In this document: one piece after another, positions 1-64,000 of the stretch
Layout of the letters: the number at the start of each line of letters is the position of its first letter
How positions within the stretch are numbered: the stretch's first letter is position 1
NCBI RefSeq assembly: GCF_017168145.1
Contig: NZ_JADQTL010000010.1
Coordinates: 496,001 to 560,000 of the forward strand
Origin: Anaerovorax sp. IOR16
GTDB taxonomy: Bacteria; Bacillota; Clostridia; Peptostreptococcales; Anaerovoracaceae
DNA: 64,000 nucleotides
Reading direction: 5' to 3'
Program-made: the position numbers and the translations under genes
Notes under the pieces: model-generated
The model's input: only the letters and a program-made list of their open reading frames with translations
Databases searched by the model: none
Told to the model about the DNA's origin: nothing

Positions 1-580
1 AGAAAAAATGGAAAATGAACAAGAAAGGAAATTGGTTATAGCAGCTCGAATCCTAAATGAAATTAATAAAATTATTATAGATTCAGAAAAATCAGAAAAA
101 GAAGAATCGATTTCTCTGATACTAGATGATAAAAAAGCAGTTATTACGATGGAAGATACGCGTATTATTCTTCGATTATTAGAAGGAGAATTTATTAAAT
201 ATAATGACATTCTCCCTAAAAATTATAATTGTCGTGTTCTTTTAAATAAAAATGAATTTTTAGAAAGTATAGAAAGAGCTTCTTTATTAGCAAAAGAAGG
301 TAAAAATAATTTAGTTAAATTCTCAATCGAAGGTGAAAGTATGGAAATAACATCTCGCTCCGAAGAAGGAACTGTAAGAGAAACCGTTATGATTGAAAAA
401 TTAGGAGATAATCTAGAGATTGGATTTAATTCAAAATATGTTTTGGATGTTTTAAAGGTAGTCACTGACGAACGGATTATTTTACAATTCAATAGTAGTA
501 TAAGTCCTTGTTTGATTAAACCGGTAGAGGGAGATGCTTTTGAATATTTGGTTCTACCTGTAAGAATTGCAAATAATTAA
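1..580 (+). CDS. dnaN: DNA polymerase III beta subunit (sliding clamp), C-terminal part, cut by window start
   Basis: The reading frame is open from the left edge, so this is the 3' part of a longer gene; roughly 190 residues remain of a protein usually near 370. It contains the segment V-I-A-A-R-I-L-N-E-I, matching the clamp's domain II start region, and the closing domain III ending in L-V-L-P-V-R, the usual clamp terminus. The clamp encircles DNA and tethers polymerase III. recF follows after 14 bp. Position just ahead of recF agrees with the dnaA-dnaN-recF origin order; dnaA would lie to the left of the window. An ATG at base 8 is internal and should not be taken as the start. Confidence 0.93.
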   Translation, partial: EKMENEQERKLVIAARILNEINKIIIDSEKSEKEESISLILDDKKAVITMEDTRIILRLLEGEFIKYNDILPKNYNCRVLLNKNEFLESIERASLLAKEGKNNLVKFSIEGESMEITSRSEEGTVRETVMIEKLGDNLEIGFNSKYVLDVLKVVTDERIILQFNSSISPCLIKPVEGDAFEYLVLPVRIANN

Positions 581-594
581 GGGAAGGATTCATA

Positions 595-1713
595 ATGTAT
601 CTCAATGAAATACAATTACAGAATTTTCGAAATTATGAGACTCAAAATGTTAAATTTCATCCTAAAGTGAATATCATTACCGGAAATAATGCGCAAGGAA
701 AAACTAATTTATTGGAAGCTATTTACATTATGAGTCTTGGTAAATCTTTTCGAACCAATAGGGATTCGGAAATGATTGGTTTTGATAAAGATTATTGTTC
801 TGCGAAAAGTATTACTGTAAAAAATAACGATCAGATTGAAATAGAGATTCGGTATTCTGCGAAGCAAAAACAAATAAAAATTGATGGGGTTCCCATTCAG
901 AAGAATATTGATTTGCTTGAGCATTTTTATACCGTTATCTTTTCCCCTGAAGATTTAAAAATTGTAAAAGGAGAGCCAGAAAAAAGAAGAAAATTTATAG
1001 ATCGCGAGCTCTGTCAGTTAAAACCCATTTATTATAAGAATTTAGGGCGATATAAGAAAATTATTCAGCATCGTAATATTTTATTAAAAAATAAAGAATT
1101 AGATAAGCAAGTATTAGATGTTTGGAATGAAGAACTTGTAGAATATGGTTCAAGAATTATCTTAGAGAGAAATCATTTTATTCAAAAACTAAATCGTATC
1201 AGTAATGATTTGCATCATAAAATAACAAATGGAAAAGAAAACCTTGAAATTTTTTATGAATCAAATTTATCAGTTGGTTTTGATTTAAAGGAACAAAAAG
1301 AAGTATTTTTGGATACTCTTCAAAAAAACATAAAAAATGATTTATTTCATGGTAGTACAGGGATTGGCCCACATAAAGATGATTTAAAAATCAGTATTGA
1401 TGGAATTGATATTCGAAGATTTGGATCGCAAGGTCAACAAAGAACTGCAGCACTTTCTTTAAAGCTTGCAGAGATTTCTTTAATCAAAGAAGAAACAAAG
1501 GAAGATGCTATTTTACTATTAGATGATGTTTTATCTGAATTGGATGGAGAAAGGCAAAGTTTTTTATTAAATCGTTTAAAGGAAATACAAATTTTTATAA
1601 CAACAACTGAAATAGGGCAAACATTATTAAAAAATATGCCGGACGGATTTGTTTTTGCAGTAAAAAATGGAACCGTACAACGAATAGAAAATAGTACAAA
1701 AACATTGACATAG
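595..1713 (+). CDS. recF: DNA replication and repair protein RecF
   Basis: 372 residues, the normal RecF length. An SMC-like ATPase that loads RecA at gaps with RecO and RecR. Walker A is G-N-N-A-Q-G-K-T-N near residue 30; the ABC-type signature S-Q-G-Q-Q-R-T lies near residue 282, and Walker B (I-L-L-L-D-D-V-L-S-E-L-D) follows near 307. The start ATG follows a GGGAAGG ribosome site. The small S4-domain gene yaaA, often found between dnaN and recF in Bacilli, is absent. The rpmH promoter overlaps the 3' end: its -35 TTGACA abuts the stop codon. Confidence 0.96.
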   Translation: MYLNEIQLQNFRNYETQNVKFHPKVNIITGNNAQGKTNLLEAIYIMSLGKSFRTNRDSEMIGFDKDYCSAKSITVKNNDQIEIEIRYSAKQKQIKIDGVPIQKNIDLLEHFYTVIFSPEDLKIVKGEPEKRRKFIDRELCQLKPIYYKNLGRYKKIIQHRNILLKNKELDKQVLDVWNEELVEYGSRIILERNHFIQKLNRISNDLHHKITNGKENLEIFYESNLSVGFDLKEQKEVFLDTLQKNIKNDLFHGSTGIGPHKDDLKISIDGIDIRRFGSQGQQRTAALSLKLAEISLIKEETKEDAILLLDDVLSELDGERQSFLLNRLKEIQIFITTTEIGQTLLKNMPDGFVFAVKNGTVQRIENSTKTLT

Positions 1714-1733
1714 CAAGGGTTTAAATGTATAAT
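1705..1733 (+). promoter_or_regulatory. Consensus sigma-A promoter for rpmH
   Basis: TTGACA at 1705-1710 and TATAAT at 1728-1733 are both perfect, separated by exactly 17 bp. The -35 lies inside the recF end and the spacer starts on its stop codon. Such strength fits a ribosomal-protein gene, and it separates rpmH transcription from recF. Confidence 0.85.
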
Positions 1734-1830
1734 GACTAGGCAATTGTGTTATTATATGATGAATGAAAACTACATATGGTAGTTTATAAAACTGTATTGC
1801 ACAAATTACAGATATAAGGAGGTGTAGAGA

Positions 1831-1965
1831 ATGAAACAGACTTTCCAGCCTAAGGTTAGACAGAGAAAAAGGGAGCATGGCTTCAGAAAAAGAATGAGTA
1901 CAAAGAACGGTAGAAATGTATTAAAAAGAAGAAGAGCAAGAGGCAGAAAATCTTTAACAGCATAG
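1831..1965 (+). CDS. rpmH: 50S ribosomal protein L34 (bL34)
   Basis: A 44-residue, very basic protein starting M-K-Q-T-F-Q-P-K and ending R-G-R-K-S-L-T-A, with the family core H-G-F-R-K-R-M and [11 protein letters not shown]. Structural protein of the large ribosomal subunit. AAGGAGG lies 6-7 bp before the ATG. A strong promoter precedes it and a terminator-like hairpin follows directly, so rpmH can be expressed well above the downstream rnpA. Confidence 0.96.
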
Positions 1966-1991
1966 AGACCGCAAACGTGGTCTTTTTGTTT
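1966..1991 (+). terminator. Terminator or attenuator between rpmH and rnpA
   Basis: AGACCGC (1966-1972) pairs with GTGGTCT (1977-1983) around an AAAC loop, followed by TTTTGTTT. It begins at the base after the rpmH stop codon. Partial read-through would supply rnpA, which has no clear promoter of its own. Confidence 0.75.
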
Positions 1992-2020
1992 CATTTTTTG
2001 CAAAAGGATTGGAAAAAAAA

Positions 2021-2365
2021 ATGTTAAAACCTAATGTTTTAAGAAATAAAAAGGATTTTTCTGCCCTTTATAACAAAGGTAGATCTGTTGGTGATAAATA
2101 TGTTGTTCTATTTTTAAAAAAAAATGGAAGAAATTATAACAGAACTGCCTTTTTAGCTAGCAAAAAAGTAGGAAAAAGTGTCATTAGAAATAGAGCAAGA
2201 AGGTTAATGAAGGAGAGTTACCGGTCTCTTGGAAAAGATTTACCTATAGGCTATGATTTTATTTTCATAGCAAGAAAAACGATTTTAAATTTGAAATGTG
2301 CGGATGTGAAAAAATCTATGGAAGCCGCTATTAGAAGGTCCGGTATTAAAAAAGAAAAGAAATGA
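2021..2365 (+). CDS. rnpA: Ribonuclease P protein component
   Basis: About 114 basic residues. RnpA assists the RNase P RNA in cleaving tRNA 5' leaders. The conserved [10 protein letters not shown] segment is the family's RNR signature, preceded by K-K-V-G-K-S-V. I choose the ATG at 2021 ([13 protein letters not shown]), the usual RnpA beginning, over an in-frame TTG at 2009 that sits directly on the AAAGGA ribosome site. Standard rpmH-rnpA-yidD-yidC neighbourhood. Confidence 0.94.
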
Positions 2366-2381
2366 TTGTAAGGTGAATAAC

Positions 2382-2591
2382 TTGAAAAAAATAATAATAT
2401 TTTTAATTCGAGGTTATCAGAAATTTATTTCACCGTTATTTCCGGCAACGTGTCGGTTTTATCCTACATGCTCCACGTATTTTATACAAGCTGTTCAAAA
2501 ATATGGAGCATTGAAAGGTAGTTATCTTGGTATAAAACGTATTTTAAAGTGTCATCCTTTCCATGATGGTGGGTATGATCCTTTGGAATAA
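2382..2591 (+). CDS. yidD: Membrane protein insertion efficiency factor YidD
   Basis: A 69-residue protein with the YidD signature [10 protein letters not shown], then C-R-F-Y-P-T-C-S and a [12 protein letters not shown] ending. It helps YidC-dependent membrane insertion. I favour a TTG start at 2382 (M-K-K-I-I-I-F), 6 bp after AAGGTG; the GTG at 2373 overlaps that ribosome site. It starts 16 bp after rnpA and precedes yidC, the usual operon order. Confidence 0.92.
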
Positions 2592-2648
2592 GCAAAAATA
2601 GGAAAAAGATTTATGCATTTTGTATAAATTTAGGAGGTAATGAATACA

Positions 2649-3347
2649 GTGACAAAATTTATCGCAATACCTTTGGGATCGTTATTGTATTTTTTGTATA
2701 GTTTCATTGATAATTATGGTATTACACTAATTGTATTCACTGTAATTGTACGGCTATGTCTGTTCCCTTTGTATGCAAATCAAATAAAGCATACATCTAA
2801 AATGCAGGATCTTCAGCCCAAAATGGTTGCAATACAAAAAAAATATGCAAATGATAAAGAAACCATGAATCAAAAAATGCAGGAACTGTACCAGGAAGAA
2901 AAGTTCAATCCTATGCTAGGTTGTCTTCCTATGTTGATTCAGTTTCCGATTATTATTGGTTTGTTTGCACTTTTGAGAAATCCAACTCTTTATATTGATA
3001 ATTCCAGTATGCTTATGGCTGTTCATGAATCCTTTTTATGGATTCCGGATTTAAGTCAACCGGATAGTTGGATTTTACCTATTGCTGCAGGTATCACTAC
3101 TTATTTTTCATTTTCTATGACGCAATCTCAATCAACATCAGAAAATGCAGCAAATCCAATGATGAAAATGATGAAATATTTCTTCCCTGTTATGATTGTA
3201 TGGATGGGTCGTTCTTTCCCTGCTGGTTTGACAATTTATTGGTTTATCGGTAATTTGATTCAAGTATTCCAGACAATAGCTTTAAACAAATTAAAAAAGA
3301 AAGCAAAGGAAGAAAAAGAAGATTCAAAGAAAAAGGGAAAGAAATAA
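2649..3347 (+). CDS. yidC: Membrane protein insertase YidC/OxaA
   Basis: About 232 residues, the short Gram-positive type without the large periplasmic domain. It inserts and folds membrane proteins with or without SecYEG. Hydrophobic segments lie near residues 8-45 (with I-V-R-L-C-L-F-P-L), 95-112, 140-158 and 175-215; the helical hairpin K-M-Q-D-L-Q-P-K-M and the basic lysine-rich tail are typical. AGGAGG at 2632-2637 is only 2 bp from the ATG at 2640 but 11 bp from a GTG at 2649, so the GTG start is preferred. No lipobox is seen near the start. Confidence 0.93.
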   Translation: MTKFIAIPLGSLLYFLYSFIDNYGITLIVFTVIVRLCLFPLYANQIKHTSKMQDLQPKMVAIQKKYANDKETMNQKMQELYQEEKFNPMLGCLPMLIQFPIIIGLFALLRNPTLYIDNSSMLMAVHESFLWIPDLSQPDSWILPIAAGITTYFSFSMTQSQSTSENAANPMMKMMKYFFPVMIVWMGRSFPAGLTIYWFIGNLIQVFQTIALNKLKKKAKEEKEDSKKKGKK

Positions 3348-3362
3348 ATGGAGGAATAAACG

Positions 3363-4139
3363 ATGGATTATTCAGAGAAATGGGGAACCACGATAGAAGA
3401 AGCTGTTAAATTGGCTTTGATTGATTTAAAGCTTACGAAAGAAGAGGTAAAGGTTACCGTATTAGAGGAACCTACTAAAGGATTTTTTGGAATCGGATCT
3501 AAACTTGCAAAGGTTCGTGTAGAAAAAATTGTTGAAGAAAAACCATCAAATAAAATAATAGAAGAAAAGCCACCTGTAAAGGCTGCAATAAAAAAACAAG
3601 AGACAATTCGAAAAGATGAAAAAATTACAATACCTAAAGTTCAGAAAAAAGAAGAAACTCTTGTCATTCGACAAAGACCTTCTGATCTTATGGAAGTGCA
3701 AGATCATGTAGCACTTTCGTTCTTGAAAGAAGTAACTGAAAAGATGGGATTAAAGCTTTCTATTAAGGCATTTAAAAATGAAGCAAATGTCTATATTGAT
3801 ATAGAGGGAAAAGATTCCGGAACCATTATTGGTAAAAGAGGTCAAACATTAGATTCCATTCAGTATCTAACCAGTTTAATTGTAAATAAAGATAAAGAGA
3901 AATACGTTCGTGTTGTAGTTGATGCGGAAAATTATAGGCAGAAAAGAGAAAAGACATTAGAACAATTAGCAAATCGTTTGGGTGATAAAGTCATTCGAAC
4001 AAAAAAAAGTGTTCGTCTTGAACCTATGAACCCTTATGAAAGAAAAGTGATTCATGCAACTTTACAAAGCAAATCGGGTATCATAACTAGAAGTGAGGGA
4101 GAAGAGCCTTATAGAAGGGTAATCATTGAATTAAAATAA
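3363..4139 (+). CDS. khpB: RNA-binding protein KhpB/Jag (Jag-N, KH and R3H domains)
   Basis: 258 residues. The N-terminal Jag domain (about 1-50) carries K-G-F-F-G-I-G-S-K; a lysine- and glutamate-rich linker (about 55-105) follows; then a KH domain with I-I-G-K-R-G-Q-T-L-D near residue 160 and a C-terminal R3H domain ending in E-P-Y-R-R-V-I-I-E. Family members bind RNA with KhpA and affect cell elongation and sporulation. It follows yidC by 15 bp and is presumably cotranscribed. Confidence 0.95.
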   Translation: MDYSEKWGTTIEEAVKLALIDLKLTKEEVKVTVLEEPTKGFFGIGSKLAKVRVEKIVEEKPSNKIIEEKPPVKAAIKKQETIRKDEKITIPKVQKKEETLVIRQRPSDLMEVQDHVALSFLKEVTEKMGLKLSIKAFKNEANVYIDIEGKDSGTIIGKRGQTLDSIQYLTSLIVNKDKEKYVRVVVDAENYRQKREKTLEQLANRLGDKVIRTKKSVRLEPMNPYERKVIHATLQSKSGIITRSEGEEPYRRVIIELK

Positions 4140-4149
4140 TTTTTAAAAA

Positions 4150-4175
4150 AAGGCTGTTTCTTCGGAAGCAGCCTT
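4150..4175 (+). terminator. Hairpin with UUCG loop between khpB and mnmE
   Basis: An 11-bp stem (4150-4160 with 4165-4175) closes a TTCG tetraloop. No T-run follows on the plus strand, so it may be an mRNA-stabilising or weak terminator structure. The A-run before it would be a T-run on the other strand. Confidence 0.55.
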
Positions 4176-4197
4176 CTATGTAATAAGGAGTAGTAAG

Positions 4198-5583
4198 ATG
4201 GAAGATACCATTGCTGCCATTGCCACAGCCTTTGGAGAAGGTGGCATTGGAATCATTCGAATGAGTGGAGAAAAATCTAAAGATATTTTGGATCAGATTT
4301 TTACACCAATTAATAAAAAAAATTTACAGAATCAACCTATCGTTAATCGACGATTGACGTATGGTAATGTTATTGATCCAAATACAAATCAAATTATTGA
4401 TGAAGTCATGGCTGTTTTTATGAAGGCACCTTATACTTATACGATGGAGGATGTTGCAGAAATTCATTGTCATGGCAGTAGTGTATCACTTCAAAAAACC
4501 CTTGCACTGGTTTTGCGCTGTGGAGCAAGATTAGCGGAGAAGGGTGAATTTACAAAGCGTGCATTTTTAAATGGAAGATTGGATCTTTCACAAGCAGAAG
4601 CAGTGATTGATTTAATTAAGGCAAAGACAGAAAAAAGCTTTCAATTGGCTCTTTCTCAAATGGAAGGTAATTTATCTAAAAAAATTAAAGAAATTCGTGC
4701 AGAGCTTATGGATTTATTGGTTCAAATTGCAGTTAATTTGGACTATCCGGATGAAGATATTGAGGAGCTGACTTATGAAAAACAAAAAGAAAGTTTATTG
4801 TTAATTGGCGATAAAATAGATAAATTAATTGCTTCAGCCAATACTGGTCGAATGTTGCGTGATGGAATTTCTGTTACAATTATTGGAAAACCCAATGTCG
4901 GTAAATCATCTTTAATGAATGCTTTTTTAAAGGAATCTCGTGCTATTGTTACTGAAATACCTGGAACAACTCGTGATATTATAGAGGAGTCAATGAGCAT
5001 TCGAGGAATTCCAATTAAGCTTACCGATACCGCTGGCATTCATGAAACAAATGATGTTATTGAGCAGATCGGAATTGAGAAAAGTAAGCAGTCATTTAAT
5101 CAAGCAGATCTTATTATTTTTATGTTAGATGCAAATCGTCCGCTTTCGAAAGAGGACATGGAAATTGCTGAGTATATAGGTGAGAAAAATACAATTGTAT
5201 TGTTGAATAAAACAGATTTAGATGTTTGCATCAGTATTGATGAGATAAAAAAATTCTTACCAAACGCGATTGTTTTATTTACTTCAATGGTAAATGAAAC
5301 TGGTTTGGATAAGTTGGAATCAGAGATTGAAAAAATGGTCTATGGTGGAAATTTAGTACAGAAAGAGAGTATGATGATTACGAATGTTCGTCATAAAGAA
5401 TTACTTATGCAGGCTAGATTGTCTATTAACGATGCATTAGAAATGACGAATCGAATGGAAGCTATGGACTTTATTGAAGTGGATATAAAAAGAGCGTGGG
5501 AATTATTAGGAGAAATGATTGGCGAAACTGTATCTGAGGACATTGTAAGTGAAGTGTTTTCTCGGTTTTGTCTTGGAAAATAG
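4198..5583 (+). CDS. mnmE: tRNA uridine-5-carboxymethylaminomethyl(34) synthesis GTPase MnmE
   Basis: 461 residues. With MnmG it modifies the wobble uridine of several tRNAs. The N-terminal folate-binding domain opens with D-T-I-A-A-I-A-T-A; the inserted G domain shows G-K-P-N-V-G-K-S-S (G1), D-T-A-G-I (G3) and N-K-T-D (G4); the protein ends in F-C-L-G-K, the variant of the catalytic F-C-I-G-K motif. AAGGAG lies before the ATG. mnmG begins 10 bp downstream. Confidence 0.97.
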
Positions 5584-5593
5584 AGGGCAAGCT

Positions 5594-7471
5594 ATGAATT
5601 ATTATATTATGAATGAATACGATGTGATTGTCGTTGGAGCCGGACATGCAGGATGTGAGGCTGGTTTGGCATGCGCTCGTATGGGACAAAAAACTTTAAT
5701 GTTATCTATAAATTTGGAGGCGGTTGCAATGATGGCTTGCAATCCTTCCATCGGAGGAAGCGGAAAAGGACATTTGGTACGAGAAATTGATGCACTTGGT
5801 GGTCAAATGGGTATTAACATTGATAAAACTTTTATCCAAAGTAAAATGTTAAATACAGCGAAAGGTCCAGCTGTTCATTCTCTTCGTGTACAAGCCGATA
5901 AAGCCCGTTATCATGAAGAAATGAAGAAAACAATTGAAGGTCAGGAAAATCTTCATTTAAAACAGGGTGAGGCTGTTGATTTAATTGTTGAAGAGAATCA
6001 GGTAAAAGGTGTCGTTTTAAAAACTGGTTCTGCATATAAAGCAAAAGCAGTTATTTTAGCAACCGGAACATTTTTAAAGGGAAAAATATTTATTGGAGAA
6101 TGGATTTATGAAAGTGGTCCAAATGGACTTGCTCCATCAACTGAACTTGGTGATAACTTAAGAAAATATGGACTTGCGATGAGACGGTTCAAAACTGGAA
6201 CGCCGGCAAGAGCATTAGGAAAGAGTATGCATTTTGAGAAGATGCAGGAGCAAAAAGGGGATGATGAAATTGTCCCATTTTCTTTTATGAATGATGAACT
6301 GGACAAAGAGCAAGTTTCTTGCTGGCTTACTTATACGAATGAAGAGACACACAAAGTCATTCGTGAGAATTTTTTAAGGTCAGCTCTTTTTGGAGGAAAA
6401 ATAGAAGGTGTTGGCCCACGTTATTGTCCTTCCATTGAAGACAAAATTAATCGTTTTGCGGACAAAGAAAGGCATCAATTATTTATTGAACCGGAAGGTT
6501 TATATACCGATGAGATGTATATTCAGGGTATGTCTTCAAGCTTGCCGGAAGATGTACAAGAGGCTTTTTATAAAACAATACCAGGTTTAGAAAATTTAGA
6601 AATTGTAAGACCTGCTTATGCCATTGAATATGATTGCATTGATCCTTTGGATCTCCAAATTAATTTAGAACACCGGCGTATTAAGAATTTATTTTGCGCT
6701 GGACAATTTAATGGTAGTTCAGGCTATGAGGAAGCAGCAGCACAAGGATTGATTGCAGGTATAAACGCAGTTTTGAAAATTATGGAAAAAGAACCATTTA
6801 TATTAAATCGATCCGAGGCTTATATTGGCGTTCTAATCGACGATCTCATAACAAAAGGTACTAATGAACCTTATCGAATAATGACGTCTAGAGCGGAATA
6901 TAGGCTCCTTCTGCGACAAGACAATGCAGATTTACGTTTAACACAGCGTGCTTATGACATTGGATTGGTTTCTGAAGAGAGGTATCAAAGATTTATAAAA
7001 ACAAAAATGGATGCTGAAAATGAAAAACAACGATTGGCTAGCATTGAAGTTTTACCAAGTGTAATAAATTGCTTCTTAGAAAAACACAATAGTGCTCCAT
7101 TACAAAATCGTATTTCTTTAGCTGAATTATTAAAGAGACCGGAAATAACTTATGAAATACTTGCAGAAATTGATCCGGATCGGCCAAAACTATCTCGTCA
7201 TTCTATTACGCAATTGGAAGTTCAAATAAAATATGACGGTTATATCGTAAAACAACGTCAGCAAGTGGAACGCTTTAAAAAGTTAGAAACAAAGAAATTA
7301 GCGCAGGATTTTGACTATTCAAAGCTAGATGGCTTACGCATTGAAGCACAACAAAAATTAAATCAAATAAAACCGCTTTCTGTGGGGCAGGCTTCGAGAA
7401 TTTCAGGTGTATCACCCGCAGATATTAATGTATTATTAGTCCATCTTGAAAAGATGCGAAGAAAGAAATAG
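5594..7471 (+). CDS. mnmG: tRNA uridine-5-carboxymethylaminomethyl(34) synthesis enzyme MnmG
   Basis: About 625 residues. FAD enzyme partner of MnmE. The dinucleotide-binding motif [10 protein letters not shown] lies at the N-terminus, followed by [11 protein letters not shown] and later G-T-F-L-K-G and [11 protein letters not shown]. The ATG at 5594 lies 6 bp after GAGGG and fits family starts; an upstream in-frame ATG at 5549 lies within mnmE and is rejected. rsmG follows after 3 bp. Confidence 0.97.
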
Positions 7472-7474
7472 TGT

Positions 7475-8185
7475 ATGGAAAAATTAGAAAAAGCTTTGCT
7501 GGAATTAAAGATTCCATATAGTAAAGATTCATTAATGTGTTTTGCTCAGTATATGGATAAAATATTAGAATGGAATGAGCATGTAAATCTTACTGCAATA
7601 CGTGACAAAAATGAATTTATTCTTAAACATTACATTGATTCCATTATGATTTGTGGATATGAGCCATGGCAATGCGCAGATCGAATTATTGATGTTGGGA
7701 CAGGAGCTGGTTTTCCAGGTATTCCCCTGGCAATTCTTTATCCGAATAAACAATTTATATTAATGGATTCTTTAGGAAAGAGAATTAAAATTTTAAAGCA
7801 GATAACAGAAGAGCTTGGAATTTTGAATGTTGAAGTAATTCATGCAAGAGCAGAGGAGTTGGCTCAAAAAAAAGAATATCGTGAAACCTTTGATTTGTGC
7901 GTATCAAGAGCGGTTGCAAACTTATCGGTACTTGCAGAGTACTGTATTCCTTTTGTAAAGATAGGAGGTTATTTTGCACCTTATAAAACCTTTGGCGCTA
8001 CAGAAGAAATAGAACAAAGTAAAAAAGCAGTTAAGGTTCTTGGTGGTACTTTTGAGGAAAAAACTTTTGTGAAAATTAAAGATATGGATTTGGAACATCA
8101 GATTCTATGGATAAAAAAACAAGCTAAAACAGCGGCAAAATATCCAAGAAAAGCGGGAACACCCGCTAAAGAACCCTTGAAATGA
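7475..8185 (+). CDS. rsmG: 16S rRNA (guanine(527)-N(7))-methyltransferase RsmG
   Basis: 236 residues. Methylates G527 of 16S rRNA with SAM. The SAM-binding loop D-V-G-T-G-A-G-F-P-G-I-P-L is near residue 75 and S-R-A-V-A-N near 150, both family hallmarks. It starts 3 bp after mnmG without a good ribosome site, implying translational coupling. The lysine- and alanine-rich C-terminus is read from the same DNA that forms the downstream terminator. Confidence 0.96.
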   Translation: MEKLEKALLELKIPYSKDSLMCFAQYMDKILEWNEHVNLTAIRDKNEFILKHYIDSIMICGYEPWQCADRIIDVGTGAGFPGIPLAILYPNKQFILMDSLGKRIKILKQITEELGILNVEVIHARAEELAQKKEYRETFDLCVSRAVANLSVLAEYCIPFVKIGGYFAPYKTFGATEEIEQSKKAVKVLGGTFEEKTFVKIKDMDLEHQILWIKKQAKTAAKYPRKAGTPAKEPLK

Positions 8186-8206
8186 CGATTTCAAGGGTTT
8201 TTTGTT
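8172..8206 (+). terminator. Strong terminator overlapping the rsmG stop codon
   Basis: AACCCTTGAAAT (8172-8183) pairs perfectly with ATTTCAAGGGTT (8188-8199) around GACG and is followed by TTTTGTT. The TGA stop (8183-8185) is inside the hairpin. It ends the rpmH-to-rsmG transcription block. Confidence 0.88.
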
Positions 8207-8291
8207 GACCGAAAGGTGATTCCCTTTGGACAAGCTAATTGTTATTATAATGATAGCGTTAAATTTCGTTTTAGAAACAGGGGGGAAGGAA

Positions 8292-9101
8292 ATGTTTACT
8301 TTAAAGAAAGGAACACAGATTGATTTACCTGTGGATTGGATTTGCACGAATCCTGATCAACCAAGAAAGGTGTTTGAGGATAAAGAACTGGAAGAGCTTC
8401 GAGATTCTATTTCAGAATTTGGTGTATTACAGCCAATTCTTGTTAAAAAGGACAGAGAAGGTAAATATTTTTTGATAGCTGGTGAAAGAAGACTGCGAGC
8501 TTCTATTATGGCTGGATTGAAAAAAATACCTGCTGTAGTTAAAGATGCCGATGAGAAGGATGTGGCATTGATTGCACTGATTGAAAATGTTCAGAGAGAA
8601 AATCTAAGTTATATTGAAGAAGCAGCAGCTTATAAAAGTTTAATGGAGGATCATGGACTAACGCAAAGTGAAATTGCAAAAAAGGTTGGAAAACAACAAT
8701 CTACGATATCAAATAAAATTAGATTGTTAGTATTACCTTTAGAGATTCAACTCTTATTGGCTAAAAATCATCTTACAGAACGCCATGCGAGAGCTTTATT
8801 AAAGGTGGATGACAATCAAAGAAGAATGCAATTACTTCAAAAAATAGTTGATCATAATTTAAATGTAAAACAAAGTGAAAAACTGATAGAGGATTTTTTA
8901 CAGAAAACGGAAGAAGAAAGTCGAAAATCAGATAAATTAAAGTATATTAATTATAAAATATATATTAATACCATAAAGAAAGCCTTTTTTTCAATTAGCG
9001 ACGTAGAAAAAGATGCAAAATACTATCAGGAAGATAGAGGAGACCATTTTGAAGTAAGAATTATCATTCCAAAAAATGAATACCATCGTAAACATGCCTG
9101 A
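8292..9101 (+). CDS. noc: ParB-family nucleoid occlusion protein Noc
   Basis: About 269 residues. The ParB/sulfiredoxin-like domain carries N-P-D-Q-P-R-K near residue 20, then G-E-R-R-L-R-A-S and E-N-V-Q-R-E-N-L; an HTH (S-E-I-A-K-K-V-G-K-Q-Q-S-T) follows near residue 120. The ATG at 8292 follows GGGGGAAGGA; an upstream TTG at 8226 has no ribosome site. Position after rsmG and upstream of parA-parB equals the noc locus of Bacillus. Noc binds its own DNA sites and blocks Z-ring assembly over the nucleoid. A second parB-like partition role cannot be excluded from sequence alone. Confidence 0.85.
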   Translation: MFTLKKGTQIDLPVDWICTNPDQPRKVFEDKELEELRDSISEFGVLQPILVKKDREGKYFLIAGERRLRASIMAGLKKIPAVVKDADEKDVALIALIENVQRENLSYIEEAAAYKSLMEDHGLTQSEIAKKVGKQQSTISNKIRLLVLPLEIQLLLAKNHLTERHARALLKVDDNQRRMQLLQKIVDHNLNVKQSEKLIEDFLQKTEEESRKSDKLKYINYKIYINTIKKAFFSISDVEKDAKYYQEDRGDHFEVRIIIPKNEYHRKHA

Positions 9102-9156
9102 TAATAATCAAATAATTATTATGATATAAGTGTATCAAAAGTGGGTTTTAGATAAT

Positions 9157-9210
9157 AACCAGATAAGGTGATTATTGATTTTTTATTAGATTTATCACCT
9201 TATTTGGGTT
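9157..9210. terminator. Hairpin between convergent noc and acetyltransferase genes
   Basis: ATAAGGTGAT (9163-9172) pairs with ATCACCTTAT (9194-9203), extended by outer AACC/GGTT arms with a small bulge. The position between two convergent stop codons suits a shared terminator. Confidence 0.6.
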
Positions 9211-9214
9211 ACTT

Positions 9215-9871
9215 TTAATTGTGATTATTATAATATTCATATAACTTAGAGATTTGATTACTGCATATAATAGGCAAGGCTTCATTTATTTTGTCAATCT
9301 CCCAATTCCACCATTGTATCTCTAATAATTGTTCGATTTCTTTATCAGAAAAACGTTTTTTTATTATTTTACTAGGATTACCACCTACAATCGTATATGG
9401 TTCAACATCTTTTGTAACAATACTTCTAGCAGCAATTATTGCTCCATCTCCAATTTTAATGCCTGGCATAATCATAGCTTCTGTACCAATCCAAACATCA
9501 TTACCGATTATTGTATTTCCCTTTCGTTCAAAACCATCTCTAGCATTTGAAAATATAGCTGTTTGGAAAGGATAGGTGGATATCCATTCATGTCTATGAC
9601 CTTGATTACCAGCTAGAAGAAAGGTTGATCCGGAACCAATAGAACAATATTTACCGATTATTAGCTTATCAAAAATAAAATCTTCACCAAATAATTCTTT
9701 ATAACTTCGCGTTGAGCTATCTCCCAGGAGATAGCTAACACATATATCCTCGAAATCTTCTTTATGATAATAACCTGAATAGTAAGTAAAATCGCCTACT
9801 TCAATATTAGGATTTTTAATATTTTCTTTTAAAAATTTGTTATTAAGCCAACTTTCAAATTTATTATTCAT
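9215..9871 (-). CDS. CatB/Vat-type hexapeptide O-acetyltransferase
   Basis: 218 residues with the left-handed beta-helix repeats of xenobiotic acetyltransferases. Motifs match type B chloramphenicol acetyltransferases: N-P-N-I-E-V-G near residue 21, Y-Y-S-G-Y-Y-H, I-G-K-Y-C-S-I-G-S-G, G-N-Q-G-H-R-H-E-W with the likely catalytic histidine, G-N-D-V-W-I-G, and Y-T-I-V-G-G-N-P-S-K. It would transfer acetyl from acetyl-CoA to a hydroxyl group. It is the only minus-strand gene in the first 14 kb and splits noc from parA, suggesting insertion. AAAGGAAAA precedes the start. Whether the substrate is chloramphenicol, a streptogramin or something else is not shown. Confidence 0.85.
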   Translation of the reverse strand: MNNKFESWLNNKFLKENIKNPNIEVGDFTYYSGYYHKEDFEDICVSYLLGDSSTRSYKELFGEDFIFDKLIIGKYCSIGSGSTFLLAGNQGHRHEWISTYPFQTAIFSNARDGFERKGNTIIGNDVWIGTEAMIMPGIKIGDGAIIAARSIVTKDVEPYTIVGGNPSKIIKKRFSDKEIEQLLEIQWWNWEIDKINEALPIICSNQISKLYEYYNNHN

Positions 9872-9996
9872 AATTTTCCTTTCATATATTCAATCTTATT
9901 TCGAATTAAAATTAATTTGTTCATATATTTAATTATACATGTAAAAAATATTTTTTCTATTGATATTAAAATTTATCTTAAAAGTCTCATACTGAA

Positions 9997-10024
9997 TTAA
10001 ATTGTTTCACGTGAAACAATTTAA
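9997..10024. promoter_or_regulatory. parS site 1 in a 28-bp perfect palindrome
   Basis: TGTTTCACGTGAAACA at 10003-10018 is the exact 16-bp consensus bound by ParB/Spo0J. The palindrome continues for six more bases each side (arms TTAAAT and ATTTAA), making 28 bp perfect. ParB-CTP clamps load here to organise the origin. Confidence 0.96.
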
Positions 10025-10037
10025 GTTGATTAAATAT

Positions 10038-10067
10038 AAAATCATGTTTCACGTGAAACATGATTTT
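10038..10067. promoter_or_regulatory. parS site 2 in a 30-bp perfect palindrome
   Basis: A second exact TGTTTCACGTGAAACA lies at 10045-10060. Flanks AAAATCA and TGATTTT extend it to a 30-bp perfect palindrome. The flanks differ from site 1, so this is not a simple duplication. The centres are 42 bp apart, about four helical turns. Confidence 0.96.
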
Positions 10068-10206
10068 GTTTTCATAAATAATTATAAAATACGTAATAAA
10101 TAATGAATTATAATGGAAATCTAATAAATTTATAAAGAAAAAAAGAAAATTGGATGATAATTTAGTGAATTTATAAAAACCTATGGTTAATTTTTTTTTG
10201 CTAGTA

Positions 10207-10212
10207 TATAAT
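10207..10212 (+). promoter_or_regulatory. Probable -10 element of the parA promoter
   Basis: TATAAT at 10207-10212 lies 44 bp before the chosen parA start. No good -35 hexamer is visible 17 bp upstream, where a T-run lies instead. Confidence 0.4.
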
Positions 10213-10255
10213 GAATAAGTAAAATAGAACTAGATTGAGTAGCGGGGTGAAAATT

Positions 10256-11026
10256 TTGGGAAAGGCAATCGCAATTTTTAATCAAAAGGGCGGAGTAGGT
10301 AAAACAACTACAAATATTAACTTGGCAGCATGTCTTGCATTAAAAGGAAAAAAAGTTCTTGTATTAGACATCGATCCCCAAGGAAACACGACCAGTGGTA
10401 TGGGTATTACAAAAAAAGGCTTGGAGAAAACAAGTTATGAAGTAATGATTAATGATAAATTAGAACCATCGGATGCTATTTTAAATACAGGTATTGAGAA
10501 TTTAGATATTATTCCTGCAAGTGTGGCTCTGGCAGGAGCCGAAATTGAGTTGGTACAATTAGAAGGAAGAGAGAAGAGGTTAAAAAAGGCACTTGATAAG
10601 ATAAAATCAAAGTATGATTATATTTTTATTGATTGTCCTCCATCTTTGGGACTTTTAACGATTAACTCACTTACAGCGGTTGATAGTGTGTTAATTCCAA
10701 TTCAATGTGAATTCTATGCGTTAGAAGGTGTAAGCCAGTTGATGAGCACCATTGAACTAGTGAAAAAGAGCCTAAATAAAAACCTAGAAATTCAAGGTGT
10801 AATTTTAAGTATGTTTGATGGTAGAACAAATTTATCCATACAAGTCGTAGAAGAAGTAAAAAAATACTTTAAAGAAAAGGTTTATACGACTGTTATTCCA
10901 AGAAATGTGCGTCTGGCAGAAGCTCCAAGTTTTGGATTGCCTATTACGGTTTATGATCCAAAATCAAAAGGGGCAGAAGCTTATTTGGACTTTGCTGATG
11001 AATTTTTGGAATTGGAGGATGAATAG
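10256..11026 (+). CDS. parA: Chromosome partitioning ATPase ParA/Soj
   Basis: About 256 residues. Deviant Walker A K-G-G-V-G-K-T-T-T sits at the N-terminus, D-I-D-P-Q-G-N (A') near residue 40, and D-C-P-P-S-L-G-L (Walker B) near residue 120. It cycles between ATP-dependent DNA binding and ParB-stimulated release, and in Firmicutes it also influences DnaA. GGGGTG at 10244-10249 is 6 bp from a TTG at 10256 giving M-G-K-A-I-A-I-F, the family start; in-frame TTG 10235 and GTG 10247 are less well placed. parB follows after 2 bp. Confidence 0.95.
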   Translation: MGKAIAIFNQKGGVGKTTTNINLAACLALKGKKVLVLDIDPQGNTTSGMGITKKGLEKTSYEVMINDKLEPSDAILNTGIENLDIIPASVALAGAEIELVQLEGREKRLKKALDKIKSKYDYIFIDCPPSLGLLTINSLTAVDSVLIPIQCEFYALEGVSQLMSTIELVKKSLNKNLEIQGVILSMFDGRTNLSIQVVEEVKKYFKEKVYTTVIPRNVRLAEAPSFGLPITVYDPKSKGAEAYLDFADEFLELEDE

Positions 11027-11028
11027 TA

Positions 11029-11922
11029 ATGGCAACACCGAAAAAATCAGGATTGGGAAGAGGGTTAGAATCGTTATTTAGCGGTGTGGAGATAAATACT
11101 GAGGATTTAAAAAAAGGAGAAGCTTTTGATAAAGGTGATGGCATTGTATATATTGATGTCAATGATATGAAGCCGAATGTAAATCAGCCTCGAAAGAGCT
11201 TTAATGATGAAAAAATTGAAGAATTGGCTAAATCCATAGAGATACATGGAATTATTCAGCCTATTATGGTAAGAGATTCTAGAAACGGTTATGAAATTGT
11301 TGCAGGAGAAAGAAGATGGCGAGCAGCTCGTAAAGCAGGATTAAAAAAAGTCCCATGTTTGATCAGAGAATTGGATGAACAGCAGAATATGCTGGTTGCC
11401 ATTGTAGAAAATATGCAACGTGAGGATCTTAATCCAATAGAAGAAGCCTTAGCCTTAGAAGAAATGATAAAAACTCATGGTTTAACGCAGGAAGAGGTTT
11501 CAAAAAGCGTAGGGAAGAGCAGACCATACATAACAAATGCACTTCGATTATTAAAACTTCCTGAAAAAGTCAGATCGTATGTAGTAGAAGGTGCATTAAG
11601 CAGCGGACATGCTAGAGCTATTGCCGGGATGAAAGAAGAAAGTTTACAAATACAAGCGGCAGATAAGGCTGTATCAGAAGGATGGTCTGTCAGAGAAATG
11701 GAGCGTTTTACGGGTGAAGATGCAGTTAAAACCGGAAAGCGCGCAAAACCAAGACCAAGAGAAAAAAAACGTGAGATTAAAGATATTGAAAATCAGCTCA
11801 AAGATATATTAGGAACTAAAGTTACGATTGACTATGGTATTAAGAAAGGAAAAATTGAAATTGAATATTATAGTAGAGATGAGCTAGAGCGTTTATATGA
11901 GTTGTTATTAAGTTTAAAATAA
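11029..11922 (+). CDS. parB: Chromosome partitioning protein ParB/Spo0J
   Basis: 297 residues. The N-terminus K-S-G-L-G-R-G-L-E-S-L-F is the ParA-interacting segment. The CTPase fold shows N-Q-P-R-K, G-E-R-R-W-R-A-A and E-N-M-Q-R-E-D-L-N-P; the HTH (T-Q-E-E-V-S-K-S-V-G-K-S-R) follows near residue 155, and a C-terminal dimerisation domain closes it. It binds the three parS sites here. Paralogous to noc 2 kb upstream. Confidence 0.96.
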   Translation: MATPKKSGLGRGLESLFSGVEINTEDLKKGEAFDKGDGIVYIDVNDMKPNVNQPRKSFNDEKIEELAKSIEIHGIIQPIMVRDSRNGYEIVAGERRWRAARKAGLKKVPCLIRELDEQQNMLVAIVENMQREDLNPIEEALALEEMIKTHGLTQEEVSKSVGKSRPYITNALRLLKLPEKVRSYVVEGALSSGHARAIAGMKEESLQIQAADKAVSEGWSVREMERFTGEDAVKTGKRAKPRPREKKREIKDIENQLKDILGTKVTIDYGIKKGKIEIEYYSRDELERLYELLLSLK

Positions 11923-11926
11923 ATAA

Positions 11927-11962
11927 AAAAAAAGGATGTTTCACGTGAAACATCCTTTTTTT
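11927..11962. promoter_or_regulatory. parS site 3, also a terminator-like hairpin after parB
   Basis: The exact parS consensus lies at 11937-11952, 14 bp after the parB stop. Arms are extended by A7-GGA and TCC-T7 to a 36-bp perfect palindrome. As RNA this is a GC-containing stem followed by seven U, in either direction, which is a classical bidirectional intrinsic terminator. One sequence may therefore both load ParB and end parA-parB transcription. Confidence 0.93.
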
Positions 11963-12109
11963 ATTGTATATTTTATGAAGGTTAAAATATAAAAAACAAG
12001 GTTTGAAAAATAAGGTCTGCATTTTACTCGTACAAGCCATTCTAAGAACAATTGGACAATAAAGTTCATAAACTGATAAATCAATAAAAGTTAGAAGGTG
12101 AGTGATTCT

Positions 12110-13258
12110 ATGATATATTTAGATAATGCAGCAACCACATTTCCAAAACCTACGGTGTCGCTTCGAGCAATTAATCAATGCATGACATCATATTGTGGTA
12201 ATCCAGGAAGATCCGGGCATGATATGTCAATGAAAACTGGGGAAGAAGTCTATAAGACAAGAAAAGAAATACAGGAACTTTTTCAAGTTGAAGATGCTTC
12301 ACACATTTTGTTTACAAGTAATGCAACTGACTCTTTAAATTTAGCAATTAAAGGAACTTTAAAATCAGGTGATCATGTTATAACAACTTCAATGGAACAT
12401 AACTCCGTATTACGTCCATTAAAATCATTAGAAAAAGAGGGCGTACAAATTAGCATTATATATGGAAATAAAGAAGGTAAAATAAATCCTGAATTAATAA
12501 GATCCGAAATAAGGGAAAATACAAAAATGATTGCTTGTACTCATGCGTCAAATGTTACTGGAACTATTTTACCGATTAAAGCAATTGGCCAAATAGCAAA
12601 GGAAAATAAGTTGATATTCCTTGTAGATGCATCACAAAGTGCTGGATGCATTCCAATTAATGTAAATGAAATGAACATTGACTTGTTAGCTATGCCAGGA
12701 CATAAAGGATTACTAGGTCCTTTAGGAACTGGGGTTCTTTATGTAAATCCGAAGTTAAAATTAAAACATCTAAAAGAAGGAGGAACTGGTACAAATTCAA
12801 GAGATGTAAGGCAGCCATATGATTACCCGGAAGGTTATGAATCGGGAACTGTTAATGCACCTGGGATTATAGGGTTGGGTCGTTCTGTTGCTTTTGTGAA
12901 AAAAATTGGTGTTAATAAAATTAGAGAATATGAAGAAAATTTAATTAGTATTCTCCATAAAGAATTAAGTAATCAAAAAAACATCATCGTCTATGGACCT
13001 AAAAATATACAAGATAAAGTAGGTATCTTTACGTTTAATATAAAAGGAATGGAATGTGAGCAGGTTGCACAAGAATTAAACGATAAATATCATATTGCTG
13101 TAAGAGCAGGATTTCATTGCGCTGGATTAGCACACAAAACAATTGATACACTTGATATCGGTGCAGTAAGAATGAGTGTCGGTCCATTCAATCAACCCAA
13201 AGAAATAAAATACGTTGCACAGGCAATTAAAGAAATTAACAAAAACAATCTTAGATAG
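12110..13258 (+). CDS. Cysteine desulfurase family protein (class V aminotransferase)
   Basis: About 382 residues. PLP enzyme of the NifS/SufS type. M-I-Y-L-D-N-A-A-T-T-F-P-K-P opens the protein; the PLP lysine is in M-P-G-H-K-G-L-L-G-P near residue 200; the sulfur-carrying cysteine is likely in R-A-G-F-H-C-A-G-L-A-H near residue 340. It removes sulfur from cysteine for Fe-S clusters or tRNA thiolation. The ATG at 12110 follows AGAAGGTG by 9 bp; the in-frame GTG at 12098 is part of that site. No IscU or SufU partner is adjacent. The motif set resembles the stand-alone cysteine desulfurase-like subfamily, so its exact partner is unknown. Confidence 0.88.
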   Translation: MIYLDNAATTFPKPTVSLRAINQCMTSYCGNPGRSGHDMSMKTGEEVYKTRKEIQELFQVEDASHILFTSNATDSLNLAIKGTLKSGDHVITTSMEHNSVLRPLKSLEKEGVQISIIYGNKEGKINPELIRSEIRENTKMIACTHASNVTGTILPIKAIGQIAKENKLIFLVDASQSAGCIPINVNEMNIDLLAMPGHKGLLGPLGTGVLYVNPKLKLKHLKEGGTGTNSRDVRQPYDYPEGYESGTVNAPGIIGLGRSVAFVKKIGVNKIREYEENLISILHKELSNQKNIIVYGPKNIQDKVGIFTFNIKGMECEQVAQELNDKYHIAVRAGFHCAGLAHKTIDTLDIGAVRMSVGPFNQPKEIKYVAQAIKEINKNNLR

Positions 13259-13261
13259 TTC

Positions 13262-13290
13262 TTGTAAGGTGAATCAGATTTTCATATAAT
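13262..13290 (+). promoter_or_regulatory. Promoter of the aroQ-phosphatase pair
   Basis: TTGTAA at 13262-13267, a 17-bp spacer, and TATAAT at 13285-13290, just after the cysteine desulfurase stop and 30 bp before aroQ. Confidence 0.6.
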
Positions 13291-13319
13291 AAAATAAAGC
13301 GAAAAAATGGAGAAGGTAA

Positions 13320-13778
13320 ATGAAGATACAAGTGATAAACGGGCCAAACTTGAATATGCTTGGCAAAAGAGAACCAGAGATATATGGAACTTTAACTTTA
13401 GATGAAATAAATCGCATATTGGAAGAAGAGGGAATTAAAAAAAATGTTATATTTTCTTTTTTTCAGTCCAATCATGAAGGTGCAATTGTAGATTGCATCC
13501 AACAATGTAATGAAAATATGGATGGGATTATTATAAATCCTGCTGCTTATACACATTACAGTATAGCAATCCGTGATGCACTTGCTTCAATTAATGTACC
13601 GGCTGTTGAAGTTCATTTAACAAAGATAGATGAGAGAGAGGCTTTTCGCAGTATATCTGTTACAAAAGATGTTTGCATATCACAGTTTTTTGGAAAAGGA
13701 ATTGATTCCTATTTGGAAGCACTATCTTATTTAATAGAGAAATGGAAAGTATCCAAAAAAGAGGGAGATAACGAATGA
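13320..13778 (+). CDS. aroQ: Type II 3-dehydroquinate dehydratase
   Basis: 152 residues, slightly over the family's usual 145. It converts 3-dehydroquinate to 3-dehydroshikimate in aromatic amino acid synthesis. N-G-P-N-L-N-M-L-G-K-R-E-P-E-I-Y-G contains the catalytic arginine and tyrosine; N-P-A-A-Y-T-H-Y-S-I-A carries the substrate-binding residues and E-V-H-L-T-K-I the catalytic histidine. GGAGAAGG precedes the ATG. It overlaps the next gene by 4 bp (ATGA), so the two are translationally coupled even though their roles seem unrelated. No other shikimate gene is in the window. Confidence 0.93.
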   Translation: MKIQVINGPNLNMLGKREPEIYGTLTLDEINRILEEEGIKKNVIFSFFQSNHEGAIVDCIQQCNENMDGIIINPAAYTHYSIAIRDALASINVPAVEVHLTKIDEREAFRSISVTKDVCISQFFGKGIDSYLEALSYLIEKWKVSKKEGDNE

Positions 13779-14875
13779 TAAAAGATAATGGCAGTTTAAT
13801 GTACGATGTGATTGAAAAGATGGATTCTATGGTAAGGCTCCTAGATCACAACAATAATATTATATATATGAATCAAAAAATGAGAAAGGTTTTTGGTGAA
13901 GGTGTTGGAAAAAAATGCTATGAGTTGTTATGTAAAGATGGCATCTGTGAGCAATGTATTTCGGCAGGATGTTTAAAATCAGGAAGATCTAAAATTAAAA
14001 ATGAAGTCGTAGGAACAAAAAAATATAGGGTGATTGCTTCGCCGGTACAAATGAATGCAAAAGAAAATTATTCTTTGGAGATTTTTCAGGATATTACAGA
14101 ACAAAGTCGGATGGAGGCGGAAAACCTAAAGCATTATAATAAGCTTCGAGAAGATTTGAAATTTGCAAGACAAGTTCAATCTCGGGCATTACCGATGGAT
14201 GACATCTATTGGGATTCGTTGTCTGTAGCTTCATACTATTATCCGAGTGAAGACTTAGGCGGTGACATTTTTGATGTAGTCAGAATTAATGAAACGAGCA
14301 GCTTGTTTTACATAGCCGATGTTTCGGGACATGGAATAAGATCCTCTCTATTGACTATCTTTCTTCGTCAAATCATTCGTGGATTGAAATCAGAAGCAGG
14401 GAATTTACACGTTTTGCTGGATGAGTTACTAGAAAATTATGATGAATTGAATGTAAAAAATGAACAATATATTTCAATTTTAGCTGGGGTTTATGATAAA
14501 GAGAAAAAGGAGATTACTTTCGTAAACGCAGGACATAATTGTTTGCCAATTTTACTAAAGAAGGATGGTAAAATTGATAAGATTACGATAACAGGTATGC
14601 CAATTTGTGGTTTATTGAAGCAATCAAATCATGAAACAGTGAAAATATCAGTAGAAGAAGGGGATCGCGTTTTACTGTATACAGATGGGATCACAGAAGC
14701 TTATAATAATCAAACAAAGAAATCCTTCAATTATGAAGGATTAGAGAGTATTTTAAATCAAAATAAAAATGAGGATGGTCCGGTTTTAGTAAGAAAAATC
14801 ATTGATAAAGTAATTGATTTTGTAGGTAGTCAACCACAAGATGATATTGCGGTATTGATTGCAGAAATATTATAG
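13775..14875 (+). CDS. PAS-domain PP2C-type (RsbU/SpoIIE-like) serine phosphatase
   Basis: 366 residues. An N-terminal PAS-like domain (about 1-115) contains five cysteines at 48, 53, 58, 61 and 66. A coiled-coil linker leads to the SpoIIE/RsbU phosphatase domain (about 150-365), with metal-binding G-G-D-I-F-D, A-D-V-S-G-H-G, G-H-N-C-L-P, L-Y-T-D-G-I-T-E-A and Q-D-D-I-A-V. No membrane segments, so it is cytosolic. Such enzymes dephosphorylate anti-sigma-factor antagonists in partner-switching pathways; no antagonist or anti-sigma gene is nearby. Translation is coupled to aroQ. The last 6 bp overlap convergent rnhA. Confidence 0.88.
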   Translation: MIKDNGSLMYDVIEKMDSMVRLLDHNNNIIYMNQKMRKVFGEGVGKKCYELLCKDGICEQCISAGCLKSGRSKIKNEVVGTKKYRVIASPVQMNAKENYSLEIFQDITEQSRMEAENLKHYNKLREDLKFARQVQSRALPMDDIYWDSLSVASYYYPSEDLGGDIFDVVRINETSSLFYIADVSGHGIRSSLLTIFLRQIIRGLKSEAGNLHVLLDELLENYDELNVKNEQYISILAGVYDKEKKEITFVNAGHNCLPILLKKDGKIDKITITGMPICGLLKQSNHETVKISVEEGDRVLLYTDGITEAYNNQTKKSFNYEGLESILNQNKNEDGPVLVRKIIDKVIDFVGSQPQDDIAVLIAEIL

Positions 14876-15415
14876 ACGAAATGGTTCCATACCTAAATTA
14901 GCTAATGCATCGGCTCGATTATTTTTTTCAGTAACATATAAAAAATCTTCATATGTAAAAGAATTTCCATTCCATTCTTTAAATTTATTATAAAGGGCAT
15001 CAAATTTTGTGGATTTACTATCCAAATTTACATGCCCTTTTACGCGATAAAATTGAATGTTATGTTTTTCCACCAACGCCAATAGAGCTTCCCAAAGATC
15101 TCTATTTTCTACATCTGTTTTTTTTGAGGTCTTCCAATTATTTTTTTTCCAATTAATATACCATTTTTCTCGAAAACAATTCATTAAATAAGAACTATCT
15201 GAAAAGACGGAAATTATTTGTCCATCTTTTTTTAAAGCTGATAATGCATTAAGCAGAGCCATCATTTCCATACGATTATTGGTGGTGTTTGCTTCTCCTC
15301 CATATAATTCTTTTATGTGTTCACCGTATTCTAAAATAGCACCCCAACCACCTATGTTGGATTCGTTTTGATTTCCAGAACAAGCACCATCAGTATAGAT
15401 TTTTATTTCTTTCAT
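14870..15415 (-). CDS. rnhA: Ribonuclease HI
   Basis: 181 residues. It cleaves RNA in RNA-DNA hybrids. I-Y-T-D-G-A-C-S-G-N, N-N-R-M-E-M-M-A, S-D-S-S-Y-L and the late N-N-R-A-D-A-L-A carry the D-E-D-D catalytic residues. It is longer than the usual 150-155 because of an insertion near residues 128-160 (K-S-T-K-F-D-A-L-Y through the aromatic segment to Y-V-T) between G-H-V and the last aspartate. It lies opposite its neighbours and converges with the PAS phosphatase with a 6-bp overlap. Confidence 0.93.
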   Translation of the reverse strand: MKEIKIYTDGACSGNQNESNIGGWGAILEYGEHIKELYGGEANTTNNRMEMMALLNALSALKKDGQIISVFSDSSYLMNCFREKWYINWKKNNWKTSKKTDVENRDLWEALLALVEKHNIQFYRVKGHVNLDSKSTKFDALYNKFKEWNGNSFTYEDFLYVTEKNNRADALANLGMEPFRL

Positions 15416-15607
15416 ATTTATTCTCCCTTTGAAATTTTCTTTTGTAAAGCGATTTTAAACACGACGTAACACGTTTGTAATATAGGTATTATATACTATT
15501 TATTGTATCATAGCAAAACCGTATCTTCTTATCTATATTACTTATAATAAGTAATGAAGATTTTATTTAAATAAAAATTTATAAAGAAATGGAAAGGAGA
15601 AGACAAA

Positions 15608-16144
15608 ATGAAAAAAATAATGATGATTTTTATTATTGTTTTCGTATTGTTTAGCACTACAATTTTAGCGAGTGCTGCATCCGATCCTGCAGTTGTTATT
15701 GTTAGTCCTGTTCACAAAAGTGAAATTTATACCAATAGTCTTCTTATTTCTGTCAAAATAACACAGCCAAAAACTATACGAGTTAAAGTTTTTGAAGAAA
15801 AACAAAAAGTGAACGATGAATTAAAACCAATTTTAGCTGCAGATTGGAAAAAAGCAAATGGAACGATTAAACCTCAAACCGTAGAATTTGTTCCGGAAGA
15901 AGATTTTACCAGCATTAATACTTTAAGTTTCTATACAAAACAACTAAATGAAGTAAAACCTGGAACCTATCGAATTCAAGTAGATACAATAGGTAGTGAA
16001 GGAAAGGCAACGAATACATCTTATAGTTTGGTCATTGTATCAGATAAAGATGAGCAAGAATCGACAAAGATATTTGAAACATCACAATCAGGTACATTAC
16101 AATTCCTTCAAAATCTACTTAAGAGTATTTTTGGAGAAGAATAA
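15608..16144 (+). CDS. Secreted Ig-like domain protein of unknown function
   Basis: 178 residues. A signal peptide (about 1-24, M-K-K-I-M-M then a hydrophobic core ending A-S-A-A) precedes a beta-strand-rich domain with I-V-S-P-V-H-K-S-E and an ending S-Y-S-L-V-I-V-S, resembling a bacterial Ig-like fold. There is no lipobox. GGAAAGGAG precedes the ATG. It starts the co-directional row leading to yycH and yycI, 12 bp ahead of yycH, where walK would normally be. I do not recognise a named family; a role at the cell envelope is inferred from the export signal and context. Confidence 0.7.
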   Translation: MKKIMMIFIIVFVLFSTTILASAASDPAVVIVSPVHKSEIYTNSLLISVKITQPKTIRVKVFEEKQKVNDELKPILAADWKKANGTIKPQTVEFVPEEDFTSINTLSFYTKQLNEVKPGTYRIQVDTIGSEGKATNTSYSLVIVSDKDEQESTKIFETSQSGTLQFLQNLLKSIFGEE

Positions 16145-16155
16145 GGGCGAAAATT

Positions 16156-17673
16156 ATGAAGAAGCCATACCTAAATATTGAAAAAGTAAAAGATGTAATA
16201 TTATTAGTATTATTTTTAATGACAATACTAATATATTTTTTTTGGAGAAATGATTCTTTTGATATTATTTTTCAACTACCGGATGAACGAATAGCATCGG
16301 AAATGGAATATAAAACACCAGCACCTTCCCTTTCGCAAATCATACAACCGGAAGAAATTTCAGTTTGTTTTGGAAATACAGGTACTTATACAAAAATTTC
16401 ATTAGATAATAACGTAAAACTTTGGCAATCAGCGATTAATCAATTAAGACAATTTGGAAAATCAGAAACTATTTTTGTAGAAGAGATTACGAAAGAAATA
16501 TACGAAGAAATATTAAATAATCGTTCCATTGAATATCGATTTGCTTATGATATTCCATTTATTCAGTTTTTGGAATATGAGAAAGTAAAAAAATATCAAA
16601 GTTTAGAAGCAATTTCAGGTATGGGATCATTGGCGTATTTTGATGGTAGTAAAGAGAGTATTGTCATTCATCAATATAAAGATGACAAGTATTATCGATT
16701 GGCATCTAATAATAAAGAATTTAGTGCATTCTCAAATATAATTGATGAAATTGAAGCTTCTAATTATATCCCATATTATCCAAGTAAAAGCTATTTTGGT
16801 CAGAGTACAAATAACAGCACATTAATTCCTTTAAGCTTCCAATCGAATTTACAACCGTTTCCATATCAATTAGAAAATAAACATAATAGTAATCATAACG
16901 AAAAGTTAAAAGAATTGTCTGAGTCATTTTTCGGAGAGAGTTTTGATTTTGTTCGCAGAATGGTAGATAGTAAGGGTGCTGTTATTTATATGTATGGTTA
17001 TGGTCAAAAAGTATTTACTATGAATATAGATGGCAGTTTTGAATATAAAGAAGAAGAAAATAATAGCAGTGAAATGAATTTGGGATTTTATGAGGCTTTA
17101 GATACAGCTGTTCAATTTGTTGCAAATCGTGGAAGCTGGCAATCTCTAAATGGAGCAAAGTTAACACCTTATTTAAAGAACATAAAAATAATAGAAAAAG
17201 AAAAAAAGAAAATATATCAATTTTCATTTGATATGCTCTTAAATAACCATAGAATTTATTATCAAAAAGGTGAGGCAATATTTGTTGAAATTCATGGAAG
17301 TCAAGTGGTTCATTACAAGCGAAATATAATTGATTTTGATAATAGTATGCTTAATAATTTGGAAAATGCTGTTTATCAAGAGACCTTTCCTGCTGTAAAT
17401 GTTCCAGCAGTCAATTATATACACTTAAAGAATTTATTAGAAAAACAAAATGTAAATGAGCAAAAAAATGCAGAAAGAAATTATTATTTACAGAAAATGA
17501 CTTTTGAGCAAGTGGCTGCACAGATTAAAGGAATGGAAGTTGGGTATATAAGATTAATGAATGAAAAAGATGATTTTATATTAAAACCTGCTTGGATTAT
17601 TAGGATGGAACAAATGGATGTATATTTTGATTTGTATAATCAAGCAGAACCAATTGGTTATAGTATTAGATAG
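16156..17673 (+). CDS. yycH: YycH-like membrane-anchored regulator of WalK
   Basis: 505 residues. A single N-terminal transmembrane segment (about 12-30, rich in L, I, V and F) anchors a large extracytoplasmic part. The N-terminal charge pattern, length, and pairing with a YycI-type gene and then walJ identify it as YycH. In Bacillus, YycH and YycI form a complex that restrains WalK, the cell-wall sensor kinase. Sequence conservation of this family is low, so the call rests mainly on synteny and topology. Confidence 0.75.
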   Translation: MKKPYLNIEKVKDVILLVLFLMTILIYFFWRNDSFDIIFQLPDERIASEMEYKTPAPSLSQIIQPEEISVCFGNTGTYTKISLDNNVKLWQSAINQLRQFGKSETIFVEEITKEIYEEILNNRSIEYRFAYDIPFIQFLEYEKVKKYQSLEAISGMGSLAYFDGSKESIVIHQYKDDKYYRLASNNKEFSAFSNIIDEIEASNYIPYYPSKSYFGQSTNNSTLIPLSFQSNLQPFPYQLENKHNSNHNEKLKELSESFFGESFDFVRRMVDSKGAVIYMYGYGQKVFTMNIDGSFEYKEEENNSSEMNLGFYEALDTAVQFVANRGSWQSLNGAKLTPYLKNIKIIEKEKKKIYQFSFDMLLNNHRIYYQKGEAIFVEIHGSQVVHYKRNIIDFDNSMLNNLENAVYQETFPAVNVPAVNYIHLKNLLEKQNVNEQKNAERNYYLQKMTFEQVAAQIKGMEVGYIRLMNEKDDFILKPAWIIRMEQMDVYFDLYNQAEPIGYSIR

Positions 17674-17687
17674 GGGGTAATGATTTT

Positions 17688-18449
17688 ATGGATTGGACAA
17701 AAGCAAAGACCATATTAATTATTGCTCTTTTAATTACAAATCTAATATTTATTTCAAGTTATTTTTTTTCATCAAGACAACCTGATTTTATGGATAATGA
17801 TGTAACAAAAAACACGGTGGAATTACTTTCTACAAAAAATATATTTATAGAAACAGAGATTCCTACGAAAAAACGAACGATGGCAGTGCTTTCTGTGAAA
17901 TGCAATGAACTGGAAAAGGAAATAAAACAAAAAGCATTAAAAGAACAAAAACCTTTATCTAAAAACCAAACGGAAGATGAAGATTATATCTCGTTAAGCA
18001 AAGATTTTATAGAAGCTTGTGGAATTTATGATGAGGCTGTAGAATTTCAATTATTGGAAAAAAAAGAAAACAAAGTTTATGTAAGATTTAAAAATGTTTA
18101 CGAAGGAATTCCAATTGAAGAAAGCTATATGCTTTGCATTATTGAAGATGGAAAAGTGGTAGAGTTTGAAAGAAAATGGTTTGATGCAATGGGATTTGGT
18201 GAAACAAAGAAAAAAGTCATATCCGCATCCACCGCTTTGATTAAATTCATGATAAATAAAGAAGAGAAGGAACAATTTTCTGATGTGGAACCGGAAGCCA
18301 TTTATATTAAGGATATTTCTTTGGTATATTGGCTCTATTCTTATACATTGGATCATACCGTATCCACTTCAGAGGATACGGCATTTCCTGCTTGGAAAAT
18401 TACTTATAATAACGGAGAAATAGAATATATTTTAGCATATCAGCAATAA
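17688..18449 (+). CDS. yycI: YycI-like membrane-anchored regulator
   Basis: 253 residues. M-D-W-T-K-A-K-T-I-L-I-I is the characteristic YycI beginning, followed by one transmembrane helix (about 8-28) and an extracytoplasmic domain with YycH-like folds, including Y-V-R-F-K-N-V-Y-E-G-I-P-I near residue 130. AGGGGGT lies 9 bp before the ATG. It acts with YycH on WalK in Bacillus. The next gene, walJ, keeps the canonical order. Confidence 0.85.
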   Translation: MDWTKAKTILIIALLITNLIFISSYFFSSRQPDFMDNDVTKNTVELLSTKNIFIETEIPTKKRTMAVLSVKCNELEKEIKQKALKEQKPLSKNQTEDEDYISLSKDFIEACGIYDEAVEFQLLEKKENKVYVRFKNVYEGIPIEESYMLCIIEDGKVVEFERKWFDAMGFGETKKKVISASTALIKFMINKEEKEQFSDVEPEAIYIKDISLVYWLYSYTLDHTVSTSEDTAFPAWKITYNNGEIEYILAYQQ

Positions 18450-18522
18450 AAAAACGAAAATGCTACAAATAAACTTCATATTTTTAACATAATTAAGAGA
18501 CATAATATAGGGGAGTAGAAAA

Positions 18523-19317
18523 ATGACATTACGTTTTTGTTCCTTTTCTAGCGGCAGCAGTGGAAATTGTTATCTAGTTAAAACAGATAAAACAGCACTC
18601 TTAGTCGATGCAGGAATCAGTGGAAAAAAGATATGGAATGGGCTTGAAAAAACCGAAACACCAATTGAGAATTTAGAAGGTATCCTCATTACACATGAGC
18701 ACAGTGACCATACGAAAAGCATTCGAGTGTTAGCAAAAAAGGAAAAAAAGTTAAGGGTTTACGCAAATGAAAATACGTGGAATCATTTAAAAGAAGCAGG
18801 GTCACCAGAACAGCGCCAAATATTTAAAACAGGGGATTCTTTTTTGATTGGTGACATCCAAATAAAAACATTTTCGGTTTCACATGATGCAGTAGATCCA
18901 GTGGGTTTTTCTTTTTCAAAAGGGGAAAGACAGTTATGCATTGTTACCGATACCGGTTACATTTGTGAAGAGCTGCTTGATGAAATGCGTACAGCAAATC
19001 TATTGGTTTTGGAGGCAAACCATGATGTGGATATGCTGAAAATTGGGAAGTATCCTTGGTTTTTAAAGCAAAGAGTCCTTGGAAACCAAGGTCATTTATC
19101 CAATGAAAGTGCGGCAAAGACTTTAGTTCGTTTACTAAAAGATGAGAAACAAAAACGTCAAGTACTTTTGGCTCATTTGAGCCGAGAAAATAATTTTCCT
19201 CAAATGGCTTATCAGACTGTTAAAAACATATTAGAAGAGGAAGACTATTACATAGGAAAAGACATTGAGCTAAATCTTCTGTTACGGGATCAATTAAGCC
19301 AGGTATATGATGTTTAG
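18523..19317 (+). CDS. walJ: Metallo-beta-lactamase fold hydrolase WalJ (YycJ)
   Basis: 264 residues. The metal site I-T-H-E-H-S-D-H-T lies near residue 60, with further ligands in V-S-H-D-A and V-T-D-T-G-Y. F-C-S-F-S-S-G-S-S-G-N-C-Y at the start is the YycJ signature. It is a phosphoesterase or nuclease-type MBL protein linked in Firmicutes to coordinating cell division and replication. AGGGGAG precedes the ATG. Confidence 0.9.
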   Translation: MTLRFCSFSSGSSGNCYLVKTDKTALLVDAGISGKKIWNGLEKTETPIENLEGILITHEHSDHTKSIRVLAKKEKKLRVYANENTWNHLKEAGSPEQRQIFKTGDSFLIGDIQIKTFSVSHDAVDPVGFSFSKGERQLCIVTDTGYICEELLDEMRTANLLVLEANHDVDMLKIGKYPWFLKQRVLGNQGHLSNESAAKTLVRLLKDEKQKRQVLLAHLSRENNFPQMAYQTVKNILEEEDYYIGKDIELNLLLRDQLSQVYDV

Positions 19318-19346
19318 GAAAAATGTTTAGAAATGGGGTGTCATAT

Positions 19347-20579
19347 ATGGATGAAGAATTAAGAACGAATGAAAACAAAATCAACGGAGAAAATTTTGAA
19401 ATGAGAGATGCAGGCGGACCAATTATGGAGTCTGGCTACATCTATCGTGAGAGTAGCAAAAAAAGAAAAGGCAGAGGACAGTTAGTTGCCATTATATTGA
19501 TTGTAGTACTAGCTTTTGGTTCTGGTTTTGGCGGTGGAGTTGCGGCAATGTACTTTGGTCAAAATTGGTTTAATGGTACAGTAGGCAGTCCGGTTAGTGA
19601 TATTACAATTAATCCAAACCGACAATTGGATACGGCAGAGGCGATTGCAAAGAAAGTAATTCCATCGGTTGTTGGTATTAGTACAAAGACGGAAGTAATT
19701 TATGAGAGCTGGTTTGGAAGACAAAGTGGTTTTAGCGAAGGTGTTGGAACCGGTATTATCGTAGATGAAAATGGGTATATCCTGACAAATTCACATGTAG
19801 TTAATGACGGAAAAGCACAGACGATTATAGTGCAGCTATCCGATGGAAGAGAGGAAAAAGGTTCCGTTTTATGGAGTGACAGCATTTTGGATCTTGCGAT
19901 TGTAAAAATTGAAGCAAGTGGATTAAAAGCTGCAGTCCTTGGTGATTCAGAACAAGTAAATATTGGAGCTTATGCTGTTGCGATAGGAAATCCTTTAGGA
20001 ATGGCGTTTCAAAGAAGCGTAACACAGGGAATTATTAGCGGACTCGACCGATCCATTACGGTTGGTGACGGACAAAATCCTGTAACGATGGATGGATTGA
20101 TGCAAACTGATGCTTCCATTAATTCAGGAAACAGTGGAGGTCCGTTGTTAAATAGCAAAGGCGAGATTATCGGTATTAATAGTGCGAAGGTACAATCTGC
20201 GGAAGGACTTGGCTTTGCGATTCCGATCAATACGGCAAAACCAATTGTAGAGGAAGTAAAAGATAAAGGTGAATTTACCAGAGCTTACATTGGAATTAGT
20301 GGTGTAAGTATGGATACTTTCCGTGAATATTATTCAACTGTGGATAAAGGTGTGGATAAAGGGGTATTTGTATCCGAGTTAACCCCAGGTTTTGGTGCAG
20401 AAGCAGCTGGAGTGCAAAAAGAAGATGTAATTGTAGCAATCAATGGTGAAAAAGTAGATACTATGAGTCGGTTAAATACAAAACTGATTCAGTATCGTCC
20501 GGGAGATCGTGTTAATCTAACTATCGTTCGTGATAAGAAAGAAATGGAAATAGAAGTTACTTTAAAAGCAGCAAAATAA
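19347..20579 (+). CDS. htrA: Membrane-anchored HtrA/DegP-type serine protease
   Basis: About 410 residues. A charged cytoplasmic N-terminus of about 45 residues precedes one transmembrane helix with a glycine-rich end (V-V-L-A-F-G-S-G-F-G-G-G). The trypsin-like domain has S-H-V-V (His), D-L-A-I-V-K-I (Asp) and G-N-S-G-G-P-L (Ser); one PDZ domain closes the protein. It degrades misfolded exported proteins. The ATG at 19347 is 6 bp after GGGGTG; the ATG at 19323 lacks a ribosome site. Position after walJ is that of yycK in Bacillus. Confidence 0.93.
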   Translation: MDEELRTNENKINGENFEMRDAGGPIMESGYIYRESSKKRKGRGQLVAIILIVVLAFGSGFGGGVAAMYFGQNWFNGTVGSPVSDITINPNRQLDTAEAIAKKVIPSVVGISTKTEVIYESWFGRQSGFSEGVGTGIIVDENGYILTNSHVVNDGKAQTIIVQLSDGREEKGSVLWSDSILDLAIVKIEASGLKAAVLGDSEQVNIGAYAVAIGNPLGMAFQRSVTQGIISGLDRSITVGDGQNPVTMDGLMQTDASINSGNSGGPLLNSKGEIIGINSAKVQSAEGLGFAIPINTAKPIVEEVKDKGEFTRAYIGISGVSMDTFREYYSTVDKGVDKGVFVSELTPGFGAEAAGVQKEDVIVAINGEKVDTMSRLNTKLIQYRPGDRVNLTIVRDKKEMEIEVTLKAAK

Positions 20580-20596
20580 AATTAGAAAGAGGAATG

Positions 20597-21076
20597 ATGA
20601 ACGTATCAATTGTTTGTATTGGAAAGTTAAAAGAATCTTATTGGTCAGATGCTGTAAAAGAATATAGTAAGAGACTAAACAAATATTGTACATTGTTAAT
20701 AAACGAATTAAAAGAGGAACGTTTACCGGATAATGCTTCGACAGCGCAAGAAATCGCAGTAAAACAAGCGGAAGGGAGAAATATCTTAAAGCAGATAAAG
20801 CCGAATACCTTTGTCATTGCTTTGGAAGTTCAAGGAAAACCACTTTCTTCGGAAGATTTGGCACAAAAAATGGAACTGCTAGCTTTAGAAGGAAAAAGTG
20901 ATATTGCTTTTATTATTGGAGGTTCCTTAGGGCTTTCTGAGGAAGTATTACAACGGGCAGATTTTGGTTTATCCTTTTCCAAGATGACCTTTCCGCATCA
21001 GATGATGCGTGTCATTCTTTTAGAACAAATTTATCGCAGCTTTAAAATTAATAAAAATGAAACGTATCATAAATAA
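20597..21076 (+). CDS. rlmH: 23S rRNA (pseudouridine(1915)-N(3))-methyltransferase RlmH
   Basis: 159 residues, the family length. SPOUT methyltransferase with I-I-G-G-S-L-G-L near residue 105 and the C-terminal M-T-F-P-H-Q-M-M-R-V and Y-R-S-F-K-I-N-K-N-E-T-Y-H-K motifs. It methylates pseudouridine 1915 in assembled ribosomes. Two ATGs are tandem (20594, 20597); the second is better spaced from AGAGGA and gives the canonical M-N-V. It ends the walJ-htrA-rlmH row and is followed by a terminator. Confidence 0.95.
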   Translation: MNVSIVCIGKLKESYWSDAVKEYSKRLNKYCTLLINELKEERLPDNASTAQEIAVKQAEGRNILKQIKPNTFVIALEVQGKPLSSEDLAQKMELLALEGKSDIAFIIGGSLGLSEEVLQRADFGLSFSKMTFPHQMMRVILLEQIYRSFKINKNETYHK

Positions 21077-21138
21077 TGTAAACAATTTTTAAAATTATTT
21101 ATGATAAAGATGCATCTAGTTTAAAATAAATATAAAAT

Positions 21139-21170
21139 AAAAATCATCCTTCAAATTAGGATGATTTTTA
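21139..21170 (+). terminator. Terminator after rlmH
   Basis: AAAAATCATCCT (21139-21150) pairs with AGGATGATTTTT (21158-21169) around TCAAATT. The A-rich and T-rich arms make it bidirectional in appearance. Confidence 0.8.
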
Positions 21171-21301
21171 TTTATAAATTTATCTTAATATTAAAATTAG
21201 AATAAGTTGATTAATAAACTAAAAGATATAGAAAATCGAATGGTATAATTATATACTATAATTATGTAATTAAAAATAATCCTCAATAGACAGGTGATTT
21301 T

Positions 21302-21934
21302 ATGAAAACGATACTATGTTTTGGAGACTCCAACACTTGGGGATATAATCCAAAAACAAAGACAAGATATGAAAAAGATATTATATGGACTTCAATTTTA
21401 AAAGAAAGATTAGGGGGTGATTATGAAGTTATATGTGAAGGACTTAATGGGAGAACTACAGTTTGGGATGATCCAATTGAAGGAGAATATAGAAATGGGA
21501 AAAGATATCTGTTACCATGTATTCATACCCATAAGCCCATTGATTTGGTAATCTTATTTTTAGGAAGTAATGACTTAAAGCAACGCTTTTCTCTTAAGGC
21601 AGTTGATGTAGCAAAAGGGGTTGAGACATTAGTTAAGATTATAAAAGGAAGTGATACAGGTCCAGATATGCAGTCTCCAGAAGTATTAGTTATCATTCCA
21701 CCACCAATGATAGAAGGAGTAGAAGATATTTCTATTATGTGTGGTGGTATAGAAAAGAGTTTGAACTTTTCAAAGGAATTTCAAACGGTTCTTCAAGAGC
21801 AGTGTTATTTGATGGATTCTTCAAAGATCATAAGAAGTAGTAAGATTGATGGATTGCATTTAGATCCTGAATCACATAAGAAATTAGGATTATGTGTTTC
21901 AGATTATATAAGAGATATATTTAAAACAATGTAG
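21302..21934 (+). CDS. SGNH/GDSL-type hydrolase (arylesterase-like)
   Basis: 210 residues. G-D-S-N-T-W-G near residue 8 holds the nucleophilic serine (block I); G-L-N-G-R-T-T near residue 49 and G-S-N-D-L-K near residue 93 supply the oxyanion glycine and asparagine; D-G-L-H-L-D near the end supplies the Asp-His pair. It is a cytosolic esterase with no signal peptide. AGGTGA precedes the ATG. Substrate unknown; it stands alone between two terminator-like hairpins. Confidence 0.88.
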   Translation: MKTILCFGDSNTWGYNPKTKTRYEKDIIWTSILKERLGGDYEVICEGLNGRTTVWDDPIEGEYRNGKRYLLPCIHTHKPIDLVILFLGSNDLKQRFSLKAVDVAKGVETLVKIIKGSDTGPDMQSPEVLVIIPPPMIEGVEDISIMCGGIEKSLNFSKEFQTVLQEQCYLMDSSKIIRSSKIDGLHLDPESHKKLGLCVSDYIRDIFKTM

Positions 21935-21967
21935 AAAATTATGGACATTGAAGAAAAATAATTCATT

Positions 21968-22004
21968 AAAAAAAGTAGTTTTATAAAACTCCGAATACTT
22001 TTAT
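21968..22004 (+). terminator. Terminator-like hairpin after the SGNH hydrolase
   Basis: AAAAGTA pairs with TACTTTT at the two ends; the interior holds a GTTTTATAAAAC palindrome. The T-run is short, so it is a modest terminator. Confidence 0.45.
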
Positions 22005-22042
22005 TGAAAGATTTCATACTAAAGTTTAGGAGGTACGGTAAA

Positions 22043-22276
22043 ATGAAAAAGAAACAGAAATCAACAGAAAGGGATTATTTTGAGTTCCAAGATAATATAA
22101 CAAAAGATACGACAAAATCAACAGATTTTGTTCCCAAGGGAGTTTGGGAAGCTAGCATTGAAAAAAAAGAAACAATGACGCTTAAAGAAGCTTTAGATGA
22201 GGGGAAAATTCCAGGTCAGTATAATGAAATTTATGTAGAAAATATAAAGTCTGATCCTAAAAAAAGAAGAGATTAA
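22043..22276 (+). CDS. Small hydrophilic protein of unknown function
   Basis: 77 residues from the ATG at 22043, which lies 9 bp after AGGAGG. Highly charged (K, E, D), with no membrane segment or cysteine. The middle has V-P-K-G-V-W-E-A-S-I followed by L-K-E-A-L-D-E-G-K-I-P-G-Q-Y-N-E-I-Y, a segment with the look of a conserved short motif, but I do not recognise the family. The good ribosome site and normal codon use support it being real. Confidence 0.6.
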   Translation: MKKKQKSTERDYFEFQDNITKDTTKSTDFVPKGVWEASIEKKETMTLKEALDEGKIPGQYNEIYVENIKSDPKKRRD

Positions 22277-22732
22277 AAATAAAATAAAGATGATGTCCCA
22301 CAAGTCATTTCAGACAAAAAAAATTTGATTTTATTAGGTCAGAACGACTTTTAGGACATCCTCCTTCTTTATGACATATGATTTTATAATAGTTTTTGAT
22401 TTTATATATTTTCTGTACCAAGTATTTGTGGTAACCAACCGAAACATTGCTATTATTGGAAAGATGTAATTATCGATTACATAGAAGATTAAGCTCATAG
22501 AAAGACCATCATCTAATCATGTTCTGTAAAGACCAAACTCTTTAATAAGATCTCTGTTAGTAATTTTATCGTTTCGTATTAATTTCTAATTACAGTACCA
22601 TTACAAATAGTATATAGATATATATAAATTCATATAAAAAAGTGAAGTATCAAATGAAAAATATATGTTAGATATTATTTTTTAGGTACTTAGAATTTGA
22701 AATGATTGGTTTAATTTAAGGAGGTAAAAGGT
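22277..22732. other. 456-bp gene-free region before the SLH protein
   Basis: It contains one large imperfect hairpin (22292-22360) and no open frame above about 35 codons that looks real. The rest is AT-rich sequence without a clear promoter; the ribosome site AAGGAGG of the next gene lies at the end. It may contain decayed sequence. Confidence 0.5.
22292..22360. repeat. Large imperfect inverted repeat
   Basis: GATGTCC (22292-22298) pairs with GGACATC (22354-22360). Inside, AAGTC pairs with GACTT and TCAGAC with GGTCAGA less regularly. It could be a terminator for the small gene upstream or an end remnant of a mobile element. Confidence 0.5.
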
Positions 22733-24355
22733 ATGAAAAAAATAATATCAATCACGTTAGTTTTAGTGTTAGTACTTTCAAGTGTAACTTTTGCATTTGC
22801 TGATTCATGGAAAAATGGAAATGGGAATGGAAAATTTATACCACCTGGACTTGCAAAAAAAGAAGGATTACCTCCAGGTATTGCAAAAAAATTCAAAGAT
22901 ATTAATGGATATGATTGGGCTAAAGAAGCAATAGAAAAAATGGCAGATAAAGGAGTAATCTTTGGAGATGGAAATGGAAAGTTTGGACCACAAAGGTCAG
23001 TAACAAAACTTGAAGCGATAGCCATGGCTTTAAGAGTAATGGGTGAAGAATCTGAAGCAAGAGAATATCAGATTAAAATTAAAAATAGTAAAATAGAGCT
23101 TAAATTTAAAGATAATTTACAAGAATGGGCATATGGTTACGTGAAGTTAGCAGAGGAAAAAGGAATTTTAGATAAAGCTGACTTGTTATACTTCAAATTG
23201 AATGAAGCAGCTACTAGACATGAAGTTGCTAAATATCTTGTAAGAGCAATGGGTTATGAAGATAAGGCTCAGAAGTATATGGATGCAGATCTTGATTATA
23301 AAGATGCAGCATTTATACCACAAGGATCAGTAGGATATATTTATGTAGCGAATAAAGAGCAGATAATAACCGGTTACCCAGATGGCACTTTTAAACCATT
23401 CAATAAGGTAACTAGAGCACAGATGGCAGTTATGGTAGCAAGACTTGAAGGAAAATTTGATGATGATTTTAAGATTTACACAGGTGAAGTAACCGATATA
23501 GACGATGGAAGTCGAATCGATTGGATTGAATTAGATGATGATAAAAAAATTGAGATAACAAGTGACACAAAAGTAGTGTTTGATGATCAAGTAAAAGGTA
23601 ATATAGAAGATATAAAAATAGGGGATGATGTAAAAGTAAAGGTAAATGAAGATGATGAAGCAGTATATATTGAAGTAGATGGAGAATTATCTTATAAATA
23701 CGAAGGTGAAGTAACCGATATAGATGATGGAACTCGAATCGATTGGATTGAATTAGATGATGATAAAAAAATTGAGATAACAAGTGACGCAGAAGTCGTA
23801 TTTGATGATAATGTAAAAGGTGATATAGAAGATATTAAAATAGGATACGATGTAAAAGTAAAAGTAAATAAAGATGATGAAGCAGTGTATATTAAAGTAG
23901 ATGAAGAATTGTCTTATAAATACGATGGTGAGGTAACCGATATAGACGATGGAAGTCGAATCGATTGGATTGAATTAGATGATGATAAAAAAATTGAGAT
24001 AACAAGTGATACAGAAGTCGTATTTGATGATAATGTAAAAGGTGATATAGAAGATATTAAAATGGGATACGATGTAAAAGTAAAGGTAAATAAAGATGAT
24101 AAAGCAGTGTATATTAAAGTAAATGAAGAATTATCTTATAAATACGAAGGTGAAGTAACCGATATAGACGATGGAACTCATATTGATTGGATTGAATTAG
24201 ATGATGATAAAAAAATTGAGATAACAAGTGACACAGAAGTCGTATTTGATGATAATGTAAAAGGTGATGTAGAAGATATTGAAAAAGGAGATGATGTAAA
24301 AATAAAGGTAAATAAAGATGATGAAGCAGTGATTATAGTAGTAGAAAAAGATTGA
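22733..24355 (+). CDS. S-layer homology (SLH) domain surface protein with four tandem acidic repeats
   Basis: 540 residues. A signal peptide (about 1-23, ending A-F-A) is followed by a glycine/asparagine segment and three SLH domains (about 55-104, 126-174, 187-240), the last with I-I-T-G-Y-P-D-G-T-F-K-P. SLH domains bind secondary cell-wall polymer. From residue 252 there are four copies of a 74-residue repeat, each beginning G-E-V-T-D-I-D-D-G and containing I-D-W-I-E-L-D-D-D-K-K-I-E-I-T-S-D; the last is shortened. The repeats look like small beta-barrel domains, very rich in Asp, Glu and Lys, and might bind cations. Function beyond surface anchoring is not known. Confidence 0.85.
   Translation: MKKIISITLVLVLVLSSVTFAFADSWKNGNGNGKFIPPGLAKKEGLPPGIAKKFKDINGYDWAKEAIEKMADKGVIFGDGNGKFGPQRSVTKLEAIAMALRVMGEESEAREYQIKIKNSKIELKFKDNLQEWAYGYVKLAEEKGILDKADLLYFKLNEAATRHEVAKYLVRAMGYEDKAQKYMDADLDYKDAAFIPQGSVGYIYVANKEQIITGYPDGTFKPFNKVTRAQMAVMVARLEGKFDDDFKIYTGEVTDIDDGSRIDWIELDDDKKIEITSDTKVVFDDQVKGNIEDIKIGDDVKVKVNEDDEAVYIEVDGELSYKYEGEVTDIDDGTRIDWIELDDDKKIEITSDAEVVFDDNVKGDIEDIKIGYDVKVKVNKDDEAVYIKVDEELSYKYDGEVTDIDDGSRIDWIELDDDKKIEITSDTEVVFDDNVKGDIEDIKMGYDVKVKVNKDDKAVYIKVNEELSYKYEGEVTDIDDGTHIDWIELDDDKKIEITSDTEVVFDDNVKGDVEDIEKGDDVKIKVNKDDEAVIIVVEKD
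23486..24355 (+). repeat. Four tandem 222-bp repeats within the SLH gene
   Basis: Copies begin at 23486, 23708, 23930 and 24152, exactly 222 bp apart, each opening with GARGTAACCGATATAGAYGA. Copies are nearly identical at DNA level, including synonymous positions, which points to recent duplication or gene conversion. Length polymorphism between strains is likely. Confidence 0.92.
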
Positions 24356-24429
24356 TAGATTTAACTTAAATTAGTAGCAAATATGTATGTTTTATTTTGT
24401 ACGTATAGCATAATAATATATTGAATAAT

Positions 24430-24472
24430 AGCAGGTTAATGAACGATGTCATTAACCTGTTATTTTATTTTA
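24430..24472 (+). terminator. Terminator after the SLH protein
   Basis: CAGGTTAATGA (24432-24442) pairs with TCATTAACCTG (24449-24459) around ACGATG and is followed by TTATTTTATTTT. Confidence 0.85.
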
Positions 24473-24485
24473 AATAGGAAAAAAA

Positions 24486-24514
24486 TTGACAAATATAGTT
24501 TTTTTCCCTATACT
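24486..24514 (+). promoter_or_regulatory. Promoter of the Mn riboswitch transcript
   Basis: TTGACA at 24486-24491, 17-bp spacer, TATACT at 24509-24514. Transcription would start near 24521, just at the riboswitch P1 stem. Confidence 0.8.
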
Positions 24515-24520
24515 TAAATC

Positions 24521-24623
24521 GTTAGAGGGAGTAACTGACCTGAATAAGGGATTAAAGTCGTCATTTCGGAAATAATAATTTCCCGGCTTTAATGGCATTG
24601 TATCTTGTCTGGTGAGACTCTAC
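24521..24623 (+). promoter_or_regulatory. yybP-ykoY (manganese) riboswitch aptamer
   Basis: Recognised from conserved elements in the right order: AGGGAGTA near the 5' end, AAAGTCGTCATTTCG in the middle, CCGGCTTTAATG closing that arm, and GGTGAGACTCTAC at the 3' end. The 5' TAGAG and 3' CTCTA can form P1. This set matches the Lactococcus yybP-ykoY aptamer, which binds Mn2+ between two loops. It lies 5' of a cation exchanger gene and directly after a promoter. Confidence 0.88.
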
Positions 24624-24673
24624 AAAAAATATAAGCTGTTACCATTAGTTTATATTCTTTGTGGAGTTTTTTA
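24617..24673 (+). terminator. Riboswitch expression-platform terminator
   Basis: ACTCTACAAAAAATATAA (24617-24634) pairs, with small mismatches, with TTATATTCTTTGTGGAGT (24650-24667) and is followed by TTTTTT. Its 5' arm includes the 3' strand of the aptamer P1, so P1 and terminator exclude each other. Mn2+ binding would stabilise P1 and allow read-through: an ON switch. Confidence 0.82.
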
Positions 24674-24747
24674 TTTTTGCTTAGAATTTATTCTAACAGC
24701 ACATAATTATTACATAAGCATTCAAATCATAAAAGGAGAAACGTAGT

Positions 24748-25788
24748 ATGGAATTATTGATTCATAATTATTTAAATTCATTTTCAACATTTTTTTTAAT
24801 TCTTGTCATTGTTGCAATGCTATACATTTTAAGCAAAGGAGCAGATATATTGGTAGAAGAAGCCGTTAGTCTTTCTCTTCATTTGGGTGTTCCAAAAATG
24901 ATTATAGGAGCTACCATCGTATCTTTGGGAACAACACTTCCAGAAGCAACGGTCTCTGTACTTGCAGCAATCAATGGTAATCCGGACTTGGCATTAGGGA
25001 ATGCAATTGGATCAATCATAGCAGATACTGGTTTGATTCTTGGACTAGCAGCTCTTATTGGACGTTTGCCTGTAGATCGGCTCGTTGTAGAACGTCAGGG
25101 AAAAATACAAGTATTATCCGGATTTTTACTAGCTGTAGTATGTCTTCCATTTTTATCTGGAGGAACAGGAAATATTAGACAATGGGTTGGATGGTTGTTT
25201 TTGGCACTATTAGTTGCCTATATTTATATTTCGATAAAATGGACAAAAAAATCGACTAGCAGTGATTCTTCTGTAATAACAAAAACAGAAGAGATGGATA
25301 ATGATGATTTAGTAGAAGAAAAAAGTCCAGTAATTATTCAATTGTTAAAACTATTTATTGGTATCGTTTTAGTGATAGGCTCTTCAAAAATTTTGATACC
25401 GGCAGTTGAAATTTCAGCCATTCGTGTTGGAATTCCTCAAAGTATTATAGCAGCAACGTTAATTGCCTTTGGAACAAGTTTACCTGAGCTTGTAACTGCT
25501 ATTACCGCTGTAAGGAAAGGACATGGAGAACTTGCTATTGGTAATATTGTTGGAGCAGATATCTTAAATGTACTGTTTGTAGTTGGAAGTGCAGCTGCTG
25601 TGACATCAGGAGGTTTGGATGTTCCAGTAAATTTCTATAAGCTTCAGATTCCGACTATGCTTATTATTCTTTTATTTTTCCGATTCTTTTCAAGCGGTAA
25701 AAATGAGGAAGAAATTTCGAAAAAAGAGGGTTCTATACTCTTTGCCATCTATTGCGTATATGTAATATTAAACTTTACATGGCATTAG
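24748..25788 (+). CDS. CaCA-family cation exchanger (YrbG-type), probable Mn2+/Ca2+ exporter
   Basis: 346 residues, about ten transmembrane helices. The two alpha-repeats of the calcium:cation antiporter family are plain: G-A-T-I-V-S-L-G-T-T-L-P-E-A near residue 55 and A-A-T-L-I-A-F-G-T-S-L-P-E-L near residue 230, each followed by an A-x-G-N-x-x-G motif. An acidic cytosolic loop (about 165-200) lies between the halves. AAAGGAG precedes the ATG. A manganese riboswitch controls it, so the substrate in vivo is probably Mn2+ (inference); the family itself mostly moves Ca2+ against Na+ or H+. Confidence 0.9.
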   Translation: MELLIHNYLNSFSTFFLILVIVAMLYILSKGADILVEEAVSLSLHLGVPKMIIGATIVSLGTTLPEATVSVLAAINGNPDLALGNAIGSIIADTGLILGLAALIGRLPVDRLVVERQGKIQVLSGFLLAVVCLPFLSGGTGNIRQWVGWLFLALLVAYIYISIKWTKKSTSSDSSVITKTEEMDNDDLVEEKSPVIIQLLKLFIGIVLVIGSSKILIPAVEISAIRVGIPQSIIAATLIAFGTSLPELVTAITAVRKGHGELAIGNIVGADILNVLFVVGSAAAVTSGGLDVPVNFYKLQIPTMLIILLFFRFFSSGKNEEEISKKEGSILFAIYCVYVILNFTWH

Positions 25789-25895
25789 TAAAAATAGCAG
25801 AATAATTAGGATAGAAAAAAATAGGATGAGTAAATCAAAGAATTTAAAACATAGATAATAGTGATATTTTAGATTTTAATTTTATAGAAACCTTG

Positions 25896-25930
25896 AATAG
25901 CCATTCTAAAAAGAATGGCTATTTGTTTTT
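25896..25930 (+). terminator. Terminator after the cation exchanger
   Basis: AATAGCCATTCT (25896-25907) pairs with AGAATGGCTATT (25912-25923) around AAAA, followed by TGTTTTT. Confidence 0.85.
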
Positions 25931-25947
25931 GAGATGGAGGGCTGACT

Positions 25948-26601
25948 ATGGATACAATAAATTTGATATACCCAACTAGTATTAGTAATTTATTCCCCAA
26001 AGAGATTATGGAAGATTGGATCAATCATGGAAAAGAAATTACCTTTAAAAAAGGAGATACAATTATCAAGCCTCAAGGATTTTTAAATGACATTTACATT
26101 GTAAAAGAGGGAAATGTTCATATTTTTTATATGCATGGAGATGGGAAAGAATGTGTTGTAGGTATTTTATCAAAAGGTGATTTTATTCATATGTTTGATA
26201 TATTTACCGAAGGAGATAGTAAGGTTTTTGCAAAAGCATTAACAGATGTTAAAGTGTCAGCCATCAAGAAGGATGAAATTAGAAAAGTGGTAAAAGCTGA
26301 TTCTAAACTTTCTATGGAACTATTAAGTAATTTTTCACTAAGATATCAAGAGATCATAGAAGTGCTCAGTCAAGTTGCATATGGTAAGGTAGAGGAGAGA
26401 CTTTTATTTCTATTCCATAAGCTTGCAGATAAAAATAAGGAAGAAAATGGTTGGATTCCGGTTTCGGTTGCAGTAACACACCAGGATATAGCTGGAATGG
26501 TGGCTTCAACGAGAGAGACGGTAACACTTTTAATTAATAAATTTATTCAAAAAGGTTTTGTACGGCAACATAATAATAAAATTTGGATAAAAAAAGAATA
26601 A
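25948..26601 (+). CDS. Crp/Fnr-family transcriptional regulator
   Basis: 217 residues. A cyclic-nucleotide-binding-like beta-barrel (about 20-135, with G-D-F-I-H-M-F-D-I-F) joins by a long helix to a winged HTH (about 150-217), with T-H-Q-D-I-A-G-M-V-A-S-T-R-E-T-V-T as recognition helix. It lacks the N-terminal cysteine cluster of FNR, having one cysteine only, so an Fe-S oxygen sensor is unlikely. GGAGGG precedes the ATG. The OsmC gene follows after 141 bp and is a possible target. Effector unknown. Confidence 0.9.
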   Translation: MDTINLIYPTSISNLFPKEIMEDWINHGKEITFKKGDTIIKPQGFLNDIYIVKEGNVHIFYMHGDGKECVVGILSKGDFIHMFDIFTEGDSKVFAKALTDVKVSAIKKDEIRKVVKADSKLSMELLSNFSLRYQEIIEVLSQVAYGKVEERLLFLFHKLADKNKEENGWIPVSVAVTHQDIAGMVASTRETVTLLINKFIQKGFVRQHNNKIWIKKE

Positions 26602-26742
26602 AAAAATTAGTATTTGTAATCCTCCTTACATTCAAATGAAAAATTGCTTGATACTATGTAACTATACACTAATATTACAATTTGAAATGAGTGTAGATGT
26701 ATAAATATAATAAGAATGATAACTAAAAAAGGAGGATATAAA

Positions 26743-27234
26743 ATGAATCATATTAATTTTGAAACAGTTGAGCAAACTGTAAAGGCTATGAAGGATGACC
26801 CAAATTTAGCAATGAAACAGTGGATTGCAAATGTAAGTTGGAATAATGGTGTTCAAAATGAGCTTACAATAAGAGAGTTCAATCCAATTATGGTTGATGA
26901 GCCTCAACCGTTAGGTGGAACGGATATTGCACCAAATCCTGTGGAATACCTTGTAGGGGCTGCTGCAAGCTGCTTTGCTATTACATTTGAAGTCATTGCA
27001 AGCCAAAAAGGCATTGCGCTTGAAACAGTAAATGTTAAAATGGAAGCAGATTTAAATGCAGCAGTATTTTTGGGATTGCAAGAAGGTGATGGAGGTATTC
27101 TTAATCCAAAATTAACATTAAATACAAAAACTTCTGCGTCTGAAAAAGAAATAAAAGAAATTGCAGAAGTTGCACTTTCAAAATCACCAGTACTCCTTAG
27201 CTTAAATACAAAAATAGAGTTAACGATAGAATAA
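26743..27234 (+). CDS. OsmC/Ohr-family protein lacking the second redox cysteine
   Basis: About 163 residues. OsmC-fold proteins reduce organic or lipid hydroperoxides using two cysteines. The first is present at residue 77 in G-A-A-A-S-C-F-A-I. At the second position, where the family has C-P-V, this protein reads S-P-V (serine 148). Either a one-cysteine mechanism or a different role, such as sulfur-carrier chemistry as in YhfA/YedF-linked OsmC proteins, is possible. The ATG at 26743 is well spaced from AGGAGG; the ATG at 26716 is not. Confidence 0.85.
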   Translation: MNHINFETVEQTVKAMKDDPNLAMKQWIANVSWNNGVQNELTIREFNPIMVDEPQPLGGTDIAPNPVEYLVGAAASCFAITFEVIASQKGIALETVNVKMEADLNAAVFLGLQEGDGGILNPKLTLNTKTSASEKEIKEIAEVALSKSPVLLSLNTKIELTIE

Positions 27235-27251
27235 TAGATAAAAGAAAGTAA

Positions 27252-27289
27252 AAAGCGATTGCTGTTTATGCAGCAATCGCTTTCTTTTT
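27252..27289. terminator. Bidirectional terminator between OsmC and ArsR genes
   Basis: AAAGCGATTGCTG (27252-27264) pairs with CAGCAATCGCTTT (27271-27283) around TTTATG, followed by CTTTTT. It separates convergent genes; the A-rich stretch upstream gives a partial U-run on the other strand. Confidence 0.85.
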
Positions 27290-27605
27290 ATTGAAATTTC
27301 TTTACAGCATCTAAATATTTACCCAAAATACCTATATTTACATAATATATAGAGAATTTATCCTGTTTTTTAACTTGTATGAGTTCTGCTTCTACAAGTT
27401 TTTTAATGTGTTGACTGATAGTGGCTTGTGAATAATTAAAATTAGCCACAACATCTTTGTTACAAATTGTTTCTCTATTACGATTACTTACATAAATAAA
27501 ACGAAATATCTTAACACGAGCAGGGTGGGCTAATGCATCGGAAACCTTTGCGACTAATAATATCTCGTCTTCCTGCATTTCATCGGATTCTTTTCTTAAT
27601 CTCAT
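27288..27605 (-). CDS. ArsR-family winged-helix repressor
   Basis: About 105 residues from M-R-L-R-K-E, whose ATG lies 7 bp after AGGAGA. The ArsR HTH core reads D-A-L-A-H-P-A-R-V-K-I-F-R, then N-Y-S-Q-A-T-I-S-Q-H-I-K-K-L, then a beta wing K-Q-D-K-F-S-I-Y-Y. There is one cysteine (in T-I-C-N-K), before the recognition helix, and no obvious E-L-C-V-C-D metal site, so the inducer may not be a metal. An inverted repeat ACATCG-N8-CGATGC lies 25-45 bp upstream of its start and could be an autoregulatory operator. Confidence 0.88.
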   Translation of the reverse strand: MRLRKESDEMQEDEILLVAKVSDALAHPARVKIFRFIYVSNRNRETICNKDVVANFNYSQATISQHIKKLVEAELIQVKKQDKFSIYYVNIGILGKYLDAVKKFQ

Positions 27606-27708
27606 ATTGTTTCTCCTAAAAATAAAATGTGCATCGCATTTAGACGATGTATATTTTATTATAGGGAAATTTGACGAAAAAGTCAAGGAAGGAGTTGAAA
27701 AATTAAGC

Positions 27709-27754
27709 GTTACCTAAAAGTAACAAAAAGAAAAAAATGACACCTAAAGGTAAC
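27709..27754. promoter_or_regulatory. Pair of 16-bp palindromic sites (candidate operators)
   Basis: GTTACCTAAAAGTAAC at 27709-27724 and GACACCTAAAGGTAAC at 27739-27754 are close copies of a GTTACCT-N2-AGGTAAC palindrome, 30 bp apart centre to centre, on the same helix face. They lie in the divergent region between the ArsR gene and the cysteine hydrolase gene. Confidence 0.5.
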
Positions 27755-27965
27755 AAAAAATTTTGAATATTTAGAATAAATATAGAGAATTAAACGTTAT
27801 TTATACCATTTTAAAAAAAATTTGAAATCAAAGAACCGTTGCATTGCAATGGTTTTTTGTATTTTTATAATAAAAAAAGAAAAATTATAAGAAAATTTGG
27901 CACATCTCATGCTCTTAATAAATGCATTCACAATCTAAATTTTATTTTTTAAGGAGGAGATGAAT

Positions 27966-28679
27966 ATGAAACCAAAGGATAAGTATCTTAATTTTTACTA
28001 TGAGACGGTAAAAGAGCATGGGGAATTAAAATTGGACCCCCAAAAGACAGCATTGCTTATTGTCGATATGCAAAATGAATTCGTTCTTCGAGACTTTGGA
28101 GAGGCTTTACAATTCAAAGAAGCAGGAGAGTGGGAACGGTGGATTCCATTTCATGATCGTTTAGATGACATTGTCATTCCAAACAACAAAAAATTATTGG
28201 ATTATTTTAGAGCAAATAACATGGTTGTTACGTTTGGAAGAATTGCATGCTTAAGAGAAGATGGAGAGGATCGTTCTCCGGTTCAAAAGTCAGAAGGGTG
28301 GAACAACATGCTGATGCCTGTTAATAGTTATGCAGCCCAAATGATTGATGAGTTAGCACCACTTGAAAATGAAATTGTGGTAAACAAAACTACAGACAGT
28401 GTTACAACTGGAACTAATTATTTAACATTACTTCGCTTTATGGGAATTGAAACGGTAGTTGTTACAGGAATTGTAACCGATCAGTGTGTTGCTTCTACCG
28501 TAAGAGGTTTAGCAGATGATGGATTTAAGGTTATTTGTGTAGAAGATGCATGTGCAGCAGGCAGTATGGAGCTTCATGATGCAGAATTAAAAATTATGAG
28601 TGTCATTTACTGTGATGTTTTAACAGCAGATGAAACCATCGAAACGATTGAAAAAAATAAAAAGAAAAAGAGTGCTTAG
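27966..28679 (+). CDS. Isochorismatase-family cysteine hydrolase
   Basis: About 237 residues. The catalytic triad is visible as D34 (L-L-I-V-D-M-Q-N-E-F), K141 (V-V-N-K-T-T) and C174 (V-T-D-Q-C-V-A-S-T), with the usual cis-peptide region before the cysteine. The family includes nicotinamidases, N-carbamoylsarcosine amidases, biuret and ureidoacrylate hydrolases, all acting on small amides. AAGGAGG is 8 bp before the ATG at 27966; the ATG at 27960 is too close. An amino-acid permease gene lies downstream, separated by an IS110 insertion. Substrate not known. Confidence 0.88.
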   Translation: MKPKDKYLNFYYETVKEHGELKLDPQKTALLIVDMQNEFVLRDFGEALQFKEAGEWERWIPFHDRLDDIVIPNNKKLLDYFRANNMVVTFGRIACLREDGEDRSPVQKSEGWNNMLMPVNSYAAQMIDELAPLENEIVVNKTTDSVTTGTNYLTLLRFMGIETVVVTGIVTDQCVASTVRGLADDGFKVICVEDACAAGSMELHDAELKIMSVIYCDVLTADETIETIEKNKKKKSA

Positions 28680-28823
28680 GGATTTGGATTTTTTAAGATG
28701 ACAGAAAAAGGGGATGGATAATTTATTTGTTAAAAACTTCTCTTTAGCCTGCAAATAAAAAGTCAATAGTAAAAAGTTGATTTTTTTCAAAAGTACAATG
28801 AGGAAATATGACCATCACAAAAA

Positions 28824-28847
28824 GACCACCGGATATGGCTGGTCTGA
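28824..28847 (-). terminator. Terminator of the IS110 transposase
   Basis: On the minus strand AGACCA pairs with TGGTCT across an 11-base loop, followed by TTTTTGTG, about 25 bp past the transposase stop. Confidence 0.65.
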
Positions 28848-28869
28848 AATAAGGGTATGTATGTGGTAA

Positions 28870-30075
28870 TTACTGCGGAAGAGATGCTAAGTATTCTTTC
28901 ACTCGTCCATAGTAGATACGTAAGAACTTATTGGCACCTGCAGTCATGTAGACATAATAAGGTTTACCTTGAGCACGTTTCTTGTCCATAAATAGATACA
29001 CGGCATCATCCTGTGGCTTATTTTTGATAAGAGCGTCCATGACCTGAAACAAAGTTTTACGCAAGGTAGAAGATCCTCTTTTGGAAGCATGAACACTCTT
29101 TTGTTCATAGGTTCCAGATTGATTTACACCTGGATCGACACCAGCAAATGCTGTAATGGCGCCTTTGTGAGTAAAGCGTGTAACATCTCCAATTTCAGCA
29201 ATTAGCTGAGGACCTAGAGACGAACCAACGCCTTTCATTTCCATGACGATAAAGTACTCTGGCAGTTTAGATGCAGTTTCATGCATTAAAGAACGAAGTT
29301 GTTCCACTGTTTGAGAGGCGATATTTAGCTGTTCTACAGCCTGTTTAACAATCAGTTTGGTTAAGTCATCTTTAGGAAGTACGGGAATAAGCTCCTTAGC
29401 TGCACCATAGATTTCTTCAGCTTTTGATTTACTGAAGTTGTACTTCTTTCTCTTGCACCATTTCTGATAATGGTCGGTGAAAGCATTTAGAGACATTTTA
29501 CGAACACAGTCCACATGCCAGTATGTAGTGGCGAAATCAACCCATTTCTGACTACCATCATTACGGGCAGGGCTATCGAAGTAAGTATTAACACCTGGAT
29601 AGGTTTGATCAAGAATGCCGATAAAGTTGTTTTTCATAGCCGTTTTGTGCTTCATATAGAAACCAAACTGACGGTTCATTGTTTTTAACTGATTGCGTAT
29701 TTCATCCATAAGACAATACTGTTTCAAATCAGTCCAGCTGTCAAGAGCATAACGAGCTATTTTAACAGCATCTGCCTTATCAGACTTGACTTTACGGAGA
29801 GAATTATCTCCGAAATCTTTAATAAGTTTTGGATTTACGGCACTTACGAAAAGATTTGCCTGAGAAAGCTCATGAGCTAATGGTTCGTAATAACGACCAG
29901 TATGCTCCATGACAATCCGTGATTCACCTTCAATGGATTTGATTTGTTCAATTAAGAAACTAATTTCACTTGAAGTGTGGTGAATCTCAAAAGGTGAAGA
30001 AACAATCTCACCATATGGGCGGAGAATAGCAATCATGCTTTTGCCCTTAGAAACATCAATACCTACTGCGTTCAT
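28870..30075 (-). CDS. IS110-family transposase (DEDD recombinase)
   Basis: 401 residues, apparently intact. The N-terminal RuvC-like DEDD domain shows G-I-D-V-S-K-G, then M-E-H-T-G-R-Y-Y, then K-S-D-K-A-D-A-V-K-I-A. The C-terminal Tnp-20 domain has M-K-G-V-G-S-S-L-G, F-A-G-V-D-P-G-V-N-Q-S-G and R-G-S-S-T-L-R-K, which includes the likely catalytic serine. Family members act with a bridge RNA that pairs with donor and target DNA. AGGAGTG lies before the start. No frameshift is seen, so it may be active. Confidence 0.93.
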   Translation of the reverse strand: MNAVGIDVSKGKSMIAILRPYGEIVSSPFEIHHTSSEISFLIEQIKSIEGESRIVMEHTGRYYEPLAHELSQANLFVSAVNPKLIKDFGDNSLRKVKSDKADAVKIARYALDSWTDLKQYCLMDEIRNQLKTMNRQFGFYMKHKTAMKNNFIGILDQTYPGVNTYFDSPARNDGSQKWVDFATTYWHVDCVRKMSLNAFTDHYQKWCKRKKYNFSKSKAEEIYGAAKELIPVLPKDDLTKLIVKQAVEQLNIASQTVEQLRSLMHETASKLPEYFIVMEMKGVGSSLGPQLIAEIGDVTRFTHKGAITAFAGVDPGVNQSGTYEQKSVHASKRGSSTLRKTLFQVMDALIKNKPQDDAVYLFMDKKRAQGKPYYVYMTAGANKFLRIYYGRVKEYLASLPQ

Positions 30076-30079
30076 AAAT

Positions 30080-30345
30080 TTGTCACTCCTATAGATTATT
30101 GCAATGGATAAACACCAGTTTTACTCATTGCCTATTCCATCTACTGTGGTGTGACCCGAACGTACTGTAGGAAGCAGTTCAACCTGCATAAAACGAACGC
30201 TGCGAATGAGGAGCTGGTTAGCAGTCTAATTTACGGACGCGAAGTCCAAGAAAGGAAGACGCCATACCTATTGCTCCATACATTCTAACAGCTTAAGCAA
30301 CAAGATGGATAGTGACCTGACTGGCTGTCAAGCACATTAACCATA
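30080..30345 (-). ncRNA. Candidate bridge-RNA region of the IS110 element
   Basis: In the IS110 group the guide RNA is encoded between the left end and the transposase start, as here. The region is non-coding, comparatively GC-rich and can form hairpins, for example GGAC/GTCC at 30235-30247 and GCAG/CTGC at 30174-30187 (plus-strand coordinates). A TTGACA hexamer lies on the minus strand at 30331-30326 without a clear -10. Boundaries and guide loops were not resolved. Confidence 0.4.
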
Positions 30346-30376
30346 AATATATTGTAGTAGAAAGGAGTGAAATATT

Positions 30377-31726
30377 ATGTCAGATAATACGTTGAAAAAA
30401 GAATTAAAATTGACTAATTTAATTTCAATGGCTGCAGGAGGAATGATTGCTGCATGGATGGTTGAAATCAAATTCTGGTTTGAGCTTTCGGGACCTGGTG
30501 CAGTGGTTTCTTTGATTACCTGTGCTTTACTGGTATTACCTTTGTGTTTAATTTATTCAGAATTAACGAGGACACTACCTTATGCAGGTGGTGAAAATAT
30601 TTGGGTATCCAATGCATTCGGATGGAATGCTGGATGGTTCTCATGCTGGGGTGTTATGCTCCTGTATATTATGGCTATGCCAACGGTTGCATATGGAATT
30701 GCAAGTATGGTTGGTTTCCTTTATCCAATTACTTTTTTCCAAACAAAGCTAATTGCAGCAATTATACTGATCATTTGGTTTTTCCTAACCAACAAGGAAT
30801 TAAAAATTTTAGCTAAAATGCAATCTATTATGTTTTGGAGTACTTTAGTTGTTTCGATTACAGCATCCATCATATTTATGACAAATCATCAATGGAGCTA
30901 TGATAATCTAACTCCATGGTTTCCAAATGGATTTGCAGGTTATGGTGCTGCGGTAGGACTTCTTATTATGAAATTTGTAGGATTTGATTTAATTCCACAG
31001 CTTTCAGAAGAATCGAATTTTCCTAAGAAAAAACTTTGGATTGCTTTTGTAGGATCGCTGTTTTTAACCGTTCTAATTTATGGGCTTGCAGTCATAGGTG
31101 TTGGTGGTATTGTTTCGACAGAATGGGTTGCAGAAACTGATATCGTAGACCCTAGAGTTGCTGATATAATTGGCATGCATTGGCTTGGTGTAATCATAGT
31201 AGTTATGGGTTCCTTAACCTGTTTAACAACATTATCCTCGTTTTGGCTATGTGCTTCCCGTACTTTATACGGTGCTGCAAAGCAAAGACAATTTACTCCA
31301 ATGTTTACTGCTTTGAATAAAGAAGGTCAGCCATGGAAAGCAAATATTGTAGTTGGTATTTTATCGATGTATTTTACGGTATTTGCTCCAGAAGCTTGGA
31401 TCAATCACATTTATACGATTTATGGTGCTGCTGCAGGCGTTGTTTATCTTTTGGTTACACTTTCTTTCTTGAAGTTAAGAAAAACAAAGCCTAATTGGGA
31501 GAGACCATATAAGGTAAAAGCGGCTACCGTTATGGGTATTATTTCCATAATATTCACGCTTTGGGTCATTTACTCATCCGTTATAGCAATGGATATGGGA
31601 GCATGGATTGTATTAGGCCTGTACTTACTTCTTGGAATTCCATTCTGGGCTTATGCAAAGAATAAACAAAAGACAGATCCGGAGAAATGGGGGGCTGTCA
31701 TTCTATCACCGGATAATCAGAAATAG
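30377..31726 (+). CDS. APC-family amino acid permease
   Basis: 449 residues, about 12 transmembrane helices. The N-terminus shows the APC signature N-L-I-S-M-A-A-G-G-M-I and E-L-T-R-T-L-P-Y-A-G-G-E near residue 60. GAAAGGAG precedes the ATG. Just upstream lies the IS110 element and before that the cysteine hydrolase; downstream are amino-acid-type sensors and ornithine fermentation genes. Ornithine or another amino acid is a sensible but unproven substrate. Confidence 0.88.
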   Translation: MSDNTLKKELKLTNLISMAAGGMIAAWMVEIKFWFELSGPGAVVSLITCALLVLPLCLIYSELTRTLPYAGGENIWVSNAFGWNAGWFSCWGVMLLYIMAMPTVAYGIASMVGFLYPITFFQTKLIAAIILIIWFFLTNKELKILAKMQSIMFWSTLVVSITASIIFMTNHQWSYDNLTPWFPNGFAGYGAAVGLLIMKFVGFDLIPQLSEESNFPKKKLWIAFVGSLFLTVLIYGLAVIGVGGIVSTEWVAETDIVDPRVADIIGMHWLGVIIVVMGSLTCLTTLSSFWLCASRTLYGAAKQRQFTPMFTALNKEGQPWKANIVVGILSMYFTVFAPEAWINHIYTIYGAAAGVVYLLVTLSFLKLRKTKPNWERPYKVKAATVMGIISIIFTLWVIYSSVIAMDMGAWIVLGLYLLLGIPFWAYAKNKQKTDPEKWGAVILSPDNQK

Positions 31727-31746
31727 CCATTTCATTATATTGATTG

Positions 31747-31825
31747 AAAAAAGGGAGGAAAGTCTTAGGAAGAAATCATTTTATAGAATTTGACTAGAAA
31801 ATTAGATTATTTCTTCCCTTTTTTC
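31747..31825 (+). terminator. Terminator after the APC permease
   Basis: AAAAAAGGGAGGAAA (31747-31761) can pair along 15 bases, with one G-U pair, with TTTCTTCCCTTTTTT (31810-31824). The right arm itself ends in the U-run. A second internal stem GGAAGAAAT/ATTTCTTCC competes with it. Confidence 0.65.
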
Positions 31826-31946
31826 ATATATAAGAAAATAATTCCAAAATAATTTTACATATTTAATGTTATGAACAAAAAAATTTTTTGATATAATAAA
31901 TGTAATAAAATTGCCCGTCCAAAAGCAGTGCTTAGGAGGAAAAGGC

Positions 31947-34334
31947 ATGAAGAATTTAGTAAGAAAATCATTGGTTACCAATATACTAATTGTATTTGTT
32001 TTTTTCAATACCATCTCTCTTTTGGTATTTACTTTTTTTGTGATTCAACAAGATAAGCAAACCGCAAGACGGAATGTAGAAAGTAGTTTGCTTGCACTCG
32101 CTTCGGAAAAAGCCAATTCTATTTCCATGATAATGAAGAATGTAGCATATGAAGCAGAAAATACTGCGACATGGGCTGAAGAATATATTACAAATACAAA
32201 TTACGCTGATGCATTGGCGGAGGGATATTATTTTAATCAAGAAGGTGCTTTAGTTCGAAAAAAACCGAAAATTGAAACGGATTATTCGGCTGTTTTTTTT
32301 CCGGCGGACAAAGAATTAACGGCAGAATCCATTCGTACAATTAACCTGACCGAAAAATTGGATTCACGATTTCAAGAAGTGCCACAAAGACAGGAAGTTG
32401 TTCGCTGGATTTATATTGCTACAGAAGAGGGATTGTTAAGGTGTTATCCGTATTCCGGAATGGGAGTGTTTATGCCAAATCACCAGCAAAAGGACGATCC
32501 TTTTTATGTAGCGGCCAATGCTGAAAACAATCCCAATCGAGAAACGATTTGGACGAAGCCATATGTAGATTATTTGGGAACCGGATGGCTTATAAGCTGT
32601 TCACATCCGGTATATTATAAAAATTCTTTATTTGGGGTAGTGAGTGCAGATATTGGTATAGATACTTTAAGAGAAAAATTTCTTACGGATTTTACCTTAG
32701 GAGAGTCAGGTATCATTTATTTGCTATCAGAAAATGGTGACATTATTTTTCATCCTGAGTATGTAACCCCTGTAACAAAACAAGGACAACTTTTTCTAGA
32801 TAATATATTCAAAAAGAATGAGACCAATGCAAGCAAGAAGAAAGCTTTGGAAACAGCCCTCAATAAGAGGAAAGGAATGATTTCCTATATGCTTTCAGAT
32901 GATTCTACTTCATTAAGAACATTAGCCTTTGCACCAATTGAAGGATTGCCTTGGACATTAATATTAGAAATTGATCGGTCAGAATATACAGCAATTCATC
33001 GCATTGAAAGAAATAATTTTTTAATCTTTTTATTCTTATTGTTATCAGCTATTTTTACCTTTGGATTTGTTTTACTGAAAAAATACTCGAAACCGATGAA
33101 TCAGTTAGTTTCACAAGCAAAGAACATTGCTGCTGGAAATTTTAATGATACAAAACGGTTGGAAGGGTATTCTGAAATAGAGACCTTATCGGAATCATTT
33201 TGTTTTATGAGCGAACGTGTAAAAAAATATACGGAGCGCTTGTTGAAAAAGAATGGAGAAATTGAAAGTATTTTTAATAGCATAAGCGGAATTCTAATGA
33301 TAGTGACTCCAAAAGGTGAAATTCGGATGATTAATGAAAAAGGTAAAAAAATCATTGGTTTCTTGAAAGAAAAGGAATGCTATTGTTATGATATTTTTTC
33401 AAATAGAGAAGGTATTTGCGAAGGATGTAAACTGAAAGAGGTTGTTCTAAATAAAGAAGCAGCTTATGCACGAATGCCGATCAATGGCGAGATATACAAT
33501 AATGCATATTATCCTATCATTAATGTGAACAATGAAGTGGATGAGATTGTTGTATTCAGTCAACGAGTTACAAAAAGTGTTTTGATGGAAAAAGAATTGC
33601 AGCAAGCGGAAAAATTAGCAGGTATCGGGCAAATTTCATCCGCCATTGCACATGAATTAAAAAATCCGTTGGCGGTTATCAAAGGTTCTATGTATTTGTT
33701 GGAAGCTTATACTGTGGAGAAAGAAGATACAGAGGTAAATGAAATTATAACAACTGTTTCAGATACTGTAAACGAAGCGGAAAAGGTGATATATAGTCTT
33801 CTGGATTTTTCTGCAAGAGAAGAAGATAAGAATGTATTAGTTGATGTAACTAAAATTATCAATCAAATATTGCTTTTAAACAATCGTGATTGCATTCGAT
33901 ATGGTATTACAATTGAAAAGCACTTTAAACCAAACCCTTTTATTTATTTCGGAAAAGCTGAACCGTTAAAAAATATTTTACAAAATATCATAGCCAATGC
34001 CATCAAAGCCTTACAAAATGGTGGTAAAATAAAGATTGAAGGAAGTTTGGAAGGTGAAATTGGAAAGCAGGAAATGCGATTATGTTTCAGTGACAATGGC
34101 CCTGGAATTCCAATAGAATATTTGAATAAAATATATACACCGTTTTTTACTACGGATCGAGAAGGAAGCGGGACCGGATTGGGACTTTGGATTACAAAGA
34201 TGCTAGTTGAAAAAATGGGCGGCAGGATTGAAGTGGAAAGCCAAGTTGGGTTAGGGACAGCATTCACACTGTACTTTCCAATCAATGAGAAAGGAATGAA
34301 TTATGGATTACAACACGCAAATTCTTCTGATTGA
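31947..34334 (+). CDS. Cache-domain sensor histidine kinase with cysteine-cluster PAS
   Basis: About 795 residues. TM1 (about 12-33), a double-Cache extracytoplasmic sensor (about 35-350), TM2 (about 357-377), HAMP (about 378-430), a PAS-like domain (about 440-540) with cysteines at 478, 480, 491 and 494, HisKA with H569 in A-H-E-L-K-N-P-L, and HATPase with N-A-I-K-A, D-N-G-P-G-I-P and G-T-G-L-G-L motifs. The ATG at 31947 follows AGGAGG; an upstream TTG lacks one. It overlaps the NtrC-type regulator by 32 bp and surely pairs with it. Cache domains often bind amino or carboxylic acids. Confidence 0.92.
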   Translation: MKNLVRKSLVTNILIVFVFFNTISLLVFTFFVIQQDKQTARRNVESSLLALASEKANSISMIMKNVAYEAENTATWAEEYITNTNYADALAEGYYFNQEGALVRKKPKIETDYSAVFFPADKELTAESIRTINLTEKLDSRFQEVPQRQEVVRWIYIATEEGLLRCYPYSGMGVFMPNHQQKDDPFYVAANAENNPNRETIWTKPYVDYLGTGWLISCSHPVYYKNSLFGVVSADIGIDTLREKFLTDFTLGESGIIYLLSENGDIIFHPEYVTPVTKQGQLFLDNIFKKNETNASKKKALETALNKRKGMISYMLSDDSTSLRTLAFAPIEGLPWTLILEIDRSEYTAIHRIERNNFLIFLFLLLSAIFTFGFVLLKKYSKPMNQLVSQAKNIAAGNFNDTKRLEGYSEIETLSESFCFMSERVKKYTERLLKKNGEIESIFNSISGILMIVTPKGEIRMINEKGKKIIGFLKEKECYCYDIFSNREGICEGCKLKEVVLNKEAAYARMPINGEIYNNAYYPIINVNNEVDEIVVFSQRVTKSVLMEKELQQAEKLAGIGQISSAIAHELKNPLAVIKGSMYLLEAYTVEKEDTEVNEIITTVSDTVNEAEKVIYSLLDFSAREEDKNVLVDVTKIINQILLLNNRDCIRYGITIEKHFKPNPFIYFGKAEPLKNILQNIIANAIKALQNGGKIKIEGSLEGEIGKQEMRLCFSDNGPGIPIEYLNKIYTPFFTTDREGSGTGLGLWITKMLVEKMGGRIEVESQVGLGTAFTLYFPINEKGMNYGLQHANSSD

Positions 34335-35688
34335 TGACGATACTGGTTTGCTTAAGGTTTATGAAAAAATATTTACTCTGAAACATTTTAATGTAATAGC
34401 TGTTTCTGATAGTTTAAAGGCATTAGACATTATAAAAAAGCAGCAAATTGCAGTGGTAATCTCTGATATTATTATGCCAAAAATGGATGGAATGATGTTG
34501 CTAAAAGAGATCAAAGAATGCAGTCCTGCTACGGAAGTGATTATGCTTACGGCTGAGGGATCCGTTTCTGGTGCTGTGGATGCAGTTCATAAAGGTGCTT
34601 TTACCTATATGGTGAAGCCTGCTGACATTGAAGAGTTGCTTTTTAACGTAAAACGCGCTTATGAGGTATATTCCATTAAAGAAGAAAATTATGTGCTGAA
34701 GCAACAAATTTCCGATATTACAAAGGAAGAGCCCTTAATAGGAAATAGTTCTTGCATTGAAGAAATTAAACAAAAAGTGGAAACCATTGCGCCAATGGAT
34801 AGCACGGTATTAATAATGGGAGAAAGTGGAACCGGAAAAGAAATTTTAGCGAACATGATTTATAGTAAAAGTAAAAGAATGGATAAGCCGTTTATTCGTG
34901 TTAATTGCGCGGCATTAACGCAAAACCTTTTAGAAAGTGAATTGTTCGGACATGAAAAAGGTGCCTTTACCGGAGCTGAACGCATGCGAAAAGGACGATT
35001 TGAAATGGCACAAGGTGGAACCATTCTGCTGGATGAAATCGGAGAATTACCCCTAGAAACACAAGCAAAGCTGTTACGTGTTTTACAAGAAAAGGAATTT
35101 GAACGAGTAGGGGGAGCTACGACGATAAAAACGGATTTTCGTTTAATTGCAGCGACAAATAAAGATTTGCGTAGAGAAGTTGAAAACCATAGATTCCGTG
35201 AGGATTTGTTTTATCGCATAAATGTACTCCCTATTACTTTACCGCCTTTGCGTGAGCGTAAGGAAGACATTCCTGTTTTAGCAGATTATTTCATAAAACA
35301 AATTGCTAAGGAAGTTAAAAAACCTATATCACTATTTGAAAAAGATGCAATTCAACAGCTTTTGGATTATGATTGGCCGGGTAATGTACGGGAATTAAAA
35401 AATGTAATTGAGCGATTAGTTGTACTATCCAATCATGGTCAGATTGCTATGGAAGACATTCCGGAAGAAATTAAAAACAAAAAGATTAGAAAAGATATTA
35501 AATTACAACAAGTGCAACCTATGAATATTATCACGCTTTCGGATGCAAAAAAAGAATTTGAAAAAAATTATATTATAAAAGCATTGGAACGAAATGAATG
35601 GAATGTCACTAAAACAGCAGAAGAACTTGATTTGGCGCGCAAAAATCTTTATAAAAAACTTCACGAATATAAAATAGAATTTTATTAA
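34303..35688 (+). CDS. NtrC-type sigma-54-dependent response regulator
   Basis: 461 residues. A receiver domain with D55 as phosphoacceptor (V-I-S-D-I-I-M-P-K) and K in V-K-P-A-D; a sigma-54 AAA+ domain (about 140-370) with G-E-S-G-T-G-K-E (Walker A) and G-A-F-T-G-A, the sigma-54 contact loop; and a Fis-type HTH near the C-terminus (W-N-V-T-K-T-A-E-E-L-D-L-A). It needs RpoN, which is not in this window. Overlapping the kinase gene shows a two-component pair. Target genes unknown; no -24/-12 site was found next to it. Confidence 0.95.
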   Translation: MDYNTQILLIDDDTGLLKVYEKIFTLKHFNVIAVSDSLKALDIIKKQQIAVVISDIIMPKMDGMMLLKEIKECSPATEVIMLTAEGSVSGAVDAVHKGAFTYMVKPADIEELLFNVKRAYEVYSIKEENYVLKQQISDITKEEPLIGNSSCIEEIKQKVETIAPMDSTVLIMGESGTGKEILANMIYSKSKRMDKPFIRVNCAALTQNLLESELFGHEKGAFTGAERMRKGRFEMAQGGTILLDEIGELPLETQAKLLRVLQEKEFERVGGATTIKTDFRLIAATNKDLRREVENHRFREDLFYRINVLPITLPPLRERKEDIPVLADYFIKQIAKEVKKPISLFEKDAIQQLLDYDWPGNVRELKNVIERLVVLSNHGQIAMEDIPEEIKNKKIRKDIKLQQVQPMNIITLSDAKKEFEKNYIIKALERNEWNVTKTAEELDLARKNLYKKLHEYKIEFY

Positions 35689-35787
35689 AGTTTTAAAGAT
35701 TTGTTTTGACTCTAAATCAATTGCTTTGCTTTTTTAAAAAGTATAAAATAGAAGTGAGTGATTATGTATAGAGGGGATGTTCTTAAC

Positions 35788-37182
35788 ATGAAAAATAAGG
35801 AATATATACAGGTGATGCAAAAAATTTTGCAGGCTATGGATGAAGGGGTTCATGTAGTAGATCCGGATGGCAATAGTGTCATTTATAATCGATCCATGGC
35901 TCAGTTAGAAAAGATGGAAAGTCAAGATGTTTTAAAAAAGCCATTTGCAGAGGTTTTTAAAAACATAGATGAAAGTGAAAGTACACTTATGAAAGCAATT
36001 TTGCATCGTAAAGCTACTTTAAAGAAAGAACAAACCTATTTAAATAAAGATGGAAAGGAAATTACTACAGTCAATACAACGATTCCTATGGTGGTCGATG
36101 GTAAACTCATTGCTGCCATTGAAATTGCAAAAAATATTACTGACATTCAAAAAATGTCGCATACGATATTGGAATTAAGAAAAGAAATTGATTGTCCGGA
36201 AGAGGCAAAAGAACATAGAATAAAAAAGTATAACTTTGATAACCTATACGGAAAAAACGAACGATTTAGTGAAACGATCGCTCTTGCAAAGAAAGTTGCA
36301 AAAAGTTCGGCATCGGTATTGATTTATGGAGAAACAGGAACCGGAAAAGAATTGATTGCGCAAAGCATTCATTTCGATAGCCCGAGAAAGCACAAGCCTT
36401 TTCTTGCACAAAATTGTGCAGCACTTCCTGCAAACCTCCTTGAAGGTCTTTTGTTCGGTACGACAAAAGGCGGATTTACTGGAGCTGTGGATCGTGTTGG
36501 TTTATTTGAGCAAGCCGATGGAGGTACTTTGCTTTTGGATGAAATTAATTCCATGCATTATGAGCTTCAGGGAAAGCTCCTTCGTGTTTTGCAGGAAGAT
36601 TACATAAGAACGGTAGGCGGAACAAAAGATATTCCCATTGATGTGAGAATCATCGCCACAATTAATGAACCGGCAGACGAATTGATTGAAACAGGCAAAC
36701 TAAGAAAAGACTTGTATTATCGTTTAAATATAGTACCCATTAATATTCCTCCTTTAAGGGAACGTTGTGATGATATACTTCTTTTAACCAATAAATTCAT
36801 GGAAAAACACAATGAAAAGTATGGAAAACAGATGTGGATGTTATCAGAGCAAGCAAAAGAAAAACTATTGGATTATGATTATCCGGGAAATGTGAGAGAG
36901 CTTGAAAATATTATTATGGGAGCCATATCAATGGCAGAAGATAATGAGCGCGTTTTAATGCCTGAGCATTTAATTATTAATCGAAGAAAATCCGTTGCGC
37001 GTCAAGGAATTTATGAAATAAAAGAGGAAGGACTGGATTCCTATTTAGAAAGAATTGAACAAGAAATGATTGAGCATGCATTGGTTGCTGAAGGTGGAAA
37101 TATATCTAGAGCAGCGGATCGTCTTAAGATAAAACGTCAAACATTACAGCATAAAATTAAAAAATATAAAATGAACATGTGA
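35788..37182 (+). CDS. RocR-like PAS sigma-54-dependent activator
   Basis: About 464 residues. PAS domain (about 5-120, beginning like RocR with M-D-E-G-V-H-V-V-D), AAA+ domain (about 150-385) with G-E-T-G-T-G-K-E, and a C-terminal Fis HTH (G-N-I-S-R-A-A-D-R-L). The sigma-54 contact loop reads G-G-F-T-G-A rather than G-A-F-T-G-A, as I recall also for Bacillus RocR. RocR is the ornithine/citrulline-responsive activator of arginine catabolism. The ornithine operon with its -24/-12 promoter begins next, so activation by ornithine is a strong inference. Start chosen by homology; ATG 35764 is the alternative. Confidence 0.88.
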   Translation: MKNKEYIQVMQKILQAMDEGVHVVDPDGNSVIYNRSMAQLEKMESQDVLKKPFAEVFKNIDESESTLMKAILHRKATLKKEQTYLNKDGKEITTVNTTIPMVVDGKLIAAIEIAKNITDIQKMSHTILELRKEIDCPEEAKEHRIKKYNFDNLYGKNERFSETIALAKKVAKSSASVLIYGETGTGKELIAQSIHFDSPRKHKPFLAQNCAALPANLLEGLLFGTTKGGFTGAVDRVGLFEQADGGTLLLDEINSMHYELQGKLLRVLQEDYIRTVGGTKDIPIDVRIIATINEPADELIETGKLRKDLYYRLNIVPINIPPLRERCDDILLLTNKFMEKHNEKYGKQMWMLSEQAKEKLLDYDYPGNVRELENIIMGAISMAEDNERVLMPEHLIINRRKSVARQGIYEIKEEGLDSYLERIEQEMIEHALVAEGGNISRAADRLKIKRQTLQHKIKKYKMNM

Positions 37183-37183
37183 G

Positions 37184-37228
37184 AAGCAAAAACATTTGCA
37201 TTAAGTGCAAATGTTTTTGCTTTATTTT
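37184..37228 (+). terminator. Terminator after the RocR-like activator
   Basis: AAGCAAAAACATTTGCA (37184-37200) pairs with TGCAAATGTTTTTGCTT (37206-37222) around TTAAG and is followed by TATTTTG. Confidence 0.82.
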
Positions 37229-37366
37229 GAAAAAATAAAGAGAAAATCGAGAATAATGATAAGCATAAAAAAAATAGAGTATAAAATTTAAATTAGATGT
37301 TAAAAAATATAGAAAAATATAAAGCAAATTTATAAAAACTAAAGGATAATTAAATTAGTTTTTGTT

Positions 37367-37384
37367 TTGGCATAGGACTTGCTT
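37367..37384 (+). promoter_or_regulatory. Sigma-54 (-24/-12) promoter of the ornithine operon
   Basis: TTGGCATAGGACTTGCTT matches the RpoN consensus TTGGCAC-N5-TTGCW. The invariant GG (37369-37370) and GC (37381-37382) are separated by exactly 10 bp. It lies 116 bp before ord, and two sigma-54 activator genes stand immediately upstream. Confidence 0.85.
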
Positions 37385-37499
37385 TATATTAAAGTGTCTC
37401 GGTAACAGTGCAAATATGAAGTATGAAGTGTATGTTAGGTACTGCGAGATATTTAGAAGTTAATTTTATTAAAACTATAAAAAAATGGAGGATGAAAAG

Positions 37500-38546
37500 A
37501 TGCAAAACGTAAAAGTAATCATTTGGGGACTTGGTGCTATGGGCGGCGGTATGGCTGACATGCTGCTTAAGAAAAAGGGCGTTGATATTGTAGGTGCTGT
37601 AGGCCGTGGTGCAAAAATCGGTAAGAGCATGTATGATTTCATTAAGACTGAAAAAGGTGACAGACCTGAGGTACTTATTGGTGCTGCTGAAGATGTAATC
37701 AAGCCAGGTGCTGCTGACATCGTTCTACTTTGCACAGATTCTTTCACAAGAAATGCATTTGATAAATTAAAGTTCATCATGGAACAGAAGATCAATGTTA
37801 TCACTTCTGCAGAAGAAATGGCTTATCCAAAAGCTCAGGAACCAGAACTTGCTGCACAGTTAGATGAAATTGCAAAAGCAAACGGCGTATCTTGCTTAGG
37901 AACTGGTATCAACCCAGGTCTTATCATGGACTTACTTGTATTGATCATGACTGGTTGTATGGAAGATGTAGAACACATCGTTTCCAGACGTGTTAACTCT
38001 TTATCTCCATTTGGACCTGCTGTAATGGAAGAACAGGGTATCGGTGTTACTCTTGAAGAATTCAAGAAGGGTCATTTAGCTGGTCACGTTGGATTCGCAG
38101 AATCCATGGGCATGATTGCTGATGGTATTGGTTGGGAAATCGACAAGTTCGAGCAGTCTATGGATCCAATTGTAACTGATGTAGATAGAAAATCCTCTTA
38201 TGGATTTGCAAAGGCTGGTAACGTTGCTGGTGTTGCAATGAAAGCGTTTGGATATAGAGATGGCGAATTGATGATCGAAATGGATCACCCTCAGCAGATT
38301 GAACCAGAACAGGTTGGAGTACAGACTGGTGACTATGTAATCATCAAGGGAACTCCAAACATTAATATGGTTAACAGCCCAGAAGTTGAAGGCGGAATCG
38401 GAACAATCGCAATGTGCGTTAACATGATTCCTCAGGTTATCAATGCAAGACCTGGTCTTCACACTATGTTAACTCTTCCAGTTCCAAGAGCTATCATGGG
38501 TGACATGAGAGATCAAATTTGCGAAGAAGCAAAAATTGTAAAATAA
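37500..38546 (+). CDS. ord: 2,4-diaminopentanoate dehydrogenase
   Basis: 348 residues. It oxidatively deaminates 2,4-diaminopentanoate to 2-amino-4-oxopentanoate with NAD(P)+. The Rossmann motif V-I-I-W-G-L-G-A-M-G-G-G-M lies at the N-terminus, and G-T-G-I-N-P-G-L-I-M-D-L near residue 140 is typical of this dihydrodipicolinate-reductase-like family. Identification is secured by the following ortA, ortB, oraS and oraE. GGAGG is 8 bp before the ATG at 37500. First gene of the sigma-54-driven operon. Codon choice is more GC-rich than in neighbouring genes, as for a highly expressed protein. Confidence 0.95.
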   Translation: MQNVKVIIWGLGAMGGGMADMLLKKKGVDIVGAVGRGAKIGKSMYDFIKTEKGDRPEVLIGAAEDVIKPGAADIVLLCTDSFTRNAFDKLKFIMEQKINVITSAEEMAYPKAQEPELAAQLDEIAKANGVSCLGTGINPGLIMDLLVLIMTGCMEDVEHIVSRRVNSLSPFGPAVMEEQGIGVTLEEFKKGHLAGHVGFAESMGMIADGIGWEIDKFEQSMDPIVTDVDRKSSYGFAKAGNVAGVAMKAFGYRDGELMIEMDHPQQIEPEQVGVQTGDYVIIKGTPNINMVNSPEVEGGIGTIAMCVNMIPQVINARPGLHTMLTLPVPRAIMGDMRDQICEEAKIVK

Positions 38547-38576
38547 AAAACAGTAATTTAACAAATACTAATATGA

Positions 38577-38604
38577 AGAGGACGGTTTTTTGTAATCGTC
38601 CTCT
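38577..38604 (+). terminator. Hairpin (attenuator-like) between ord and ortA
   Basis: AGAGGACG (38577-38584) pairs with CGTCCTCT (38597-38604). No U-run follows. A second stem ACAATACA-GAGA-TGTATTGT lies at 38687-38706 shortly before the ortA ribosome site. They may process or stabilise the operon mRNA. Confidence 0.5.
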
Positions 38605-38725
38605 ATATCAACATCTACATAAATTTAGATACATTTGAAAAAGATGGAATATCTTTTTCTCTGTATATAAATTAAATTTATTTTAGACAATACAGAGATG
38701 TATTGTTTAGAAAAGGAGAATAAAA

Positions 38726-39025
38726 ATGGTTAAAAAAGGTGAATGGGTGCGTATTCACTCAATCGTACTGGAGCCATCTGGAAGAGCTCCAAAAGTTCCG
38801 GATGACACAAGAGCATGTCCGCTTGAAATGTGGACAAAAGGATTTTTACAGGAAGATGCAGAAATTGGCGACGAAGTTACAGTTAAAACTGCAGCTAATC
38901 GTTTAGAAAAGGGAAAACTTCTTGAAGTTAACCCATATTATACACATAGCTATGGCACGTTTGTTCCTGAATTGATTCAGATTGATAAGCAGCTAAGAGA
39001 AATCATGTTTGGAGGTGACAAATAA
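38726..39025 (+). CDS. ortA: 2-amino-4-oxopentanoate thiolase, alpha subunit
   Basis: 99 residues. Small subunit of the PLP-dependent thiolase that splits 2-amino-4-oxopentanoate with CoA into acetyl-CoA and D-alanine. Features include V-L-E-P-S-G-R-A-P-K-V-P-D-D-T and N-P-Y-Y-T-H-S-Y-G-T-F-V-P-E-L, both OrtA hallmarks. AAAGGAG precedes the ATG. Its last base is the first base of ortB, so the two subunits are translationally coupled. Confidence 0.94.
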   Translation: MVKKGEWVRIHSIVLEPSGRAPKVPDDTRACPLEMWTKGFLQEDAEIGDEVTVKTAANRLEKGKLLEVNPYYTHSYGTFVPELIQIDKQLREIMFGGDK

Positions 39026-40425
39026 TGGCATTGGCAAAAGATTATGCTTCCGTTATGGGAAGATCCAACGAAATTATGAAAAAAGCTCTTGGCTTAGATT
39101 ATACAGATTTTGAATCAGGTTCCGTAGCATTTGATTACGAAACATTAATGAAGTCAACAGGATATACATTAGATGAAGTTGCTAAAATTCAAGGAAGAAC
39201 AGGCGTTGGTAATACACCATTGTTAGAACTGAGAAACTTATCTGCTCTTTCAAGAAAATATGCAAAACCAGGATATGGTGCTCGCATTTTTGCTAAGGAT
39301 GAAGCAGCTAATCCATCTGGTTCCTTCAAGGCAAGAAGAGCAGCTTGCGCTGTTGCTCATGCAAAGAAACTGGGATACAAAGGTGTTATTGCAGCTACAT
39401 CCGGAAACTATGGTGCAGCAGTTGCATCTCAGGCAGCAATGCAGGGATTGGAATGCATCATTGTTCAGGAATGCTATGACTCTCGTGGAGTTGGTCAACC
39501 GGAAATCGTTGAAAAAGCAAGAAAGTGTGAAGCTTTTGGAGCAGAAGTTGTTCAGTTAACAGTTGGACCTGAATTATTCTATTCCTTCTTGTCAATTTTG
39601 GAAGATACAGGATACTTCAACGCTTCCTTATACTCACCATTTGGTATTGCTGGCGTAGAAACATTAGGATATGAAATTGCTATGCAGTGTCGTGAGTACA
39701 TTGGAAAAGATCCTGATATGGTTGTATGTACAAATGCTGGTGGCGGAATGATGACAGGAACCGCTCGTGGTCTGATGAAGGCTGGAGCAACAGATACGAA
39801 ATATGTTGCAGCTTCTATCGATTTAACAGGACTGCACATGGCTTCCGATAAACAGTTTAACCGTAAATCATGCACAACAGGTCACACTGGATTTGGTGTT
39901 CCATATGCTACAGACCCAGATCATTCAGATGTTCCAAGAAGTGCAGCAAGACCTCTTCGTTACATGGATCGTTATGTAACAGTAACACAGGGTGAAGTAT
40001 TCTATATGACAGAAGCTCTTGCAAACCTAGAAGGTATTGAAAGAGGACCTGCTGGAAATACTGCATTGGCAGCTGCATTCTCATTAGCTCAGGAACTTCC
40101 TGAAGATGCAGTTATTGTTATCAGTGAAACTGAATACACAGGTGCTGGTAAACACATTCAGCCACAATTATCTTTTGCAAGAGAAAATGGTATTGATATT
40201 TGCTTTGGCGATCCTAAGGATGATAAGCCAGGTGAAAATATCGTATTGCCAAAGGATCCAAGCTACATCAAGTGCAAAGATGCTGACATTAATCGCTTCA
40301 GAACTTCCTTAATTAAAAAGGCTTGCGGTAAACATGAAGGCACTCCAACAGATGCTGACTTAGAATTCCTTGCACTAGAAACAAAGACAGATGTTGCTTT
40401 TGTTAAAGAAGTTTTAGGACTCTAA
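39025..40425 (+). CDS. ortB: 2-amino-4-oxopentanoate thiolase, beta subunit
   Basis: 466 residues. PLP fold type II enzyme related to threonine synthase. The PLP lysine is in N-P-S-G-S-F-K-A-R-R-A near residue 98, and the phosphate-binding glycine loop N-A-G-G-G-M-M-T-G near residue 238. Catalyses the thiolytic cleavage together with OrtA. It starts in an ATAATG overlap with ortA, preceded by GGAGGTGA. The product acetyl-CoA yields ATP by way of acetyl phosphate, making this the energy-conserving step. Confidence 0.95.
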   Translation: MALAKDYASVMGRSNEIMKKALGLDYTDFESGSVAFDYETLMKSTGYTLDEVAKIQGRTGVGNTPLLELRNLSALSRKYAKPGYGARIFAKDEAANPSGSFKARRAACAVAHAKKLGYKGVIAATSGNYGAAVASQAAMQGLECIIVQECYDSRGVGQPEIVEKARKCEAFGAEVVQLTVGPELFYSFLSILEDTGYFNASLYSPFGIAGVETLGYEIAMQCREYIGKDPDMVVCTNAGGGMMTGTARGLMKAGATDTKYVAASIDLTGLHMASDKQFNRKSCTTGHTGFGVPYATDPDHSDVPRSAARPLRYMDRYVTVTQGEVFYMTEALANLEGIERGPAGNTALAAAFSLAQELPEDAVIVISETEYTGAGKHIQPQLSFARENGIDICFGDPKDDKPGENIVLPKDPSYIKCKDADINRFRTSLIKKACGKHEGTPTDADLEFLALETKTDVAFVKEVLGL

Positions 40426-40485
40426 TTTGGTAGTCCGAATAGTCTTTGACGTTATAAGTAAGCTCCGAAAATAAATTAAAAAACA

Positions 40486-40540
40486 AAGATGTAGGTTTTG
40501 ATGAAACCGCAATAAATTGAACCCTACATCTTATTAATCC
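40486..40540 (+). terminator. Hairpin between ortB and oraS
   Basis: AAGATGTAGG (40486-40495) pairs with CCTACATCTT (40523-40532) over a 27-base loop, then ATTAAT. The weak tail suggests partial termination or mRNA processing inside the operon. Confidence 0.55.
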
Positions 40541-40574
40541 GAAATTAAAAGATTATTAAATAAGGAGAAACAGG

Positions 40575-40937
40575 ATGGAAAGAAAAGATGATTTTGCAGA
40601 ACGCAGAAAGCACATTGCAAAACTTTCAGACGAAGAATTATATGATAAATTCTGGGAGTTAACAGCTAAAGTTGTTGATCCTCTATTGGAGTTGGGAAAG
40701 AAAAACACAACTCCTTCTGTAGAAAGAGCCGTTCTTTTGAGAATGGGTGTTTCATCCCTTCAGTCAAAGCCAATCGTTGAAGGCTGTATGGACAGAGGAT
40801 TAATGGGAAAAGGCGCAGGTCACGTAGTATATAAATTATCAAAGGCTAAGAACATTTCAATTCCTGAAGCAGCAGAAATGCTTGCAGAAGGTAAGGGTTG
40901 GGATGAAGCAGTAGCATTGTTTAAAGGAGGGAAATAA
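40575..40937 (+). CDS. oraS: D-ornithine 4,5-aminomutase, alpha (S) subunit
   Basis: 120 residues, the family length. Small helical subunit that completes the active site of OraE. Visible segments: R-K-H-I-A-K-L-S-D-E-E-L, then T-P-S-V-E-R-A-V-L-L-R-M-G, then G-A-G-H-V-V-Y-K-L. AAGGAG precedes the ATG; oraE follows after one base. The aminomutase moves the terminal amino group of D-ornithine to C4, giving 2,4-diaminopentanoate. Confidence 0.95.
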   Translation: MERKDDFAERRKHIAKLSDEELYDKFWELTAKVVDPLLELGKKNTTPSVERAVLLRMGVSSLQSKPIVEGCMDRGLMGKGAGHVVYKLSKAKNISIPEAAEMLAEGKGWDEAVALFKGGK

Positions 40938-40938
40938 G

Positions 40939-43149
40939 ATGGCTTACGATAAATTAGAAAAAGATAAGAAAATTGATATCGAGCTTATCTTACAGGACCT
41001 CGATAAATATGCACCAAGAAGAAAAGGATGGGTTTGGAGAAAACCTGTAGCAGACTTAGAAATGGGACCTTTCTCATATAAGGATGCAACTGAGCCATTG
41101 AAGCAGAGTGTACCGCTACCTCCTGCTAAATATTTTAACAACATTGACCCGCAGCCAGCTCCGGTTATTACGACTGAAATCGCTTCCGGAAGATTTGAAG
41201 ACGATATCAGAAGAATGAGAATGGCAGCTTGGCATGGTGCAGACCATATCATGGTAATTCGTACTGCAGGACAATCTCATATGGACGGATTAATTGAAGG
41301 TACTCCGCAAGGTATCGGAGGCGTTCCTATTACAAGAAAGCAAGTTAGAGCTCAGAGAAAAGCATTGGATTTAATTGAAGATGAAGTTGGTCGTCCAATC
41401 AACTATCATTCTTATGTATCCGGTGTTGCTGGTCCTGATGTAGCTGTAATGTTTGCAGAAGAAGGAATTAACGGTGCGCACCAGGATCCACAGTACAATG
41501 TTCTTTACAGAAATATCAACTGTGTTCGTTCTTTCGTAGATGCTTGCGAATCAAAGAAAGTATTAGCATGGGCAGAAATTGCACAGATCGATGGAGCTCA
41601 CAATGCTAACGCAACAGCTAGAGAAGCATGGAAGGTAATGCCAGAACTTATCGTTCAGCATGCAATTAACTCATTATTCTCAGAAAAGGTTGGAATTAAA
41701 CCAGAGAATATTTGCTTGTCAACAGTACCTCCAACAGCGACTCCTGCACCATGCGTGTATATGGATCTTCCTTATGCAGTAGCGCTTAGAGATTTCTGCA
41801 GAAGATACAGAATGAGAGCACAGATGAACACGAAGTACATCGACTCTTCCGCTAGAGAAGCAACTGTAACACATGTATTGAATATGTTTATTTCAAAGCT
41901 TACAAGAGCAGATATCCAATCTACAATTACTCCTGATGAAGGTAGAAACGTTCCTTGGCATATCTACAACATTGAAGCTTGTGATACAGCAAAACAAACA
42001 TTAATTGGTCTTGATGGCTTAATGGAAATGGTTGAATTAAAGAATGACGGTCCATTAATTGAAAAATCAAGAGAAATTAGAGAAAGAGCTTGCTTATTCA
42101 TGGAAGAAATCGTTGAAGTAGGCGGTTACTTTGAAGCAGTACAAGAAGGATTCTTCGTTGACTCTGCAATGTATCCGGAACGAAACGGTGACGGTATTGC
42201 AAGAAAGATTGAAGGCGGTATCGGATATGGATTCGTTTATGAAAGAGACGAAGACTATATGGCTCCAGTAACGGCTCACTATGGTTACAATAATGTGGAA
42301 CAGTACGGCGGAGATCCTAAGGATCCATCAGCATTAATCGATGGCTGTACGTTTGAAGACAGAAACAAGATCGTTTATATTGATGAGCTTGATGATGATA
42401 ATGTAAACACAAGAATGGATGAAAATGCGAAATATAGAAATTCAAACTTCATCAAGCCAGAAATGGAATGGTTAGCAGATGGTACAGTAATGCTTACAAT
42501 GTGCATTCCTGCAAATAAGAGAACTGCAGAAGTAGTTGCTGTAGAAATCGGTAATAAGTTAGGCCTGGAGGATCCAGAAGTAATTTCAAGAGAAGTACTT
42601 CAAGAAGCAGAAGGTACAAGAATTGAAATGAAAGGAAAGCTCAAATTTGACGTTGATCTTTCTACGCTTGTAATTCCACCTGAACCAGTATATCTAACTG
42701 ACGAAGAAATCAGAAACGATGTAAAAGAACATCCGTTAAAGGTTGTTTGTGGTACAGTTGGTGAAGATGAGCATTCCGTAGGTCTTCTTGAAATCATTAA
42801 CATTAAGCATGGTGGTATCGAAAGATTTGGTATTGAGTGTATATACCTTGGTACTTCTGTTCCAGTTGAAAAGTTAGTTGATGCAGCAGTAGAGCTAAAT
42901 GCGGAAGCTATCCTTGCATCCACAATTATCTCTCATGATAACATCCATTACAAGAACATGAAGAGAATCAATGAACTTGCAATAGAAAAAGGAATCAGAG
43001 ATAAGGTAATGATTGTTGCAGGCGGTACGCAGGTAATTCCTGAAGAAGCTATGAAGACCGGTATTGATGCTGGTTTTGGAAGAAACTCACATGGTATAGA
43101 TGTTGCTTCCTTCTTAGTCGAAGAAAGAATCAGAAGAAGAAATAAATAA
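40939..43149 (+). CDS. oraE: D-ornithine 4,5-aminomutase, beta (E) subunit
   Basis: 736 residues. Adenosylcobalamin- and PLP-dependent radical aminomutase. A TIM-barrel part precedes a C-terminal Rossmann B12 domain. The D-x-H-x-x-G motif is D-E-H-S-V-G, with the axial ligand at H612; a lysine lies exactly 11 residues later (K623), the same spacing as the cobalt-binding histidine and PLP-binding lysine described for the Acetoanaerobium sticklandii enzyme. The end G-I-D-A-G-F-G-R-N-S-H-G fits B12 domains. AGGAGG precedes the ATG. A reactivase gene follows. Confidence 0.96.
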   Translation: MAYDKLEKDKKIDIELILQDLDKYAPRRKGWVWRKPVADLEMGPFSYKDATEPLKQSVPLPPAKYFNNIDPQPAPVITTEIASGRFEDDIRRMRMAAWHGADHIMVIRTAGQSHMDGLIEGTPQGIGGVPITRKQVRAQRKALDLIEDEVGRPINYHSYVSGVAGPDVAVMFAEEGINGAHQDPQYNVLYRNINCVRSFVDACESKKVLAWAEIAQIDGAHNANATAREAWKVMPELIVQHAINSLFSEKVGIKPENICLSTVPPTATPAPCVYMDLPYAVALRDFCRRYRMRAQMNTKYIDSSAREATVTHVLNMFISKLTRADIQSTITPDEGRNVPWHIYNIEACDTAKQTLIGLDGLMEMVELKNDGPLIEKSREIRERACLFMEEIVEVGGYFEAVQEGFFVDSAMYPERNGDGIARKIEGGIGYGFVYERDEDYMAPVTAHYGYNNVEQYGGDPKDPSALIDGCTFEDRNKIVYIDELDDDNVNTRMDENAKYRNSNFIKPEMEWLADGTVMLTMCIPANKRTAEVVAVEIGNKLGLEDPEVISREVLQEAEGTRIEMKGKLKFDVDLSTLVIPPEPVYLTDEEIRNDVKEHPLKVVCGTVGEDEHSVGLLEIINIKHGGIERFGIECIYLGTSVPVEKLVDAAVELNAEAILASTIISHDNIHYKNMKRINELAIEKGIRDKVMIVAGGTQVIPEEAMKTGIDAGFGRNSHGIDVASFLVEERIRRRNK

Positions 43150-43171
43150 AAAGAAATAAAAAGAATTATGG

Positions 43172-43206
43172 TGGAGTCTGTGCAAAGAGTGCAGACTCCA
43201 TTGTTA
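43172..43206 (+). terminator. Hairpin between oraE and the reactivase gene
   Basis: TGGAGTCTG (43172-43180) pairs with CAGACTCCA (43192-43200) over an 11-base loop, followed by TTGTT. A weak terminator would lower expression of the downstream accessory genes. Confidence 0.65.
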
Positions 43207-43224
43207 AAAATAAGGAGTTAGCAT

Positions 43225-44757
43225 ATGAAAGTCGACGTATTAGTAGCCGAAATCGGCTCAACAACAACGGTAGTAAATGCATTTAAAGATATAAATACAG
43301 AGGACCCTATTTTTTTGGCTCAAGGGCAGGCTCCAACATCGGTAATGGACGGCGACGTAAGAATTGGACTTCAAGGCGCAATTGATGATTTGTGCAAAAA
43401 AATGGGCATTGATTCCTTAGAATACGATGAAATGCTTGCGACTTCTTCGGCAGCAGGCGGATTAAAGATGACCGTGCATGGCCTTGTTTATGATATGACT
43501 GCAAAAGCAGCAAAGGAAGCGGCACTTGGTGCCGGGGCTATTATTCATTACGTAACAGCAGGAAAGCTGAGACGTACAGACATAAAAAAGATTAAAGAAA
43601 TAAAACCGAATTTAATTCTCATAGCCGGCGGTGTAGACTATGGGGAGCGGGATACTGCGGTGTATAACGCAGAAATGATTCGAAATATGGGATTAAATAC
43701 ACCGATTATTTATGCAGGAAATGTAGAAAATCAAGAAGAAATCAAACTGATCTTCGATGAGGAGAGCGGTTCAAAATTATATATTGTAGAGAACGTGTAT
43801 CCTAAAATTGATGACCTGAATGTAGAACCGGCAAGAAAAGTTATTCAGGACGCCTTTGAAGATCACATTATTCATGCACCTGGAATGGAGCATGTGCGGG
43901 ATATGGTAAATGGGCCGATCATTCCGACACCAGGTGCGGTTATGGAAGCAACGAAGCTGTTAAATGAATGTATAGGAAACGTTGTTGTTTTGGATGTCGG
44001 CGGAGCAACTACAGATGTGCATTCGGTATGCGAAGAATCCGATCAAATTGCCAGAATTATGATCAGCCCGGAACCGAAAGCAAAGCGTACGGTGGAGGGT
44101 GACCTTGGTGTTTACGTAAATATGAAAAATATTGTGGAATTGATTGGAGAAGAAAAGCTTGCAGAAGACTTACCAAATATTAATTTACAAACAGTAATGG
44201 AAAGTTACAAGGCAATTCCAAAAAATGATGACGAACGTGCTTTTGTAGAGCGTTTGACAAAAGAAGCCGTAGTTCGTTCGGTAGAACGCCATGCAGGACA
44301 AATTCGATACATATATGGTCCGTCCGGCAGAAGTACGGTTGCAGAAGGTAAGGATTTAACACAGGTAAAATATATCATTGGAACGGGTGGTGCATTGACA
44401 AGACTTCCTCACAGAGTAGAGATTATGGAGGACATAGCAAAGCACAATGAAACTGGATTACTCTTGTTCCCAAGTGAAAGTGCTCGTATTTTAGTTGATA
44501 ATGACTACATTATCGCTTCTTTGGGCGTACTATCTAAAAAATATAAAGAAGGAACAATTAAGCTTTTAGAAAAGAGCTTGAATTTTAAATTCCCAGCGAA
44601 AAAAGACGATGGTCCGATTCGTTCTGCAAAAGCAGCTTATTTACAGGAGTTAGAACGACTGGAAGCCATTGAAAATAAGAAGAAAAAAGAGTTGGAAGAA
44701 CATTTGCGTGAAGAAGGTTATGAATGCATTAATGGAGAATATGTAAAAAAAGAGTAA
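43225..44757 (+). CDS. GlmL/MutL-like reactivating ATPase for the B12 aminomutase
   Basis: 510 residues. Actin/Hsp70-like ATPase fold: phosphate-binding loops V-A-E-I-G-S-T-T-T near residue 8 and V-L-D-V-G-G-A-T-T-D near residue 257. The family (MutL/GlmL) sits beside B12-dependent mutases and is thought to exchange inactivated cobalamin. Position between oraE and orr indicates the ornithine aminomutase as client. The C-terminus is a charged helix rich in Lys and Glu. It is unrelated to DNA-repair MutL despite the shared name. Confidence 0.9.
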   Translation: MKVDVLVAEIGSTTTVVNAFKDINTEDPIFLAQGQAPTSVMDGDVRIGLQGAIDDLCKKMGIDSLEYDEMLATSSAAGGLKMTVHGLVYDMTAKAAKEAALGAGAIIHYVTAGKLRRTDIKKIKEIKPNLILIAGGVDYGERDTAVYNAEMIRNMGLNTPIIYAGNVENQEEIKLIFDEESGSKLYIVENVYPKIDDLNVEPARKVIQDAFEDHIIHAPGMEHVRDMVNGPIIPTPGAVMEATKLLNECIGNVVVLDVGGATTDVHSVCEESDQIARIMISPEPKAKRTVEGDLGVYVNMKNIVELIGEEKLAEDLPNINLQTVMESYKAIPKNDDERAFVERLTKEAVVRSVERHAGQIRYIYGPSGRSTVAEGKDLTQVKYIIGTGGALTRLPHRVEIMEDIAKHNETGLLLFPSESARILVDNDYIIASLGVLSKKYKEGTIKLLEKSLNFKFPAKKDDGPIRSAKAAYLQELERLEAIENKKKKELEEHLREEGYECINGEYVKKE

Positions 44758-44856
44758 ATGATGAAATCGAGGATTTCTATTTACAAATTTTATGTATTAC
44801 GCAACAAAGAATTGTTAAGGAAATCTTAAATAAGAAGTTTTAAAGGAGGAAAAGCA

Positions 44857-45942
44857 ATGTATCCAAGATTAACGGTTCATTTAACAAAAATCAAACAAAA
44901 TCTTGATGCGGTAAGCAAAATTACACATGGCGGCAACTGTTCTATGATGATTGTAACAAAAGGTTTTTGCGCCGATAAGAGAATTGTAGAACTGATTGCA
45001 GAGCATCCGGGAGTGAATTTTTTAGCAGATTCTCGTGTGCAGAACATTAAGACTTATGCAGAGTTTGCAAGAAAAAACGGAAAAGAGACTGTGCTACTGA
45101 GATTACCGATGGGAAGCGAAGCAGAAGAAGTAGTTAAGTATGTTGATTTAAGCTTTAATTCCGAACTTTCAACAATTACTTTATTAAATGAAGCTGCGAA
45201 AAAGCAAAATAAAAAACATAAAGTACTATTAATGATTGACTTAGGTGATCTAAGAGAAGGTATTTTCTTTAAAGACGAAGATCAGATTATGGATACCGTA
45301 TCTGAAATTCTAAAGATGGAATGCATTGAACTATATGGTATTGGAGTTAATTTAACTTGCTATGGAGCAGTGATTCCTAAAAATGATAACTTATCCATCT
45401 TAGTAGACATTGCAAGAAAAATTGAAGATCGATTTAATATCTCTTTATCAATGGTATCCGGAGGAAATTCCAGTTCTATTTACTTAATAGGGAAAGACGA
45501 ATTACCAGAAGGTATTAATAACCTTCGTCTTGGCGAATCCTTCATTTTAGGAAATGATACTGCATACGGTACAAAAATTGAAGGAACGTGCTCTGATGCT
45601 TTAATTTTAGAAGCGGAGATCATTGAGCTCAAGAGTAAACAGTCCATTCAAATTGGTGAAACTGGTGTGGATGCATTTGGTCAAAAACCAGTTTACGAGG
45701 ATCGTGGCATTATTAAACGTGCGATCTTAGCAGTTGGAAAGCAAGACATTGATATTGACAGTATGACACCACTGGATGAAAAAATTGATATTCTAGGTGG
45801 CAGCTCCGACCATTTAATATTAGATGTAACAAATTCAGATACTGCTTATAAAGTAGGAGATTGTATCAAGTTTGAGCTTGGATATGGCGGAATGTTGAAG
45901 GCCTTTACAAGCGCATATGTAGGTACAAATTATGAAGAATAA
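44857..45942 (+). CDS. orr: Ornithine racemase
   Basis: 361 residues. Alanine-racemase-like, fold type III PLP enzyme that converts L-ornithine to D-ornithine, the true substrate of OraSE. The PLP lysine is in M-I-V-T-K-G-F-C-A-D near residue 34; G-G-N-S-S-S-I-Y near residue 205 and L-R-L-G-E-S-F-I-L-G near residue 228 are phosphate-binding and conserved regions of the Orr/YhfX-type racemases. AAAGGAGG precedes the ATG. Last gene of the ornithine cluster, closed by a terminator. Specificity for ornithine rests on context. Confidence 0.92.
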   Translation: MYPRLTVHLTKIKQNLDAVSKITHGGNCSMMIVTKGFCADKRIVELIAEHPGVNFLADSRVQNIKTYAEFARKNGKETVLLRLPMGSEAEEVVKYVDLSFNSELSTITLLNEAAKKQNKKHKVLLMIDLGDLREGIFFKDEDQIMDTVSEILKMECIELYGIGVNLTCYGAVIPKNDNLSILVDIARKIEDRFNISLSMVSGGNSSSIYLIGKDELPEGINNLRLGESFILGNDTAYGTKIEGTCSDALILEAEIIELKSKQSIQIGETGVDAFGQKPVYEDRGIIKRAILAVGKQDIDIDSMTPLDEKIDILGGSSDHLILDVTNSDTAYKVGDCIKFELGYGGMLKAFTSAYVGTNYEE

Positions 45943-45980
45943 AAGTAAGTAAATGAAAGAATAAAATAAGACAATCTAGG

Positions 45981-46042
45981 CCTTTGGCAGAAAATGTAAG
46001 TATCATAAATAATACATCATTTTATTGCCAAAGGTTTTTTAT
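45981..46042 (+). terminator. Terminator of the ornithine operon
   Basis: CCTTTGGCA (45981-45989) pairs with TGCCAAAGG (46026-46034), with an inner AATGTA/TACAT stem in the long loop, and is followed by TTTTTT. Confidence 0.85.
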
Positions 46043-46168
46043 CTACTAAGGAAAATATGATAAAAAAATGTTTTCTCCTTGTAAAAAACCTTTTCTTTGT
46101 TTCTTGGCTAAAATCTAAAAAAAAGGAAAAAATACGAAGAAATAAAGTTAATTATAGGAGGAAAAATT

Positions 46169-47077
46169 TTGAGATATATCAAAGAATTTTTCTTGTATCA
46201 TAAAAAAATTAGTTTTTTCTTTTTCTTTTTGTTCTTTTTGTATTTTGGGGCTATGTTGTCAGGAAGAGCAGTAGAATCTTCGGCACACATTACACCCGAT
46301 TATCCAAAAGAAGAGATTATTCAAATTTTTTTGAAAGAAAAAATCAATGAAACAGATTATAAAAAAATTTTATTTCAGACTGGTTTAGGAAAGGCAGCGG
46401 TCGATCAGCTCAGAGAAACAAAACCAAAGATAGAAAACACAGATTATGCACAATATACGGCATGGATGCTTAAAATTGAAACCATACAAGAAAGCTTTTT
46501 TCAAGAAATTGATTTTACACACAAAGCGAATACTTTTATCTCTTGTGAAGAAACATTAATTGACAAAGACGGAAATCGTATAGAGGGAATCAAATTTGTT
46601 GATCTAGAAGACGGTGATATATTAGTCACCAAATGCTCTCGGGTATATGGGTGGAGAAATGGGCATGCTGCTTTGGTTGTGGATGCTAAAAAAGGAAAAA
46701 CGATAGAATCGGTAGTTTTAGGAGAAAATTCATGCATTCAAAACATCAACAAGTGGAAATATTATCCCGATGTTATGGTTTTTCGATTAAAAGGAGCTTC
46801 TAAAACTTATCGTAAAAAAATTGCAGAATGGGCAATACAGAATTTGGAAAATTTACCATACCGATTTTCTGTAGGAGTTTTATCAAATAAAGAAGGCAAA
46901 GAGGGAACGATCGAAGGAACGCAATGTGCACATTTGGTTTGGGCTGCATATCGGCAGTTTGGATATGATTTAGATAGTGATGGAGGGAAAATTGTAACAC
47001 CAAAGGATTTGGCGAATAGTTCTTGGCTGGAAGTCGTACAATTGTATGGGGTAAACCCAAATGAGCCTTGGAAATAA
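46169..47077 (+). CDS. Membrane-anchored permuted papain-like (YiiX/NlpC-P60 superfamily) hydrolase
   Basis: 302 residues, TTG start 6 bp after AGGAGG. A phenylalanine-rich transmembrane segment (about 14-30) anchors it. The catalytic part has G-D-I-L-V-T-K, H166 in G-H-A-A-L-V-V-D and C253 in T-Q-C-A-H-L-V-W-A. Histidine before cysteine is the order of circularly permuted papain-like enzymes rather than canonical NlpC/P60. Such proteins cleave amide bonds, in peptidoglycan or lipids. Residues 40-120 form a helical region of no known family. It stands alone; substrate unknown. Confidence 0.78.
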   Translation: MRYIKEFFLYHKKISFFFFFLFFLYFGAMLSGRAVESSAHITPDYPKEEIIQIFLKEKINETDYKKILFQTGLGKAAVDQLRETKPKIENTDYAQYTAWMLKIETIQESFFQEIDFTHKANTFISCEETLIDKDGNRIEGIKFVDLEDGDILVTKCSRVYGWRNGHAALVVDAKKGKTIESVVLGENSCIQNINKWKYYPDVMVFRLKGASKTYRKKIAEWAIQNLENLPYRFSVGVLSNKEGKEGTIEGTQCAHLVWAAYRQFGYDLDSDGGKIVTPKDLANSSWLEVVQLYGVNPNEPWK

Positions 47078-47155
47078 TCATGACTTTCATTGACAGAATG
47101 AATATGGAAGATTATGATAAAATTAGACATGTGCAATAAGGGAGGCACTAAGGCG

Positions 47156-48805
47156 ATGAAATTTTTTAAAAATACACAAAAGGATCAAAATGACATTGCT
47201 GTAATAAAAAATAACGATAGAGAATTGGCCGATAAATATTTAGAATTGATCAGTGGATTTTCTTTTTCTGTTGACGAATTGGATATTGAAATGAATGAAA
47301 TTCTACTTCGAATTCAAGGACTTACATCAGAATCAAAAGAACAAGCTTCGAGCATGATTTCTATGAATGATGTGATCGATGTTATTTACACCACAGTTCA
47401 GGAAAGCAGGATAAAAGCATCTCAAGCATCTGAAATTTCTAATGATACCTATGAAAATATCGTAAATAAGAAAAAAGAGTTTGAGGAAATCACAAAGAGC
47501 TTAAGTGCAACCGGTGAAAATCTAAATTCTGCGAAAAAATCCTTCATTGAATTAGAAGGAAAAACGAGAACTGCCAAATCTCTTGTAGATCGGATTGAGC
47601 ATATTTCTGCGCAAACCAATTTACTCGCTTTAAATGCATCAGTTGAGGCTGCGCGAGCCGGTGAGCATGGTCGTGGTTTTTCAGTCATTGCAGAGGAAGT
47701 AAGGCAGCTTGCAAGTGAGACAAGCGAGGTAAACAAAATAATCAGCGGAATTATTGCTGAGATTACAGCTTCTGTAGATCGATCCAAAAAGGATGTTCAT
47801 CAAGTAATAGAAAACATCGAGTTTCAAGGTTCCAAAATTGCAAATACCATTCAAGATTTTGCTATGATTGAAAGTGTTTCAAAAGATTCGAGTGAAATGA
47901 GTCGTTGGATTGCTGATAACTCACAGGAACTGGAAACTTCCATTTATTCAGCGAAAGAGGTAATTGGAAAAGTAACTGCTTCAGTTGATTGTTCTTCCCA
48001 TAAAATAGCAGAGCTTTCACAGTCTATTAAAGAAGAAGCAAAATCAGCCAATCATATTAAGCAAAGGATTGAGCAGCTTGAGCATCTTAATTTTCAACTT
48101 ATGGAACAAAAAGAGTACAGGGATGATTCAACCATTGTTGTTGCTACTTCACCATATGAACCATATTTTATTTATGATGAGAAAACAAAACAAGTTTCCG
48201 GAATGGATTATGATTTAATTCAAGAGGTATTTAAGGATTCAAATTATAAAGTTGCATTTAAAATAGTACCTTGGGACACTTCAATTAAAATGGTGAAAAA
48301 TGGGATATCAGATATTCTTCCTGCTATATCATATGATAAAACCAGAGAGTCTTATTTAAGATTCAGTGACAGCTATCGTTTTGAAAGTCCATATGCTTTT
48401 TATACCAGTCGTAATCAAGCGATAGAAGTAAATCAACTTTCCGATATGGATGGAAAAAGGGTTGGAGTCATTTCTGGATATACATATTTTTCCGAACTCT
48501 ATCAATTAAATATAAAGATTGAAGAAAGCAGCAAAGAGGATATTCTGTTTAAAAAATTGTTAAAGGGTCAGCTTGATATTGTTGTATTGGAGATGGATTC
48601 CGGTGATTATCAAGTAAAGAAACTGAATATGGAGCATTTGATACGCAAGGAACCTTATGTTTTTATTTTAAAAGATCCCGTAAAGACGTATTTAGGCTTT
48701 GGTATTGTTAAAAACCACGATTTGATATGTGAATATTTTAATAAAAAAATTAAAGAAATGCAGAGAAATGGAATGCTGCAAAAAATTGTTAATAAATATA
48801 AGTAA
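47156..48805 (+). CDS. Soluble chemoreceptor fused to a C-terminal solute-binding (SBP3) domain
   Basis: 549 residues without a signal peptide or membrane segment. The N-terminal two thirds are a methyl-accepting signalling hairpin, with tip [19 protein letters not shown] near 152-170. From residue 326 an amino-acid-type periplasmic-binding-protein fold begins ([12 protein letters not shown], then S-G-M-D-Y-D-L, then I-L-P-A-I-S-Y-D). SBP3 domains are normally exported; here the domain must work in the cytosol. The ATG at 47156 follows AAGGGAGG. No CheA or CheW gene lies in the window. It may sense an intracellular amino acid. Confidence 0.88.
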
Positions 48806-48827
48806 TAAGTAAAAGGAGTGAGGAAAC

Positions 48828-50018
48828 ATGATTTCAAAGAAAATGGTTGCCTTTGTTGAAGGTAGTTCAACAATTCGTGCGATGTTTGAAGAAGGTAAGC
48901 GATTAGCTGAAAAATACGGTGCAGAAAATGTGTATGATTTTAGTTTGGGAAATCCAAATGTACCGGCACCAAAAAAAGTTAAGGATGCCATCATTGATAT
49001 TTTAAATGAAGAAGAATCCACTTTTGTTCATGGTTATATGAACAATTCAGGATACGAAGACATTCGGGATGCAATTGCTTCTTCCATAAATAAAAAATAT
49101 GGAACTGCATTTAATCACAATAACATTATTATGACGGTAGGAGCTGCCGGAGGAATTAATGTTATTTTAAAAACTTTACTGAATCCGAATGATGAAGTGA
49201 TGGTTTTTGCACCATATTTCGGAGAATACCGCAGCTATGCAGCCAATTACGATGCAAATTTGGTTGTTGTATCTGCTAATACAAAAGATTTTCAGCCAAA
49301 CCTTGCAGAATTCCGCGAAAAAATAACACCAAAAACTAAGGTTGTCATTATCAATTCACCAAACAACCCAACCGGTGTGGTTTATACCGAGGATACCATT
49401 AAAGAGTTAGCTTCGATTTTAAATGAAAAACAGAAGGAATTTGGTACAGATATTTATTTAGTTGCAGATGAGCCATACAGAGAACTTGCTTACGATGGAG
49501 TAAAAGTGCCTTATGTCACACCATATTATAATAATACGATTGTAGGTTATTCCTATAGTAAATCCCTGTCTCTTCCGGGAGAACGTATTGGTTATTTGGT
49601 AATTCCAAGTGAAGCCGCAGATTTTGAGAATGTGATTGCTGCAGCTAATGTTGCCACTCGTATTTTAGGATTTGTTAATGCTCCGTCACTATTGCAAAGA
49701 GTTATTGGAAGATGTTTAGATGCTGAAGTAAATGTTGCAGCTTACGATAAAAATAGAGAGACGCTATATAAGGGGCTTTGTGATGCTGGTTATGAATGTA
49801 TTAAACCGGAAGGTGCCTTCTATCTATTTGTAAAAGCACCAATGGAAAGCGATACCGAATTTTGTCAGGCTGCTAAGAAATATAATTTACTTCTTGTACC
49901 GGGAAGCGCATTTGCTTGCCCAGGTTATGTAAGAATTGCTTATTGTGTTGCATATGACACCATAGTCAATGCACTTCCAAAATTTAAAGATTTAATGGAT
50001 GAAATCAAAGCAAAATAA
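48828..50018 (+). CDS. Class I/II PLP-dependent aminotransferase
   Basis: 396 residues. Fold type I: S-P-N-N-P-T-G-V-V near residue 181, A-D-E-P-Y-R-E-L near residue 208, and the PLP lysine in Y-S-Y-S-K-S-L-S-L-P-G-E-R near residue 242. Motifs agree with aspartate/aromatic or alanine-type aminotransferases; exact specificity cannot be read. AAAGGAG precedes the ATG. In this amino-acid fermenter it may deaminate alanine or link amino donors to pyruvate (inference). Followed by a strong terminator. Confidence 0.9.
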   Translation: MISKKMVAFVEGSSTIRAMFEEGKRLAEKYGAENVYDFSLGNPNVPAPKKVKDAIIDILNEEESTFVHGYMNNSGYEDIRDAIASSINKKYGTAFNHNNIIMTVGAAGGINVILKTLLNPNDEVMVFAPYFGEYRSYAANYDANLVVVSANTKDFQPNLAEFREKITPKTKVVIINSPNNPTGVVYTEDTIKELASILNEKQKEFGTDIYLVADEPYRELAYDGVKVPYVTPYYNNTIVGYSYSKSLSLPGERIGYLVIPSEAADFENVIAAANVATRILGFVNAPSLLQRVIGRCLDAEVNVAAYDKNRETLYKGLCDAGYECIKPEGAFYLFVKAPMESDTEFCQAAKKYNLLLVPGSAFACPGYVRIAYCVAYDTIVNALPKFKDLMDEIKAK

Positions 50019-50045
50019 AAAAATAAAAAAACGTTACATATAATA

Positions 50046-50103
50046 AATACCTCAAAGAACTGAGATATCTGGCAGATCAAAGTTCTTTGAGGTATTTTAT
50101 TTT
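50046..50103. terminator. Bidirectional terminator between aminotransferase and UroD-like genes
   Basis: AATACCTCAAAGAACT (50046-50061) pairs perfectly with AGTTCTTTGAGGTATT (50081-50096), followed by TTATTTT. It lies between two convergent stops. Confidence 0.88.
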
Positions 50104-50111
50104 AAATTATT

Positions 50112-51152
50112 TTATTCGTATTTTCCGTAAGTTCTTGCTTCTTCCGCCATAACTTTTGCAAATTCCAAATCTAAGCTGGAAGGATATTCACATCCTGTAG
50201 CAAGGACAAAACCACCGTCCTTCTTATAAGCATCAATTTGTTCTCTGCACTTCTCTCTTAGTTCTTCTTCGGAAGCAGCACATAGCCAACCTGGCTCAAT
50301 ATGACCCATTAAAGTAATGGTTTTTCCGTATTTTTCTTTAATTGCAGCCATGTCCGCACAATCAGGCGGCATATGCTGATAGGAGATTAATACTGGATTC
50401 ATTCTCTTAATTTGTTCTTCAAAGTATACACCCTGACCACAGTTATGTAGCATTAACATTGCACCATGTTCACGAACTGTATTGGATAATTCTTCAATGT
50501 AAACACCTTCAAATTCATCCCACATTTTAGGACTCATGATGGATCTTGAAGCATACAAGGTATCAAACATGATTCCATGACAGCCTGCTTCGATTAAAGC
50601 AATACAGAATTCTTTTAATGTATCTGTGATCGCTCTTAATGCAGGGTGTAATTTTTTCGGATTCTTATATAAGTCGAGGAACATTTGCTCTTGACCTCTC
50701 ATCATACTTAGAACACCTAAAGGACCGAAAACAAAGCCTACAATTGGCATTTCCTTACCTTTTGCTTCATATAAAAGACGAGCAAGTTCAATGTGTTCAC
50801 TCATTCTTGGTGCAGTTCTTGGATCAATCACTTTAATGTTTTCATAATCATCTGCAGTAGGAATCAAGCGTTTATCCATATTTGGGTGTGCAGCATTTTC
50901 TTTGCTGTAAACGATTTCTTGTCCCCAGCCTGCAGCTTCTACGGATAAATCAACCAATGTACTGATACAGTCAGCACCGATTTCTTCGGTTGCTTTGATG
51001 ATGGCTTCTGCACATTTGTTGACATCCTTAGACCATTCTTCATAAGAAATGCCTAAGGTTTTTCTAGATACGCTATTTAATAGCGGATAAACAGGTACTC
51101 TGTCTGCTTCTTTATGCTGTAAAATTAATGTCATACGTTCTAAAGAATTCAT
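50112..51152 (-). CDS. Uroporphyrinogen decarboxylase-family (MtaA/CmuA-like) protein
   Basis: 346 residues with the URO-D fold. M-N-S-L-E-R-M and A-D-R-V-P-V-Y-P open it; L-H-N-C-G-Q-G near residue 238 gives the H-x-C of the zinc site of MtaA-type methylcobamide:CoM or corrinoid methyltransferases, and L-M-G-H-I-E-P-G-W follows. True HemE motifs are missing. Relatives move methyl groups between corrinoid proteins and thiols or demethylate aromatics. No corrinoid protein gene is adjacent. It is divergent from a PocR-AraC regulator, its probable controller. Codon use is GC-richer, like the ornithine operon. Confidence 0.85.
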   Translation of the reverse strand: MNSLERMTLILQHKEADRVPVYPLLNSVSRKTLGISYEEWSKDVNKCAEAIIKATEEIGADCISTLVDLSVEAAGWGQEIVYSKENAAHPNMDKRLIPTADDYENIKVIDPRTAPRMSEHIELARLLYEAKGKEMPIVGFVFGPLGVLSMMRGQEQMFLDLYKNPKKLHPALRAITDTLKEFCIALIEAGCHGIMFDTLYASRSIMSPKMWDEFEGVYIEELSNTVREHGAMLMLHNCGQGVYFEEQIKRMNPVLISYQHMPPDCADMAAIKEKYGKTITLMGHIEPGWLCAASEEELREKCREQIDAYKKDGGFVLATGCEYPSSLDLEFAKVMAEEARTYGKYE

Positions 51153-51352
51153 AATGTCCTCCTTGTTATCGGTCGTTAATTTATGCTTATATTATAGAGG
51201 GTAATGCCATCAAAATAATATCAATTCTATTCAAAAATGTATAAATAATTTTATTACTATTCCATGAAAAAAATAATATTACCATTTGTGAAACAGGTTT
51301 AATAATGTTAAAATTATATTAAATATAAAAATAATTAGAAAATGGTGATGTT

Positions 51353-52627
51353 ATGTCATATAAATACACAATGCCGGAACGAAAACCGGATTCTGAACAA
51401 CAGTTACTGCTAAAAGCAAAAGATGTTGCAAAGGCATTTGCAAATGTGACGCAAATGCCTGTTTCATTTTTTAATCGTTACAATGAATTGGATTGGGAAT
51501 TGCTTCCACAAGGAAAACTATGTAATATTTTTTCCGAACATTATAATTGCAATGCAAGTTGTCTCAGAATCTTAAAATCTGCAGCAAGTACAGCACATAA
51601 ATTAGGAGAAGCTTATCTTTTTGTTTGCAATGCGGGAATGATACAGATTGCATACCCATTTACTTATAAAAAAGAAAATTGTGGTTGTTTTTTTGCAGGG
51701 CCATTTGCAATGGGTTCGAGTCGTGAACATGTATTGCGTCATATTTTAAAAGGTTTGAATTGCAAGGAAGAGTATGAATATAAGATGATTACTTTTTTTA
51801 GTACGTTAAAAGTGTATTCGCCAAAAGATGTACAGAACTTCTATGATTTATTTCAACACACTATGTTGGGAGCTTTATTACCAGATCGAGAATTTGGTAC
51901 GGTGTATATTACTGAAAATAAGAATGGAGAGCTGAAAGAGCAAAAGGAAAGGGAGATTGCTTATCCAAGTGAATTGGAACATCAATTATTGGAAGCTGTA
52001 AAACGTGGAAACGGAGAAAAAGCACAACTTATTTTTACGGAATTTTTTGAGCGTATTAAAATATTGGAAGCTGGAAACTTAAGCTTTGTAAAGATTCGTT
52101 TGATGGAACTTACCGGAATTTTATCAAGAGTATCTTCTAAAAATGCAATTAATACTATAAACTCGTATAATTATTTAGAATGTCTCGATGAGTTAAATAA
52201 TGCCATCACCTTTCAAAGTGTTTTTGATTTAATTTATAATTTAATCGGGAGATTTGCAAATGATGCATTTCTCCATATGTACGAAGGTAACTCAGAAATC
52301 ATTCGAAGGGTAATAAGATTTATAGAGGATAATTATAAGGATAACATTACATTAAATGATGTAGCAGAAGCAGCACATATCAATGCATCCTATCTATCTA
52401 CATTATTTAAAAATGAAATGGGAATTGCATTTACTTATTATTTAACAGAATTGAGAATTGATAAAAGTCTGCGATTATTGGTCGACACAAATCTAAGTTT
52501 AACGGAAATTGCTCTGAGTATAGGCTTTAATAGTCAGAGTTATTTTATTAAGGTATTTAAAAATATCATCGGCATGACACCAAAAGAGTATAGAAAAGAA
52601 TCAAACACGCAAGGAATTTATCGGTAA
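51353..52627 (+). CDS. AraC-family regulator with PocR sensory domain
   Basis: 424 residues. An N-terminal PocR domain (about 15-165) with cysteines in N-I-F-S-E-H-Y-N-C-N-A-S-C and C-G-C-F-F-A-G-P-F; a central helical region; and a C-terminal double HTH (about 320-420) with L-N-D-V-A-E-A-A-H-I-N-A-S-Y-L-S and I-A-L-S-I-G-F-N-S-Q-S-Y-F. PocR domains are a PAS-variant associated with B12-linked 1,2-propanediol and related catabolism. Divergent from the UroD-like gene across 200 bp. Confidence 0.88.
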   Translation: MSYKYTMPERKPDSEQQLLLKAKDVAKAFANVTQMPVSFFNRYNELDWELLPQGKLCNIFSEHYNCNASCLRILKSAASTAHKLGEAYLFVCNAGMIQIAYPFTYKKENCGCFFAGPFAMGSSREHVLRHILKGLNCKEEYEYKMITFFSTLKVYSPKDVQNFYDLFQHTMLGALLPDREFGTVYITENKNGELKEQKEREIAYPSELEHQLLEAVKRGNGEKAQLIFTEFFERIKILEAGNLSFVKIRLMELTGILSRVSSKNAINTINSYNYLECLDELNNAITFQSVFDLIYNLIGRFANDAFLHMYEGNSEIIRRVIRFIEDNYKDNITLNDVAEAAHINASYLSTLFKNEMGIAFTYYLTELRIDKSLRLLVDTNLSLTEIALSIGFNSQSYFIKVFKNIIGMTPKEYRKESNTQGIYR

Positions 52628-52735
52628 ACAAATATTTTGTTAGATATTACAAAAATGTATGATGAATGTACAACTTCGTTTATATAATAGCAATAGAGTG
52701 GATAGTAATTACTATTATATTAAGGAGGGAAACAC

Positions 52736-55099
52736 ATGATAAAAAACAGCAAACGTTTTTTTGCACTACTTCTAACAGTAGTACTTGTACTTTCAGGGTC
52801 TTTTGTGACCTTTGCTGCAAGTAGCTATGAAGAAGCACCGTTACCTCGAAATCTCATTCTTTATTCAGAGATTGGACAGAAGCTAAAGGAATTGAAAGCG
52901 TCAAACCCAAGTCTTATGAATTATGAAGTGATTGGACAATCGTTGGAAGGAAGAGATCTCTATTTGGTCACAATTACAGATGCTGAAGGTATGAAGCATC
53001 TGGAACGTTATCAAAAATTCATGCAGGATGCGGTAAACAATCCCGAAGATGCACTAAAAGCATTAAAAGAAACATCGGATTATAAGGTGCCGGTCTTTTT
53101 TAATGCGAGTATCCATGGGAATGAAACTCCTGGAACGGACGGTGTACTAAAACTGATTGAAACCCTATTGACTGATAAGAGCCCACAAGTTCAAGCAATA
53201 TTAAAGAATTGTGTTGTTTTAATTAATGTAAGTCAAAATCCGGATGGAAGGGTAAGTGGATTGCGTGAAAATGCATCGGTGACAGACCTGAACCGTGACT
53301 ATATTACGCAGAGTCAACCAGAAACAAAGGCTGTTGTAAAGCATATTGCTACGAAATGGTTTCCAACGGCAATGCTTGATCTTCACGGATTTATGACAAC
53401 AGAAAATGTACTGTTAGAGCCATGTACCATTCCTCACAATCCGAATTACGAATATGATCTGTTATTGGATCACGCATTGCCACATGCAGAGATGATAGCA
53501 GATGAAATTACCCAAGCAATCGGATGGGGTGTAGACATCCCTTATCAAGTATGGGAAGACGGCTGGGATGATTATCCACCGATTTTTACACCACAATACT
53601 TCATGTATTTAGGTACTATTTCACATACTTTAGAAGTAAAATATGCAAACCAGGAAGGTGTAGAAACAGTTTATGCCGCTTGTATGGCTTCTTTAAAATA
53701 TGTAGTTGAAAATAAACAGGAATTATTGGAAAATCAATTTAAAATTTATGAAAGAGGTGTCAAGGGAATTGAAGAAGAAGAAGATATTCATTTCCCTTAT
53801 GCTTATATATTACCAATGAATGAGAAGCAGCAAAGTGATTCTCTGCAAGCAGCAAAGATGATTCAACATATGTTAAACAATGGCATTCAAATAAAGATAG
53901 CGGAAAAGCCATTTGAAGCAGATGGGATAACCTATCCAGAAGGAACTTATGTAGTGCCTCTTAATCAAGGACTGAGAGGACTTATTAATACCATGCTTTG
54001 GAAAGGAGAAGATGTCAGCCCATTGGCAAATGCTATGTATGATATTTCAGCGTATTCCTTCCCAATGCTTTGTGGATTTGATACCATAGCAGTCGACAAA
54101 GCTTTTACTGCTGATCTTACTTCTGTGGCAGAGATTACAATGCCTGCAGGGAGTATGGATGCCGCAAAGAATAGCAATTATGTTATTTTAGTGGAAAACA
54201 ATGATGCATATAAAGCAGCAAATATTTTAGCGAAAGAAGGTTTTAAAGTATATCGTTCCATGGATATGGTAAGCAGCTATCCGGCAGGAACGTTTGTTGT
54301 TCCGGAGCAAAATGGAATCTTTGAACGATTATCCGCACTTGTAAAAGAAGAAGCCATTCAAGTAAAGAGTGTTGGAGAAACTCATGCAACGTTACTTCCG
54401 ATTACGTTAAAAAAGATTGCGGTTGTTGAGGAAGATGGCGGTACCTATACTGCAATGAAAGAAATGGGTTTTGATGTTACCGCAGTCTCATATAAAAAGT
54501 TAAATAAGGGATATGATTTAAAAAAGAACGGGTTTAACGCATTGGTTGTTTCCGGTTCTCAATATTTCTGGGAAGATAGCTACGATGACACTGGAACGAC
54601 TTGGTCGCTGGATGAAAGAGCGATTAAACAGTTAAAAACCTTTGCAAAAGAAAACGATTACATTGGTATGGGATATGCCGGTGTCATGTTGAATGAGGAA
54701 ATTAAAAAATTAAAAACTGAATTTTATTATATTGAAGATGAAGATGGTGGGCAGACTGCCGAAAATGGAATTTGTACGTTTGATGCAGATAGATATGATC
54801 CAATTACCTTTAATTTTGGAAAAAAGGAAACGGTTTTTGCCTTTAAACCTATTTGGTTTAAAGGATTTTCAGGTAATGCGGTTGCAAATGCGACCTATGG
54901 TAAGGGTAAGGATATGTATTTAGCTGGATTTTGGCATGAACCACAAAAAATAGCTGGAAAAACAGCAATTATCCATGACAATAGTCCAGCTTATGATGCA
55001 GTACTTTTTGGAATCATCCCAAGTTTTCGCAGCTATAATCCTAATACATATGGCATGACTGCAAACGCTCTTTATTATATTGGTTATGATGAAAAATAA
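52736..55099 (+). CDS. Secreted M14-family zinc carboxypeptidase
   Basis: 787 residues. A signal peptide (about 1-28, M-I-K-N-S-K-R then hydrophobic to T-F-A-A) leads to an M14 domain: A-S-I-H-G-N-E-T-P-G (first Zn ligands His and Glu) near residue 130, N-P-D-G-R near residue 169, L-D-L-H-G (third Zn ligand) near residue 218 and catalytic Glu in S-H-T-L-E-V-K near residue 300. The C-terminal half (about 360-787) has an alpha/beta, amidotransferase-like look that I cannot assign firmly. It may feed peptides into fermentation. AAGGAGG precedes the ATG. Confidence 0.88.
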   Translation: MIKNSKRFFALLLTVVLVLSGSFVTFAASSYEEAPLPRNLILYSEIGQKLKELKASNPSLMNYEVIGQSLEGRDLYLVTITDAEGMKHLERYQKFMQDAVNNPEDALKALKETSDYKVPVFFNASIHGNETPGTDGVLKLIETLLTDKSPQVQAILKNCVVLINVSQNPDGRVSGLRENASVTDLNRDYITQSQPETKAVVKHIATKWFPTAMLDLHGFMTTENVLLEPCTIPHNPNYEYDLLLDHALPHAEMIADEITQAIGWGVDIPYQVWEDGWDDYPPIFTPQYFMYLGTISHTLEVKYANQEGVETVYAACMASLKYVVENKQELLENQFKIYERGVKGIEEEEDIHFPYAYILPMNEKQQSDSLQAAKMIQHMLNNGIQIKIAEKPFEADGITYPEGTYVVPLNQGLRGLINTMLWKGEDVSPLANAMYDISAYSFPMLCGFDTIAVDKAFTADLTSVAEITMPAGSMDAAKNSNYVILVENNDAYKAANILAKEGFKVYRSMDMVSSYPAGTFVVPEQNGIFERLSALVKEEAIQVKSVGETHATLLPITLKKIAVVEEDGGTYTAMKEMGFDVTAVSYKKLNKGYDLKKNGFNALVVSGSQYFWEDSYDDTGTTWSLDERAIKQLKTFAKENDYIGMGYAGVMLNEEIKKLKTEFYYIEDEDGGQTAENGICTFDADRYDPITFNFGKKETVFAFKPIWFKGFSGNAVANATYGKGKDMYLAGFWHEPQKIAGKTAIIHDNSPAYDAVLFGIIPSFRSYNPNTYGMTANALYYIGYDEK

Positions 55100-55114
55100 A
55101 CGACTAAAAAAAAT

Positions 55115-55150
55115 TGGAGTTGTCCGCATTTGTTGACAACTCCATATAAA
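55115..55150. terminator. Hairpin between M14 peptidase and CDF transporter
   Basis: TGGAGTTGTC (55115-55124) pairs with GACAACTCCA (55135-55144) around a 10-base loop; the upstream A-run gives a U-run on the minus strand, so it best terminates the minus-strand CDF gene. Confidence 0.75.
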
Positions 55151-55188
55151 ACATAATTTTAATAATATTATAGAGAAGGGTAAGGCAA

Positions 55189-56373
55189 TTAGTGTTTCTC
55201 AAAGTCGCCGGTATAATTTTTATCTATGGTAATCACTGGGTGATATAAAGAATTATATTGCTGAAGCCCTTCTGTTAATTTTGACTTCAATTCACTTTCG
55301 CTCATATTGCATTGCGGCGAAACGACTATATCAAAAATAATGTTATGGTGTGTATAGCCTTGAACGACTCTAACATCATGTACATCCAAAATGGTTTCGT
55401 TTTTAGAGATAAGCTCATTTAATTGTTGTTTTACCGTTAGTGTTAAAGGGTCTTTGTAATCTACAGGATCCATATGAACGACAAGATGTATGTGCAATTT
55501 TTCACTTAAGGTTCGTTCGATGTTATCAATCACATCATGGCTTTCCATTAAATTTCCATGTGCATCGACCTCTACATGTACGGATGCAAAAATACGAGAA
55601 GGACCATAATTATGAACAACCAAATCATGAATACCTAAAACTTCAGAATGCGATAAAATTTGTTCGCTAATCGCTGTTACTAATTCTGGATCCGGAGCTT
55701 GACCAAGTAATGGATCTGCCGTTTCTTTGACAAGCTGAAAACCGGAATAAACGATAAATAAAGCGACCAAAATACCTAAATAACCATCAAGTTGGAGTCC
55801 TGTGATTTTTCCGATTAGGATACCTGCTAATACAACTGACGTTGAAATGACATCGTTTCGGCTATCGGTACCAGTTGCCTTTAAGGTAGAAGAAGAAATG
55901 GCTTCGCCCATTTTTATATTAAAGAAAGCTTGCCAAATCTTTATTAAAATTGCAACAATTAAAACTGCAACTGCAACGTAGCTAAAGTCCAACTCGTCCG
56001 GATGAATTATTTTATCAATGGAGCGAATGCACAATTGGATACCCAATACAATAATAAGGACCGAAACAATAACACCCGTCAGATATTCAATACGAGCGTG
56101 TCCGTAAGGATGATCCTCATCTGCGGGACGAGATGCTAGACGAAAGCCAATTAAGGTTATAAAGGAAGACGAAGCATCCGCTAAATTATTAATTCCATCG
56201 GCTAAGATGGCAATGCTATGAAACACTAATCCAACAATAATCTTAATCGTGCATAGAAGAACATTCGAGGCAATGCCGACGGCACCTGCTAATTTTCCGT
56301 AGCTTTCTCGAACTTGTGGGTCTTTTATGTTTTCATAATCCTTAATAAAGGTTTTTATCAATAATTTTCTCAT
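55189..56373 (-). CDS. Cation diffusion facilitator (MneP/MneS-like) with extended C-terminus
   Basis: 394 residues, about 100 longer than ordinary CDF proteins. Six transmembrane helices lie in about 25-215. The metal-site motif in TM2 is A-D-G-I-N-N-L-A-D-A (D59, D66), followed by D-H-P-Y-G-H-A-R-I-E, and TM5 has A-T-G-T-D-S-R-N-D. This aspartate pattern, without histidine, resembles the Mn2+ exporters MneP and MneS of Bacillus. The cytosolic tail seems to contain two ferredoxin-like domains in tandem. Mn2+ export would match the Mn riboswitch gene 30 kb away. Confidence 0.88.
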   Translation of the reverse strand: MRKLLIKTFIKDYENIKDPQVRESYGKLAGAVGIASNVLLCTIKIIVGLVFHSIAILADGINNLADASSSFITLIGFRLASRPADEDHPYGHARIEYLTGVIVSVLIIVLGIQLCIRSIDKIIHPDELDFSYVAVAVLIVAILIKIWQAFFNIKMGEAISSSTLKATGTDSRNDVISTSVVLAGILIGKITGLQLDGYLGILVALFIVYSGFQLVKETADPLLGQAPDPELVTAISEQILSHSEVLGIHDLVVHNYGPSRIFASVHVEVDAHGNLMESHDVIDNIERTLSEKLHIHLVVHMDPVDYKDPLTLTVKQQLNELISKNETILDVHDVRVVQGYTHHNIIFDIVVSPQCNMSESELKSKLTEGLQQYNSLYHPVITIDKNYTGDFEKH

Positions 56374-56549
56374 AGTTTCTCCTGTTTTGGTTCTATTTTC
56401 ATTTATTCCTAAAAAATACTATAATACTTTTATTATACGCTGGATTAAACGGAAAGTAAATTGTATGCAGGCAAATGGAAAAAGGTAGGAAGTATATTTT
56501 AAATATGATAAGATATGTATAACGATTTGTCATAAGGAGGCACGGTTAG

Positions 56550-57869
56550 ATGACATTTAATTTAGAAAAATTAAAGGAAGAGAATGCAATGCTTTTACCT
56601 ATGATGGAAGCCGAAACTATTTTTTGGCTGAATCCTAATAATGGAGAAGTAGCAGAGTATCCATTTAATGAAAATGATGTTGCAGAAGTAGAAGCACGAC
56701 TTAGACGTTTTGCATCTTACCTTCGGATAGCATTTCCACAGACAGAAGCAACAAATGGCATTATTGAATCTCCATTGATTGAAATCCCGAAGATGCAAAA
56801 AGCATTGTCTAAACGTTATGGCATTGCACATCGAGGGACCTTGCTTATGAAATGTGACAGTCATTTACCGGTATCTGGCTCCATCAAAGCGAGGGGTGGC
56901 ATTCATGAAGTTCTAAAATTTGCGGAAGACATTGCAATCGAAAATGGTTTGCTGAAAAAAGAAGACGATTATGCAGTACTGGCAGAACCTCGTTTTAAGG
57001 AATTGTTCTCCCAATACAGTGTAGCGGTAGGTTCGACCGGAAATTTAGGCTTGTCCATTGGTATTATTAGCGCAAAACTTGGATTTCATGTAACCATTCA
57101 TATGTCATCAGATGCAAGGCAGTGGAAAAAGGACATGCTTCGAGAAAGAGGAGCTATAGTAGTAGAATACCCGGATGATTATCAGAAAGCCGTTGCGGAA
57201 GGAAGAAAAGAAGCAGCCAAAGATCCAATGTGTCATTTTGTTGATGATGAAGGTTCAGCTGACTTGTTTTTAGGCTATGCAACTGCTGGAAAACGATTGG
57301 ATCGCCAGTTGAAAGAAAAGGGCATTGTAATTGATGAAGACCATCCGATGTTCGTTTATTTACCTTGCGGTGTAGGTGGTGGACCGGGTGGTGTGGCATT
57401 TGGTTTGAAACAGGTCTATGGTAGTAATGTACATTGCTTCTTTTCAGAACCAACCCATGCACCTTGTATGGCACTTGGTATGATGACGGGACTTCATGAT
57501 AAAATTGCTTGCAGTGACATTGGCTTAGATGGAAAAACAGCTGCAGACGGATTGGCGGTTGGCAGAGCTTCCAGATTAGTGGGTAAAATAATGGAAACTC
57601 AGTTAGACGGCGTGTTTACTGTAGAGGATGAGGAACTTTATCAACTTCTTTTCTTACTATCAGAAGAAGAAAAACAATACATTGAACCATCGGCTTGCGC
57701 AGGTTTTCCTGGCATTGCAAAGGTATTATCGCATGAGGAATATCTAAAGAAAAACGGATTAGTTGATAAAATGGATCAAGCCGTTCATGTTGTTTGGGCG
57801 ACAGGTGGAAGCATGGTACCGACGGAAGAGATGCAGGATTATTTAAAAAAGGGAAAAGAGTTGATCTAA
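56550..57869 (+). CDS. dsdA: D-serine ammonia-lyase
   Basis: 439 residues, the DsdA length. PLP fold type II enzyme that converts D-serine to pyruvate and ammonia. The PLP lysine is in [12 protein letters not shown] near residue 113; the phosphate loop is [10 protein letters not shown] near residue 272; S-T-G-N-L-G-L-S is near residue 159. AAGGAGG precedes the ATG. It stands alone between the CDF gene (divergent) and vanR. No DsdC-type regulator or permease is adjacent. Confidence 0.94.
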
Positions 57870-57928
57870 GTCATATAGTTGTTTGTTATAGCTAATAGGA
57901 ATGATAATTAGGGGAATAGGTAGTTTTT

Positions 57929-58618
57929 ATGAGTACCATTTTAGTTGTGGATGATGAGAAAGAGATTGTTGACTTAGTAGAAATCTATTTGAAAAGTGAA
58001 GGTTTCTCAATTGAAAAGGCTTATGATGGAAATCGTGCTTTGGAACTTATGGATCAAAAAGAAATTGATTTACTTATTTTAGATGTGATGATGCCAGGAA
58101 TGAACGGCCTTGAAGTATGTCAACGCGTCCGATATAAAAGAAAATTACCAATCATTATGCTAAGTGCAAAATCAGAGGATGTTGATAAAATAATGGGCCT
58201 CGGTATGGGAGCCGATGATTACGTTACAAAGCCATTTCATCCTTTGGAATTAATTGCTCGTGTTAAGTCGCAGCTAAACCGTTTTGCGCAATTAACCGGA
58301 GATTTAGGAGAAGATAATAATGAAGTAAGTATTCGCGGATTATATATGGACAGCCGAAGTCATAAGGCTACGGTATTTGAACGTGAAGTTGAATTAACTC
58401 CTACAGAATTTGATATTTTATTTTTGTTAACGACTCATGCCGGAAAAGTTTTTTCTGCAGAGGAGATTTTTCATAAGGTATGGAAAGAAAAATATTTGGA
58501 TTCCAACAATACTGTAATGGTACACATTCGTAAAATAAGAGAAAAAATAGAAGAAAACGCAAGAAAACCAAAGTTTATTAAAACGGTTTGGGGTGTCGGG
58601 TATGTGGTTGAAAAATGA
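57929..58618 (+). CDS. VanR-like OmpR-family response regulator
   Basis: 229 residues. Receiver domain with D52 (L-I-L-D-V-M-M-P-G) as phosphoacceptor and K in T-K-P-F-H; a winged-helix DNA-binding domain (about 130-228) ending V-W-G-V-G-Y-V-V-E. The closest type by eye is VanR. The TGA overlaps the ATG of the kinase by 4 bp. With the downstream VanY-like gene it forms a vanRSY-type set lacking vanH, vanA and vanX. Confidence 0.92.
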   Translation: MSTILVVDDEKEIVDLVEIYLKSEGFSIEKAYDGNRALELMDQKEIDLLILDVMMPGMNGLEVCQRVRYKRKLPIIMLSAKSEDVDKIMGLGMGADDYVTKPFHPLELIARVKSQLNRFAQLTGDLGEDNNEVSIRGLYMDSRSHKATVFEREVELTPTEFDILFLLTTHAGKVFSAEEIFHKVWKEKYLDSNNTVMVHIRKIREKIEENARKPKFIKTVWGVGYVVEK

Positions 58619-59715
58619 ATAAGAATGAGTTTACAACGTTAAAATTAAAATTAATCTTACGCATTGTTGGAAGTGTTTTTTTTGCTGCCATTGCTGCCTT
58701 GCTTGTTCTTCATTTAGCAGTGGATGGTTTTTTACAGGAACCGGTGGCAGATTTTGCAGATCAGCTGGGTATTTACCATTTATTGCTTAAACTTAAAATT
58801 CCTCTTATCATACTTATGATTGTTGTTTTTCTTCTTTTTGGTATTTTTCTTGCGATGGACAAGCTTTCTTATTATTTGAATGCAGTCAGTCGAGGAATTG
58901 ATCAAGTTTTTGATGAACAAAAGAACATCGTTGAATTACCGGATGGTCTTGAGGCTATGGAGAAAAAGCTGAATCGCGTTAAGTATGATTTACAAAAACG
59001 TCAATTAGAAGCGAAACAGAGTGAACAGCAAAAAAATGATTTGGTAGTATATTTAGCACACGATTTACGAACACCGATGACTTCTATATTAGGTTATTTG
59101 AGTCTTTTGGATGCAGAAAAAGATATGGCAAAAGAAACGAAGGAAAAATACAGCAACATTGTATATGAAAAAGCAAAGCGTATGGAGCTGCTGCTTGATG
59201 AACTTTTTGAAATTACAAGATTTAATGCTACCAGTATGGAATTAATTGAACGAAAAGTAAATCTTAATATTATGTTAGAGCAGCTAATAGAAGAGTTTTA
59301 TCCACTTATGGCAGAGAAAGAATTAACTTATAAGGTTATACAGCAGGAAAACGTAGAGTTAATTGCAGATTCCGATCAATTAGCACGTGTTTTTGATAAT
59401 TTATTAAGAAATGCAGTTGTTTATAGTGAACCGAAAACGGAAATATTAATAGAACTATTAAAAACGGATCATTCCGCTATTATAAGTTTTACTAATTTTG
59501 GGATAACAATTCCAAAAGAAAAATTAGAACGTATTTTTGAACGGTTTTACCGTGTTGAGGAAGCCAGAACAACGGACAGCGGTGGTGCCGGACTAGGGCT
59601 TGCCATTGCAAAAAAAATTGTAGAACTTCACAATGGAACCATTAAATCGGAAAGTGAAAATTTAAAAACAGTTCTTACCGTAGAACTCCCTCTTAAGAAA
59701 TCTTTAAGAAAATGA
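58615..59715 (+). CDS. VanS-like sensor histidine kinase
   Basis: 366 residues. Two transmembrane helices (about 12-35 and 62-80) with a short external loop of about 25 residues, so it may sense within the membrane. H149 in L-A-H-D-L-R-T-P-M-T is the phosphorylated histidine; N-box L-L-R-N-A-V, and G-A-G-L-G-L-A-I complete the ATPase. The gene overlaps vanR-like by 4 bp. Signal unknown. Confidence 0.92.
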   Translation: MNKNEFTTLKLKLILRIVGSVFFAAIAALLVLHLAVDGFLQEPVADFADQLGIYHLLLKLKIPLIILMIVVFLLFGIFLAMDKLSYYLNAVSRGIDQVFDEQKNIVELPDGLEAMEKKLNRVKYDLQKRQLEAKQSEQQKNDLVVYLAHDLRTPMTSILGYLSLLDAEKDMAKETKEKYSNIVYEKAKRMELLLDELFEITRFNATSMELIERKVNLNIMLEQLIEEFYPLMAEKELTYKVIQQENVELIADSDQLARVFDNLLRNAVVYSEPKTEILIELLKTDHSAIISFTNFGITIPKEKLERIFERFYRVEEARTTDSGGAGLGLAIAKKIVELHNGTIKSESENLKTVLTVELPLKKSLRK

Positions 59716-59736
59716 TAAGGAAGCGGTAATGTATTC

Positions 59737-59778
59737 CCCCTTTTTTGCGATATAATAGTCGTACAAAAGGGGTTTTTT
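59737..59778 (+). terminator. Hairpin between vanS-like and vanY-like genes with a -10 in its loop
   Basis: CCCCTTTT (59737-59744) pairs with AAAAGGGG (59765-59772), followed by TTTTTT. The loop contains TATAAT at 59751-59756, which could start vanY transcription beyond or within the hairpin. Confidence 0.6.
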
Positions 59779-59794
59779 ATTGAGGAGAGAGCAA

Positions 59795-60532
59795 ATGAAA
59801 AAGAAAACGTTGATAAAAAGTGTAATTTGTTTTAGTCTAGTTGGGGTTACAGCATTTGGATTAAATCAAATGATAAAGAAACAGCCAGATTTAACTGGAA
59901 AGTACTTACAAAATATGGTGGTTTCTGCAGTAGAGCCGGACAATGAGACGCTTGCAAATCAAGATTATACAGTATTGGTTAATGCAGAGCATCCCTTACA
60001 GAAAGAATACGTACCGAGAAATTTGGTCACTGTAAGCTACACAGAAGAAAAGTTAACCGAGGTAGCGGCGAAACAAATGTCTGCTATGATAAGAGAATTG
60101 GAAAAGGAAGGGTATACGATTCTGCCTCTTAGCGGGTATCGTTCTTATGATCGTCAGCAAACGTTGTTTGATCGTAAGGTATTTGAACTCATGCAGACAA
60201 ATAAATCTTTAACGAAAGAGGAAGCAGAAAAAAAAGCAGCAGAGTTTGTAGAGATTCCCGGAACCAGTGAACACCAAACAGGTTTAGCTATGGATGTTGC
60301 TTTGCGAGATGATGAAGCAGATCCACCTATGGAAGAATCACCAGAAGGGAAATGGCTCATAGATAATGCTTATCGATATGGTTTTATCGTACGATATCCT
60401 AAAACGGAAGATGCAAAAAAAGATGTTTCTTATGAACCGTGGCATTTACGCTATGTTGGTACTGAATTAGCAGAGCAATTACAAAAAAGTGGAGAGCGCT
60501 TAGAAGAATATAAGGAAAAAATATTATCTTAG
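59795..60532 (+). CDS. D-alanyl-D-alanine carboxypeptidase (VanY/M15B family)
   Basis: About 245 residues. One N-terminal hydrophobic anchor (about 5-24). The M15 zinc site is S-E-H-Q-T-G-L-A-M-D (S-x-H-x(6)-D) near residue 153 and E-P-W-H-L-R-Y-V near residue 212, with upstream G-Y-R-S-Y-D-R-Q. It trims the last D-Ala of peptidoglycan stem peptides. The ATG at 59795 is 7 bp after GAGGAG; an in-frame TTG at 59780 is rejected. Regulated presumably by the VanRS pair just upstream. It need not mean vancomycin resistance. Confidence 0.9.
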   Translation: MKKKTLIKSVICFSLVGVTAFGLNQMIKKQPDLTGKYLQNMVVSAVEPDNETLANQDYTVLVNAEHPLQKEYVPRNLVTVSYTEEKLTEVAAKQMSAMIRELEKEGYTILPLSGYRSYDRQQTLFDRKVFELMQTNKSLTKEEAEKKAAEFVEIPGTSEHQTGLAMDVALRDDEADPPMEESPEGKWLIDNAYRYGFIVRYPKTEDAKKDVSYEPWHLRYVGTELAEQLQKSGERLEEYKEKILS

Positions 60533-60556
60533 TAAATTGGAGTATTAATAAACAAA

Positions 60557-60593
60557 ATTTCAAAGGAAATGTTATAAAGATTTCCTTTGAAAT
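60557..60593. terminator. Hairpin after the vanY-like gene
   Basis: ATTTCAAAGGAAAT (60557-60570) pairs perfectly with ATTTCCTTTGAAAT (60580-60593) around a 9-base loop. No long T-run on either side. It lies between convergent vanY-like and hydF. Confidence 0.65.
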
Positions 60594-60713
60594 AGTAGAT
60601 AAAAGTAAGTCGTTTATAGGATCAAATATGACTACTATATTTAAAGCTACATAGATTAAATAAACTATAAACTTTAGTTTAGAAACATTATAAATAAAAC
60701 ATAAAGGTGTTGA

Positions 60714-61910
60714 TTAAAAATCAATGAAATCTAAAATACCCGAAAGATACGCCAAAGCAACACCGTAATTGGTCATAGGGATTTCTTGTTCCTTTGCCAG
60801 GCCGATACGAGATAGGACGTATTGTCGGTTAAACATACATGCACCGCATTGGATGATTAAATCATACGAATGCAGCTTTTTAGGAAAATCAACTCCGCTG
60901 ACGACGTCAATGGTCAACGCATTGCCGATTCGTTGGCGTAAGAGGCGGGGAAGTTTTTCGCGACCGATGTCTTCGGACAAAGGGGCGTGTGTACAAGCTT
61001 CTGCAATGAGTACGCGCGAGTGTGGAGTCAAAGCTTCGATGGCTTTGGCGCCTTCTAAGTAATAAGGCAAATCGCCTTTGTAACCTGCAAATAATACCGA
61101 AAAAGAAGTAAGCTTGCTTTGTGCAGGCTTCTTTTTATATACAGACTTAAATACCTGGGAATCGGTAATGATTAAATCCGGATCCTTAGAAAGGGAAGAT
61201 AAAGCAGATTCCATTGTATCTGCAGTGGTGCTTAAAATGATGCATTTTTTATCCAGCAGCTCTCGAAGTACCTGCACTTGAGGTAAGATCAGACGTCCTT
61301 TTGGTGCTTGAATGTCTTGGGGCATGACCAAAAGAATCACATCACCGGACTTGGCTAACTCACCTGTAATGCTTTCTTTTTCATAGTTGAATGGCAGTGC
61401 ATTAATGATTTCTCTTCGAACCGTTTCCACACTTTCTTTGTCATTTGCAGAGCAGACAACCGGGTACAAACCGGAATTCTTTTTAATGATTTGTATCAGA
61501 TTTGTTTGTTGTTCTTTAGTCATAAGATCAGATTGACTTATAACAGCAATAACTGGAATATTCTTTTTTTCAAAAGCTTTGATCCAATTGCATTCTAAAT
61601 CGATTGGTTCATTATGAAATAGAACTAGGGCTAAATCCGTTTTTTCCAGAGCTTTTTTTGTTTGTTCTACACGCAGATTGCCCAGTGCGCCTTCATCGTC
61701 AAAACCTGGCGTATCAATGAAGACGCACGGGCCGATTCCGTGTATTTCCATGGATTTATACACGGAATCGGTGGTGGTTCCGGCTACGTCCGAAACCACC
61801 GCAATCTGCTGGTGTGTTAAAGCATTGATTAAAGATGATTTCCCGCTGTTTCTTTTTCCGAAAAGTCCAATGTGTAAGCGGTTTGATCTGGGGGTATCGT
61901 TTAAACTCAT
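60714..61910 (-). CDS. hydF: [FeFe] hydrogenase H-cluster maturation GTPase HydF
   Basis: About 398 residues. Scaffold on which the H-cluster 2Fe precursor is assembled and handed to HydA. The GTPase part has G-K-R-N-S-G-K-S-S (G1, about 18-26), D-T-P-G-F-D (G3) and S-Q-S-D (G4-like). The C-terminal Fe-S ligands follow the C-x-H...C-x-x-C pattern: A-C-T-H-A-P-L and Q-C-G-A-C-M. The ATG at 61910 is well spaced from GGAGG; a longer frame overlapping hydG is rejected. Last gene of hydE-hydG-hydF. Confidence 0.94.
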   Translation of the reverse strand: MSLNDTPRSNRLHIGLFGKRNSGKSSLINALTHQQIAVVSDVAGTTTDSVYKSMEIHGIGPCVFIDTPGFDDEGALGNLRVEQTKKALEKTDLALVLFHNEPIDLECNWIKAFEKKNIPVIAVISQSDLMTKEQQTNLIQIIKKNSGLYPVVCSANDKESVETVRREIINALPFNYEKESITGELAKSGDVILLVMPQDIQAPKGRLILPQVQVLRELLDKKCIILSTTADTMESALSSLSKDPDLIITDSQVFKSVYKKKPAQSKLTSFSVLFAGYKGDLPYYLEGAKAIEALTPHSRVLIAEACTHAPLSEDIGREKLPRLLRQRIGNALTIDVVSGVDFPKKLHSYDLIIQCGACMFNRQYVLSRIGLAKEQEIPMTNYGVALAYLSGILDFIDF

Positions 61911-61923
61911 GTTTTCCTCCGTT

Positions 61924-63345
61924 TTAAAAACGAAAATCTCGTTTCCCATTATGAAGCTCACCCAAGTATTCCTTTGCGATGGAACGTACTTTTTCATTCG
62001 TAATATTGTTAATTTCCTTGGAAATGAGGGCTTCCCCTTTTAACTTAGTATCTTCCGATGCATAATCTTCAAGATATTCTTTTAAGGTCATAAGTGCGTT
62101 TGGAAGACAACAATTAGCAATTTGTCCTGCCTTAACCAAGGTCATAAATCGATCTCCCGTACGACCTTCCCGATAGCATGCTGTACAAAAGCTTGGAATA
62201 TAATCCATAGCCAAAAGCCAATTAACAATTTGGTCTAAGGTCCTTGTATCATTTAACTCAAATTGTGCAGAGTTATCTTCTTCTGCTTCTTTTTCTGCAT
62301 AACCACCAACGCTGGTGCAAGAGCCGCCGCTGATTTGTGAGATTCCAAGATCCAAAACACGTCTTCTTGTTTCTTCGGTTTCTCTTGTTGAAATAATCAT
62401 ACCGGTATATGGAACCGCTATGCGTAATACTGCAACAATTTTAGCAAAAATATCATCATTAATGGCATTCGTAAAGTTATCCGGATCGATGTCGTCTGCC
62501 GGACGGATTCTTGGCACACTGATTGTGTGTGGACCAACTCCGAATGCAGCTTCTAGATGCTCTGCATGCATTAAAAGACCAATAAAGTCATAACGATATA
62601 AGTTGAGCCCAAACAAAACACCGATCCCTACATCGTCAATGCCGGCTTCCATTGCACGATCCATTGCTTCTGTATGGTAGGCATAATCATGCTTTGGCCC
62701 TGTCGGATGCAGCATTTCATAATTTTCCTTGTGGTAGGTTTCCTGAAATAAAATATAAGTACCAATGCCCACTTCTTTCAGCTTACGATAATTTTCAACG
62801 GTAGTAGCGGCAATGTTAACATTGACTCTTCGGATTGCACCATTTTTATGATGAATGCTGTAGATGGTGTTAATGCTTTCCAATACATAATCAATCGGGT
62901 TATTTATCGGGTCTTCACCCGTTTCAAGTGCAAGACGTTTATGTCCCATATCTTGTAAGGCACGAACCTCACGAGCAATTTCATCTTGCGTTAATTTTTT
63001 TCTGGAAATGTGTTTGTTCTGATGATGATAAGGGCAGTATACACATCCGTTTACACAGTAATTAGATAAATACAATGGTGCAAACATAACGATACGATTG
63101 CCATATAATTTTTGTTTGATTTCTTTAGCCAAAGCAAACATTTTTTCATTTTCTTCCTCAATCTCACATTCCAAAAGTACAGCGGCTTCACGATGAGTAA
63201 GCCCTTTACAATCTTTTGCTTTATTAATAAGAGAAGAAATCAGTTCCTTATTGTCTTTATTGGCTTTGGCGTATTCAATAGTAGAGAGAATTTCCTCATT
63301 ATTGATAAATTCTTCGGCCTTTTTTGAAGCTGGATTATAGCGCAT
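61924..63345 (-). CDS. hydG: [FeFe] hydrogenase H-cluster maturase HydG (radical SAM tyrosine lyase)
   Basis: About 473 residues. Cleaves tyrosine to make the CO and CN- ligands of the H-cluster. The radical-SAM motif C-V-N-G-C-V-Y-C gives C97, C101 and C104 (C-x3-C-x2-C). The C-terminal extension, which distinguishes HydG from ThiH, keeps C-T-A-C and a later C in I-A-N-C-C for the auxiliary cluster. AAGGAA precedes the ATG at 63345, which overlaps the 3' end of hydE by 11 bp. Confidence 0.95.
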   Translation of the reverse strand: MRYNPASKKAEEFINNEEILSTIEYAKANKDNKELISSLINKAKDCKGLTHREAAVLLECEIEEENEKMFALAKEIKQKLYGNRIVMFAPLYLSNYCVNGCVYCPYHHQNKHISRKKLTQDEIAREVRALQDMGHKRLALETGEDPINNPIDYVLESINTIYSIHHKNGAIRRVNVNIAATTVENYRKLKEVGIGTYILFQETYHKENYEMLHPTGPKHDYAYHTEAMDRAMEAGIDDVGIGVLFGLNLYRYDFIGLLMHAEHLEAAFGVGPHTISVPRIRPADDIDPDNFTNAINDDIFAKIVAVLRIAVPYTGMIISTRETEETRRRVLDLGISQISGGSCTSVGGYAEKEAEEDNSAQFELNDTRTLDQIVNWLLAMDYIPSFCTACYREGRTGDRFMTLVKAGQIANCCLPNALMTLKEYLEDYASEDTKLKGEALISKEINNITNEKVRSIAKEYLGELHNGKRDFRF

Positions 63346-64000
63346 TTTGTTTCCTTTCTGGAGCATCGCCCCGATCTACAACTAAGATTCTATCTATGCT
63401 GTTCATACGATTGGTAAGACAGCCTTGACATTCTGCTGCTTCTTCTCCGGTACAGATTTTATTATCGTAAAGCATATATTTCTTACGAATGTTTACCGGA
63501 GATAAATTTGGCATAACCACATTGGCACCTGCTAAAATTCCGAGCTCACGGCCTTGTGGATGAATCGTTCCGAGTGCAGTGGTAGCAGGAAGAAGAACTT
63601 GCGGGAGCATCAATCGAAGAATACTAATTAAGCATAAGGTTCTCTGTAAGCTTCCGGCAGATTGATTTGCAAATGGAGTATCGTGATGCGGTAAAAATGG
63701 GCCAATGCCTACCATATGTGGCTGTAATTTATAAATGAATTGCAAGTCCTCAACCAGTGTTTGCGTGGTTTGGTAAGGAGAACCCACCATAAATCCAGTT
63801 CCGGTTTGAAATCCAATGTCCATTAAATCCAGCAAACATTGTTTTCTGCTTTCCAGTTTTTGCTCTGAAGGGTGCAGCTTACTATAGTGTTCCTTATTTG
63901 CCGTTTCATGTCTTAAAAGATATCGATCTGCACCCGCTTCAAAATAAGAACGGAAGCTTTCTTTACTCTTTTCTCCCAAGGAGAGCGTTAAAGCACAATC
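63335..64000 (-). CDS. hydE: [FeFe] hydrogenase H-cluster maturase HydE, cut by window end
   Basis: The frame is open to the right edge (D-C-A-L-T-L-S-L-G-E), so only about the C-terminal 220 residues are present; the radical-SAM cysteine motif lies outside. Y-L-L-R-H-E-T-A-N-K and T-G-F-M-V-G-S-P-Y-Q-T are HydE-specific stretches. Near the end C-T-G-E-E-A-A-E-C-Q-G-C gives C-x7-C-x2-C, the optional second Fe-S cluster of HydE. It overlaps hydG by 11 bp. The TTG at 63979 is not the start. Confidence 0.93.
   Translation of the reverse strand, partial: DCALTLSLGEKSKESFRSYFEAGADRYLLRHETANKEHYSKLHPSEQKLESRKQCLLDLMDIGFQTGTGFMVGSPYQTTQTLVEDLQFIYKLQPHMVGIGPFLPHHDTPFANQSAGSLQRTLCLISILRLMLPQVLLPATTALGTIHPQGRELGILAGANVVMPNLSPVNIRKKYMLYDNKICTGEEAAECQGCLTNRMNSIDRILVVDRGDAPERKQNAL

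Follow-up and report, generated by a model that had tools for sequence, protein, structure and literature searches.

A predicted cytosolic chemoreceptor with a C-terminal solute-binding domain in Anaerovorax sp. IOR16 and its relatives, some in cyanophycinase loci

What would a chemoreceptor sense if its solute-binding domain, of a kind normally found outside the cell, were attached to the C-terminal end of a soluble signalling hairpin? The question is raised by a gene on the forward strand (47,156–48,805) of a 64,000-nucleotide stretch of the genome of Anaerovorax sp. IOR16 (contig NZ_JADQTL010000010.1, positions 496,001–560,000), which we refer to in full as the window. The gene consists of one uninterrupted frame of 549 codons whose ATG at 47,156 lies behind a good ribosome-binding site (GGGAGG, 47,140–47,145), and from its reading frame, Pfam matches and hydropathy it encodes a soluble chemoreceptor (MCP) of 549 residues with a C-terminal SBP_bac_3 domain. 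The MCPsignal domain (PF00015) spans residues 88–270 (E 1.3e-28, 100.5 bits, cut-off 34.6) and SBP_bac_3 spans residues 327–548 (E 1.2e-19, 70.8 bits, cut-off 26.4), and there is no CZB domain among the Pfam matches of the receptor at E 0.001. In the AlphaFold2 model (mean pLDDT 80.4, pTM 0.48) residues 12–318 form one helical stretch that is followed by a mixed alpha/beta domain at residues 326–549. The original prediction had placed the hairpin first and the SBP3 domain at the C-terminus, and both Pfam and the model confirm that order.

The same prediction held that the protein is soluble and has neither signal peptide nor membrane helix, and this is borne out, as the highest Kyte-Doolittle mean over any 19 residues is 0.85, a maximum that indicates no such segment. 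A membrane helix or signal peptide missed upstream was considered and ruled out by the hydropathy and by the alternative start, an in-frame ATG at 47,114 that adds only 14 residues, which are not hydrophobic. An N-terminus that starts further upstream with membrane helices is thus excluded for the window gene, yet seven of the 16 usable proteins of the receptor family described below have one N-terminal helix (six by hydropathy and G671 by eye), the other nine having none. In the one-helix members basic residues follow the helix, which should leave both hairpin and SBP domain in the cytosol. With no hydrophobic N-terminal segment, the SBP_bac_3 domain of the window receptor carries no export signal and is hence best described as a sensor domain of that fold and not as a transport SBP, and the receptor as a whole appears, from its sequence, to lie wholly in the cytosol. 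A chimeric assembly was also rejected, since a full-length relative with 74% identity exists in another genus and the fusion is therefore not an artefact.

The helical signalling hairpin (residues 12–318, 47,189–48,109 on the forward strand) has the features of a receptor that could feed a chemotaxis pathway. Its kinase-contact tip (residues 147–190, 47,594–47,725) is conserved and aligns well with that of 11 transmembrane MCPs encoded elsewhere in the genome. Relative to at least 10 of these 11, the N-terminal arm is longer by 14 residues, or two heptads (residues 99–112, 47,450–47,491), and the C-terminal arm carries a matching insertion of 14 residues (residues 223–236, 47,822–47,863). A symmetric two-heptad step of this kind is what would be expected if the hairpin is genuine and belongs to a different length class. 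The tip lies 77 residues from the EQ-type site of the N-terminal arm in all 11 MCPs and 91 residues from it in the receptor and the four relatives measured, two of the latter having been measured from aligned KQND and CQVS stretches put into the pattern and not from an EQ pair. The methylation region keeps the EQAS-type pair in the N-terminal arm, the glutamates of the C-terminal arm do not align (by eye), and CheR is encoded in the genome.

There are 14 MCP matches in the genome, and the arm comparison covers 11 of the 13 other MCP regions, L037 (missed by the motif) and L038 (short and soluble) having been dropped. The CheW-domain matches include one 712-aa frame of the size of CheA, which has CheR and a frame as long as a CheW as neighbors, as well as another frame, of 313 aa, that would fit CheV, so that CheA, CheW and CheV are named here by frame size and place only. 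Together with CheR and two flagellin-domain matches they indicate that a chemotaxis pathway exists for the receptor to feed. The dropped region L038 (contig C8, 311,500–315,000) encodes a second soluble chemoreceptor of 273 aa with no membrane helix, the Pfam match of which crosses its stop codon; the genome thus has at least two cytosolic receptors. In the alignment L038 also has residues in most of the arm-insertion columns (11 and 14 residues), and the two are perhaps of one length class.

Pfam, the AlphaFold2 model and structure comparison agree that the C-terminal part (residues 326–549, 48,131–48,802, forward strand) is an SBP_bac_3 Venus-flytrap domain. Among solved structures it resembles glutamine-, arginine-, ornithine- and LAO-binding proteins (Z 18–20 over 209–223 residues), and also the SBP3-type sensor domains of kinases and of RmcA. 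When the family is aligned with the LAO-binding protein, Arg397 (48,344–48,346) falls at LAO Arg77 and is Arg in all 16 members, Asp is found at the LAO Asp30 position in all 16, and Ser392 falls at LAO Ser72 (Ser in 12, Ala in three, Gly in one). The position of Trp373, and of LAO Phe52, holds Trp in 14 members and Phe in two, and that of Tyr334 holds Tyr in 14 and Asn in two, while LAO Asp11, which we take to be a side-chain contact, and Gln122 have no counterpart in this alignment. The ten LAO positions that do have a counterpart, presumably all of them ligand contacts, are more conserved than the domain as a whole, with a mean entropy of 1.03 bits against 1.83 over the 212 domain columns (permutation p 0.0012), a result that is favored by leaving out Asp11 and Gln122.

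The position of LAO Asp161, assumed here to hold the amino group of the ligand, is Glu, Asp or Asn across the family. In the window receptor it is Glu479 (48,590–48,592). Glu or Asp occupies it in six of the nine members that have no adjacent cyanophycinase gene, and Asn occupies it in all seven members that do have one as compared to three of the nine others (Fisher p 0.011, kinship ignored). The binding site looks like a working amino-acid-type pocket of two sub-types, although the pocket alone does not name the ligand. The assignment of an amino-acid-type SBP3 domain therefore stands, based on the pocket residues at LAO positions and their conservation above the domain average.

How far does this protein depart from known systems? 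The LAO-, glutamine- and arginine-binding proteins share its fold (Z 18–20) and its Arg77 and Ser72 positions, but they are exported for transport, whereas the receptor domain has no export signal and is fused to a chemoreceptor. Moreover, LAO has both Asp161 and Asp11, and the receptor has Glu at the first and no counterpart of the second. An SBP3-like fold serves as a sensor in BvgS (3mpk), a histidine kinase (3h7m) and RmcA (7ejg), with Z 18.7–19.5 to the receptor domain. We take the SBP3 sensors of 3h7m, 7ejg and 3mpk to be N-terminal and outside the membrane, and 3mpk carries a periplasmic label; the SBP3 domain of the receptor is instead C-terminal and inside. The closest likeness in architecture is to TlpD of Helicobacter pylori, which is cytosolic and has a hairpin followed by a C-terminal sensor on the descending arm (PMC12871147, in excerpt), but its sensor is a four-helix zinc (CZB) domain and it has an additional N-terminal PAS domain, while that of the receptor is a Venus flytrap. 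A C-terminal sensor on a soluble receptor is accordingly already known from TlpD with its CZB domain (excerpts of PMC12871147 and PMC13001251).

In the excerpted text of PMC8466855, soluble receptors make up 14% of receptors and, citing Collins 2014, their sensors are PAS (47%), CZB (8%) and protoglobin (7%) domains, with the remaining domains at "less than 1%". SBPs are extracytosolic according to the part of PMC9602780 seen, which adds that their Pfam profiles also match cytosolic proteins and sensor domains. Among the matches listed for the open-licence literature, no title or abstract deals with an MCP that has a C-terminal SBP3 domain, which may be mentioned elsewhere, and none deals with a chemoreceptor in a cyanophycin locus. 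The receptor is made of known parts in an unusual order and place, and it is a new functional lead.

The receptor family is sparse. When the full-length protein was used for searching, the family to which the window genome belongs yielded matches in 2 genomes out of 148 (E 1e-40), the order in 13 out of 297 (E 1e-35), the class in 4 out of 391 and the phylum in 2 out of 398 (E 1e-33). The samples overlap, each containing the window genome, and scoring was limited to 9, 4, 3 and 3 candidates per genome for family, order, class and phylum, respectively, so that these counts are lower bounds. There are at least 17 distinct receptor loci, that of the window included, with G262 contributing two. 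The relative in G071 is 74% identical to the window protein, whereas the other 15 reach 30–34%. Nearly all of the relatives align over most of their length. The exceptions are G222, which has an in-frame stop and was dropped from the tree and the pocket counts to leave 16 usable proteins, and G253 (L019, 5,137–6,585), where a receptor copy of 483 aa ends inside the SBP domain, either by natural truncation or through an assembly error. A scan of named genomes with a single peptide pattern gave eight loci, seven of which were the same as loci already found, as judged by translated sequence; by this measure Fusibacter bizertensis is G266 and Acidaminobacter sp. JC074 is G290. The eighth, L022, was rejected as a family member because it is a 1,106-aa protein whose SBP3-like part is N-terminal and which also has a membrane helix and PAS-like parts (by eye).

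The genes around the relatives point to a possible ligand. In 7 of the 17 receptor loci, from three taxonomic families, a cyanophycinase gene over the cut-off (126.6 bits) lies directly upstream of the receptor on the same strand: G266 (158.6 bits), the second copy of G262 (152.1), G823 (177.5), G502 (142.3), G253 (160.1), G671 (158.4) and G296 (156.3). Most of these cyanophycinases start with a hydrophobic segment (by eye) and four of the five scanned with Pfam have a C-terminal LysM domain, which suggests that they are probably secreted. An isoaspartyl dipeptidase over the cut-off is encoded in four of the seven loci (G266, G262, G823 and G296), and a YfcC-type basic amino acid carrier in six, over the cut-off in G266, G262, G502 and G823, as a contig-end fragment in G671 (384 bits, cut-off 500) and by sequence alone in G296; no such carrier was seen near the receptor of G253. 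A sigma-54 activator is present in the loci of G266, G671 and G502 (Pfam) and in others by eye, an SBP_bac_5 protein follows the receptor in G823, and genes that by eye resemble those for flagellin and fliD are close to the operon of G262. Sets of cyanophycinase, carrier and dipeptidase genes are loci for scavenging cyanophycin, a storage polymer rich in arginine (PMC10206079, in part), and the seven family members resemble the known utilization loci (cyanophycinase, iadA, transporter) in that all adjoin cyanophycinase, most with the carrier and some with iadA. The words "chemotaxis" and "methyl-accepting" do not occur in the excerpted text of that paper. The window genome differs from these loci as it has no cyanophycinase at E 1e-15.

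The linked receptors fall into three groups of the receptor tree, namely G296, G266 and G253 (support 100/100), the second copy of G262 with the unlinked G294 (100/100), and G671 and G502 (100/100) with G823 (89/96). With a support of 35/79, this tree would also be compatible with a single origin of the link between receptor and cyanophycinase. It is adjacency alone that is striking and not co-occurrence at the genome level. In the order sample all four receptor genomes that have an over-cut-off cyanophycinase have it adjoining the receptor, and four of the seven over-cut-off cyanophycinases with long frames (430–512 aa) adjoin a receptor, while no genome with a receptor match contains one of those with short frames (271–325 aa). 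At the level of whole genomes, receptor and cyanophycinase do not co-occur significantly in this sample (4 of 13 receptor genomes versus 36 of 284 others, p 0.08). The receptor is missing from the cyanophycinase operons of G281 and G156, and G207 likewise has a cyanophycinase but no receptor. Frames of 801 and 716 aa with sub-cut-off similarity to cyanophycinase adjoin isoaspartyl dipeptidase genes in G277 (C83) and G296 (C77), and from their sequence these are possibly fused or divergent cyanophycinases.

The window copy has a different neighborhood. Upstream of it on the forward strand is an ornithine fermentation cluster with ord (37,485–38,546) and ortB (39,025–40,425), both over the cut-off, oraE for a subunit of D-ornithine 4,5-aminomutase (40,939–43,149; 1373.7 bits, cut-off 800), a gene for the GlmL-related ornithine degradation protein Or-4 (43,225–44,757; 746.6 bits, cut-off 600) and orr for ornithine racemase (44,857–45,942; 515.6 bits, cut-off 480). 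An IS110-family transposase (28,870–30,075) lies upstream of this cluster. Between orr and the receptor is a gene for a 302-aa protein (46,169–47,077, forward strand), which also follows orr in a same-genus genome; this protein has no Pfam match, an N-terminal hydrophobic stretch (by eye) and weak similarity to LnsA (22.5 bits, cut-off 225). Downstream, after only 22 bases, is a gene for a class I aminotransferase (PRK06836; 48,828–50,018, forward strand; 593 bits, cut-off 376), which judging by this spacing is probably co-transcribed with the receptor, and no terminator-like site was found in 45,800–50,200. A MtaA/CmuA-like methyltransferase gene (50,112–51,152) follows the aminotransferase on the minus strand and falls within a second gap when the window is aligned with the same-genus genome, G088.

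In G088 or-4, orr, the 302-aa gene and the aminotransferase follow one another as they do in the window, but the receptor is missing. Similarity ends at ~47,136 and resumes at ~48,801, with 132 unmatched bases in G088, and thus the difference between the two is almost exactly the receptor gene. A sigma-70-like promoter (TTGACA-17-TATGAT, 11 of 12 positions; 47,090–47,118, forward strand) is a consensus match only, as there are 18 promoter-like sites in the region versus 17.9 in shuffles, but the same motif is seen by eye at the corresponding position of G088 and the receptor hence sits between the aminotransferase and its likely promoter. Since the site exists in G088 without the receptor, the placement of the window copy beside ornithine genes is weaker evidence for its function, and the relative with 74% identity has different neighbors in G071. 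Elsewhere in the family the receptor of G303 adjoins, and that of G290 is one gene from, sub-cut-off paralogues of Orr (394 and 398 bits, respectively). In the order sample each of the 13 receptor genomes encodes an over-cut-off Orr, as do 147 of the 284 others (p 0.0003), but this is confounded by kinship because Orr is common in the order and 11 of the 13 receptor genomes come from one family. The window genome, while without a cyanophycinase, does have an operon of isoaspartyl dipeptidase, YfcC and a sigma-54 regulator ~60 kb upstream of the receptor (L059 4,573–9,368, contig C10), and its gene content suggests that perhaps beta-aspartyl dipeptides from another source are used.

We propose, with somewhat more confidence than doubt, that the flytrap domain of this soluble receptor binds an amino-acid-type metabolite of the cytosol and feeds the signal to CheA, with arginine, ornithine or beta-Asp-Arg as the favored ligands because the relatives adjoin cyanophycinase genes and the window copy adjoins ornithine fermentation genes. 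We infer that a cytosolic ligand would close the Venus-flytrap domain and that closure would be passed along the attached descending arm of the hairpin to the tip, which would control CheA through CheW. As the descending arm (to residue 318) is closely followed by the strand that opens the domain (from residue 326), closure could twist or stiffen the arm and so change the tip. Signalling from a C-terminal sensor to the tip is proposed here by likeness to the CZB domain of TlpD, for which the full structure provides a model (PMC12871147, in excerpt) and of which a reconstituted complex with CheW and CheA is mentioned in PMC6715182. Swimming would then track an internal nutrient pool and not the outside level, and the receptor would report the success of uptake and breakdown, with the metabolite assumed to act as an attractant.

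Sensing of an internal amino acid pool, as originally predicted, is therefore plausible from the sequence and is strengthened by the cyanophycinase genes that adjoin 7 of the 17 family loci. The term "energy taxis" finds no evidence in these data, and metabolite sensing is the plainer term. Nor can ornithine in particular be singled out, as the original prediction had suggested, since LAO Asp11 has no counterpart, the 74% relative is located elsewhere and the ornithine cluster of a same-genus genome has no receptor. Ornithine as a ligand deduced from orr alone is further weakened by the presence of Orr over the cut-off in 160 of the 297 genomes of the order.

The same soluble receptor might of course respond to some other cytosolic ligand, such as another amino acid, an organic acid or a keto acid, in which case the ornithine and cyanophycin neighbors would say little about the window copy. 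This is possible but rather unlikely. It would account for the other neighbors, mostly identified by eye, in G071, G148, the first copy of G262, G277, G294, G272 and G222, for the variation among Glu, Asp and Asn at the LAO Asp161 position, and for a site that is occupied or empty within one genus. However, seven cyanophycinase-adjacent loci in three taxonomic families are far above chance for a single gene out of thousands, and the pocket Arg is invariant.

Much less probable in our assessment is that the SBP-like domain has lost the ability to bind small ligands and has become a module for dimerization or protein docking. While the pocket Tyr is replaced by Asn in two of the 16 members, two LAO contacts are without a counterpart and the domain of G253 is cut short in a protein of 483 aa, such a module is difficult to reconcile with the conservation of the ten alignable pocket positions above the rest of the domain (p 0.0012). 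We regard as marginally less probable still that the receptor serves an output other than swimming, for example a regulatory CheA pathway, or that it is a little-used acquired gene. Its arms exceed those of the 11 aligned transmembrane MCPs by two heptads, so that it may not mix with them, and its distribution is patchy (at E 1e-40, 2 of the 148 family genomes), but the CheW-domain matches yield only one CheA-sized frame, the tip is conserved, and the G262 operon lies near the flagellin- and fliD-like genes noted above. The binding of an amino-acid-type metabolite for control of swimming is hence the reading that we favor.

A wider and distinctly tentative proposal is that the family reads the intracellular product of scavenged cyanophycin (beta-Asp-Arg, arginine or ornithine), which would allow anaerobes to move toward cyanophycin-rich material in response to what they have digested and imported, and that the window copy is an offshoot that was re-placed by ornithine fermentation and tuned via Glu479 to a free amino acid. 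The short list of ligands given by the cyanophycin neighbors makes what cytosolic receptors sense a testable matter for this receptor family. A cytosolic solute-binding sensor, if it works, would be a new kind of input that reads a nutrient already imported, and it could couple swimming to uptake and breakdown. The organisms that bear the receptor may thus set their course by nutrients that have already entered the cell.
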